Shown here piece by piece: positions 1-38,155 of a stretch of DNA of 38,155 nucleotides; the first letter of the stretch is position 1; every line of letters begins with the position of its first letter. A model generated the notes under the pieces. It was not told where the DNA came from, did no database searches, and worked only from the letters and a program-made list of their open reading frames with translations. The translations under genes were made by a program, and so were the position numbers. The stretch is from Flavobacteriaceae bacterium (GTDB lineage: Bacteria > Bacteroidota > Bacteroidia > Flavobacteriales > Flavobacteriaceae): positions 1 to 38,155 of the forward strand of contig JABDNM010000230.1 in assembly GCA_013043825.1 (NCBI GenBank). Reading direction: 5' to 3'.

Positions 1-855
1 GGAACCGACTACGACAGTAAGATCACTGTTTACAGTGGAGACTGTGGTGCCTTGGTTTGTGTTACCGATAACGATGATACCTGCGGACTTCAGTCTGAAG
101 TACAATGGCAGGGTGATGGTCTAACGACCTATTACATTTTGGTACACGGATTTGCTTCCAACACTGGAAACTTCTCCATGGCACTTACCTGTGCTCCTGT
201 ACCACCACCCAACGATATGATCGCCAACTCGATCGACGTGGATGAGATTGGATTCCCTTATACCGATCCGGCAGTGGCTATGCCAGCTGCTACCTTTGAG
301 GCAGGAAATCCAGCAGGATGTAATATCGACGGAGCCCGAGGAGTATGGTACAACTTTGTGCCTGAAGGCGATGGATTCGCAACAGCGACAATCGTTTCTC
401 CAGCAGGATCCACCTTTGTGAACTTCTTCACCGCACCGGATGAGAACGCCACAGAGGCCGATCTAACCCTGGTTGACTTCCCCGGAGGTAACCAGTGTGT
501 TCCACAGACCGATGCGATCGTTCCAACGGTAGCCGGACAAGCCTATTATGTGTTTGTAGTGAACCATGATGGCATCACCGATATCCAGATCGATGGAGAG
601 AACCTGGGTGTAAATGATAACGCCATCGAAGGATTCACCTATTATCCGAATCCAACCGACGGAGTGATCAATATGAACTCCTTAGAGCAGATCGACCAGG
701 TATTGGTTTACAACATCCTGGGACAGCAAGTAGCTAGCCAGGCCGTTGAGGCCACCAGTGGTCAATTGGATATTTCCCAACTGGCTGTTGGCGCTTACAT
801 CATGAAAGTGACTGTCAATGGAAATGTTGGAACCTATAAGATTATCAAAAAATAA
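1..855 (+). CDS. T9SS-sorted extracellular protein, 3' part only
   Basis: The reading frame is open from base 1, so the gene starts outside the window and only its last 284 residues are visible. The first visible stretch (VYSGDCGALVCVTDNDDTC) looks like one of the beta-sandwich pre-peptidase-type repeats of secreted flavobacterial proteins; a second similar region follows with paired cysteines. The last 75 or so residues, from YPNPTDG to the final KIIKK, form a type A T9SS sorting domain: a PNP turn, a LYNILGQ-like strand (here VYNILGQQV) and a basic end. In this family the domain directs export across the outer membrane and is then cleaved. The protein is therefore probably secreted or bound to the cell surface. 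The role of the missing N-terminal part cannot be judged; it may hold a catalytic domain. Sorting-domain call is firm, overall function unknown. Confidence 0.85.
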   Translation, partial: GTDYDSKITVYSGDCGALVCVTDNDDTCGLQSEVQWQGDGLTTYYILVHGFASNTGNFSMALTCAPVPPPNDMIANSIDVDEIGFPYTDPAVAMPAATFEAGNPAGCNIDGARGVWYNFVPEGDGFATATIVSPAGSTFVNFFTAPDENATEADLTLVDFPGGNQCVPQTDAIVPTVAGQAYYVFVVNHDGITDIQIDGENLGVNDNAIEGFTYYPNPTDGVINMNSLEQIDQVLVYNILGQQVASQAVEATSGQLDISQLAVGAYIMKVTVNGNVGTYKIIKK

Positions 856-888
856 TTTAAAACTGTTAACACTTAAAATCTGATAAAA

Positions 889-1749
889 ATGAAAAAGTTG
901 TATTTATTTATCGTATTGCTAGTAGGAGTAGGTTTCTACAGCAATGCACAGAACACTGTTGAATTTGACGCTAATGCCGCATTTCTAGGATATGCGAATG
1001 TATTTGAATTACCTTCAAATGGAGGAGCTTTTGTATTTGGACAAGCCTGGGGAGTTCCAGACTTGAAAACTGTCGTGGATGCAGGAGGAGGAACTGTAAC
1101 CTTGCAGCCTAATTTCAATGCCTGGGGTGATGGAACAGACCCATTTTGGGTGGATCAAGGAACCGGAGAAGGAAATAAGATCTTTGAAGGGAATACGTAT
1201 GTGGAAGACAATTCGTTGGCTGGAGAAGAACTAACTTTTAACGGGTACGTGGATTCGAACACCATCGACGGAGCATATGAAGTTATTGCTTTTATCAAAG
1301 TATTTAATGGAGATTTCAGCGTATTGAAGGAAGAAACTGTCCCGCTTGTTGGCGGACAGAATTTTTCTGTAGTCTTTACAGATGTTGATCCCGTGGAAGA
1401 TGCTTTCGTCCAGTATGGGTGTAAAGTTACAGGCGTTAATGCCAATCCGGCAGATGAAGGAACATTAGGAAGTGTAGTCGTAACTGCTCCTAATTTAGGA
1501 GTGAATGACAATGCTTTGATCGACGTATCGGTTTATCCAAATCCAGCTACAACGGAGTGGAATGTACGTTCAGGTAACCAAATAATTCAGAATGTAGAAT
1601 TGTACAATGTCCTGGGCGCCTTGGTTGAACGAATCGTTGTAGACTCAAATTCTGTAAGTATCAGTAATGAATCATTGGAGTCTGGGATCTACTTGGCGAA
1701 TATCATCACTGAAGTAGGAACAAGATCGATAAAATTGATCAAAAGGTAG
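889..1749 (+). CDS. T9SS-sorted secreted protein, unknown function
   Basis: A 286-aa protein with a clear signal peptide (MKKLYLFIVLLVGVGFYSNAQ, cleavage likely after NAQ). The middle, about residues 22-205, is beta-rich and Asp/Gly-rich without a catalytic motif I recognise. The end, from VYPNPAT to KLIKR, is a type A T9SS sorting domain (ELYNVLGALVE strand, basic tail). It starts 33 bases after the preceding T9SS gene, so the two may be co-transcribed, and it is followed by a strong terminator at 1780-1812. Both genes carry the same LGVNDNA linker just before the sorting domain, although their codons differ. Export and surface or extracellular location are well supported by family knowledge; a substrate or partner is not visible. 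Confidence 0.85.
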   Translation: MKKLYLFIVLLVGVGFYSNAQNTVEFDANAAFLGYANVFELPSNGGAFVFGQAWGVPDLKTVVDAGGGTVTLQPNFNAWGDGTDPFWVDQGTGEGNKIFEGNTYVEDNSLAGEELTFNGYVDSNTIDGAYEVIAFIKVFNGDFSVLKEETVPLVGGQNFSVVFTDVDPVEDAFVQYGCKVTGVNANPADEGTLGSVVVTAPNLGVNDNALIDVSVYPNPATTEWNVRSGNQIIQNVELYNVLGALVERIVVDSNSVSISNESLESGIYLANIITEVGTRSIKLIKR

Positions 1750-1779
1750 TTTTATAGTTTAATTTTTTAGTTAGTAAGG

Positions 1780-1812
1780 TGGGTCTCAGCATTTTTTGAG
1801 GCCCATTTTTTT
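1780..1812 (+). terminator. intrinsic terminator after T9SS gene pair
   Basis: A 9-bp stem pairs 1780-1788 (TGGGTCTCA) with 1797-1805 (TGAGGCCCA), with one G-T wobble. The loop is T-rich and a run of seven T residues follows at 1806-1812. It lies 30 bases after the stop at 1749, and the convergent gene on the other strand ends at 1816. Confidence 0.85.
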
Positions 1813-1815
1813 GAA

Positions 1816-2274
1816 TCAATGAACGTCATCTATTACAACATGCTTTCCACTAAAAGTAAACGAATCTCCTTTCTTTTTTCCCATAAGTAGTTGCCCAATA
1901 GGCGAACCCACTGAAATACAAATGTAGTTGCTGCCATTCACACTCACCATTCCCGCAGAAATGCTGAGGAAATAATTAGCGGTTTTTGTGGTAACAAGGC
2001 TCCCTAATTTCACCATCCCATTCGCAGAATAGATAGAAACCCGATGCAGAATCGCCTCAATATTCTCAACCTGCATAAGATGCATCCCAATGTTTTCACG
2101 CTGCAATTGAAGCATCGCCCGACCGGTATTATGCTTGTCTCCCGCCGAACTTTTCTCTTCCATTTTCATTGAATCTTCAACGGCCGTGATCGATTCAAGG
2201 ATGCGTTCCTTCCTATCCTTAACATGTTTGAAGCACATGAGCAGCAAGGCTTCTTTTAGTTCAGTGGGAGTCAT
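1816..2274 (-). CDS. GreA/GreB-family transcription elongation factor-like protein
   Basis: A 152-aa protein. Its last 60 residues match the C-terminal FKBP-like domain of GreA/GreB (VGSPIGQLLMGKKKGDSFTF, compared with the family's SPIGqALLGkkvGD pattern). The N-terminal part is charged and helical, as expected for the coiled coil that Gre factors push into the RNA polymerase secondary channel, but its sequence is diverged and I cannot identify the acidic tip residues that trigger transcript cleavage. It is the only Gre-like gene in the window. The start ATG lies inside the end of the upstream mtgA gene (14-base overlap), which suggests translational coupling. Such proteins are sometimes mis-annotated as 3-oxoacyl-ACP synthase in Bacteroidota; nothing here supports that name. 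The fold is likely; true cleavage activity is uncertain. Confidence 0.7.
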   Translation of the reverse strand: MTPTELKEALLLMCFKHVKDRKERILESITAVEDSMKMEEKSSAGDKHNTGRAMLQLQRENIGMHLMQVENIEAILHRVSIYSANGMVKLGSLVTTKTANYFLSISAGMVSVNGSNYICISVGSPIGQLLMGKKKGDSFTFSGKHVVIDDVH

Positions 2275-2950
2275 TCTTGGCTAGATTTAGATCTCCGTAA
2301 TTATTCATTTGAGTAAGCACCCACTGTTTTCTTTTTTCAAGGTAGGGTGTTCTCGGGGATGCCTTGTATTTTCTTGGGTTAGGCAGTATGCTGGCAATAG
2401 CCGCGGCCTGGTGACGCGAAAGATGTGTGGCCTTGGTATTGAACCAATAGTTCGCAGCTGCTTCAACACCATAAATTCCGTCACCCATTTCAATGCTGTT
2501 GAGGTAGACCTCCAAAATGCGTTCTTTGCTCCACAAATTCTCAATAAGGAATGTGAAATAGGCCTCCAGCCCTTTTCGAAGCCAGCTTCTCCCGGGCCAG
2601 AGGAATACATTTTTGGCCGTTTGTTGTGAAATTGTACTTGCTCCTCGAATTTTGTCCCCTGTCTTGTTGTATGAAATGGCCTTTTCTATGGCTTCGTAGT
2701 CGAAACCTGAATGTTCCAGGAAGCGTTGGTCTTCAGCACAGATTACGGCCAATTGTATCTCTTCGGAAATTTGGTCCAACGCGATCCAATCGTGTTTAAT
2801 ATCGTAACTCGATTCTGCCTGAAATGCTCGAATGGCCATAAGTGGGGTAAATGGAACCGGAACAAACCGATAGATCACTACCCAAACTACGGTGAGGACC
2901 ACAAACCAAATCAATAGCTTGAAGATGCGCCTGGCAATTCTTTTGAGCAT
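2261..2950 (-). CDS. mtgA: monofunctional peptidoglycan glycosyltransferase
   Basis: A GT51-family enzyme that polymerises lipid II into glycan strands at the outer face of the inner membrane. One N-terminal membrane helix (about residues 8-28, LIWFVVLTVVWVVIYRFV) anchors it. The diagnostic motifs follow: AEDQRFLEHSGFD with the catalytic glutamate, then GASTISQQTAKNVFLWPGRS, then RKGLEAYFT and ERILEVYLNSIEMG. No transpeptidase domain follows, so it is the monofunctional type, with a normal length of 229 aa. I chose the ATG at 2950 because MLKRIARRIFKLL gives a standard basic-plus-helix N-terminus; an ATG nine codons upstream (2977) is also in frame. The gene overlaps the Gre-like gene downstream and follows the FAD oxidoreductase after 71 bases. 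Confidence 0.92.
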   Translation of the reverse strand: MLKRIARRIFKLLIWFVVLTVVWVVIYRFVPVPFTPLMAIRAFQAESSYDIKHDWIALDQISEEIQLAVICAEDQRFLEHSGFDYEAIEKAISYNKTGDKIRGASTISQQTAKNVFLWPGRSWLRKGLEAYFTFLIENLWSKERILEVYLNSIEMGDGIYGVEAAANYWFNTKATHLSRHQAAAIASILPNPRKYKASPRTPYLEKRKQWVLTQMNNYGDLNLAKNDSH

Positions 2951-3021
2951 TTTCAGATTCAAATAAGACCACAACAAGAAGAAACCGGCGGTTTCAAACT
3001 TCTACGATCCAAGTTTTTAGT

Positions 3022-4143
3022 TTAAGCTAGTTGTGCGAGTTGTTGTCCTACTGCGCTGCCAATGGCAACTCCCATTCCACCGAGTCGAATGCCACAATAG
3101 ACATTCGCATCCAATTCTTTTACAATGGGCTTCTTTTGTCCGCCAACTCCCATGATACCGCTCCAGCGGCTTTCTATTTCAAACGCAGTATTAGGCAGTA
3201 TTGTTGTACGCAAAAGTTCCTCTAACTTATGCTGAATGAGCTGCGTAAGGCCCAGCTGGGTAGTTTGTTCCCCTTTAAAATCCAAATTGCGGCCTCCTCC
3301 CAAAAGAACCCGGTTGTCGATATTACGAAAATAGTAGTAACCGCGATCCAAATGAAAAGTTCCTTTCAAATGAAGATCTTTAATTGGTTTGGTAATAAGA
3401 ACCTGTGCCCTTGCTGGCTTCACTTCTTGCTCGATGATACGGTTCGCGAAACCATTGGTGGCTATAAAAAGTTTTCTTGTTCTTAGTTCGTGAAAATCAT
3501 TCAAAATGAGCGAAATTTCATCATTTTTGCACGCAAATGAGCTAATTTTGGCTGAATTCAGGATTATTATGTCATTTTTTGCACATTTTTGAATTAATCC
3601 TAACATCATTTTACCGGTGTCCAATTGACCTTCAAATTGATTAAAAATTAGCTGTTTTTGCACATTTTTGAAGGAAAAGGGGTCTTTTTTTAACAAAAAC
3701 ACCTCTTTTTCGTCAAAAACCGCATCTTTTATTAAATTATTGATCCGACTCATTTCTGAAACGCATGTTTCATATAATTCCTCATCATTTTTGGTGAAAA
3801 CTTCATACCCGCCGTGGGCCTGGTAGTCCAGAAGTTCATCGCCCAGGGTGTTTCTTAACAGTTGCAAACCTTTAACGCGTTCTCTCACTAACTGGATTAC
3901 CTCTTCTTCAGAATGCGTTTTAAGATCGTCAAGGATCTCCGAGACACTTCCGAAGCAGGCAAAGCCAGCGTTCTTCGTGCTGGCGCCGCTGGGTAGAAGT
4001 CCTTGTTCGAAGACGCGTATCGTACTTTTCGGGTATTTCTTCCGAAGGGATAAAGCACAGCTCAATCCAACGATCCCGCTTCCCACAATGGCGAAATCAA
4101 TATGGGATAACCAGCTTTTATGTTCCCAATACGAAAAGTTCAT
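3022..4143 (-). CDS. FAD-dependent oxidoreductase, glycine/D-amino-acid oxidase (DAO) family
   Basis: A 373-aa flavoprotein. The N-terminal Rossmann motif is IVGSGIVGLSCALSL, followed by an acidic residue ending the second strand (RVFEQG), typical of FAD binding. SGASTKNAGFACFGS matches the flavin-contacting loop of DAO proteins, and the C-terminal RLGGMGVAIGSAVGQQ is the second FAD contact of this family. Members oxidise amines or amino acids such as glycine, sarcosine or D-amino acids; the substrate cannot be read from the sequence. There is no signal peptide, so it is presumably cytoplasmic. The central third (about 3480-3760) is markedly richer in A+T than the flanks and contains an 18-base direct repeat. 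Transcribed ahead of mtgA. No TAnnTTTG box is evident upstream. Confidence 0.85.
   Translation of the reverse strand: MNFSYWEHKSWLSHIDFAIVGSGIVGLSCALSLRKKYPKSTIRVFEQGLLPSGASTKNAGFACFGSVSEILDDLKTHSEEEVIQLVRERVKGLQLLRNTLGDELLDYQAHGGYEVFTKNDEELYETCVSEMSRINNLIKDAVFDEKEVFLLKKDPFSFKNVQKQLIFNQFEGQLDTGKMMLGLIQKCAKNDIIILNSAKISSFACKNDEISLILNDFHELRTRKLFIATNGFANRIIEQEVKPARAQVLITKPIKDLHLKGTFHLDRGYYYFRNIDNRVLLGGGRNLDFKGEQTTQLGLTQLIQHKLEELLRTTILPNTAFEIESRWSGIMGVGGQKKPIVKELDANVYCGIRLGGMGVAIGSAVGQQLAQLA
3576..3672. repeat. 18-base direct repeat inside the FAD oxidoreductase gene
   Basis: The sequence TTTTTGCACATTTTTGAA occurs at 3576-3593 and again at 3655-3672, 79 bases apart. A shorter version, TTTTTGCAC, lies at 3524-3532. 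Both full copies are inside the coding region and keep the reading frame open in different phases of the protein. Local A+T content is high. Confidence 0.8.
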
Positions 4144-4245
4144 AACTCTTTATTCTATGGTAAAGTTCAAAAAAGAAGCGCCAAACTCCAAAGATCTTGC
4201 ATCATTACTGGAATTCAGCGCTTTTAGTTGGTTTTTCTTTCCAGC

Positions 4246-5601
4246 TTAAGAACCTTCAGACTGTGGTTTCATTTTCCAGTCGTTCATGAAGGCAGTGGTG
4301 TAATTTCCCTCCACATAAGCCGGATCATCCATGAGTTGACGATGAAATGGAATGGTCGTTTTAATTCCTTCAATTACAAATTCGTCCAGGGCCCGCTTCA
4401 TTTTTGAGATAGCCTCTTCGCGTGTCTGAGCTGTGGTGATCAATTTCGCGATCATGGAGTCGTAATTAGGCGGGATCACATATCCCGCATAAACATGGGT
4501 ATCTAAGCGAACGCCATGCCCTCCAGGAGCGTGTAAAGTGGTTATCTTCCCGGGTGAAGGCCTGAAATTATTATAGGGGTCCTCTGCATTGATCCTGCAT
4601 TCGATCGAGTGTAAAGAAGGAAAATAGTTTTTTCCGGAGATAGGCACTCCCGCGGCTACCAGGATTTGCTCCCGTATGAGGTCGTGGTCCACTACCTGCT
4701 CGGTGATGGGGTGTTCCACCTGGATTCGTGTATTCATCTCCATAAAATAGAAATTCCGGTGCTTATCCACCAAGAATTCAACGGTGCCCGCACCTTCATA
4801 CTTGATATATTCTGCCGCCTTCACCGCTGCTTTTCCCATGGCCTCGCGCAATTCCTTGGTCATGAACGGGCTTGGGGTTTCCTCGGTGAGCTTTTGATGT
4901 CTGCGCTGGACCGAACAATCCCGTTCGCTGAGGTGACAGGCTTTTCCCCTGCTATCTCCCACTATTTGTATCTCGATATGTCTGGGTTCCTCGATGAGTT
5001 TTTCCATATACATATCGTCATTGCCAAAGGCAGCCTTACTTTCTTGTCTGGCCGATTCCCAAGCCTCTTGCAATTCATCCTCTTCCCATACAGCTCTCAT
5101 TCCTTTTCCACCACCTCCGGCACTCGCCTTAAGCATGACCGGATACCCGGTTTCCTTGGCAACTTTTTTGCAGGTCTCAAAATCGGGAATTATACCTTCA
5201 CTTCCGGGAACACAAGGAACTCCGGCTGCTAACATGGTTGATTTTGCGGAAGCCTTATCCCCCATTTTATTGATCATCTCGGCCGAGGCACCAATGAATT
5301 TGATATTATGTTCTTCACAGATCTTGGAAAATTTAGCGTTTTCAGAAAGAAATCCATATCCGGGGTGTATGGCATCTGCATTGGTGATTTCGGCAGCTGC
5401 TATAATATTTGATATCTTCAAATAACTTTCGCTGCTCGGAGGCGGCCCTATACAAACCGCTTCATCGGCAAAGCGAACATGCAGGCTCTCAGCATCCGCG
5501 GTGGAATAAACAGCAACCGTTTTAATTCCCATTTCCTTACATGTTCGAATGACACGTAGGGCAATTTCACCCCTATTTGCAATCAATATCTTTTTAAACA
5601 T
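4246..5601 (-). CDS. accC: acetyl-CoA carboxylase, biotin carboxylase subunit
   Basis: Carries out the first half-reaction of acetyl-CoA carboxylase: ATP-dependent carboxylation of the biotin on AccB, supplying malonyl-CoA for fatty-acid synthesis. The 451-aa length is normal. The N-terminus [20 protein letters not shown] is the family signature. The ATP-grasp glycine loop is [14 protein letters not shown], and catalytic-site segments [25 protein letters not shown] and [16 protein letters not shown] are intact. The C-terminal biotin carboxylase domain (ECRINAEDP) is complete. It lies 73 bases downstream of accB on the same strand. A perfect TAnnTTTG box at 5609-5616 sits only 7 bases before the ATG, so it may be transcribed separately as well as with accB. 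Confidence 0.97.
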
Positions 5602-5608
5602 AGTATTT

Positions 5609-5616
5609 CAAATATA
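5609..5616 (-). promoter_or_regulatory. candidate -7 box (TATATTTG) of accC
   Basis: On the minus strand this reads TATATTTG, an exact match to the Bacteroidota -7 consensus TAnnTTTG. It ends 7 bases before the accC start codon, so the predicted transcript would have almost no leader. No convincing -33 TTTG was found at the usual distance. Confidence 0.5.
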
Positions 5617-5674
5617 AATTGGCCTTGAATTCATCATAAAAATGACCAACTCTTCCAGGCTTCTGGGATTTAAG

Positions 5675-6166
5675 TTATGATGGGTCGATGACGAAAAGCG
5701 GTTGATCGAATTCCACAGGTGAGGAATCGTCAACCAATACCTTTACCAGCTTCCCTGAAACTTCGCTCTCGATCTCATTGAACAGCTTCATCGCTTCAAT
5801 GATACAAAGAACATCTCCAACTGCGACCATATCACCTACTTCCAAGAATACAGGCTTGTCGGGTGAAGGTTTCCGATAAAAAGTTCCAATGATAGGAGAT
5901 TTAATCGTGATATAATTCGAATCGTCTTCAGCAGCCGGTTTTTCGACAGGCGGTGCTGCCGGCGCTTGCTCAGCAGGAGCAGCAGCAGGTGCTGTCGGGG
6001 CTGCCGCAGGAGTCATGGCCGGTAATTGCTGGATGTAAGTAGTTTCTCCCTTGTCACCTTCTCCGGTTCGAATGGTGATCTTCACATCTTCCATTTCAAG
6101 CTTTACTTCTCTGGCTCCCGATTTTGCCACGAACTTGATTAGGTTTTGAATGTCTTTTAATTCCAT
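5675..6166 (-). CDS. accB: biotin carboxyl carrier protein of acetyl-CoA carboxylase
   Basis: A 163-aa carrier that bears the biotin moved between the AccC and carboxyltransferase active sites. The N-terminal part (MELKDIQNLIKFVAKSGARE) matches the BCCP dimer-facing region. An Ala/Pro-rich flexible linker follows (about residues 50-80). The C-terminal biotinyl domain contains EAMKLFNEIE with the acceptor lysine at residue 127; the usual EAMKLMNEIE has M where this has F. The preceding thumb-like loop region (PIIGTFYRKPSPDKP) is present. I set the start at 6166 because family similarity begins exactly at MELKD; an upstream ATG in the same frame (6256) would run into the end of fabH. It is 22 bases from the fabH stop and followed by accC, so the three probably form one unit. 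Confidence 0.96.
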   Translation of the reverse strand: MELKDIQNLIKFVAKSGAREVKLEMEDVKITIRTGEGDKGETTYIQQLPAMTPAAAPTAPAAAPAEQAPAAPPVEKPAAEDDSNYITIKSPIIGTFYRKPSPDKPVFLEVGDMVAVGDVLCIIEAMKLFNEIESEVSGKLVKVLVDDSSPVEFDQPLFVIDPS

Positions 6167-6188
6167 ATGATTGTTGTTGATTGGTCTT

Positions 6189-7187
6189 TTATTTTCCGTT
6201 ATAGGCCCATTTGAGATAAAGGGCGCCCCAGGTAAACCCACCGCCAAAGGCTGCAAATATAATATTGTCGCCTTTTTTTAACAGACTTTCATAATCATGT
6301 AAACAGAGCGGCAGTGTTGCGGAAGTTGTATTTCCGTATTTATGAATATTCATCATGACTTTCTCTTCTGGTAAATTCATTCGATTCGCAGTAGCGTCAA
6401 TGATTCTTTTATTTGCTTGGTGGGGCACCAACCATTGAACATCATCGCCACTTAAACCATTGCGCTCCATGATCCGTGCGCTAACGTCCGCCATGTTGGA
6501 AACAGCAAATTTGAACACAGTTCGTCCGTCCTGAAACACATAGTGTTGTTTGTTGGCTACAGTTTCTTCACTTGCGGGTAATATGGACCCCCCTGCGTCG
6601 ATCTTTAAATGTGGCCTCCCTACGCCATCTGTCCTCAAGATCTCGTCCTGAACTCCGAGGCCATCAGTGTTGGGCTCAAGTAATACTGCTCCGGCACCAT
6701 CACCAAAGATGATACATGTAGTACGATCTTCATAATCGATGATGGACGACATTTTATCGGCACCAATAAGAAGCACTTTTTTGTATTTTCCAGACTCGAT
6801 GTACCTCGCTGCTGTAGACAACCCAAATAAAAAGCTGGAACAGGCAGCGACCAAGTCGTAAGAAAATGCATTAACTGCACCAATTTGTGTTGCTACATAA
6901 ACTCCTGTAACCGCCACAGGCATATCCGGCGTTGCCGTTGCCATGATTACCATGTCGATATCTTCCGGGTTGGTGTTGCTCTTTTTAAGAAGGTCTTTGG
7001 CTGCTTGTATAGCGAGGTAGGAGGTCCCTTTGCCTTTGTCCTTTAGAATTCGTCGTTCCTTTATCCCGGTTCGGGTGGTGATCCACTCGTCGTTGGTATC
7101 TACCATGGTTTCCAGGATTTCATTCGTGAGAACGTATTCCGGGACATAGGCTCCAACAGCTGTAATCGCCGCTGTTATTTTACTCAT
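6189..7187 (-). CDS. fabH: beta-ketoacyl-ACP synthase III
   Basis: Starts fatty-acid synthesis by condensing an acyl-CoA primer with malonyl-ACP. It is 332 aa, normal for FabH. The catalytic triad is visible as Cys116 ([13 protein letters not shown]), His256 ([11 protein letters not shown]) and Asn286 ([10 protein letters not shown]). GDGAGAVLL and the C-terminal [13 protein letters not shown] are further family signatures. In many bacteria the order is yceD-rpmF-plsX-fabH; here plsX is absent from between rpmF and fabH. The 180-base gap upstream contains the rpmF terminator (7307-7344) and AT-rich DNA but no exact TAnnTTTG box, so whether fabH depends on its own promoter or on read-through is open. 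Confidence 0.96.
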
Positions 7188-7306
7188 ATAGTTGAATTAA
7201 AAATCAACAAAATTGGTCAAAAAGCATTGAAAAGGAGTGAAAATTACTAATTTTTAATCAAAAACAGGCCAAAAATCAGTTTTTTTGAATTTTAGAAAAT
7301 GCTAAT

Positions 7307-7344
7307 AAAAAACTCCCATTGCGCTACAATTTGAGCAATGAGAG
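7307..7344 (-). terminator. intrinsic terminator downstream of rpmF
   Basis: On the minus strand CTCTCATTGC (7344-7335) pairs with GCAATGGGAG (7322-7313), a 10-bp stem with one mismatch and a 12-base loop. A run of six T residues follows at 7312-7307. It starts 24 bases after the rpmF stop and separates rpmF from fabH. Confidence 0.85.
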
Positions 7345-7367
7345 TAGGATTTTAAAGTAAACTTATT

Positions 7368-7565
7368 TTAAGCTTCTACCTCTTCGGTGGCATCAATTAC
7401 TACCTGGCCTCTGTAATAGAGTTTTCCTTCGTGCCAATGAGCTCTATGATAAAGATGCGCTTCGCCAGTGGTTGGGTCAGTCGCAATTTGAGGTGTTGTG
7501 GCCTTATAATGAGTTCTGCGCTTATCTCTTCTGGTTTTCGAGATTTTTCTCTTAGGATGTGCCAT
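7368..7565 (-). CDS. rpmF: 50S ribosomal protein L32
   Basis: A 65-aa basic protein beginning [20 protein letters not shown], the L32 signature. It has no cysteines, so it is a zinc-independent form. The C-terminal part ([20 protein letters not shown] and YYRGQVV) is typical of Bacteroidota. The gene follows the DUF177 gene after only 8 bases, the widely conserved yceD-rpmF pairing, and is followed by a strong terminator. Confidence 0.97.
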
Positions 7566-7573
7566 TATTTATA

Positions 7574-8110
7574 TTATTTGTCCGTTAATAGTTTTTTCAA
7601 GTCGTCCCAACGGGGGTCGGTCGATCGATTTTCCTCGTCTTCCTGGCCTTTTGGGCTTAATTCTTCGAGTTTATCAAGTATGTCGCTTTGTAATGTACCA
7701 TCTGCCACTCCCGGGTGTATCCGGCGTGCCGGCATGGCTAAGACTATGGATTCGTAAATATATTGCCGAATATCCACTTCATGGCTGCCATGAGGAAGTA
7801 TCAATAGATCTTCATTCTCATCGTTGAAGGCTTCACCAAACTTAACTACAAAGTGATAGGTTCCACTCAAGCCTTGATCATAAGGCTCGTTAGTAATGTC
7901 ACAATTTACATTGACCAACCCCTTAAAATCGAGGGTAAATTCCAGTAAGGTAGCTTTCTTATCCAATAAGACATCCAAATGAACATTGGTGTTATTGAAT
8001 TCGTCATACTCAAAATCTTCAAAGAACGCATTGTTAATTTCAAACTTATAGGTGTGAATTCCAATCTTTAATCCTACAAAAGGAATTGTAAAATCTCGCT
8101 GTTCCTTCAT
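7574..8110 (-). CDS. DUF177 (YceD-family) protein
   Basis: A 178-aa protein of the DUF177/YceD family, which is almost always encoded directly before rpmF and in several bacteria and plants affects 23S rRNA or large-subunit maturation. The family core is seen in FTLDFKGLVNVNCDITNEPYDQ, which corresponds to the usual CxRCL-type segment, though only one of its cysteines is present, and in HGSHEVDIRQYIYESIVLAMPARRIHPG. The C-terminus DPRWDDLKKLL is also conserved. I set the start at 8110 (MKEQRDFTIPFVGLK), where family-like sequence begins; an ATG 16 codons upstream is in frame but its leading residues look non-coding and overlap the likely transcript start. Confidence 0.88.
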   Translation of the reverse strand: MKEQRDFTIPFVGLKIGIHTYKFEINNAFFEDFEYDEFNNTNVHLDVLLDKKATLLEFTLDFKGLVNVNCDITNEPYDQGLSGTYHFVVKFGEAFNDENEDLLILPHGSHEVDIRQYIYESIVLAMPARRIHPGVADGTLQSDILDKLEELSPKGQEDEENRSTDPRWDDLKKLLTDK

Positions 8111-8155
8111 TTTCACACCAAATTTTAAGCATCCACCTTGTAAATAAGGCGGGTG

Positions 8156-8163
8156 CAAAGATA
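8156..8163 (-). promoter_or_regulatory. candidate -7 box (TATCTTTG) of the DUF177-rpmF unit
   Basis: On the minus strand TATCTTTG matches the TAnnTTTG consensus exactly. It lies 45 bases before the chosen DUF177 start, leaving a leader of about 40 bases. No clear -33 TTTG is visible upstream. Position supports the start at 8110 over the longer form. Confidence 0.5.
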
Positions 8164-8190
8164 GAAAATAATTTTATACGCCGAATGTAA

Positions 8191-9255
8191 TTAGGAATTC
8201 TTTTTAACGGCTGCTTTCTTTCGATTGGTTCGTAAAGGATTTTCCGAGTAAAGCTCGTGTTCACGCCTGTTTTTGAAGATGGAAATCGCCCTAAAAATCG
8301 CCTGGGAGAACGAGCTTGGATTTGCCTTATTCTGCCCTGCCAGATCATAGGCAGTTCCATGGTCTGGAGAAGTCCTAATGCGATTCAAACCAGCCGTATA
8401 GTTCACCCCACTGCCAAATGCCAAAGTTTTAAAAGGGATCAATCCTTGATCGTGGTAGGAAGCGATCACAGCGTCAAATTGTTTATAGTTTCCCGAACCA
8501 AAAAAACTGTCGGCGGCATAGGGCCCCATAACCAATTTACCGTTATTCCTAATATTGTCAAGTGCGGGACGCAGCACAACGTCGTCTTCGTTGCCAATTA
8601 CCCCGCCATCACCTGTGTGAGGGTTTATCCCTAGAACAGCGATCTTTGGCTTAACAATGCCAAAATCTTCGATAAGAGTCTTGTGTACCGTAATTATTTT
8701 CTTGTCGATGAGCTCCCTGGTAATGGTATTGGAAACTTCTTTAACAGCCACATGGTCTGTGAGCAGTCCTACCTTTAGCTCGTCAGAGATCATGAACATA
8801 AGGCTGTCGCCCCCCAATTCTTGTGCGAGATAATCTGTATGGCCCGGGAAAGCGAAGCTCTCAGACTGAACATTACTTTTGTTAATGGGGGCGGTGACCA
8901 ATACATCGATCTTTTCTTCTTTCAACGCCTTCACAGCTGCTTCCAACGATTTGATAGCATAGGCCCCCATGACAGGGTCCTCTTTCCCGAAATTGATATC
9001 TACAGGCTCCTTCCACACATTCAAGACATTGATCTTCTTATGAACAATACGATCCAAACTGTCAATTCCATGAAGGCTGATATCCAATTCATAAGACTTT
9101 TTAAAGAAAGACATTACCTTGACCGAAGCAAAAATAACTGGGGTGCAAAAATCCAGCATACGGCTGTCCTTGAAGCTTTTTAAAACTACTTCACTCCCTA
9201 TTCCATTTAAGTCTCCAATGGAGATACCAACTATTATTTTTTCATTCTTGTTCAT
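8191..9255 (-). CDS. pdxA: 4-hydroxythreonine-4-phosphate dehydrogenase
   Basis: An NAD-dependent, metal-requiring enzyme of the DXP-dependent pyridoxal phosphate (vitamin B6) pathway that oxidises 4-phosphohydroxy-L-threonine. It is 354 aa, slightly longer than the common 330, with a Lys-rich tail at the end. The N-terminus reads VGISIGDLNGIGSEV, where most members have GDPxGIGPE. Metal-ligand segments FPGHTDYLAQ, LTDHVAVKEV and IASYHDQGLIPFK carry the conserved histidines, and FGSGVNYTAGL and RTSPDHGTAYDLAG form the C-terminal substrate site. Divergent from ribE with an upstream gap of 60 bases in which the two promoters seem to face each other. Confidence 0.95.
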   Translation of the reverse strand: MNKNEKIIVGISIGDLNGIGSEVVLKSFKDSRMLDFCTPVIFASVKVMSFFKKSYELDISLHGIDSLDRIVHKKINVLNVWKEPVDINFGKEDPVMGAYAIKSLEAAVKALKEEKIDVLVTAPINKSNVQSESFAFPGHTDYLAQELGGDSLMFMISDELKVGLLTDHVAVKEVSNTITRELIDKKIITVHKTLIEDFGIVKPKIAVLGINPHTGDGGVIGNEDDVVLRPALDNIRNNGKLVMGPYAADSFFGSGNYKQFDAVIASYHDQGLIPFKTLAFGSGVNYTAGLNRIRTSPDHGTAYDLAGQNKANPSSFSQAIFRAISIFKNRREHELYSENPLRTNRKKAAVKKNS

Positions 9256-9262
9256 AGGCTGG

Positions 9263-9289
9263 TTGCTGCAGCTTTAATTGTTATTTTTG
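9263..9289 (+). promoter_or_regulatory. candidate promoter of ribE
   Basis: The box TATTTTTG at 9282-9289 matches TAnnTTTG exactly. A TTG at 9263-9265 precedes it with a 16-base spacer, a little shorter than usual. The start codon of ribE is at 9316, giving a leader of about 20 bases. Confidence 0.5.
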
Positions 9290-9294
9290 TTCAA

Positions 9295-9302
9295 CAAATG
9301 TA
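9295..9302 (-). promoter_or_regulatory. candidate -7 box (TACATTTG) of pdxA
   Basis: On the minus strand TACATTTG matches TAnnTTTG exactly, 39 bases before the pdxA start. It lies just 5 bases beyond the ribE box on the opposite strand, so both polymerase sites overlap. No -33 TTTG was found at the usual distance. Confidence 0.4.
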
Positions 9303-9315
9303 ACCAAATGAATCC

Positions 9316-9906
9316 ATGTTTACAGGAATTATAGAGACTATGGGGAAAGTTTCGTCCCTGGAAAAGGAGAAAGGAAATCTTCATATTACAGTGGAAAGTT
9401 CACTTTCAAACGAGCTGCAAGTTGATCAGAGCCTCGCCCATGATGGGGTCTGCCTTACAGTAGTGGATATTGCAGATGGTTGCTATACGGTGACTGCCAT
9501 TCAGGAGACACTCGAAAAATCCAATTTAGGTTCACTACAAATTGGGGCCATGGTCAACTTGGAACGCGCCATGAAAATGGGAGATCGCCTGGACGGTCAT
9601 ATTGTTCAGGGGCACGTGGACCAGATTGGGAAATGCCTGAAAATTGAAGAAACTGCTGGAAGCTGGATCTTTCGCTTTGCTTACGATCATAATAGCGGTA
9701 ACATAACCATCGAAAAAGGATCGATTACCATTAACGGTGTTAGTTTAACAGTGGTTGATTCCAGGGAATCGGAATTTAGTGTCGCTATTATTCCTTACAC
9801 CTACGAGCATACAAATTTTAAATCCCTGGAAGTAGGAAGCAAAGTCAATCTAGAATTTGATGTTGTGGGAAAGTACCTGAAAAGACTTAGTCAAGGATAC
9901 TTTTAG
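9316..9906 (+). CDS. ribE: riboflavin synthase, alpha subunit
   Basis: Converts two molecules of 6,7-dimethyl-8-ribityllumazine to riboflavin, the last step of vitamin B2 synthesis. The protein (196 aa) shows the expected two tandem lumazine-binding barrels: the first begins MFTGIIETMGKV and contains HDGVCLTVVDI; the second begins GHIVQGHVDQIGK and contains INGVSLTVVDS. The MFTGIIE N-terminus, which forms part of the active site, is intact. No FMN riboswitch is visible upstream; the leader is short. The last 20 bases overlap the 3' end of a small gene on the opposite strand. Confidence 0.96.
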   Translation: MFTGIIETMGKVSSLEKEKGNLHITVESSLSNELQVDQSLAHDGVCLTVVDIADGCYTVTAIQETLEKSNLGSLQIGAMVNLERAMKMGDRLDGHIVQGHVDQIGKCLKIEETAGSWIFRFAYDHNSGNITIEKGSITINGVSLTVVDSRESEFSVAIIPYTYEHTNFKSLEVGSKVNLEFDVVGKYLKRLSQGYF

Positions 9907-10120
9907 CCTTCATTCTTCGGAAAGCAACGAAGCCCCCATAGATCATTCCAGCCAAAATAAGTACCAAAATATTACTGTCGATAAACAATTCTGGGGGTGT
10001 TCTTTGAGGTGGAGGGGGTGGGCCTGAGTCAGCAGTATAGGACTGACCAAGCATAGTCGCACTGTTAAACAAAACTAGTGCGAAGGCTAATATTGTTACG
10101 ATTTGGGGTCGCATTTTCAA
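9887..10120 (-). CDS. small exported protein with a PID-CTERM-like sorting tail
   Basis: A 77-aa protein. Residues 1-26 look like a signal peptide (cleavage near MLGQ|SYT). A run of prolines follows (GPPPPPQRTPPE), then LFIDSN, then a hydrophobic helix (ILVLILAGMIYGGFVAF) and a basic end (RRMKAK). This layout of proline tract, ID-type signature, single helix and Arg/Lys cluster resembles the PID-CTERM sorting tails known from very small Bacteroidota proteins, here with FID instead of PID. No mature domain remains between the signal and tail, so the product would be a tiny membrane-anchored peptide. The gene overlaps the end of ribE and has a plausible promoter at 10124-10153. Function is unknown. 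Confidence 0.65.
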   Translation of the reverse strand: MKMRPQIVTILAFALVLFNSATMLGQSYTADSGPPPPPQRTPPELFIDSNILVLILAGMIYGGFVAFRRMKAKSILD

Positions 10121-10123
10121 GGG

Positions 10124-10153
10124 CTAAAGTAACAATTTTTTTTAAACCTCAAA
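10124..10153 (-). promoter_or_regulatory. candidate promoter of the small exported protein
   Basis: On the minus strand a TTTG (10153-10150) is followed after 18 bases by TACTTTAG (10131-10124), a 7-of-8 match to TAnnTTTG. It is directly before the ATG at 10120. The poor last match and very short leader make this tentative. Confidence 0.35.
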
Positions 10154-10233
10154 GAAAAATTGAAGTTATCCAAAAATTATCTACTGGTTAATTTTATTAA
10201 TATTTTCTACGAGTAAACTCTAATGAGCTCTCG

Positions 10234-10260
10234 ATAAGTTTCTGATTATCAAAAACTTAT
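10234..10260. repeat. weak inverted repeat in an AT-rich gap
   Basis: ATAAGTTT at 10234-10241 and AAACTTAT at 10253-10260 can pair over 8 bp with an 11-base loop. It lies in the 220-base gap between the small exported protein and the tRNA gene. There is no T-run after it on either strand, so it is not a clear terminator. Nothing else is evident in this gap. Confidence 0.35.
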
Positions 10261-10340
10261 AGTCTATAATTTGTCAAAATTCACTACTATTAACAGCGAA
10301 CAACGGAATATTAATTAAACGCTAATTTCAAAATTTATTG

Positions 10341-10414
10341 TGGTCCCACTTGGGCTCGAACCAAGGACCCCCTGATTATGAGTCAGGTGCTCTAACCAGC
10401 TGAGCTATGGGACC
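10341..10414 (-). tRNA. tRNA with CAU anticodon (elongator Met, possibly Ile2)
   Basis: The minus strand folds into a complete cloverleaf of 74 bases: acceptor GGTCCCA/TGGGACC, D-stem GCTC/GAGC with loop AGCTGGTTA, anticodon stem CCTGA/TCAGG with loop CTCATAA (anticodon CAT), T-stem CTTGG/CCAAG with loop TTCGAGC, discriminator A. The 3' CCA is not encoded. The acceptor stem is fully paired and the anticodon stem lacks three G-C pairs, so it is not an initiator. The nine-base D loop resembles elongator tRNA-Met more than tRNA-Ile2, but a CAU tRNA modified to lysidine cannot be excluded. It sits 48 bases after mce, with its own promoter. Confidence 0.93.
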
Positions 10415-10426
10415 AAAATCAGCTGC

Positions 10427-10457
10427 CAAAGGTAAAACACTTTATGAGTCTAACAAA
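10427..10457 (-). promoter_or_regulatory. promoter of the CAU tRNA
   Basis: On the minus strand TTTG (10457-10454), a 19-base spacer and TACCTTTG (10434-10427) give a full match to the Bacteroidota promoter consensus, both elements and spacing. Transcription would start around 10420, a few bases before the tRNA. It is the best promoter in the window and lies between the mce stop and the tRNA. Confidence 0.75.
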
Positions 10458-10462
10458 ACTAA

Positions 10463-10867
10463 TTATTCTTTTCTCTCCTCACACAATTCAACCAAGACTC
10501 CATTGGACGATTTTGGATGCAAAAAAGCAACCCACTTGTTATCTGCTCCTGCTTTCGGTTCCCGGTTCAGCACAACGAAGCCTTCTCCCTCCAATCGATC
10601 TATTTCTGCTCGAATATCATCTACTTTAAATGCGATATGGTGAATTCCTTCTCCTCTTTTATCAATGAACTTGGCTATTGGACTCTCCGGTGAATTGGCT
10701 TCCAAAAGCTCTATCTTACTGTCGCCTATTTTAAAGAATGAGGTGGTAACTCCTTCCGATTCAACATACTCTTCTTTATAAGGATTGCTGTTCAACAGTA
10801 TTTTATATACGGAATTTGCCGCCTCAAGGTTTTTTACGGCTATGCCTATGTGTTCGATCTTATTCAT
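10463..10867 (-). CDS. mce: methylmalonyl-CoA epimerase
   Basis: Interconverts (R)- and (S)-methylmalonyl-CoA, linking propionyl-CoA and succinyl-CoA metabolism through the B12-dependent mutase (not in this window). The protein is 134 aa, normal for the family, and has the vicinal-oxygen-chelate fold: first half-site MNKIEHIGIAVKNLE with a metal histidine, then KIELLEA with a glutamate, then GIHHIAFKVDD with the second histidine, then GVLVELCEE with the last acidic ligand. Upstream, TACTTTTG at 10901-10908 is a probable -7 box. The gene is divergent from rbfA. Confidence 0.93.
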   Translation of the reverse strand: MNKIEHIGIAVKNLEAANSVYKILLNSNPYKEEYVESEGVTTSFFKIGDSKIELLEANSPESPIAKFIDKRGEGIHHIAFKVDDIRAEIDRLEGEGFVVLNREPKAGADNKWVAFLHPKSSNGVLVELCEERKE

Positions 10868-10900
10868 ATTTTTCTGAATTCCGGCTGTTTATCACCACTC

Positions 10901-10908
10901 CAAAAGTA
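10901..10908 (-). promoter_or_regulatory. candidate -7 box (TACTTTTG) of mce
   Basis: On the minus strand TACTTTTG matches TAnnTTTG exactly, 33 bases before the mce start codon. No -33 TTTG was found at the expected distance. Confidence 0.45.
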
Positions 10909-10954
10909 ATAAAAAGGGTGCGTTCCCAGTGAAAACCAATACTTTTAATTGTAG

Positions 10955-10962
10955 TATTTTTG
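10955..10962 (+). promoter_or_regulatory. candidate -7 box (TATTTTTG) of rbfA
   Basis: TATTTTTG matches TAnnTTTG exactly and ends only 4 bases before the rbfA ATG at 10967. Transcription starting the usual 4-7 bases after the box would begin on or next to the start codon. Confidence 0.5.
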
Positions 10963-10966
10963 CAGT

Positions 10967-11362
10967 ATGGCAGAAAGCAACAGGCAAAAAAAAATCGCAG
11001 CGGTTCTTCAAAAAGACCTCGCATCCGAACTCCAGAACGAATTTCGGAAATCGGGGCAATCGGGTATTATTGTTTCGGTCTCCAAAGTTTCCGTAACCGT
11101 AGATCTCTCACTCGCGAAAGTGTACACCAGTATTTTCCCGGCCGACAAGGCTGACATCATTGTAAAGGAGCTCAATGTCATCAAACCAAAGATCAAGCAT
11201 CGAATCGCTCAACTAACCAAGAATCAATTGAGGAGAATGCCAGACCTTCAATTTTACAATGACGATTCATTGGAATACATAAATCGAATTGAAAAGGCTG
11301 TAAAGGGAACAGACGATCCTATCAAAGACCCAAACCTGCTGGATAAAAGGAAAAAGAAATAG
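10967..11362 (+). CDS. rbfA: ribosome-binding factor A
   Basis: A cytoplasmic assembly factor that binds the 30S subunit and helps 16S rRNA 5'-end maturation. The 131-aa protein shows the single KH-type domain of the family: an N-terminal RQKKIAAVLQKDLASELQ helix, the strand region VSKVSVTVDLSLAKVYTSIFP, and the signature KPKIKHRIAQLTKNQLRRMPDLQFYNDDSLEYINRIEK. The C-terminal Lys-rich tail is typical. The permease gene starts 3 bases after its stop, so the two are co-transcribed. Confidence 0.95.
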   Translation: MAESNRQKKIAAVLQKDLASELQNEFRKSGQSGIIVSVSKVSVTVDLSLAKVYTSIFPADKADIIVKELNVIKPKIKHRIAQLTKNQLRRMPDLQFYNDDSLEYINRIEKAVKGTDDPIKDPNLLDKRKKK

Positions 11363-11365
11363 CAC

Positions 11366-12571
11366 TTGAGGTATCCGCTATATATCGCCAAACGTTATCT
11401 GTTCTCCAAAAGCAACAAGAATGCGGTTAATATCATTTCGGGTATAGCCGTGGTTGCGGTTATCATTGGATCCATGTCCCTCTTCGTGGTCCTTTCCGGA
11501 TTTGCAGGTCTAAAAGATTTTGCCCTGCAATTTACCAATGTCTTTGACAGTGACCTTCAAATTACACCTGCCCAAGGTAAAACCCTAACCTTGAATGCCG
11601 CTCAATGGGAACGTCTCAAGAAACTAGATCAGGTGGAGGCCGTTTCTCAAATAGTGGAAGAGCGGGTTTTCCTTCAGTATGATGGGAAGAATATGGTGGC
11701 GTCTATTAAAGGAGTGGATGCCAATTACCCAAAGATTACTCCTGTAGATAGCCTGTTATTCACTGGCGACTGGTTTGCGCCCAATATGGACGAGGTTGTA
11801 ACCGGTTTCGGAATTTCGAATAAACTTTCCTTGCCGCCACGCGATTATGGCAAATTATTGGAGATCTACGTTCCAAAACCAGGTACAGGCCAATTGAATA
11901 TGATCGACCCGGCTTCAGCTTTTACAAAGCGCAGGGTAGTAGCTTCGGGGGTATACGAGATCAATGAAGAGTTGAATAGTAAATATATTTTTTCTGAAGC
12001 AAGTTTTGCCCGTGACTTACTGGGAATCGATTCGACCCAGGTTACTTCGCTGGAGTTCAAGTTAAAACCAGAAGCATCGGCCAATGATATAGCTACTTCC
12101 ATTTCCGAAATTATTTCCGAAGAAATTAACATAAAGACACGCATTCAACAAAACGATGCTTTGTACAAAATGTTGAATTCGGAAAATCTGTTTACTTATT
12201 TGTTTGTGAGTCTCATTGCGGCCATCGCCATTTTCAATCTGGCTGGAACCATTATTATGGTAATACTTGAAAAGCGTGGCAACATTCGTACACTTTATTT
12301 TATGGGGCTCACGATCCAGGAGATCCGGAAGATCTTTTTTTACAACGGAATGCTCATGACTTTAATAGGCGTGAGTGTTGGATTGCTTTTGGGCTCTATC
12401 GCTGTTTTACTTCAAATGGAATTTGGATTTGTGCCCATTACGCCTAACCTGCCCTATCCGGTTAAATATAAACTCTTGAATTTACTGCTGGTTTTTGCCA
12501 CGATCTGTGGCCTGGGCTGGATCGCCGCTAAAATGGCTTCCCTTAGAGTGACCGAAAAGCTCCTTGCGTGA
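11366..12571 (+). CDS. LolC/LolE-like ABC transporter permease
   Basis: A 401-aa integral membrane protein of the MacB/FtsX superfamily with LolC/E-type layout. One N-terminal helix (about residues 22-48, NIISGIAVVAVIIGSMSLFVVL) is followed by a large periplasmic domain (about 50-270) and three C-terminal helices (FTYLFVSLIAAIAIFNLAG; MLMTLIGVSVGLLLGSIAVL; LLNLLLVFATICGLGWIAA). EKRGNIRTLYFMGLTIQEIRKIFFYNG is the coupling-helix segment that contacts the ATPase. LolCE moves lipoproteins to the outer membrane in Proteobacteria; that role here is an inference, and no LolD-like ATPase is adjacent. The start is a TTG, chosen because RYPLYIAKRYLFSKS begins in the usual place. Confidence 0.82.
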   Translation: MRYPLYIAKRYLFSKSNKNAVNIISGIAVVAVIIGSMSLFVVLSGFAGLKDFALQFTNVFDSDLQITPAQGKTLTLNAAQWERLKKLDQVEAVSQIVEERVFLQYDGKNMVASIKGVDANYPKITPVDSLLFTGDWFAPNMDEVVTGFGISNKLSLPPRDYGKLLEIYVPKPGTGQLNMIDPASAFTKRRVVASGVYEINEELNSKYIFSEASFARDLLGIDSTQVTSLEFKLKPEASANDIATSISEIISEEINIKTRIQQNDALYKMLNSENLFTYLFVSLIAAIAIFNLAGTIIMVILEKRGNIRTLYFMGLTIQEIRKIFFYNGMLMTLIGVSVGLLLGSIAVLLQMEFGFVPITPNLPYPVKYKLLNLLLVFATICGLGWIAAKMASLRVTEKLLA

Positions 12572-12577
12572 TTGGTT

Positions 12578-13570
12578 TCAGACAAACTGGTAATCTCCAA
12601 ACTTCTCTAAAACCTCATCGAATGCTGCAAATACGCTGGCCGAGTCATCGCTGGTTACCATTTTCATTCGGTATTGTTTGAAATCTGGGATTCCCTTAAA
12701 GTAGTTGGTGTAATGCCGGCGGGTTTCAAATACCCCCAGCCGTTCTCCCTTCCAGTCAATGGCCATTTGTAAATGGCGCCTGGCGGCTTCCACACGCTCA
12801 CCCATCGAGGGTGGTTCGCAATGCTCCCCCGTGGCAAAATAATGTTTCACTTCCCGGAAGAACCAAGGGTAACCAATACTGGCCCTGCCTATCATGGCTC
12901 CGTCCAGCCCATATTTGTCCCGCATCTCCAGGGCTCTTTCCGGACTGTCCACGTCGCCGTTTCCAAATACGGGAATGTGCATACGCGCATTGTCCTTTAC
13001 TGCTGCTATAGGTGCCCAATCTGCGTTCCCTTTATACATTTGAGCCCGAGTTCTTCCATGAATAGAGATCGCCTTGCAACCCACATCCTGAAGCCGTTCG
13101 GCTACTTCCACGATCCTGATGGAATCGTGGTCCCAACCCAACCGAGTTTTTACGGTGACGGGTAATTTTGTATGCTTGACCATCGCTTCGGTCAATGAAA
13201 CCATGAGATCAATATCTTTCAATATTCCGGCCCCGGCACCCTTACTGACTACCTTTTTTACCGGACAACCAAAGTTGATATCAATGATATCCGGTCCGCT
13301 GGCTTGAACAATCTCGACACTTCGAAGCATGGAGTCCAGCACCGCGCCAAATATCTGAATTCCAACCGGGCGTTCCTTTTCATAGATGTCAAGCTTCATG
13401 ACGCTCTTAGCCGCATCCCTGATAAGTCCTTCACTGGAGATAAATTCGGTATATACTACATCTGCGCCCTGCTCTTTGCAAAGTGCGCGGAAAGGAGGAT
13501 CACTCACATCCTCCATGGGTGCAAGTAATAATGGAAACGTTCCTACGTCTATGTCTCCTATCAAAGCCAT
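12578..13570 (-). CDS. dusB: tRNA-dihydrouridine synthase B
   Basis: An FMN- and NADPH-dependent enzyme that reduces uridines in the tRNA D-loop. The 330-aa protein has the TIM barrel motifs LLLAPMEDVSDPPFRALCK, INFGCPVKKVVSKGAGAG with the catalytic Cys102, KTRLGWD, SIHGRTRAQMYKGNADW and FGNGDV. DGAMIGRASIGYPWFF is the FMN phosphate site. The C-terminal helical domain that holds the tRNA is present. It converges on the permease gene with 6 bases between the stops. An exact TAnnTTTG box lies 7 bases before its ATG, next to the divergent lepA promoter. Confidence 0.94.
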   Translation of the reverse strand: MALIGDIDVGTFPLLLAPMEDVSDPPFRALCKEQGADVVYTEFISSEGLIRDAAKSVMKLDIYEKERPVGIQIFGAVLDSMLRSVEIVQASGPDIIDINFGCPVKKVVSKGAGAGILKDIDLMVSLTEAMVKHTKLPVTVKTRLGWDHDSIRIVEVAERLQDVGCKAISIHGRTRAQMYKGNADWAPIAAVKDNARMHIPVFGNGDVDSPERALEMRDKYGLDGAMIGRASIGYPWFFREVKHYFATGEHCEPPSMGERVEAARRHLQMAIDWKGERLGVFETRRHYTNYFKGIPDFKQYRMKMVTSDDSASVFAAFDEVLEKFGDYQFV

Positions 13571-13577
13571 TGTTGCG

Positions 13578-13585
13578 CAAAAATA
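13578..13585 (-). promoter_or_regulatory. candidate -7 box (TATTTTTG) of dusB
   Basis: On the minus strand TATTTTTG matches TAnnTTTG exactly. Seven bases (13571-13577) separate it from the dusB start codon, so the transcript would be nearly leaderless. Confidence 0.45.
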
Positions 13586-13637
13586 ATCATAATGGGACGA
13601 TTGTACTATTTGTAGGTAAAAAACTGTCTTTTTAAAG

Positions 13638-13645
13638 TATATTTG
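13638..13645 (+). promoter_or_regulatory. candidate -7 box (TATATTTG) of lepA
   Basis: TATATTTG matches TAnnTTTG exactly, 50 bases before the lepA ATG. A TTTG at 13609-13612 lies upstream, but its 25-base spacer is longer than usual. Confidence 0.5.
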
Positions 13646-13695
13646 CAGCGAGTCCCAAATGCAGAATTTACAAGGGCCTCCTTGGAAAAATTACT

Positions 13696-15492
13696 ATGAA
13701 ATACATCCGCAATTTTTGCATCATCGCCCATATCGATCATGGTAAAAGTACCCTGGCCGATCGGCTTTTGGACTTTACCGGTTCGGTGACCGAACGTGAA
13801 CAGCAAGATCAATTGTTGGACAATATGGATCTCGAGCGGGAGCGTGGAATTACAATAAAAAGTCATGCAATACAAATGGAATATACGCATGAAGGCCAGG
13901 ATTATATCCTGAACCTCATCGACACTCCCGGACATGTTGACTTTTCGTATGAAGTATCCCGGTCAATCGCTGCGTGTGAGGGTGCTTTGCTGGTGGTTGA
14001 TGCGGCTCAAAGTATCCAGGCGCAAACCATTTCGAACCTTTATCTGGCCCTGGAAAACGACCTGGAGATCATTCCGGTATTGAACAAAGTGGATTTACCT
14101 TCTGCTAATCCAGAAGAGGTAACCGACGATATTGTGAACCTGTTGGGCTGCAAGCCGGAAGAAGTGATCCCTGCCAGTGCTAAAACCGGGACCGGGATAG
14201 GAGAGATCCTTACTGCCATTATTGATCGTATTCCTGCTCCGAAAGGCGACCCAGACCAATCCTTACAGGCATTGATATTCGATTCGGTGTATAATCCGTT
14301 CCGGGGAGTGGAGACTTATTTCCGAGTGATCAATGGGTCTATTTCCAAGGGTCAGCACATAAAATTCATGGCCACCGGTAAAACCTATTTTGCCGACGAA
14401 GTGGGAACACTTAAGTTGAAACAAGTTCCGAAGAAAACCATCTACACCGGAGATGTGGGTTACCTCATCACAGGAATCAAAGAAGCCAAAGAGGTAAAAG
14501 TTGGAGACACCATTACCGACGCCAAAAATCCAACTACCAACATGGTGGAAGGCTTTGAAGATGTAAAACCCATGGTTTTTGCAGGGATTTACCCGGTAGA
14601 TACAGACGACTACGAAGAACTGCGTACCTCCATGGAGAAGCTACAGCTTAATGATGCTTCCCTTGTATTCCAGCCCGAAAGTTCGGCAGCGCTTGGATTT
14701 GGATTTCGATGTGGTTTTTTAGGGATGCTACATCTTGAGATCATTCAGGAGCGATTGGAACGAGAATTCGATATGACCGTGATAACTACAGTACCGAATG
14801 TTTCATATCACGCATATACCAACGCCGCACCCGATGAATGCATTCTGGTCAATAATCCCAGCGATATGCCAGACCCCTCCAAGCTTAATCGTATGGAAGA
14901 GCCTTACATCAAAGCGTCTATCATTACCAAGTCGGACTACGTGGGCCCCGTAATGTCCTTATGTATCGAAAAGCGGGGTCAAATAACGAATCAAACATAT
15001 CTTACTACCGAACGAGTTGAGCTTAATTTCGACATGCCGCTTGCAGAGATCGTTTTCGACTTCTACGACCGGTTAAAAACTGTGTCAAGAGGTTATGCCT
15101 CCTTCGATTATTCCCCTATTGGAATGCGTGAGTCGAAACTGGTTAAAGTGGATGTGCTGCTTAACGGGAACGTGGTAGATGCGCTTTCAGCGTTACTCCA
15201 CCAGGACAATGCCTATGAAATTGGTAAAAAGATGTGTGAGAAGTTACGCAAGTTAATTCCTCGACAGCAATTCGATATACCCATCCAGGCAGCAATTGGT
15301 GCTAAGATCATTTCGCGGGAAACTGTAAAAGCATTGCGGAAAGATGTTACTGCCAAATGTTACGGTGGCGATATTTCGCGAAAACGAAAGCTGCTTGAAA
15401 AGCAGAAGAAAGGAAAGAAGCGAATGCGCCAAGTAGGAAATGTTGAGATTCCACAAGAGGCTTTCATGGCGGTTCTCAAGCTCAACGAATAA
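13696..15492 (+). CDS. lepA: elongation factor 4 (LepA), ribosome-associated GTPase
   Basis: A translation GTPase that binds ribosomes; proposed roles are back-translocation and help in 30S assembly or stalled elongation. The 598-aa length is standard. The GTPase motifs are all present: [15 protein letters not shown] (P-loop), [10 protein letters not shown] (switch I), [11 protein letters not shown] (switch II) and NKVDLP (base recognition). Domain II and the EF-G-like domains III and V follow, and the LepA-specific C-terminal domain ends in [20 protein letters not shown] and [15 protein letters not shown], which tells it from EF-G. Its leader (13646-13695) has no notable structure. Confidence 0.98.
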
Positions 15493-15576
15493 TTGTGCCC
15501 TTCTTATTTTTAATACTTACTCATGGATGTAGGCATTAGATTTATTTTGTATGTTTAACAATACGAATACTTTTTT

Positions 15577-16977
15577 ATGAAAATAACCCACCTTTCAGCC
15601 GAATGTTACCCTATTGCCAAGGTTGGCGGACTTGCCGATGTAGTAGGGGCATTGCCCAAGTATCAGAACGACCTTGGGGCCGAAAGCAGCGTGATCATGC
15701 CGTTCTACAACAATGCCTACACTCAAAAAAACGAATTTGAAGAGGTCTACACGGGCACTGTGATTGTGGGTAGGCAATTCGATTTTCGGTTGTTGAGCTT
15801 GAAGGACAATTCATTGGGTTATGACCTCTACCTTGTAGATATCCCTGAGCTATTGTTCACCCCTTCGGTCTATTCCGATTATGACACCAATCGGTTTCTG
15901 GCATTCCAGGTGGCCGCCCTTACTTGGATAGCACAAGATGCGCAAAAACCGGATGTAATTCATTGTCACGATCATCACACTGGTCTGATACCGTTTATGG
16001 TGTCCCATTGTTTAGCATTCAGCGGTCTCGCTCATATACCAACTGTACTCACTATTCATAACGCTCAATACCAGGGGTGGTTTTCACAAGATCTAATTAC
16101 GCTCCTCCCCGAATTCCCGGCTTCAAAATTTGGATTCCTGGAGTGGGATAATTCTATAAACCCATTAGCGGCAGGGATTAAATGCGCCTGGAGAGTTAAT
16201 ACGGTATCGCCAAGCTATATGGAAGAATTGAAACTGAAAGCCAATGGTTTGGAAAGCCTGCTACGCAATGAAAGTGCTAAATGTTCGGGTATTCTGAATG
16301 GCATTGATGCTGAAGTTTGGAATCCTGAAACAGACCACTATCTTATTCAAAACTATCCCAATAGCCGAGTGCAATCTGGAAAGAAGGCAAACAAAGCCTG
16401 GTTGTGTAAAACATTCGGCCTGGATCCGTCCAGGCCCCTGTTCGCCTTCATTGGAAGGTTAGTGGGAGAAAAAGGTGCAGATCTTTTTCCCGAAATCTTT
16501 TCGAATGTATTATCCTCCCACGAAATTTCAGTACTTTTATTAGGGTCGGGTCATTCCGGGGTAGAGCAACAACTTCGCCACCTTAAAGATTGGCATGGTG
16601 GTTCATATAATTGCTACATAGGGTATAACGAAGAGCTTTCGCATATTATCTATGCGGGTGCGGATTATCTGCTCATGCCATCGCGCGTTGAACCTTGCGG
16701 ATTGAACCAGATGTATGCTTTGAGGTATGGTACCATTCCTGTTGTATCCAGTGTAGGTGGATTAAAAGATACGGTCATCGATGTAGGTGATGGGGGTTTC
16801 GGAATTAGGCACGACTATGTAAATGTAGGTGAGGTTTGTCATGCCGTCGAACGAGGAGTTCGGCTTTATGAAGACCAGGCGACTTTTCGAAAGATCCGAA
16901 GGAAGATCATGAAAATAGACCATTCGTGGAATGCTTCAGCACAGAAATACATTGAACTATACGAATCGATAATATAA
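15577..16977 (+). CDS. glgA: glycogen synthase (ADP-glucose type)
   Basis: A GT5-family enzyme that adds glucose from ADP-glucose to the non-reducing ends of alpha-1,4-glucan. It is 466 aa. The N-terminal KVGGLADVVGALPK is the ADP-glucose loop (E. coli has KTGGL). DVIHCHDHHTGLIPFM, VLTIHNAQYQGWF and INPLAAGIKCAWRVNTVSPSY are family signatures. The C-terminal half has FIGRLVGEKGADL and the catalytic and nucleotide site PSRVEPCGLNQMYALRYGTI. A weak box (TATTTTG, 15543-15549) lies 27 bases upstream. It is the first of three adjacent glycogen-synthesis genes; the next starts 6 bases later. Confidence 0.95.
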   Translation: MKITHLSAECYPIAKVGGLADVVGALPKYQNDLGAESSVIMPFYNNAYTQKNEFEEVYTGTVIVGRQFDFRLLSLKDNSLGYDLYLVDIPELLFTPSVYSDYDTNRFLAFQVAALTWIAQDAQKPDVIHCHDHHTGLIPFMVSHCLAFSGLAHIPTVLTIHNAQYQGWFSQDLITLLPEFPASKFGFLEWDNSINPLAAGIKCAWRVNTVSPSYMEELKLKANGLESLLRNESAKCSGILNGIDAEVWNPETDHYLIQNYPNSRVQSGKKANKAWLCKTFGLDPSRPLFAFIGRLVGEKGADLFPEIFSNVLSSHEISVLLLGSGHSGVEQQLRHLKDWHGGSYNCYIGYNEELSHIIYAGADYLLMPSRVEPCGLNQMYALRYGTIPVVSSVGGLKDTVIDVGDGGFGIRHDYVNVGEVCHAVERGVRLYEDQATFRKIRRKIMKIDHSWNASAQKYIELYESII

Positions 16978-16983
16978 AACACT

Positions 16984-18249
16984 ATGATCAACGATAAAGT
17001 ACTCGGTATCATTTTAGGTGGAGGACAAGGCTCCAGGTTATATCCTTTAACAGAATCCCGGTCAAAACCCGCGGTACCCATCGCCGGAAAATACCGTCTC
17101 GTTGATATTCCCATTTCGAACTGCATTAATTCAGATATCAAACGCATGTTCGTATTAACACAGTTCAACTCTGCCTCCTTGAACAGGCACATAAAGAACA
17201 CCTATCATTTTAGCTTTTTCAGTTCGGCATTTGTGGATGTACTGGCTGCAGAACAAACCCCCGATAACAAAACCTGGTTCCAGGGAACGGCAGATGCCGT
17301 TCGGCAAAGTATGCATCACTTCTTGCGCCACGATTTCGATTATGCTTTGATTTTGTCCGGAGATCAGTTGTACCAAATGGACTTAAATGATATGCTTCAG
17401 GCTCACGTGAATGCCGACGCAAAGATCAGTATCGCGACCTTACCAGTTACAGCCCGGGAGGCCACTTCCTTCGGAATCCTGAAAACCAATGACGAGAATG
17501 AGATCACCGCGTTCATTGAAAAACCAGGAGAGGACCTGCTTCCGGAATGGACCTCGCAAGTAAGTCAGGACATGCAGGCGGCTGGGAGAAATCACCTTGC
17601 GTCCATGGGAATATACATTTTCAACCGTGATCTATTGATCGAATTGATGAACGATCCTGAAACCATCGATTTTGGAAAGGAGATCATTCCGCAGAACATT
17701 CATAAGCACAAAACCTTAAGTTACCAGTTCGAAGGATACTGGACCGATATTGGGAACATCGATTCTTTTTTCGATGCAAACCTAGGCCTTACCGATGATA
17801 TCCCCGATTTTGACCTGTACCATAATGTGAATCGCATCTATACGCGTGCCCGGATCCTGCCAACGACCAAGATATCCGGCACAAAGCTCAACCGGGCTGT
17901 GATCGCTGAAGGATGTCTCATCAACGCGGCTTCTATTGAACATTCTGTTATCGGGATTCGGTCCCGAATTGGTCATGATTCTGAAGTTATCAGTACGTAC
18001 ATGATGGGGGGAGATCTATATCAAAATTTGGACGATATGGCACTGAAACAATCTAAAACTCCGATGGGAATTGGCGACCGCTGTTTTATAAAAAATGCCA
18101 TCCTCGACAAGAACTGCTGTATTGGGGACGATGTTAAGATCGATGGTAGTAAACATTCGGAAGATGTTGAAACCGACACCTATGTGATCAAAGACGGAAT
18201 CGTAGTTGTTAAAAAAAATGCGGTCATTCCAAACGGTTCCGAGATCTAA
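16984..18249 (+). CDS. glgC: glucose-1-phosphate adenylyltransferase
   Basis: Makes ADP-glucose from ATP and glucose-1-phosphate, the committed step of bacterial glycogen synthesis. The 421-aa protein has the nucleotidyltransferase start LGGGQGSRLYPLTESRSKPA and the following YRLVDIPISNCINSDI. The catalytic aspartate is in LILSGDQLYQMD, and the sugar-binding segment is ITAFIEKPGE. A left-handed beta-helix domain makes up the C-terminal 120 residues (repeats around VIGIRSRIG and IGDRCFIKNAILDKNCCIG). Family members are usually regulated by glycolytic intermediates; effector sites were not examined. It is flanked by glgA and glgB with gaps of only 6 and 5 bases. Confidence 0.95.
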   Translation: MINDKVLGIILGGGQGSRLYPLTESRSKPAVPIAGKYRLVDIPISNCINSDIKRMFVLTQFNSASLNRHIKNTYHFSFFSSAFVDVLAAEQTPDNKTWFQGTADAVRQSMHHFLRHDFDYALILSGDQLYQMDLNDMLQAHVNADAKISIATLPVTAREATSFGILKTNDENEITAFIEKPGEDLLPEWTSQVSQDMQAAGRNHLASMGIYIFNRDLLIELMNDPETIDFGKEIIPQNIHKHKTLSYQFEGYWTDIGNIDSFFDANLGLTDDIPDFDLYHNVNRIYTRARILPTTKISGTKLNRAVIAEGCLINAASIEHSVIGIRSRIGHDSEVISTYMMGGDLYQNLDDMALKQSKTPMGIGDRCFIKNAILDKNCCIGDDVKIDGSKHSEDVETDTYVIKDGIVVVKKNAVIPNGSEI

Positions 18250-18254
18250 GCTAT

Positions 18255-20165
18255 ATGGCGAACGTACAATCTTTCAGTCTATTCACCGACTTTGATATTA
18301 ATTTATTCACCGCCGGGAAGCATTTCAAACTTTACGAGAAATTTGGTGCGCACTACCTGGAGGTTGATGGAGTGTGGGGTGTTTATTTTTCAGTATGGGC
18401 TCCTTCGGCGAAACAGGTAAATGTGATGGGCGACTTCAATTTCTGGAACGGAGACGATCATCCGCTCAATGTTCGATGGGACTCCTCGGGGATCTGGGAA
18501 GGATTCATTCCCGGGGTTGAACATGGAAGCAGGTACAAATTCAAAATATACTCCAACAACAACAACATTGTTACTGAAAAGATCGATCCCTATGCCACGT
18601 TCTTTGAGGAGCCTCCCAGAACAGCCTCGATTATCTGGGATATTGCTAACTACAAGTGGGGCGACAAGGATTGGATGTCCTATCGTAAAGATAAAAACAG
18701 TCTGGACAGGCCTTATTCGGTCTATGAATTGCATTTGGGGTCCTGGAAAAGAGGGGAAGATGGTCAGAGTTTCCTTTCATACGAACAACTAGCTAAGGAA
18801 TTGGTGGAATACGTGAAAGAAATGAATTTTACACACGTTGAATTCATGCCTGTCATGGAATATCCGTACGATCCTTCCTGGGGCTATCAATTGGTGGGCT
18901 ATTATGCGCCTACCTCTCGTTTTGGAAACCCCCAGCAATTCATGAAACTCATTGATACTCTCCATCAAAACGATATAGGGGTAATACTGGACTGGGTGCC
19001 CTCTCACTTCCCGTCGGACGCACACGGACTTGGGTTTTTCGACGGTTCGCATTTGTATGAGCATCCGGACACCAAAAAAGGCTATCATCCAGATTGGGAA
19101 AGCCTGATCTTTAATTACGAACGCAATGAAGTGCGCTCATTCCTCATTAGTAACGCTTTTTTCTGGTTAGAAAATTATCATGTGGATGGTTTACGCGTGG
19201 ATGCCGTAGCTTCGATGATCTATTTGGATTATTCCCGTAATGACGGTGAGTGGGATCCGAATGAGCATGGAGGACGAGAAAACCTGGCGGCCATCTCATT
19301 TCTGCAAGACTTCAATGAAGCGGTTTATTCGAATTTTGACGGGGTGCAAACCATCGCCGAAGAATCGACAGCTTTTTCGGGTGTAACGCGCTCCAGGGAG
19401 CATGGCGGATTAGGATTTGGGATGAAGTGGATGATGGGCTGGATGCATGATACGCTGAAGTACTTTTCGAAGGATCCTATCTATCGCAAGCACCATCAGA
19501 ACGATATTACTTTTAGCCTGGCGTATGCTTATTCTGAAAATTTCATGCTTCCCCTTTCTCATGATGAAGTAGTTTACGGAAAACGATCGATTTTGGGCAA
19601 AATGCCTGGGGATGAATGGCAACGATTCGCCAATATGCGACTATTGTATGGTTATATGTTCACCCACCCGGGGACCAAATTGCTTTTTATGGGTTCAGAG
19701 TTCGGTCAATCCAGTGAATGGAACTTCGCTTCCGGATTGGACTGGTACCTGCTGAAGTACGAACCGCATCAGGGGGTACAGACATACATGAAAGATTTGA
19801 ATGCGTTGTATCGCGACTCTCCGGCCTTGTACGAAAAGGCCTTTAGCCAGGAAGGCTTCGAATGGATCAATTATGGCGATAGTGAAAATTCGGTGATCAC
19901 CTACATTCGAAAAGGACATGATGCCGAGAACGATCTTGTTGTTATCTGTAACTTCACTGCTGTGGTGCGGGAAGGTTACGAAATTGGCATTCCCCGTAAA
20001 GGGAAGCTAGTTCCTGTGTTCAATAGTGATGACAAAAAATACGGCGGAAGCGGTGTGTCCAATGCCAAATCCATCAAGATCAAAAAAACCGCGAGAGACG
20101 GAAAATCACATTCAGCCGCCATTACATTACCTCCATTGGGGATGGCTGTCTTTAAGATCGCCTGA
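18255..20165 (+). CDS. glgB: 1,4-alpha-glucan branching enzyme
   Basis: A GH13 enzyme that cuts alpha-1,4 chains and rejoins them in alpha-1,6 linkage to branch glycogen. It is 636 aa. The N-terminal CBM48-type module (YFSVWAPSAKQVNVMGDFNFW) is followed by the catalytic barrel. YSVYELHLGSWKR and ELVEYVKEMNFTHVEFMPVME are typical. The nucleophile is Asp316 (DGLRVDAVASMIYLDY), the acid/base lies in IAEEST (Glu369/Glu370) and the third carboxylate is Asp437 (PLSHDEVVYGKRS). The C-terminal all-beta domain is present (LVVICNFTAVVREGYEIGIP). It is the last of the tight glgA-glgC-glgB cluster; the GH31 gene starts 104 bases later. Confidence 0.96.
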   Translation: MANVQSFSLFTDFDINLFTAGKHFKLYEKFGAHYLEVDGVWGVYFSVWAPSAKQVNVMGDFNFWNGDDHPLNVRWDSSGIWEGFIPGVEHGSRYKFKIYSNNNNIVTEKIDPYATFFEEPPRTASIIWDIANYKWGDKDWMSYRKDKNSLDRPYSVYELHLGSWKRGEDGQSFLSYEQLAKELVEYVKEMNFTHVEFMPVMEYPYDPSWGYQLVGYYAPTSRFGNPQQFMKLIDTLHQNDIGVILDWVPSHFPSDAHGLGFFDGSHLYEHPDTKKGYHPDWESLIFNYERNEVRSFLISNAFFWLENYHVDGLRVDAVASMIYLDYSRNDGEWDPNEHGGRENLAAISFLQDFNEAVYSNFDGVQTIAEESTAFSGVTRSREHGGLGFGMKWMMGWMHDTLKYFSKDPIYRKHHQNDITFSLAYAYSENFMLPLSHDEVVYGKRSILGKMPGDEWQRFANMRLLYGYMFTHPGTKLLFMGSEFGQSSEWNFASGLDWYLLKYEPHQGVQTYMKDLNALYRDSPALYEKAFSQEGFEWINYGDSENSVITYIRKGHDAENDLVVICNFTAVVREGYEIGIPRKGKLVPVFNSDDKKYGGSGVSNAKSIKIKKTARDGKSHSAAITLPPLGMAVFKIA

Positions 20166-20269
20166 TCCATGAAATTTCTATTAACAATGACTTGTTGATT
20201 TTTGCTAAACAAATCAAGCTATAAGACCTTATATTTTCTTAGGTTTACACTTCCAATTCAGAAAATTTT

Positions 20270-22675
20270 ATGATTACCAATACTGAACTTGAACATAAAG
20301 GAAACCAGTTTCCTTCCAAAATAAAATCGTACGAAAAAAACATAGACACCTTACACTTCCGCACAGAAAATGATGTGGAGCTTCAGCTTACTGTGCTGCG
20401 CGATAGTGTAATTCGTTTTCGATACACCACTTCAAACGACTTCAACAAGGATTTCTCCTATGCGATTACAAAATATGCCCGAACGGGCTACAATGAACTT
20501 GAAGTTGAAGAGGAGGCAAATCAATATGTGATCACCACAAAGCGATTGATCTGTAAGGTGAATAAGAAAACCCTGAAAGTCTCCTTATTCGATGCTAACG
20601 ATGGAGCGTTGATCAACCAGGATGAGCTTGGCTTCCATTGGGAGGAAAGCTATGAGTTTGGCGGGAATGTTGTGAAAATGAGCAAAACAACCCTGGATGG
20701 CGAGAGTTTCTATGGCCTGGGAGACAAGCCCGTTCACCTCAACTTAAAAGGCCGTCGATTTGAAAATTGGGTGACCGATGCTTATGCCTACGGAAAGGGT
20801 ACAGACCCCATCTATAAAACCATTCCTTTCTACACAGGGCTTACCAAGAATAAAGCTTACGGAATTTTCTTCGACAATACATTTCGTTCCTATTTCGATT
20901 TTGCCCACGAGCGAATGAACGTGACCAGTTTTTGGGCACTAGGCGGTGAGATGAACTATTACTTTATCTATGGCCCTGAGATGACGGACGTGGTGGCCAA
21001 TTATACAGACCTAACAGGGAAGCCACACCAATTACCACCTATGTGGGCCCTTGGTTATCATCAATGTAAATGGAGCTACTATCCCGAATCCAAAGTGAAG
21101 GAAGTAACTGCGAAATTCAGAGAACTGGAAATTCCGTGCGACGCCATCTATCTCGACATCGATTATATGGATGGGTTTCGATGCTTTACATGGAATAAAG
21201 ATCATTTTCCCGATCCCAAAAGGATGGTAAAAGAGCTTTCGGATGATGGCTTCAAAACCGTGGTCATTATAGATCCGGGTATAAAAATAGACAAGGACTA
21301 TTCGGTTTTTAAGGAAGCTTTGGAAAAAGATTATTTCTGTAAAAGAGCCGATGGCCCGTACATGAAGGGTAAAGTTTGGCCGGGGGAATGTTACTTCCCA
21401 GATTTTACCAATCCCGATGTGCGAGAATGGTGGTCGGATCTGTTTCGTGAATTGATCGAGGAGATCGGCGTGAAGGGTGTTTGGAACGATATGAACGAGC
21501 CTGCAGTAATGGAAGTTCCCAATAAAACATTTCCAGACGATGTCCGGCATCATTATGAAGGAAATCCTTGCAGCCATCGCAAGGCACATAATATCTACGG
21601 AATGCAGATGGCCCGGGCTACCTACCAGGGATTGAAAAAATTCGCTTTTCCAAAAAGGCCTTTTGTGATCACTCGAGCCGCTTATTCCGGAACCCAGCGC
21701 TATTCTTCGACCTGGACTGGCGACAATGTCGCTTCCTGGGAACATCTCTGGATCGCAAATGTACAGGCACAGCGCATGGCTATGTCCGGTTTTTCCTTTG
21801 TTGGCAGTGATATAGGCGGTTTTGCCGAGCAACCCAACGGAGAACTGTACGCGCGCTGGATCCAGTTGGGTGTGTTTCATCCATTCTGCAGAACCCATTC
21901 TTCGGGAGATCATGGAGAGCAAGAACCCTGGATGTTCGGAGATGACATCACGGCCATCGTTAAAAAATTCATCGAGCTTCGTTATCAATTACTACCCTAT
22001 CTGTACACGGCTTTTTGGCTGAACCACAAAGATGGGATTCCAATCCTTAAGTCATTGGTTTTATATGATCAGGAAGACTATCAAACTCACTTCCGAACCG
22101 ACGAATTCATATTTGGCGACAAGATTTTCGTTTGTCCAATTATCTTGCCTAATTCGAAGGGTAGACGTTTGTATATGCCTCGGGGTAACTGGTACAACTA
22201 CTGGACAGACGAAGTCGTTGCTGGGGGAAAAGAAATGTGGGTGGATGCCGATATTGACAGCATGCCGGTTTTTGTAAAAGAAGGTGCCATCATCCCAAAA
22301 TACCCTGTACAGCAATTTGTTGGAGAGAAAGAATTTGACGAGCTTACACTGAATGTTTACTATAAGAAGGGCAAGGAAACATCAGTGCTTTATGAAGATG
22401 CCCATGACGGTTACGATTATACAAAAGGAAGGTATAGTCACCGAAGCTTCAAACTAACGGGTAAATCTGGTGAACTTATTATTCAGCAACACAAATCAGG
22501 GAAATACGAGACGACCTACACCAAGTTCCGTCTCAAATTAAAGGGTATTCCATTCGAGATCGCGACCATCGAGATCGACAACGAAGAAATTCCCTTTGAA
22601 GAAGCGAAAGTAAACGGAGATAATACCTTGTTGATCGATAAGGAATTTACCGAGTTACATGTTATAAGCGCCTAG
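20270..22675 (+). CDS. GH31-family alpha-glucosidase
   Basis: An 801-aa glycoside hydrolase family 31 enzyme. The N-terminal beta-sandwich domain holds FYGLGDKPVHLNLKGRRFENW. The catalytic barrel has IYLDIDYMDGFRCFTWNKDHFPDP, the nucleophile Asp407 in VWNDMNEPAVME, and acid/base Asp485 in WTGDNVASWEHL. C-terminal beta domains follow (LPNSKGRRLYMPRGNWYNYW). There is no signal peptide, so it acts in the cytoplasm. Family members release glucose from alpha-1,4 or alpha-1,6 glucans and oligosaccharides. Its place behind glgB suggests work on glycogen or maltodextrins, an inference; alpha-xylosidase activity is less likely but possible. It converges on the small lipoprotein gene with 3 bases between stops. 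Confidence 0.93.
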   Translation: MITNTELEHKGNQFPSKIKSYEKNIDTLHFRTENDVELQLTVLRDSVIRFRYTTSNDFNKDFSYAITKYARTGYNELEVEEEANQYVITTKRLICKVNKKTLKVSLFDANDGALINQDELGFHWEESYEFGGNVVKMSKTTLDGESFYGLGDKPVHLNLKGRRFENWVTDAYAYGKGTDPIYKTIPFYTGLTKNKAYGIFFDNTFRSYFDFAHERMNVTSFWALGGEMNYYFIYGPEMTDVVANYTDLTGKPHQLPPMWALGYHQCKWSYYPESKVKEVTAKFRELEIPCDAIYLDIDYMDGFRCFTWNKDHFPDPKRMVKELSDDGFKTVVIIDPGIKIDKDYSVFKEALEKDYFCKRADGPYMKGKVWPGECYFPDFTNPDVREWWSDLFRELIEEIGVKGVWNDMNEPAVMEVPNKTFPDDVRHHYEGNPCSHRKAHNIYGMQMARATYQGLKKFAFPKRPFVITRAAYSGTQRYSSTWTGDNVASWEHLWIANVQAQRMAMSGFSFVGSDIGGFAEQPNGELYARWIQLGVFHPFCRTHSSGDHGEQEPWMFGDDITAIVKKFIELRYQLLPYLYTAFWLNHKDGIPILKSLVLYDQEDYQTHFRTDEFIFGDKIFVCPIILPNSKGRRLYMPRGNWYNYWTDEVVAGGKEMWVDADIDSMPVFVKEGAIIPKYPVQQFVGEKEFDELTLNVYYKKGKETSVLYEDAHDGYDYTKGRYSHRSFKLTGKSGELIIQQHKSGKYETTYTKFRLKLKGIPFEIATIEIDNEEIPFEEAKVNGDNTLLIDKEFTELHVISA

Positions 22676-22678
22676 TAA

Positions 22679-22912
22679 TTAACCGCCACAATTCGTTCCC
22701 GTGGCCTCTAGGTCATCCAAATAAAGATCGTAATCGGTCCCTGTATCCTCACCATTTACCGAGGCATTGCCGTTGCTCTCCCGGCAAAGTTGAAAAGTTG
22801 GAGTGATATCGCTGCTACAGGTAGTACAAACCCGGGCATCGTCCTTTTTACAGCTAAGAGTAGCGGTACATAGAACCAGCATTAGTAGAATAGGCTTCAA
22901 GTATTGTCGCAT
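22679..22912 (-). CDS. small cysteine-containing lipoprotein
   Basis: A 77-aa protein with a lipoprotein signal: basic start, hydrophobic stretch (PILLMLVLCTATLS) and lipobox ending at Cys21, followed by KKDD. The mature part has four more cysteines at 29, 32, 43 and 75, including a CTTC motif, so two disulfides or a metal site are possible. VNGEDTGTDYDLYLDDLEATG is acidic. I recognise no named family. The ATG overlaps the stop codon of the upstream antiporter by one base (TAATG), so it is translated from the antiporter message. Location is probably periplasmic or outer-membrane, attached by lipid. Confidence 0.78.
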   Translation of the reverse strand: MRQYLKPILLMLVLCTATLSCKKDDARVCTTCSSDITPTFQLCRESNGNASVNGEDTGTDYDLYLDDLEATGTNCGG

Positions 22913-24759
22913 TATGTTTCCAAACTTTCAATTTTAGGCTCCAGGGGAGTTCCCAGGTAAACCAATTTACTGCCTTTTTGAATTTGCACCGCTTCCTTAT
23001 TGTAGGAAGAGATAATTTGTAGCACTCCTTCAGCATCCTTGATAAAAAGCGGAACACTTTCCTTATTTCGATTGGTAGTATCGATGAGTTTGTCGTAATG
23101 CTCCTTTCCGTTCAATTCTATCTCCTGTATGCTGGGGTTTTGATTCGCCACCTTATCGATGGATGCAAAATCGTCTATATGTGAAAACAGCCCTTGCTGT
23201 GGATTATTGTTTGGGTTTTTCATTTCCTCGGAAGTGATCAATCGAAACGCTCCATTTTCGCCAAACTGCTTTTTAAATTTGTTTAACACATATTTATTGA
23301 TCTCTGAATTGGCCGTCAAAGACATCAAATAGCCAATATCGCTTAATTCTACATTATCCTCCAGGGTGTCTGAATAGATATTTGCACTGAAGGCTTCGAG
23401 CCCCATTTCAGTCGCTTTTTGAATGTTGTTCTCGTTACTATCTATAAGTACCACCCTGCGGTTGTTGTCGTTCAAATAACTCGCTACGATCCTGGGAAAT
23501 TTAGACGCCCCTATGATTAATACACCTTCAGATTCTTTCAAAAATACGCCAACGATCTTTGCAAAGTAGCGAGCGGTAGTTGCATTCAGTAAAACGGTAA
23601 TGAGCACTACGGCAAATACGAGTGGGGTGATGTATTCAGCGCCCGGAACCCCTTTTATCGCAAGCTTCGTTCCGAAAAGTGAGGCTATCCCGGCAGCAAC
23701 GATCCCTCGGGGTCCTACCCAGCTTATAAACAATTTTTCATTGAGCTTCAAAGGAGATCTGCTGGTGCTTAAAAAGACACCTATGGGTCGAATAAGAAAG
23801 ATCACGATCGCAAAAAGAATGGCGGTTTTCCAGCTTTTAATAAGTAATAGTTCTTCAAAATTTATGTTCGCGGCCAACACGATAAACAGGATGGAGATAA
23901 GCAACACGCTTAACGATTCCTTGAAGTAAAGCAGCTCTTTGAGGTATCCGGAGTTTGTATTGCCCAATACCATCCCCATAACCACAACTGCAAGGAGTCC
24001 CGATTCGTGAGCGAATGCATCGGAAAGTACAAAAACCCCCAGCACTGCGGCCAGGGCGAAAACATTCAGCAGATAATGCGGGATCCATTTTCGGACGATA
24101 ATGAAATTCATAGCATGAGCAAAAGTAAATCCGAAGGTGGTTCCAAAGAGGACAATTTTCCCGAACTCAATAAATGCAGTCTTGGTGAATTCACCTCCGG
24201 CATCTACAGAGATAAATTCAAAAACCAAAACGGCCACCAAGGCTCCAATAGGGTCGATGAGAATTCCTTCCCACTTTAAAACGGCCGAAACATCCTTTTT
24301 AAGCGGGATGTTCCTCAAAATAGGGGTAATTACCGTTGGCCCTGTAACGATGATCAGGGCTGAAAAGAGAAATGAGATCTCCCAGGAGAGGTTGAATACA
24401 AAATGAGCTGCCACGGCCGCCCCAATGAAAGTCACCAGGGAGCCTAGGGTAATTAGTTTGGTGATCACGGGGCCTACATTCTTGATTTCCGACAACTTCA
24501 GTGTAAGGCCGCCTTCAAAAAGAATAATACTGATGGCAAGTGAAACGAAATAAAACAAACTTTCGCCCGCAAAGAGTCCCTTGGATCCATCCCACATAGG
24601 CTCTATCCATTTGGTGCCATCTTCGCTGAGGTATTCGGCGGCGAAGGGACCTACCAGTAGGCCAATGAGAATGAGTGGTAGGATCGCGGGTATTTTCAAC
24701 CTCCACGCCACCCATTGGGCAAGTATGCCAAGTATGATTATCCCTGCTAATTCAACCAT
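22912..24759 (-). CDS. CPA-type cation:proton antiporter with a TrkA-N domain
   Basis: A 615-aa membrane protein. Residues 1 to about 395 form the Na+/H+ exchanger domain with about a dozen helices; FEGGLTLKLSE and GPTVITPILRNIPLK are the transport-core signatures, and DPIGALVAVLVFEFIS carries the aspartate of the ion site. Residues from about 413 form a Rossmann-fold TrkA-N regulatory domain (GVLIIGASKFPRIVASYLN, then VVLIDSNENN). The last 100 residues form a less conserved cytoplasmic part. The expected role is exchange of Na+ or K+ for H+ controlled by nucleotide binding; the ion is not determinable. A TAnnTTTG box lies 16 bases upstream. Co-transcribed with the small lipoprotein. Confidence 0.88.
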   Translation of the reverse strand: MVELAGIIILGILAQWVAWRLKIPAILPLILIGLLVGPFAAEYLSEDGTKWIEPMWDGSKGLFAGESLFYFVSLAISIILFEGGLTLKLSEIKNVGPVITKLITLGSLVTFIGAAVAAHFVFNLSWEISFLFSALIIVTGPTVITPILRNIPLKKDVSAVLKWEGILIDPIGALVAVLVFEFISVDAGGEFTKTAFIEFGKIVLFGTTFGFTFAHAMNFIIVRKWIPHYLLNVFALAAVLGVFVLSDAFAHESGLLAVVVMGMVLGNTNSGYLKELLYFKESLSVLLISILFIVLAANINFEELLLIKSWKTAILFAIVIFLIRPIGVFLSTSRSPLKLNEKLFISWVGPRGIVAAGIASLFGTKLAIKGVPGAEYITPLVFAVVLITVLLNATTARYFAKIVGVFLKESEGVLIIGASKFPRIVASYLNDNNRRVVLIDSNENNIQKATEMGLEAFSANIYSDTLEDNVELSDIGYLMSLTANSEINKYVLNKFKKQFGENGAFRLITSEEMKNPNNNPQQGLFSHIDDFASIDKVANQNPSIQEIELNGKEHYDKLIDTTNRNKESVPLFIKDAEGVLQIISSYNKEAVQIQKGSKLVYLGTPLEPKIESLET

Positions 24760-24775
24760 ATCATAATAATTTTTC

Positions 24776-24783
24776 CAAAATTA
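24776..24783 (-). promoter_or_regulatory. candidate -7 box (TAATTTTG) of the antiporter
   Basis: On the minus strand TAATTTTG matches TAnnTTTG exactly, 16 bases before the antiporter ATG. The leader would be around 10 bases. Confidence 0.45.
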
Positions 24784-24892
24784 CAAGAATTGTCCAGACT
24801 GTCTTGCTTGTTGGTTATATTATTTATTTCTGCAATTTTTCCATGCTTAAAATTTTGCTATCTTTCAAATCCAACCATTTTTTGCCAGGCCA

Positions 24893-25741
24893 TTGACACG
24901 AAATCCCTTCAAAACTATTGCAATTGGAGTCGCTTTTTCCCCAAACTTAAAGGCGAACCTGTACGAAGCGGCTCGTCTTTCACAATTTTTTGGTTCAAAG
25001 CTACTTTTAGTCCATGTGGGGGAGTATTCAGAGGAGAAGAACACCACCATTATTGAAATTCTTGGGCCTTTTATAGCCAATAGGCTTGATTATGAACTGG
25101 TCTTTCAGCCTGGTGATCCGGTTGAAGTTATTTTGAAGATTGTAATAAAAAGTCGTGTTGATCTCCTTATCCTGGGAGCTGTGCAACGCGAAAATTTCCT
25201 TACGTACTATGTGGGTTCGATTGCCAGGAAGATTACCCGTAAGTCACTGTGCTCCGTTTTGCTGCTTATCAACCCCTCCATCGAGCGAATAGCTTGCAAG
25301 CATATAGTCGTGAATGGCCTGCGGGATGAGCGTACCCGGCATGCTATTGAGGCTGCTTTTTTCGTTGGTCATGCGTTAAAAAGTGAGCAACTCACCATCG
25401 TCGAGGAGATAGCACAACAGGAGGTAGCAGTAAAGGTTGAAGATGACCGAAGCCTTCGGAAAGCAGCCATCATGAAGGAGAAACTCCGCAGAAGAGAAGA
25501 CAATAGGATCCGGTTGATCCTCGAAGAAATTCCTGAGGAACATAAAAGCCAGCTCAGTGTAAAAACCCAACCTATATTTGGGAGAAGAGGTTACTCCATA
25601 GGTCACTATGCGCAAGTTGTTAGGGCCGATCTCCTTGTGATGAACGCCCCGGGGAAAGTTGGGTTCTGGGACCGTCTCTTTCCTCACGACATTGAACATA
25701 TACTCGCCGAGCTACCCACCGATGTACTTATAGTTCAGTGA
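24893..25741 (+). CDS. tandem universal-stress-protein (UspA-family) protein
   Basis: A 282-aa protein with two Usp folds. The first, residues 1-130, starts FKTIAIGVAFSPNLKANLYEA, has LLLVHVGE and VDLLILGAVQRENFLTYYVGSIARKITRKSLCSVLLL; the second, from about 136, ends ADLLVMNAPGKVGFWDRLFPHDIEHILAELPTDVLIVQ. The segment GAVQRENFLTYYVGSIA only loosely follows the usual ATP-site pattern G(2x)G(9x)G(S/T), so nucleotide binding is uncertain. The start is a TTG (24893); no ATG, GTG or TTG earlier in the open frame is suitable. The gene overlaps the SulP transporter by 4 bases (GTGA), and a regulatory or partner role for that transporter is the natural inference. Expected in the cytoplasm. Confidence 0.82.
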   Translation: MTRNPFKTIAIGVAFSPNLKANLYEAARLSQFFGSKLLLVHVGEYSEEKNTTIIEILGPFIANRLDYELVFQPGDPVEVILKIVIKSRVDLLILGAVQRENFLTYYVGSIARKITRKSLCSVLLLINPSIERIACKHIVVNGLRDERTRHAIEAAFFVGHALKSEQLTIVEEIAQQEVAVKVEDDRSLRKAAIMKEKLRRREDNRIRLILEEIPEEHKSQLSVKTQPIFGRRGYSIGHYAQVVRADLLVMNAPGKVGFWDRLFPHDIEHILAELPTDVLIVQ

Positions 25742-27933
25742 ACCGACGCCCAAGTAATATATCATTGTTTCTCAAGGCACTTCCCAAGAATGTGTTTTCA
25801 GGATTCGTGGTGAGCCTTATCGCATTACCGCTTTGTCTGGGTCTTGCCATGGCGAGTGATGCCCCGCCCATTTCCGGGGTAATTACTGCCATCGTTGGCG
25901 GTGTTTTAGTATCACTTCTTGGAGGGAGTCATGTAACCATCACCGGGCCGGGTAATGGGCTGGTAGGGGTACTGCTTGTGGCGGTGACCACTTTAGGCCT
26001 AGAAGGAGCATATGCCGCTGTTATTTGCTCGGGTGTTTTGGTCTTGCTATTGGGTTTTTTCCGAATGGGAAAACTCGCCGACTTTTTCCCGTCCTCTGCC
26101 ATCCAAGGCATGTTGGCCGCTATAGGCCTTATCATCTTGGGCAAGCAATTTCATATCATGCTGGGAAATAAGATTTCGCTGGAAAGCAGCATCGATTACC
26201 TATTGGAGATTCCATCCACCATTTTAGGCATTTTCAGCTATGAAAACATGGGCTTTGTTTATGCCGCTATCGCCGGTATAGTTTCGTTGGCTATCATGCT
26301 CTTCTATCCAAGGATTCGGAATAAATACCTACAATTGATTCCTGCGCCCATGTGGATCGTACTGATCTCGGTGAGCCTGAGTTATTATTTCGAACTGGTT
26401 GCACAACAGCCAAACCCGATACATCCGGATTATATGCTCTCTGGAATTCCAACCGTCCAGGAGATCATTTCCCAATTACCCACCCCGGAATTCGGCTATA
26501 TGCGGGGATTGCCGTTTTGGACTAGTGTAATAGCACTCACACTGATCGCGAGCATAGAATCGCTCTTAAGCATCAAGGCAGTAGACAAGTTAGATCCTCA
26601 AAAACGAAGGTCGAATGTGAATAGGGATCTAAAAGCCCTTGGTCTGGCGACCGTGGGCAGTGGATTCTTAGGTGGACTCAATGTGGTTACCGTGATCGCT
26701 CGAAGCTCGGTGAATGTGAATAACGGAGGAACAAACCGTTTCTCGAACTTCGCTCACGCCATGTTCCTGGTGATATTCATCGTGCTTTTCAGCACCCAGT
26801 TAACGCGCATCCCTTTACCGGCTCTTATGGCTATCCTGGTATATACGGGTTATAAATTAGCCTCTCCCAACCTAATTCGGAAGATATTCTCGGTGGGAAA
26901 GGAGCAGCTGTTAATCTTCTTCACCACCTTGCTTGTCACTCTTTTCGTGGACCTGATCAGTGGAATTGTCGCCGGTGTTTTTATAACTTTTATCATACAT
27001 ATCATCATCAACCGCAACCTGGGGCTTTTCTTGAGAAATTTTTTAAAACCCAACGTGCTTATGTATCGTGAGGATACAAGTGATGATAATTATTATGTAA
27101 GTGTAAAGCATTTTTGCAGCTTTCTGAATTTTTATAAATTGAAGGAAAAGCTCGACGCCATTCCCGAAGACCGGGATGTAGTGGTCGATTTTTCGTTGTG
27201 TGAATTTGTCGATCATACGGTAATGGAAAATTTAAACGGTTACCAGGATCTTTTTCTAAAGCGAGGTGGGCATTTCGAAGTAATTGGACTGGATCTACAT
27301 GGGGCAGACTCCAAACATCCTTTCGCGCTAAGGAGGGTCATCCCCGGGCTGGGGTTGCTACACATCAACTTAACGAACCGACAAACTACCTTGCAGGAGA
27401 TCGCAGATGATTACCAGCTACATTACGAATCTGAGCAGACTGAAAATGTTCATTTCCTGGATTCTTTTCGATACTTTCAAACCAAGAAGATCGAATCTAT
27501 TTACAATCGCTTGTTTAACACCGAGAATACTTTCCGCTTATTCGATATCAATTATTCGGAAGGGGAATTTATTGCCAAGGAAAAAGTGCGAACGACGATG
27601 CTCCATATTAAATTGAATCATGAAATTCCGGAGTTTACCCTTGACCGTGAAGGATTTCTGGAGCGCGTGTATGCCTTTGCGGGATTCAAGGATATCCCCA
27701 TTGAGAACCACAGTGATTTTTCGAAAAGATTCTATTTATTGGGTGAAGATGAAGCCGCCATCAAGCGTTTTTTCGATGACGATTTGGTTCATTTTTTTGA
27801 AAGCAACCCCTATTATCACGTCGAATCGAACGGCACAGGCCTCCTGGTGTTCAGTAAGGAGCGTCTTGCCGGTGTAAAAGAGATCAAAGCACTTTACGAT
27901 TTTGGGAAGCGGCTTCGAGAGGTGGTAAAATAG
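25738..27933 (+). CDS. SulP-family inorganic anion transporter with STAS and an extra C-terminal domain
   Basis: A 731-aa membrane protein starting with GTG. Residues about 15-420 form the SulP transport core, starting with FSGFVVSLIALPLCLGLAMASDAPPISG, the family signature, followed by VTITGPGNGL. The STAS domain covers about 445-560 (DVVVDFSLCEFVDHTVMENLNGYQDLF). The last 155 residues are a further soluble domain that the ordinary SulP layout lacks (segments EFTLDREGFLERVYAFAGF, SDFSKRFYLLGEDE and GLLVFSKERLAGV). SulP proteins move sulfate, bicarbonate or related anions; Bacteroidota members lie near carbonic anhydrases at times, but none is here, so the substrate is unknown. Overlaps the Usp gene. 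Confidence 0.88.
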   Translation: MNRRPSNISLFLKALPKNVFSGFVVSLIALPLCLGLAMASDAPPISGVITAIVGGVLVSLLGGSHVTITGPGNGLVGVLLVAVTTLGLEGAYAAVICSGVLVLLLGFFRMGKLADFFPSSAIQGMLAAIGLIILGKQFHIMLGNKISLESSIDYLLEIPSTILGIFSYENMGFVYAAIAGIVSLAIMLFYPRIRNKYLQLIPAPMWIVLISVSLSYYFELVAQQPNPIHPDYMLSGIPTVQEIISQLPTPEFGYMRGLPFWTSVIALTLIASIESLLSIKAVDKLDPQKRRSNVNRDLKALGLATVGSGFLGGLNVVTVIARSSVNVNNGGTNRFSNFAHAMFLVIFIVLFSTQLTRIPLPALMAILVYTGYKLASPNLIRKIFSVGKEQLLIFFTTLLVTLFVDLISGIVAGVFITFIIHIIINRNLGLFLRNFLKPNVLMYREDTSDDNYYVSVKHFCSFLNFYKLKEKLDAIPEDRDVVVDFSLCEFVDHTVMENLNGYQDLFLKRGGHFEVIGLDLHGADSKHPFALRRVIPGLGLLHINLTNRQTTLQEIADDYQLHYESEQTENVHFLDSFRYFQTKKIESIYNRLFNTENTFRLFDINYSEGEFIAKEKVRTTMLHIKLNHEIPEFTLDREGFLERVYAFAGFKDIPIENHSDFSKRFYLLGEDEAAIKRFFDDDLVHFFESNPYYHVESNGTGLLVFSKERLAGVKEIKALYDFGKRLREVVK

Positions 27934-28010
27934 AAATCTCCCTCCTAATTTTCTTAATTATAACTTAAGTTCTTAACAATTCCGGCGCCTTTTCGTATTT
28001 TGCGCCCGCT

Positions 28011-28871
28011 ATGAATTTGTACCCCATAGAAGCCGGAAATTTTAAATTGGATGGTGGTGCCATGTTTGGAGTTGTTCCCAAAACACTTTGGTCAAGAACC
28101 AATCCAGCCGATGAGCATAATATGATCGATATTGCGGCCCGCTGTTTGCTTATAGAAGATGGCAACCGGGTCATACTAATTGACAACGGTATGGGAGACA
28201 AACAAACTGAAAAATTCTTCGGATATTATTATCCCTGGGGAAATTTTAACCTGGATGATTCCTTGGCCAAGTCTGGTTTTCATAGAGATGATATTACCGA
28301 TGTATTCTTGACTCACTTACACTTCGATCACTGCGGAGGGAGTGTACAATGGAATAAAGACCGAACAGGCTATGAACCGGCGTTTAAAAATGCTGTTTTT
28401 TGGAGTAATGAACGGCATTGGAAATGGGCTACACAGCCCAATAGAAGGGAGCGCGCTTCCTTTCTGCCGGAGAATATTCTTCCAATGGAAGAAAGCGGTC
28501 AATTGAAATTTGTGAAAGATCCGGTTTCAGACTACACCGAAGCAGATGAGCTAAATTTCGGCATTTTCTTTGTAGATGGTCACACCGAAAAACAAATGAT
28601 CCCACATATAAAGTATAAAGGTAAAACCGTAGTTTTCATGGCCGATCTGCTTCCTACAGCAGGCCATTTACCCGTGCCCTATGTGATGGGTTACGATACC
28701 CGGCCTCTGCTTACGCTTCCTGAGAAAGAAAAATTTCTGAACGCAGCAGCAGACCACAACTATTATTTGTTCCTTGAGCATGACGCTCACAACCAAATTA
28801 TAACCGTAAAGCACACTGAAAAGGGAGTTCGCCTTGATGAATGCTTTACATTTGACGAATTATTTAATTAA
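28011..28871 (+). CDS. MBL-fold metallo-hydrolase
   Basis: A 286-aa protein of the metallo-beta-lactamase superfamily. The metal site is LTHLHFDHCGG (HxHxDH), with a further histidine in FFVDGHTEKQM and another in FLEHDAH; ADLLPTAGHLPVPY lies between. VILIDNGMGDK precedes the metal site, as in lactonase-like members such as AHL lactonases. There is no signal peptide. The substrate is unknown; lactone or ester hydrolysis is possible but unproven. A weak TATTTTG element lies just upstream. The downstream S8 gene begins 1 base past its stop, so the genes are probably co-transcribed. Confidence 0.83.
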   Translation: MNLYPIEAGNFKLDGGAMFGVVPKTLWSRTNPADEHNMIDIAARCLLIEDGNRVILIDNGMGDKQTEKFFGYYYPWGNFNLDDSLAKSGFHRDDITDVFLTHLHFDHCGGSVQWNKDRTGYEPAFKNAVFWSNERHWKWATQPNRRERASFLPENILPMEESGQLKFVKDPVSDYTEADELNFGIFFVDGHTEKQMIPHIKYKGKTVVFMADLLPTAGHLPVPYVMGYDTRPLLTLPEKEKFLNAAADHNYYLFLEHDAHNQIITVKHTEKGVRLDECFTFDELFN

Positions 28872-28872
28872 A

Positions 28873-30552
28873 ATGTATACGATGAAGAATTTGAGAACCT
28901 ACTTATTGGTAGTATTAGCAGCAGCCTTTTTGATGAGCTGTGGAGGCGGAGTGGCCCCAATTGTATCTACTCCGGTAGAAAATATTGATGCCCTCCCCTT
29001 AAAAGCAGGGGCGCTGAGTGATGAAGAATTAAAGACTTGGGCAGCAGCCGATCTATTGACAGATACCATCCCTGGTATGAGTGTAGATAAAGCTTATGCC
29101 GAGATAATTAAAGGCAAAAAGGGACAAGCCGTCATCGTTGGAGTGATCGACAGCGGTATCGATATCGAGCACGAAGACTTGAAAGATGTGATTTGGATCA
29201 ACAAGGATGAAGTTCCCAACAATGGTAAAGATGATGACAAAAACGGCTATGTGGATGACGTTCATGGCTGGAATTTCCTGGGCGACGTTGTTGCAGAAAA
29301 CATGGAGTTTGTTCGTTACATGAAGAAGCTTGGGCCTAAGTTTGAAGGAAAAAGCGAATCGGCTATTAGTTCGGTAGACCGGGCAGACTACGAACTGTAT
29401 CAAAAAGCGAAGGCAGAATATGCCCAGAAAGTCGCCGAAGCCAATGGAGTTGTTGCTCGTTATGAGCAAATCCTTAGCCAGGTAACACCTGCTCACCAGG
29501 CAATGACAAAGAAACTGGGCAAAGAAGATTACACCCAAAAAGATTTGGCGGGGATTGCCAACCCAAATTCTACTGAGCAACAGCAAATAGGAATGTTGAG
29601 CCAGATGCTCAATTTTGGAAGCACAGTCCCTGAGGTCATCAAGCAACTGAATGGCGGTATCGATTATTACAAAGGACGATTGACGACTCACTTTAACTTA
29701 GAAGAAGATTTTCGCGCCAAGTTGAATGATGATCCGGATGATTTCAGTTCAAAATACTATGGTAATGGTGACGTCGACGGCCCGGATCCTGAGAAAAAAG
29801 ATGCACAGCACGGTACTCATGTAGCGGGCATCATTGCGGCAAAGAGAGGAAATGGCGTTGGAATGAATGGTGTTGCAAACAATGTTCAGATCATGGTGGT
29901 GCGTGCAGTACCCGATGGGGACGAATACGATAAAGACATCGCACTTGCCATTCGTTATGCGGTGGACAACGGCGCTAAAGTGATCAATACCAGTTTTGGA
30001 AAGTACTATTCCCCTCACCCGGAATGGGTTTGGGATGCGATCAAGTACGCCGCTAAAAAAGACGTTCTCATTGTGAATGCCGCCGGAAATGAAGGGTTCG
30101 ACCTGGATGGTATCGAGGTGTATCCCAACGATCAACAGAAAACCGGGCCAGAAGTAGCAGACAACTTTATTACTATTGGTGCGCTGAATTACGACTACGG
30201 CAGCGAAATGGTTGCAAATTTTTCCAACTTTGGAAAATCGAATGTCGATGTATTCGCGCCAGGGGTTAAGATCTGGTCTACTACCCCATTGAATACCTAT
30301 GAGTTTTTACAGGGAACTTCAATGGCGGCTCCGGCAGTCGCGGGTGTGGCAGCTATGATTCGATCTCAATATCCAAGCCTTTCAGCAAAACAGGTAAAAC
30401 AAGTTTTAATGAATAGTGGTTTGAGTTCCAAGACACCCGTGATCCTTGCAGGTGATGAATCTCAAAAGAATAACTTCGGAAATATCTCCAAATCGGGTAA
30501 AATGGTCAATATGTATAACGCTTTGATCATGGCCTCAAAAATGGCTCGATAG
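28873..30552 (+). CDS. S8-family (subtilase) serine peptidase, lipoprotein
   Basis: A secreted serine protease. I prefer the starts MYT at 28873 or MKN at 28882 over an ATG at 28834 that lies inside the MBL gene, because MKNLRTYLLVVLAAAFLMSC is a complete lipoprotein signal with the lipobox cysteine. Numbered from 28882, the catalytic triad is Asp90 (GVIDSGIDIEHEDL), His310 (AQHGTHVAGIIAAKRG) and Ser480 (LQGTSMAAPAVAG), with oxyanion Asn in NAAGNEG. About 220 residues separate Asp and His, where ordinary subtilisins have about 32; the insertion is charged, helical and glutamine/lysine-rich. After the triad only a short tail remains. It is probably on the outer membrane or in the periplasm. 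The M1 peptidase follows after 2 bases. Confidence 0.9.
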   Translation: MYTMKNLRTYLLVVLAAAFLMSCGGGVAPIVSTPVENIDALPLKAGALSDEELKTWAAADLLTDTIPGMSVDKAYAEIIKGKKGQAVIVGVIDSGIDIEHEDLKDVIWINKDEVPNNGKDDDKNGYVDDVHGWNFLGDVVAENMEFVRYMKKLGPKFEGKSESAISSVDRADYELYQKAKAEYAQKVAEANGVVARYEQILSQVTPAHQAMTKKLGKEDYTQKDLAGIANPNSTEQQQIGMLSQMLNFGSTVPEVIKQLNGGIDYYKGRLTTHFNLEEDFRAKLNDDPDDFSSKYYGNGDVDGPDPEKKDAQHGTHVAGIIAAKRGNGVGMNGVANNVQIMVVRAVPDGDEYDKDIALAIRYAVDNGAKVINTSFGKYYSPHPEWVWDAIKYAAKKDVLIVNAAGNEGFDLDGIEVYPNDQQKTGPEVADNFITIGALNYDYGSEMVANFSNFGKSNVDVFAPGVKIWSTTPLNTYEFLQGTSMAAPAVAGVAAMIRSQYPSLSAKQVKQVLMNSGLSSKTPVILAGDESQKNNFGNISKSGKMVNMYNALIMASKMAR

Positions 30553-30554
30553 GC

Positions 30555-32342
30555 ATGAAAAAAATAATCTGGTTTCTTGCGGTTATAGGATCGTCCTTAT
30601 CGATGTCCGCTCAAAATAGTACAGCCTACTGGCAGCAAAAAGTCGATTACAAGATCGAGATCGACATGGATGTTGAAAGCTGGCAATACAAAGGAAAGCA
30701 ACGGCTTACATACACGAACAATTCTCCCGATACCCTGTATAAGGTGTTCTACCACCTATATTTCAATGCTTTTCAGCCAGGTAGCGAAATGGATGTTCGT
30801 TCAAGGACAGTTTTGGATCCAGATCCGCGTGTAGGAGACCGCATCTCAAAATTATCGCCCTCAGAAATAGGTTACATCAAACCAAACGTGCTCACCCAGG
30901 ACGGACAAAATGTAAAATACGAAGTCGTTGGAACTGTTTTGGAGGTGCTTTTACCTATACCAATCCTGCCGGGAGCAAGTACGCTTTTTGACATGGAATG
31001 GGATGCACAAGTTCCTGTTCAGATTAGACGAAGCGGCCGCAACAACCGAGAAGGTGTTGCTCTTTCTATGGCCCAGTGGTTTCCAAAACTTGCAGAATAT
31101 GATTTCCAGGGATGGCATGCCGATCCCTATATTTACAGGGAATTTTATGGTGTTTGGGGCGATTATGACGTTCAAATTTCCATCGACAAATCCTATGTGG
31201 TTGGAGGTACGGGCTATTTGCAAGGTGAACCAGTATCCCGGCGAGGTAAAAAGACCTGGCGCTTCGTGGCCCCCAATGTACACGACTTCACCTGGGCCGC
31301 CGATCCGGATTATATACACGATACCTATCCCGGGCCTAATGGTGTAGAGTTAAATTTTTATTACAAGAACGATCCCGAGATCATTGATAATTGGAAAAGG
31401 CTACAGCCGCAAACCGCGGAAGTGATGGCTTATTTCAACAAGCATATTGGCAATTATCCATACAAGCAATATTCTGTGATACAGGCCGGTGATGGTGGAA
31501 TGGAATACGGCATGTGTACCTTTATAACCGGGACACGAAAATATGGCAGTCTTTTAGGGGTGACTGTTCACGAATTAGCCCACAGTTGGTTTCATTTCCT
31601 ATTGGCGAACAATGAGGGAAAACACCCCTGGATGGATGAAGGTTTTGCAGAATATATAGGTGAATTAGCCCTGGATGCGGTCACTGGAAAGGTGCGTGAA
31701 AACCCGTTCAGTGGGCAGTATCGCGGGTATCGAATGCTGGCCGGGAGTGGTGCGGAAGAGCCGCAGACCACCCATGCAGACCGGTTCCACAGCAACCGCG
31801 CTTCGGGACTGGCGGCCTATCATAAGGGCGGGGTATTTGTTGCCCAGTTGGGATATGTGATGGGGCAGGAAAATCTTCAGGAAACCATCAAACGTTATTT
31901 TAAAGAATGGGCTTTTAAGCACCCAACACCTAACGATTTCATTCGAGTAGCTGAAAAGGTTTCCGGATTGGAGCTAGATTGGTATTTGATGGATTGGACC
32001 CAGACTACCAAAACAATCGACTATTCAATTTCCAATGTGAGTGCCGGCGATAGCGCAATCATCTCCCTGGAGCGAATTGGAGCCATGGCCATGCCCATCG
32101 ATCTTTTGGTGAGCTACGCCGATGGGACAGAAGAGCTTTTCTATATCCCATTACAAATGATGCGTGGCGAAAAACCTGATGAAGGCGCTAAACGCACAGT
32201 AGTTAAGGATTGGGCCTGGGCCTCTCCCGTCTATGACCTTCAGGTTCCTGTTGGTAAAAAGGTAAAGCGTGTTGAGATCGATCCTTCAGGCCTAATGGCC
32301 GATATAAATGAAGACAATAATATTTACAGTGTAGATCTATAG
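30555..32342 (+). CDS. M1-family metallopeptidase (aminopeptidase N-like)
   Basis: A 595-aa zinc peptidase with a signal peptide (IIWFLAVIGSSLSMSAQ, cleavage after SAQ). The N-terminal beta-sheet domain (YKIEIDMDVESWQYKGKQRLTY) leads to the gluzincin catalytic domain. HELAHSWFH gives the HExxH with His339, Glu340 and His343; the third ligand is Glu362 in WMDEGFAEY, 18 residues later, exact M1 spacing. The usual GxMEN substrate loop is GGMEYG here. The C-terminal part is short (DWYLMDWTQTTKTIDY), so it lacks the long helical domain of full aminopeptidase N. It probably works in the periplasm, perhaps trimming peptides released by the S8 enzyme encoded 2 bases upstream, though that link is an inference. 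Confidence 0.92.
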   Translation: MKKIIWFLAVIGSSLSMSAQNSTAYWQQKVDYKIEIDMDVESWQYKGKQRLTYTNNSPDTLYKVFYHLYFNAFQPGSEMDVRSRTVLDPDPRVGDRISKLSPSEIGYIKPNVLTQDGQNVKYEVVGTVLEVLLPIPILPGASTLFDMEWDAQVPVQIRRSGRNNREGVALSMAQWFPKLAEYDFQGWHADPYIYREFYGVWGDYDVQISIDKSYVVGGTGYLQGEPVSRRGKKTWRFVAPNVHDFTWAADPDYIHDTYPGPNGVELNFYYKNDPEIIDNWKRLQPQTAEVMAYFNKHIGNYPYKQYSVIQAGDGGMEYGMCTFITGTRKYGSLLGVTVHELAHSWFHFLLANNEGKHPWMDEGFAEYIGELALDAVTGKVRENPFSGQYRGYRMLAGSGAEEPQTTHADRFHSNRASGLAAYHKGGVFVAQLGYVMGQENLQETIKRYFKEWAFKHPTPNDFIRVAEKVSGLELDWYLMDWTQTTKTIDYSISNVSAGDSAIISLERIGAMAMPIDLLVSYADGTEELFYIPLQMMRGEKPDEGAKRTVVKDWAWASPVYDLQVPVGKKVKRVEIDPSGLMADINEDNNIYSVDL

Positions 32343-32365
32343 TCACTGTTTGAATGAAATAGCTG

Positions 32366-32391
32366 AACCCTGCTTCACTAGAAGCGGGGTT
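32366..32391 (+). terminator. hairpin terminator after the M1 peptidase gene
   Basis: AACCCTGCTTC (32366-32376) pairs with GAAGCGGGGTT (32381-32391) over 11 bp, one being a G-T wobble, around a four-base loop. It lies 24 bases beyond the stop codon. The following bases are TCTTG, a weak T-run, so termination may be incomplete and the helix may instead belong to the larger structured element downstream. Confidence 0.6.
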
Positions 32392-32397
32392 CTTGCG

Positions 32398-32517
32398 TTA
32401 GGGGTGGAAGCGACATCCCGTGAGGTGAGGTGAACCACCCTGCACTTTGTTTAACACCGCCTCACGGATACAGCGTACGGCCCGCCCCTAAAGTAAAGCT
32501 CAGCTTTTACTTTAGGG
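32398..32517. other. structured intergenic element with competing stems, upstream of rnpA
   Basis: Three stems can be drawn. P1 pairs 32398-32404 (TTAGGGG) with 32485-32491 (CCCCTAA). Inside it, P2 pairs CCGTGAGG (32418-32425) with CCTCACGG (32460-32467), and can be lengthened across a bulged C. A 12-bp perfect stem pairs 32486-32497 with 32506-32517 (CCCTAAAGTAAA with TTTACTTTAGGG). The last stem uses the same bases as the 3' side of P1, so both cannot form at once. The arms (GGAAGCGACATCC and GGATACAGCG) look to me like a dispersed element found in many flavobacterial genomes, but I cannot check this. Strand of action is unclear. RNA, DNA repeat or both remain possible. Confidence 0.55.
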
Positions 32518-32544
32518 AACGCCCAAAAAAGCTACATTTACCGC

Positions 32545-32901
32545 ATGAAGTATCGATTTCAGAAGGAGGAAAAACTAAAAAGCCGCAAGCTGATTGAGCG
32601 ATTATTTTCAGAAGGAAAATCGGTTTCAAGTTTTCCAGTAAAAGTATTCTTTCTTCCGCTGGCTGATGCGCAATTTCATCAGGCAACATTTGCTGTCCCC
32701 AAAAGATCATTCAAGTTGGCCGTGGCCCGTAACCGCATTAAACGGCAGATGCGAGAGGCCTACAGGCTTCATAAACATTTGTTAAGCCACAATAACGGCC
32801 CAAAATTTGCGCTTCTGTTTTTATATATTAGTAAAGATAAACCGCAGTATGCACACGTAATTTCCTCCATGAAGCAACTGCTAAATGAGAAAATAGCATG
32901 A
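32545..32901 (+). CDS. rnpA: ribonuclease P protein component
   Basis: The protein subunit of RNase P, which removes 5' leaders from tRNA precursors together with the catalytic RNA. The 118-aa protein begins FQKEEKLKSRKLIERLFSEGKS and has the family's RNA-binding signature VARNRIKRQMREAYRL (RNR motif), with the 5'-leader-binding face around FAVPKRSFK. Length and basic charge are typical. rpmH is not next to it, unlike in many bacteria. A 7-of-8 TAnnTTTG-like box (TACATTTA, 32533-32540) lies 4 bases before the ATG. The next gene overlaps by 4 bases (ATGA). Confidence 0.95.
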   Translation: MKYRFQKEEKLKSRKLIERLFSEGKSVSSFPVKVFFLPLADAQFHQATFAVPKRSFKLAVARNRIKRQMREAYRLHKHLLSHNNGPKFALLFLYISKDKPQYAHVISSMKQLLNEKIA

Positions 32902-33746
32902 AAATTTTAAGCATTTTACTTCTGGGAATCGCTCTTGCGTGTTCCAACGGAGGAAATAAGGAAAGCAATAAGTTGGGAGTTATAACAACTGCTCCTTCTG
33001 CCGATTATGAGCTCGAAGAGTCTTTGGCACTCGAGGTTCCTGTAATAGATGACGGCGCTATTGTTGCCCAGCAGGAGCAGAAAATCATCAAAAACGCCCG
33101 GCTTAGCTTTGAGACCAAGGAGCCTGAAGCGACCCATCTGCGGATCGTGGAGCTCGCTAAAATTCACAAGGGGTTCATTCAAAATGACAACTCGGGAAAA
33201 AGTTACAATCGGTTGTTTCGAAGTATGACCGTTCGTGTCCCCACCGACCAATTCCAGGCTTTTATCGATGGGGTTTCTGAAGGAGTGGCTTACTTCGACC
33301 TCAAGGACATTTCGCGACAGGACGTTACCGAAGAGTTTGTGGACCTGGAAGCCCGTCTGAAGGCGAAAAGAGAGCTTGAAAAACGCTACCTGGAATTGCT
33401 TAGCAAGGCTAAAAACGTCAAGGAAATGCTGGAAATAGAGCGCGAGCTTTCTAACATTCGTGAGGAGATTGAGGCCAAACAAGGCCGTTTGAATTACCTG
33501 GAGAGCCGGGTTTCTTTGAGTACTATTTCGATCGAGTTCTACAAACTCACTTCAGAAACCGGAGTAACGGTTTCTTACGGCCAAAAAATGAAGAACGCCC
33601 TTAAGGGGGGATGGGATGGAGTTTCGGTCTTCTTCCTGGGAATCCTATATCTGTGGCCATTGTTTTTATTAGTCATTATCGTTATTTTGGTCATCCGTCG
33701 TTTGCTTCGACGACAGAAACAAAAAGCGCAAAAGGAAACATCATGA
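32898..33746 (+). CDS. DUF4349 lipoprotein
   Basis: A 282-aa protein. Its start, MKILSILLLGIALACSNGG, is a lipoprotein signal with the lipidated cysteine in the LAC box. The DUF4349 domain follows (IIKNARLSFETKEPE, MTVRVPTDQFQAFID, SRQDVTEEFVDLEARLKAKR), with a coiled-coil stretch (LEIERELSNIREEIEAKQGRLNYLESRVSL is its central part). One C-terminal helix (LYLWPLFLLVIIVILVI) is followed by a basic tail RRLLRRQKQKAQ. Both a lipid anchor and a transmembrane helix would hold it at the inner membrane. Biological role is not known. It overlaps rnpA upstream and the S41 gene downstream by 4 bases each. Confidence 0.85.
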   Translation: MKILSILLLGIALACSNGGNKESNKLGVITTAPSADYELEESLALEVPVIDDGAIVAQQEQKIIKNARLSFETKEPEATHLRIVELAKIHKGFIQNDNSGKSYNRLFRSMTVRVPTDQFQAFIDGVSEGVAYFDLKDISRQDVTEEFVDLEARLKAKRELEKRYLELLSKAKNVKEMLEIERELSNIREEIEAKQGRLNYLESRVSLSTISIEFYKLTSETGVTVSYGQKMKNALKGGWDGVSVFFLGILYLWPLFLLVIIVILVIRRLLRRQKQKAQKETS

Positions 33747-35365
33747 AGAAAAAAATAATTATCCCAATACTGGCTGTTGGTATTTTGATAACCACTGCTG
33801 GTTTTAGAAATGATTTCTTTGAGATCGCTAAACAAATAGAAATTTTCACCACTTTGTTCAAAGAGTTGAATATGAATTATGTGGACGAAAACACTCCCGC
33901 CACCCTGATGGATAAAGCCATCAAAGGAATGCTGGCCGACTTAGACCCGTATACCGTTTATTGGAACGAACAGGAGGTGGAAGACGCGCGTATAAAAAAT
34001 TCTGGGACCTATACCGGAATTGGAGCCTCTGTTCGCACCATGAACGACAAGATCATTATTTCAGAACCTTTTAAGGATTATCCTGCCGATAAAGCCGGTC
34101 TCAAGGCTGGCGATGAGATCATCAAAGTAGGTGACATACAGCTGTCTGATTTTGAGGATGATGCTGGTGAACTATTGAAAGGAGCCGCAGGATCCAGTGT
34201 GGAACTTACGTTTAAGAGGCAGGGTAAAACTCAAACAACGACGCTGGTGCGGGAAAAAGTGGACGTGGACGCCGTTCCATACTCCAAGTTGATACACGGC
34301 GATATTGGTTATATCGTGCTAACCAAATTCAATCGTAAAACCACCATACAAACGAAAGCCGCGTTGCTTGATTTGAAGTCTCAGGGAGCAAAAAAGATCA
34401 TCCTGGACCTTCGTGGAAATCCCGGAGGCCTGCTTAATGAAGCGATAAGTATTGTCAACCTTTTCGTTCCAAAAGGCGAGGTGATCACGACGACAAAATC
34501 GGTGATCGAAAAGTACAACAAGACCTACCGAACACGTATTGATCCGGTCGATACCGAAATTCCGCTGGTTGTTTTGGTCAACGGCCGAAGTGCTTCTGCC
34601 AGTGAGATCGTTTCTGGGGGGCTTCAGGATCTTGATCGTGCAGTGATAATAGGGGCCAGAAGTTTCGGCAAGGGACTGGTGCAAAGACCTAAGAAATTAA
34701 CCTATGGCACCCAGCTTAAGATCACGATCTCTCGTTACTATACGCCTAGTGGACGATGTATCCAGGCATTGGACTACTGGAACCGTGATGAGAATGGTGA
34801 CCCCATTCGCCTGGATCCAAAAGAATACAACAAATTCAAGACCAAGGGAGGGCGCACCGTTTACGATGGCGGAGGAATCCTTCCCGATATCGAATTGGAG
34901 ACCTCTAAATTCAGTCCCATTACAACCGCTTTGTTGAAAGACAATGCTATTTTCGATTATGCGACACACTATTATTATAACAAACCCATGAGTGATTGGA
35001 AATCCTTTCAGTTTAGCGATTCCGATTTCCAGGATTTTGTAGCATTCTTAGGAAAAAACAATTTCGATTACGAAACCGAGACGGAAAAGGAATTCGAGAA
35101 AGCGTTACGAAGAGCAGAAGACGACCAGTTGGATGATGAGATCAAGTCCAGCTATAATGCGCTTATTGCTTCAATAGATAGAGCCAAGGCGAAAGACCTT
35201 CTGGATAAAAAAGCGGAGATCAAGTCGTTGTTAAGCGACGAGATCCTTAAAAGGTTTTTCTACCGTCAAGGTCTTTACGACTACCAGGTGGAGCGCAATC
35301 CGGAGATTCTTGAAGCGGTTTCGGTGTTGCAGGATGAAAAAAAATACCAACGTATTCTGAAATAA
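33743..35365 (+). CDS. S41-family carboxy-terminal processing peptidase
   Basis: A CtpA/Prc-like serine protease of 540 aa. The signal or anchor MKKKIIIPILAVGILITTAG leads into an N-terminal domain, then a PDZ domain (DYPADKAGLKAGDEIIKVGDI), then the protease core. The Ser/Lys dyad is Ser285 in GRSASASEIVSGGLQDLDRA and Lys310 in FGKGLVQ, with KIILDLRGNPGGLLNEA before it. Residues 390 to 540 form a helical C-terminal region. Family members cut proteins at their C-termini in the periplasm. The start at 33743 is chosen because it gives the signal sequence and overlaps the upstream stop (ATGA); longer in-frame starts lie inside the DUF4349 gene. Confidence 0.93.
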   Translation: MKKKIIIPILAVGILITTAGFRNDFFEIAKQIEIFTTLFKELNMNYVDENTPATLMDKAIKGMLADLDPYTVYWNEQEVEDARIKNSGTYTGIGASVRTMNDKIIISEPFKDYPADKAGLKAGDEIIKVGDIQLSDFEDDAGELLKGAAGSSVELTFKRQGKTQTTTLVREKVDVDAVPYSKLIHGDIGYIVLTKFNRKTTIQTKAALLDLKSQGAKKIILDLRGNPGGLLNEAISIVNLFVPKGEVITTTKSVIEKYNKTYRTRIDPVDTEIPLVVLVNGRSASASEIVSGGLQDLDRAVIIGARSFGKGLVQRPKKLTYGTQLKITISRYYTPSGRCIQALDYWNRDENGDPIRLDPKEYNKFKTKGGRTVYDGGGILPDIELETSKFSPITTALLKDNAIFDYATHYYYNKPMSDWKSFQFSDSDFQDFVAFLGKNNFDYETETEKEFEKALRRAEDDQLDDEIKSSYNALIASIDRAKAKDLLDKKAEIKSLLSDEILKRFFYRQGLYDYQVERNPEILEAVSVLQDEKKYQRILK

Positions 35366-35371
35366 GCCATT

Positions 35372-36196
35372 GTGCAGGAATTCTTAGATTTTTTTGAAAC
35401 AATGCCTGTCTGGATGAAGGCAGGGTGGGTCTTTTTTGTGCTATTCTTCTTTTGGATACTTGAGGGATACTATGGGTTATTTAAATTGAATTATAAAAAA
35501 TGGAAGCATGCCAAGACCAATTTGCTTCTCACGTTTTTTGTGTTGGTAATAAACGCCATATTTGGAATCGCAACAGCCGGAGTTTTTATCTGGCTCAATG
35601 AGTCCCAATTTGGATTACTTCACCTTTTTGAAGCTCCCATTTGGGTTGAAATGGTGATTGCCATCATTATGTTGGATCTAATTGCCCAATATGGCGTTCA
35701 TTTTTTGTTGCACCAGATTCCCGTGCTTTGGAGGTTGCACATCGTGCATCACAGCGATAAACATGTGGATGTGACAACGGGAACGCGCCATCACCCAATC
35801 GATTTTGTCATCCGTGAATCGTTTGCCCTGGCTGCTGTGGTCATTACCGGAATGCCTATCGCATTTTACTTTTTCTACCGAATACTCAGCATTCTTTTCA
35901 CCTACTTCACCCATGCAAACATCTCGCTCCCAAAATGGTTGGACAAGGGCTTGAGCTACGTGATTGTAACTCCCAACATGCATAAATTCCACCATCATTA
36001 CCAGCTTCCCTGGACCGACACCAATTATGGCAACATGCTTTCGGTGTGGGATAGGATTTTTGGAACATTCGTCTATGATGATCTGGATAAGATACAGTAT
36101 GGGGTTGATCTCGCAGATCACACCGATGATGAGAACCTCACTATTCAGTTGGGAATTCCCTTCAATAAGGGTGTTAAAAGCAAAAATTGGCGTTGA
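35372..36196 (+). CDS. sterol desaturase/fatty-acid hydroxylase-family membrane protein
   Basis: A 274-aa integral membrane protein with at least four helices (for example WVFFVLFFFWILEGYYGLF and LLLTFFVLVINAIFG). Histidine boxes of the family's di-iron site are seen in HFLLHQ, RLHIVHHSDKH, TRHHPIDF and HKFHHHYQ. Members hydroxylate or desaturate lipids; the substrate here is unknown. The start is GTG at 35372; an ATG at 35402 (MPVWMKAG) is a second possibility. It begins 6 bases after the S41 stop and so may be in the same transcript. Near its end, 62 bases of AT-rich DNA precede the next gene. Confidence 0.88.
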   Translation: MQEFLDFFETMPVWMKAGWVFFVLFFFWILEGYYGLFKLNYKKWKHAKTNLLLTFFVLVINAIFGIATAGVFIWLNESQFGLLHLFEAPIWVEMVIAIIMLDLIAQYGVHFLLHQIPVLWRLHIVHHSDKHVDVTTGTRHHPIDFVIRESFALAAVVITGMPIAFYFFYRILSILFTYFTHANISLPKWLDKGLSYVIVTPNMHKFHHHYQLPWTDTNYGNMLSVWDRIFGTFVYDDLDKIQYGVDLADHTDDENLTIQLGIPFNKGVKSKNWR

Positions 36197-36258
36197 TATC
36201 CAGCGCCTTAACAAAAATTTAATTGATTTTTCGCCGAATTTTTCGTATAATATGAGTT

Positions 36259-36630
36259 ATGACACACGTGGACAAATTAAAAGATGCCGATGCTATTAAG
36301 GATTCTGTAGAGCACTTGGAACGGCATGGTTTTGAGAACATCAAAGCCGATATTGAAGGATACGAAACCCCAAAATCCTATTTAAAAAAAGACGGAGACA
36401 TTACCATCACTCCGGATATCGTCGCTGAACGGGCAGGGATTAAACATTATTTTGAAGTTAGCCTGAAAAGTGAAAAGCCAAAATTGCTGAAATCGAAATG
36501 GCGCTTTCTTGAGGTCTTATCGCGGATGAAAAATCATCGGTTTAAGATCATAACCCGAAGAGGCCACTACAAGTTCACCAATGAAATGCTGGACGATCTC
36601 AATTTGAAAAAGGACCTCATTAAGCTTTAA
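36259..36630 (+). CDS. conserved-looking 123-aa protein of unknown function
   Basis: A charged, probably cytoplasmic protein with no signal or membrane helix. Its centre reads TPDIVAERAGIKHYFEVSLK, then KPKLLKSKWRFLEVLSRMK and RFKIITRRGHYKFTNEML. The first segment has the outline of a PD-(D/E)xK nuclease core (Asp53, then Glu66 ending a strand), but the lysine expected two positions after Glu66 is serine, with Lys70 nearby, so this is only a weak resemblance. The start ATG is the only reasonable one. The gene ends with an 11-base convergent overlap with the acetyltransferase gene. I cannot assign a family. Confidence 0.7.
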   Translation: MTHVDKLKDADAIKDSVEHLERHGFENIKADIEGYETPKSYLKKDGDITITPDIVAERAGIKHYFEVSLKSEKPKLLKSKWRFLEVLSRMKNHRFKIITRRGHYKFTNEMLDDLNLKKDLIKL

Positions 36631-37060
36631 TCATAGCAATGTGAGGAATTCCGTCTTCAAGGTATTCATCACCTGTTGGCTCAAAGCCATGTGACCGATA
36701 AAATTCAACTAAATACGTTTGAGCGGACAGCTTTATCTCTTCCATGCCGTATTTTTCCTTGATCGCGATCATAGAGGCTTTCATGATTTGATGCCCATAG
36801 CCATGTTTTCTTTCGTCTGATCGAACCACTACTCTTCCAATGGACGCTTGCTTAAAGTATGCCCCCGGCGGGAAGCAACGAGTATAGGTGATCAATTCCC
36901 TGTTTTTGTATCCAAAAACATGCAGGGCCTGGTCGTCTTTTCCGTCTATGTCCTGATAAACGCAGTCCTGTTCAACCACGAACACTTCGGATCGCAGCTG
37001 GAGAATATCATGTAATTCTCTGGTGGTTAACTCATTAAAGGTTTTAACTTTTACTTCCAT
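36620..37060 (-). CDS. ElaA-like GNAT-family N-acetyltransferase
   Basis: A 146-aa acetyltransferase. The N-terminal segment LTTRELHDILQLRSEVFVVEQDCVYQDIDGKDDQ is the ElaA signature (RxxVFVVEQxxxYxDxDxxD). The acetyl-CoA loop is in VVRSDERKHGYGHQIMKASM, and KLSAQTYLVEFYRSHGF closes the fold. ElaA-type GNATs have no firmly known substrate. I set the start at 37060 (MEVKVKTFNEL), where the family similarity begins; a longer form from 37093 would overlap the end of the CDF gene. The stop codon of that gene lies one base upstream, so the two are co-transcribed. Confidence 0.88.
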   Translation of the reverse strand: MEVKVKTFNELTTRELHDILQLRSEVFVVEQDCVYQDIDGKDDQALHVFGYKNRELITYTRCFPPGAYFKQASIGRVVVRSDERKHGYGHQIMKASMIAIKEKYGMEEIKLSAQTYLVEFYRSHGFEPTGDEYLEDGIPHIAMIKA

Positions 37061-37061
37061 T

Positions 37062-37973
37062 TCAGTCTTGTACAATGATATCCTTAGCATCATCCTTTTG
37101 ATACTCCGGCTGGATATTGACGTGATTTATTCCGAAGTCATCATGAAGCACGCGCTCCACTTCATTCAGAATTTCATCGAAACGGCTTATGGTTATGTCT
37201 TCATAAAAATCGATGTGCGCCTCCATATGAATTTCATGCTCGTTAAGTTGCCAAATATGAATATGATGCACGTTCTTGATCTCTGGCTGAACAGAGATGG
37301 CGCTTCTCATCTTTTCCAGGTTGATATCATCCGGCGTGAACAGCATCAACACTTTGAAAGATCGTTTCAATAGATCATAGCCCATAAAAATAAGGTAAAT
37401 CGCGATTAGAACGGTTAATACGCTATCCACCCAAAACCAATCGAAGAATTTCATCAATAAGCCACCTATTAAGACCGCCACCGAAGCAGACATGTCTGTG
37501 ATCAAATGCAGGTAGGCGGAGCGCATATTCATGTTTTCAGAGGCGCTTTTTCTTAGCAACAACACGCTAAATCCGTTGGCGAAGATCCCCAGCAGCGCCA
37601 GCCAAATCACCAAGTTACTTTCGATTTCTTTTGGGGATAAGAACCGTTCCACAGCCTCATAAACCAAATAGAGGGCTACGATAATTAGAGTGGCCGCATT
37701 TACAAATGCCGCAATGATCTCTGCGCGTTTGTAGCCAAATGTTTTATCGAACGAGGCTGCTTTCTTTGAATACGTATTAGCGATATAACTAACCAACAAA
37801 GACAGTACATCGCTAAAATTGTGGAGGGCATCGCTTAATAGCGCAAGACTACCGGAGATTAGTCCGCCTATCACCTGGGCAACAGTGATCAGTATATTTA
37901 AAACAATGGAAATGAGCAGATTTCTTCCTCGTAAATCATGGTGGTGATGATCGTGAGAATGCGAATGGCCCAT
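37062..37973 (-). CDS. CDF-family cation diffusion facilitator (Zn/Co/Cd exporter)
   Basis: A 303-aa transporter that exports divalent metal ions, most often zinc, in exchange for protons. The N-terminus is His-rich (MGHSHSHDHHHHDLRG). Six helices follow; helix II carries the ion-site pattern SDALHNFSDVLSLL and helix V carries HLITDMSASVAVLIGG, matching the DxxxH/HxxxD-type sites of zinc-selective CDFs. The cytoplasmic C-terminal domain (VHHIHIWQLNEHEIHMEAHIDF) is the metal-sensing dimer module. Metal identity is inferred from the family. It starts 9 bases after the rpiB stop and is followed directly by the ElaA-like gene. Confidence 0.93.
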   Translation of the reverse strand: MGHSHSHDHHHHDLRGRNLLISIVLNILITVAQVIGGLISGSLALLSDALHNFSDVLSLLVSYIANTYSKKAASFDKTFGYKRAEIIAAFVNAATLIIVALYLVYEAVERFLSPKEIESNLVIWLALLGIFANGFSVLLLRKSASENMNMRSAYLHLITDMSASVAVLIGGLLMKFFDWFWVDSVLTVLIAIYLIFMGYDLLKRSFKVLMLFTPDDINLEKMRSAISVQPEIKNVHHIHIWQLNEHEIHMEAHIDFYEDITISRFDEILNEVERVLHDDFGINHVNIQPEYQKDDAKDIIVQD

Positions 37974-37982
37974 TGAACAGCT

Positions 37983-38155
37983 TTAGTTACAAGAAATCTT
38001 TTCTACGCGACGTTGGTGCCTACCTCCTTCGAAGGCAGTGTTTAGAAAGGTGTCGACCATTGCGATGGCCTGTGGCTTGCTGGTAAATCGTGCAGGTATA
38101 CTAATGATGTTGGCGTTGTTATGCTCTCTGGCCAATGCGGTTATTTCTTTGGTCC
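37983..38155 (-). CDS. rpiB: ribose 5-phosphate isomerase B, 3' end
   Basis: Only the last 57 residues are in the window; the start is beyond base 38155. The readable part TKEITALAREHNNANIISI, then PARFTSKPQAIAMVDTFLN and FEGGRHQRRVEKI match the RpiB/LacAB C-terminal half: AREHNNAN and EGGRHQRRVxKI are strong family signatures and carry substrate-binding residues. RpiB interconverts ribose-5-phosphate and ribulose-5-phosphate in the pentose phosphate pathway. It ends in SCN and its stop lies 9 bases before the CDF gene. Confidence 0.92.
   Translation of the reverse strand, partial: TKEITALAREHNNANIISIPARFTSKPQAIAMVDTFLNTAFEGGRHQRRVEKISCN

Follow-up and report, generated by a model that had tools for sequence, protein, structure and literature searches.

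A Flavo-1-type dispersed and folded element between a peptidase gene and rnpA in a Flavobacteriaceae genome

The window, by which we mean the whole analyzed stretch of 38,155 nucleotides from a Flavobacteriaceae bacterium, carries on its forward strand an M1-type aminopeptidase-like gene (30555–32342; TIGR02412, E = 2.6e-15, under the cut-off of that model) followed by rnpA, coding for the RNase P protein (32545–32901; TIGR00188, 43.7 bits, passing the cut-off of 38.35). The gap between them is strongly structured, as a previous sequence-only reading had stated: the segment 32340–32540 (+) folds at −80.2 kcal/mol vs. −54.7 kcal/mol for shuffled sequences (z = −5.7), with none of the 200 shuffles as good. 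The reverse strand of this segment also folds well (z = −3.3, 1 of 200 shuffles), which is expected because stems fold on either strand. Immediately after the peptidase gene there is a separate hairpin with an 11-bp stem (32366–32391, +; −17.4 kcal/mol), followed in the window by a degenerate T-run, GGTTCTT. When the loci were compared by eye, a hairpin and T-run were present at the same site in seven of eight relatives from the genus, with the element present or absent, the exception being G001, where another gene intervenes. Since relatives carry them at the same place, we read 32366–32391 as the terminator of the peptidase gene. The 11-bp stem drawn in the sequence-only reading is confirmed, but going by this comparison it probably lies outside the element.

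The element extends from 32395 to 32524 (+), from the first base of the P0 helix to the CC that follows its 3′ strand, limits that we took from the match to the covariance model R1 (see below) and from the unit ends observed in other genomes. In the minimum free energy structure, the 5′ strand of P0 (GCGTT, 32395–32399) pairs with its 3′ strand P0′ (AACGC, 32518–32522), forming a closing helix that the sequence-only reading had missed and that covaries between copies. P0 encloses a long arm, whose two sides were delimited by the Rfam and R1 matches, the alignment and covariation: the 5′ side (32401–32418) contains the conserved internal-loop sequence GGG..GGAAGCGACATCC and the 3′ side (32467–32484) reads GATACAGCGTACGGCCCG. 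Particularly, GGG at 32401–32403 pairs with CCC at 32481–32483, and inner pairs lead on to P2, the stem-loop at the arm's tip, which varies freely (32419–32466, from covariation in homologs). Between the arm and P0′ lies the P3 hairpin (32486–32517), in which 32486–32497 pair with 32506–32517. Two helices drawn in the sequence-only reading, the stem 32418–32425/32460–32467 and the 12-bp final hairpin that we call P3, are both predicted and match helices that covary in homologs; its remark that the final hairpin has no T-run before rnpA likewise agrees with the window sequence. A shared 3′ tail of CC and an A-run, recognized by comparing copies, occupies 32523–32530. The element ends 20 nt upstream of rnpA and has the same sense, and outside of it, at 32533–32540 (+), the sequence TACATTTA resembles the −7 box TAnnTTTG, a consensus given in a passage of PMC9723704.

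The sequence-only reading had also included a helix P1 (32398–32404 with 32485–32491), mutually exclusive with the final hairpin, as would be seen in a regulatory leader. Such a helix is possible on paper, but a fold forced to contain P1 is 5.6 kcal/mol less stable (−47.8 vs. −53.4 kcal/mol), and the pair probabilities of P1 are below 0.001. Moreover, in 38 homologs 55.7% of the corresponding cells were paired vs. 56.4% in shuffles, and no measure of covariation was above chance, whereas the conserved P0, arm and P3 are mutually compatible and form together in one fold. The gap is thus truly structured, but the evidence does not support a leader of rnpA with two states, and we rejected the P1 switch.

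To place the element among known families we ran cmscan. At Rfam cut-offs no family was found in the gap; without a cut-off, Flavo-1 (RF01705) matched at 32390–32491, but its 29.6 bits (E = 1.2e-4) fall short of the gathering score, which is 42 bits. The alignment covers all 76 positions of the Rfam model with zero pairs marked as non-standard, and the Flavo-1 arm pairing and internal loops (GAAGCG..AUCC / GGAU..AGCG..) are present in the window copy. Searching nine genomes of the genus with RF01705 gave 65 matches at E ≤ 0.01 in seven of them, 28 of which (counted by hand) were over the cut-off; when the genome of the window was searched in this way, the window copy was not among the matches, so these counts are lower bounds. 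No matches were obtained in 14 control genomes. One of the genus matches (G001:C12:40484–40579) scored 48.9 bits, over the cut-off, directly upstream of rnpA and in the same sense, and the genes on both of its sides match those flanking the window copy. The window copy is thus orthologous to an accepted Flavo-1 match, and Flavo-1, which the sequence-only reading had named as a motif to compare, proved to be the right candidate. Its score keeps the window copy out of the Rfam family; judged by homology it is the same family in an extended form. The ends of the Rfam model are unpaired and lack the P0, P3 and CC tail found here. Table 1 of Weinberg et al. (2010) lists Flavo-1 for the Bacteroidetes as probably an RNA, probably not cis-regulatory and probably not a switch. 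Rfam types it as "Gene; sRNA." No function is given in the literature passages on Flavo-1 that we consulted, and the literature listed for dispersed or REP-like flavobacterial repeats showed nothing about it. Some copies (L223 and L225–L230 in G204, L213 in G138) form a second subtype that starts with (C/T)TAGCCC(T/C)GAT like the Rfam consensus and in which a clear P0 is mostly absent; the Rfam model may rest on this subtype.

We then determined the anatomy of the extended element from a set of 68 copies, comprising the 65 RF01705 matches, two copies from BLAST and the window copy, of which 59 with good arm scores were anchored and nine dropped. P0 was perfectly Watson–Crick in 54 of the 59 copies, while taking the 5′ strand from another copy with a different P0 gave a mean of 5.1 and a maximum of 12 in 500 draws. 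There were 27 different P0 combinations, 22 of them fully Watson–Crick. The distance between the arm and P0′ was at least 14 nt, leaving room for P3, in 49 of the 54 copies with a perfect P0 and was shorter in five. The base after P0′ was C in 56 of 59 copies and a second C followed in 43, in a set chosen partly by that tail. For covariation we used an alignment of 38 genus copies (A1) that leaves the window out, with the three-way structure written from one of its rows; some rows come from related copies and do not count independently, and P3 and P0′ are out of register in part of the rows. Under this structure 88.6% of the cells were paired vs. 68.9% in shuffles, changes on both sides were seen at 26 of 30 pairs, and none of 500 shuffles equaled the alignment in any of five measures. 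Sliding the partner by one to three columns brought pairing down to 37–51%. The internal-loop bases are conserved while the adjoining stems covary freely. As modeled from these data, the single-strand fold is a three-way junction in which P0 closes over the long arm, with its conserved loops, and over P3, which is optional and can be exchanged. Several P2 arms in G001 (L031, L037, L049, L084 and others) contain CTGAGCGGAGTCGAAG-like palindromes, as if a short dispersed hairpin had nested there.

R1 was built from the 38 copies of A1, with the window excluded and the orthologous G001 copy included. It matched the window at 32392–32525 with 78 bits (E = 2.2e-18), and a second match at 11326–11445 (10.1 bits, E = 0.76) was at chance level. 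R1 had 102 matches at E ≤ 0.01 in all nine genomes of the genus (87 at E ≤ 1e-5, counted by hand), among them 42 in G001 and 10 in the window's genome, which bears out the suggestion of the sequence-only reading that this is a dispersed flavobacterial element. As RF01705 gave 65 matches in seven genomes at the same E-value, the extended anatomy provides a more sensitive model than that of Rfam. Of 196 genomes sampled across the order, 66 had a match at E ≤ 1e-5, many of them at or near 18 matches, the largest number of candidates scored per genome. One exact 5′ pattern occurred in at least 118 stretches of GTDB genomes, and all 80 of those listed have Bacteroidota titles, going by name; the same pattern had one match in the viral collection, and no match to the window element was found in the plasmid collection. 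BLAST with the gap sequence recovers few copies because the stems vary. Judged from these matches, the element is a repeat in many Flavobacteriales and some other Bacteroidota genomes.

At the rnpA site itself, the element lies between the upstream gene and rnpA in five of the nine genus genomes (the window's genome G000, G001, G003, G004 and G006) and is absent in the remaining four (G002, G005, G007 and G008). A small tree of RnpA and the peptidase grouped the four empty genomes with a support of 0.73, with the root and the order of gain and loss uncertain. The element probably entered this site once or a few times in the history of the genus. By eye, TAnnTTT stands directly before the rnpA start codon in all nine genomes, both those that carry the element and those that lack it. 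A passage of PMC9723704 describes the −7 box of F. psychrophilum, TAnnTTTG, at −12 to −5. With that spacing, TACATTTA at 32533–32540 would place +1 at 32545, the ATG of rnpA, and the element can be wholly outside the rnpA mRNA. In the rnpA copies of G003, G004 and G006 (L058, L057 and L051) the arm is short and altered, with a TTTGTTTGAGCTC-like sequence, while P3 is kept and the P0 letters are the same or differ by one wobble. A pattern for this "type B" arm had seven matches in six of the nine genomes (two for a control pattern), three of which are these rnpA copies, the other four having two mismatches. We considered a separate second arm family at rnpA and read it instead as a derived form, since R1 still gave 26.4 bits for the G006 copy; those of G003 and G004 were not found by R1.

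Evidence that the element is copied as a unit came from other genomes. We searched G001, G138 and G204 for pairs of copies from the same genome with a perfect P0 and at least 80% identity, setting aside three rRNA-linked copies, and obtained 11 pairs with unrelated flanks, seven of them from G204 and not independent. Within pairs, the base that opens P0 was always identical (1.0), whereas identity was 0.45 one base and 0.09 two bases before it and averaged about 0.3 further 5′. On the 3′ side of P0′ it stayed at 0.64 to 1.0 for five bases (CC, then A-rich) before dropping. Near-identical copies with unrelated flanks and sharp ends indicate that what is copied starts with P0 and stops at about CCAAA on the far side of P0′. 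By BLAST the window copy has no near-identical partner in its own genome, so that unit copying was established for the family and not for this copy. We obtained neither a strain-level empty site nor a target duplication and saw no parent transposon or mobilizing enzyme, with Y1 transposases as the only enzymes searched for; these results count against the reading that we favor below. A Y1 transposase (PF01797) occurs in two of the nine genus genomes and is absent from G001, the one with the most copies. In the wider set it was present in 11 of 12 element-rich genomes vs. three of eight genomes without an element match, a suggestive comparison but one confounded by kinship. We inspected 24 Y1 loci, namely both genus matches and 22 of the 54 from the wider set (two from genomes without a match), in part by a rough word scan, and a convincing flanking element was found at none; one weak partial match lay in locus L237 (17.5 bits, E = 0.0046). 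Mobilization by RAYT/Y1 enzymes is therefore not supported.

Once in place, copies can persist. In twelve groups, copies from different species have one or more flanking genes in common, on the same side and strand, though in some groups on one side only. Their neighbors include genes for thioredoxin, an SRP54-type GTPase (presumably ftsY), homocysteine methyltransferase, PAPS reductase, a class II tRNA synthetase with TGS and SAD domains, an ATP synthase alpha/beta subunit, ribosomal protein L19 and GlmS, that is, housekeeping loci with no apparent common theme. The ftsY locus has four different P0 helices in five genomes, all of them complementary, a diversity that could stem from conversion between copies or from re-insertion just as readily as from paired point mutations. 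In a second genus we examined a metH-like locus, with homocysteine methyltransferase on one side and pterin- and B12-binding domains on the other. A full element was found there in 28 of 30 fetched loci, including that of the query, with L400 lacking it and L401 carrying a truncated one; the 30 are the best-ranked matches, in a ranking that favors loci carrying the element. All 26 aligned copies (two of the 28 were left out) have the same P0 (GCGTG/CACGC) and the same tail, CCCAA. Pairwise identity averages 0.73 within the element, against 0.54 for the 130 nt that follow and 0.46 (ungapped) for the 40 nt before it. Retention above the adjoining spacer suggests a host-side function or conversion and not a neutral repeat. 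Within a very similar element, the copies of related species at this locus (L375–L404) carry whole alternative P3 hairpins (CCCGGAGGG, CCGAAGG, TTCGCCGCGGCGAA and others), a pattern of modular hairpin exchange in which P2 also appears as whole alternative hairpins. L392, in G317, has the metH-locus element in two tandem copies about 670 nt apart.

The orientation of the copies bears on how they might act. Among 108 copies (68 from the genus and 20 each from G138 and G204), 102 had two neighbors that could be called, by ORF length only, so that rRNA genes were missed: 29 lay between genes both in sense, 36 between genes both antisense, 24 between convergent and 13 between divergent genes. Only 42 of the 102 were in sense to the following gene, and the neighbors were unrelated, which is not the consistent position of a leader. 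This mixed orientation agrees with Table 1 of Weinberg et al. (2010) and with a transcriptome passage on F. psychrophilum, in which Flavo-1 hits are indistinctly sense or antisense to transcribed regions and many lie outside them (PMC9723704). Three rRNA operons of G204 (L215, L216 and L218) each have a Flavo-1 copy in sense just after the 5S rRNA, all over the Rfam cut-off; from this position the three would be transcribed. In G138 the 25 copies fall in long same-strand runs, mostly + from about 0.5 to 2.2 Mb and mostly − from 2.3 Mb, that do not track GC skew. This looked like replication polarity, which we rejected, as 32 of 62 copies (23 of 37 in G204 and nine of 25 in G138) are co-oriented with the leading strand, with replichore ends guessed from GC skew in 20 windows per genome. 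As to the folded strand, the 30 pairs of A1 contain 39 G-T vs. 24 A-C cells (103 and 94 in shuffles), and at least one such cell occurs at 17 and 16 pairs, respectively. The G-T to A-C ratios were 6:1 (P0), 17:10 (P2) and 27:11 (P3, the best of twelve offsets) in the anchored set, and 4:4, 2:0 and 4:3 in 29 of the 40 copies from G138 and G204. These counts lean weakly toward the given strand as the one that folds and cannot separate RNA from single-stranded DNA.

Homology, fold, covariation, high copy number, unit copying in other genomes and persistence at orthologous sites were all observed. The reading that we favor, with moderate confidence, is that the window holds a divergent Flavo-1-type dispersed element that is copied or read by some factor. 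The element would be non-autonomous; its folded strand, as single-stranded DNA or RNA, would be recognized by a Bacteroidota factor when the unit is copied, and the fold would then be kept by selection and/or conversion between copies. It would have no role for rnpA, and would stand at this site as a resident repeat between the peptidase terminator and a promoter-like box, not as a switch. The invariant P0 and tail at the metH-like locus, the retention there and the sense copies after 5S rRNA count against this reading.

Retention above background at the metH-like locus makes a host-side RNA or protein-binding role the main rival. In this case the element would be a structured RNA domain maintained by the host in untranslated regions, whose conserved loops, once transcribed, would be bound by a protein or an RNase and so act in cis on stability or processing, regardless of the gene. 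Conserved internal loops beside freely covarying stems, the surplus of G-T over A-C cells in A1, copies kept at orthologous loci and sense copies behind rRNA operons are all in line with it; nevertheless, the mixed orientation, together with the F. psychrophilum hits that are sense or antisense alike and in many cases outside transcribed regions (PMC9723704), does not fit such a domain, and the G-T excess is weak when counted by pairs. We regard it as unlikely. A DNA-level element, such as a nucleoid protein site, a supercoil buffer or an insulator between transcription units, would suit copies that are intergenic and show no clear preference in orientation, the present one lying after a terminator-like hairpin and before a promoter-like box. 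However, a double-stranded site would have no need for strand-specific loops or for a 5-bp helix that covaries and spans about 100 nt, and replication polarity is absent, which leaves this explanation improbable. We find it very improbable that each copy is an independent small RNA gene, despite the Rfam type and the entry as probably RNA and not cis-regulatory in Table 1 of Weinberg et al. (2010), as some genomes hold tens of divergent copies and the final hairpin lacks a T-run. That the element is a leader or attenuator regulating rnpA through competing stems, to which the sense position 20 nt upstream and the drawable alternative pairing had pointed, is hardly credible given a costlier alternative without covariation, the four genus genomes with no element here, a −7-like box that would put +1 at the ATG, and relatives of the element in every orientation beside unrelated genes. 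The extended anatomy also cautions against an annotation of such copies as leaders of the following gene.

We tentatively propose, as a possibility somewhat short of probable, that Flavo-1, instead of being a family of small RNAs, is the inner arm of a folded unit that spreads by itself and is special to the Bacteroidota. This unit would be a three-way junction with a P0 that is free in sequence yet almost always complementary and with swappable hairpins, copied by an enzyme other than a RAYT that reads the single-stranded fold, and would be partly tamed at housekeeping loci. With the extended anatomy, the question shifts from what the small RNA does to what copies the unit and what reads the fold. 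To the listing of Flavo-1 as probably RNA in Table 1 of Weinberg et al. (2010), our analysis adds P0, P3, the ends of the unit and its spread.

Among known systems, REP sequences and their IS200/IS605-like RAYT enzymes are likewise short, folded, intergenic, multi-copy and apparently non-autonomous. They differ in that G001 lacks a Y1 transposase despite its 42 matches and that no inspected Y1 locus has a convincing flanking element. Besides, REP sequences have a simple foot-and-hairpin anatomy, in contrast to the three-way junction of this element. MITEs, ERIC and BOX elements are also dispersed units with complementary ends, but theirs are fixed terminal repeats, whereas the P0 ends vary in sequence and remain complementary. 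At one locus of G002 (L098), a Y1 transposase gene has hairpin repeats like CACCCGTCTGGAGACGGGCGC on both sides, which are REP-like and unlike this element.
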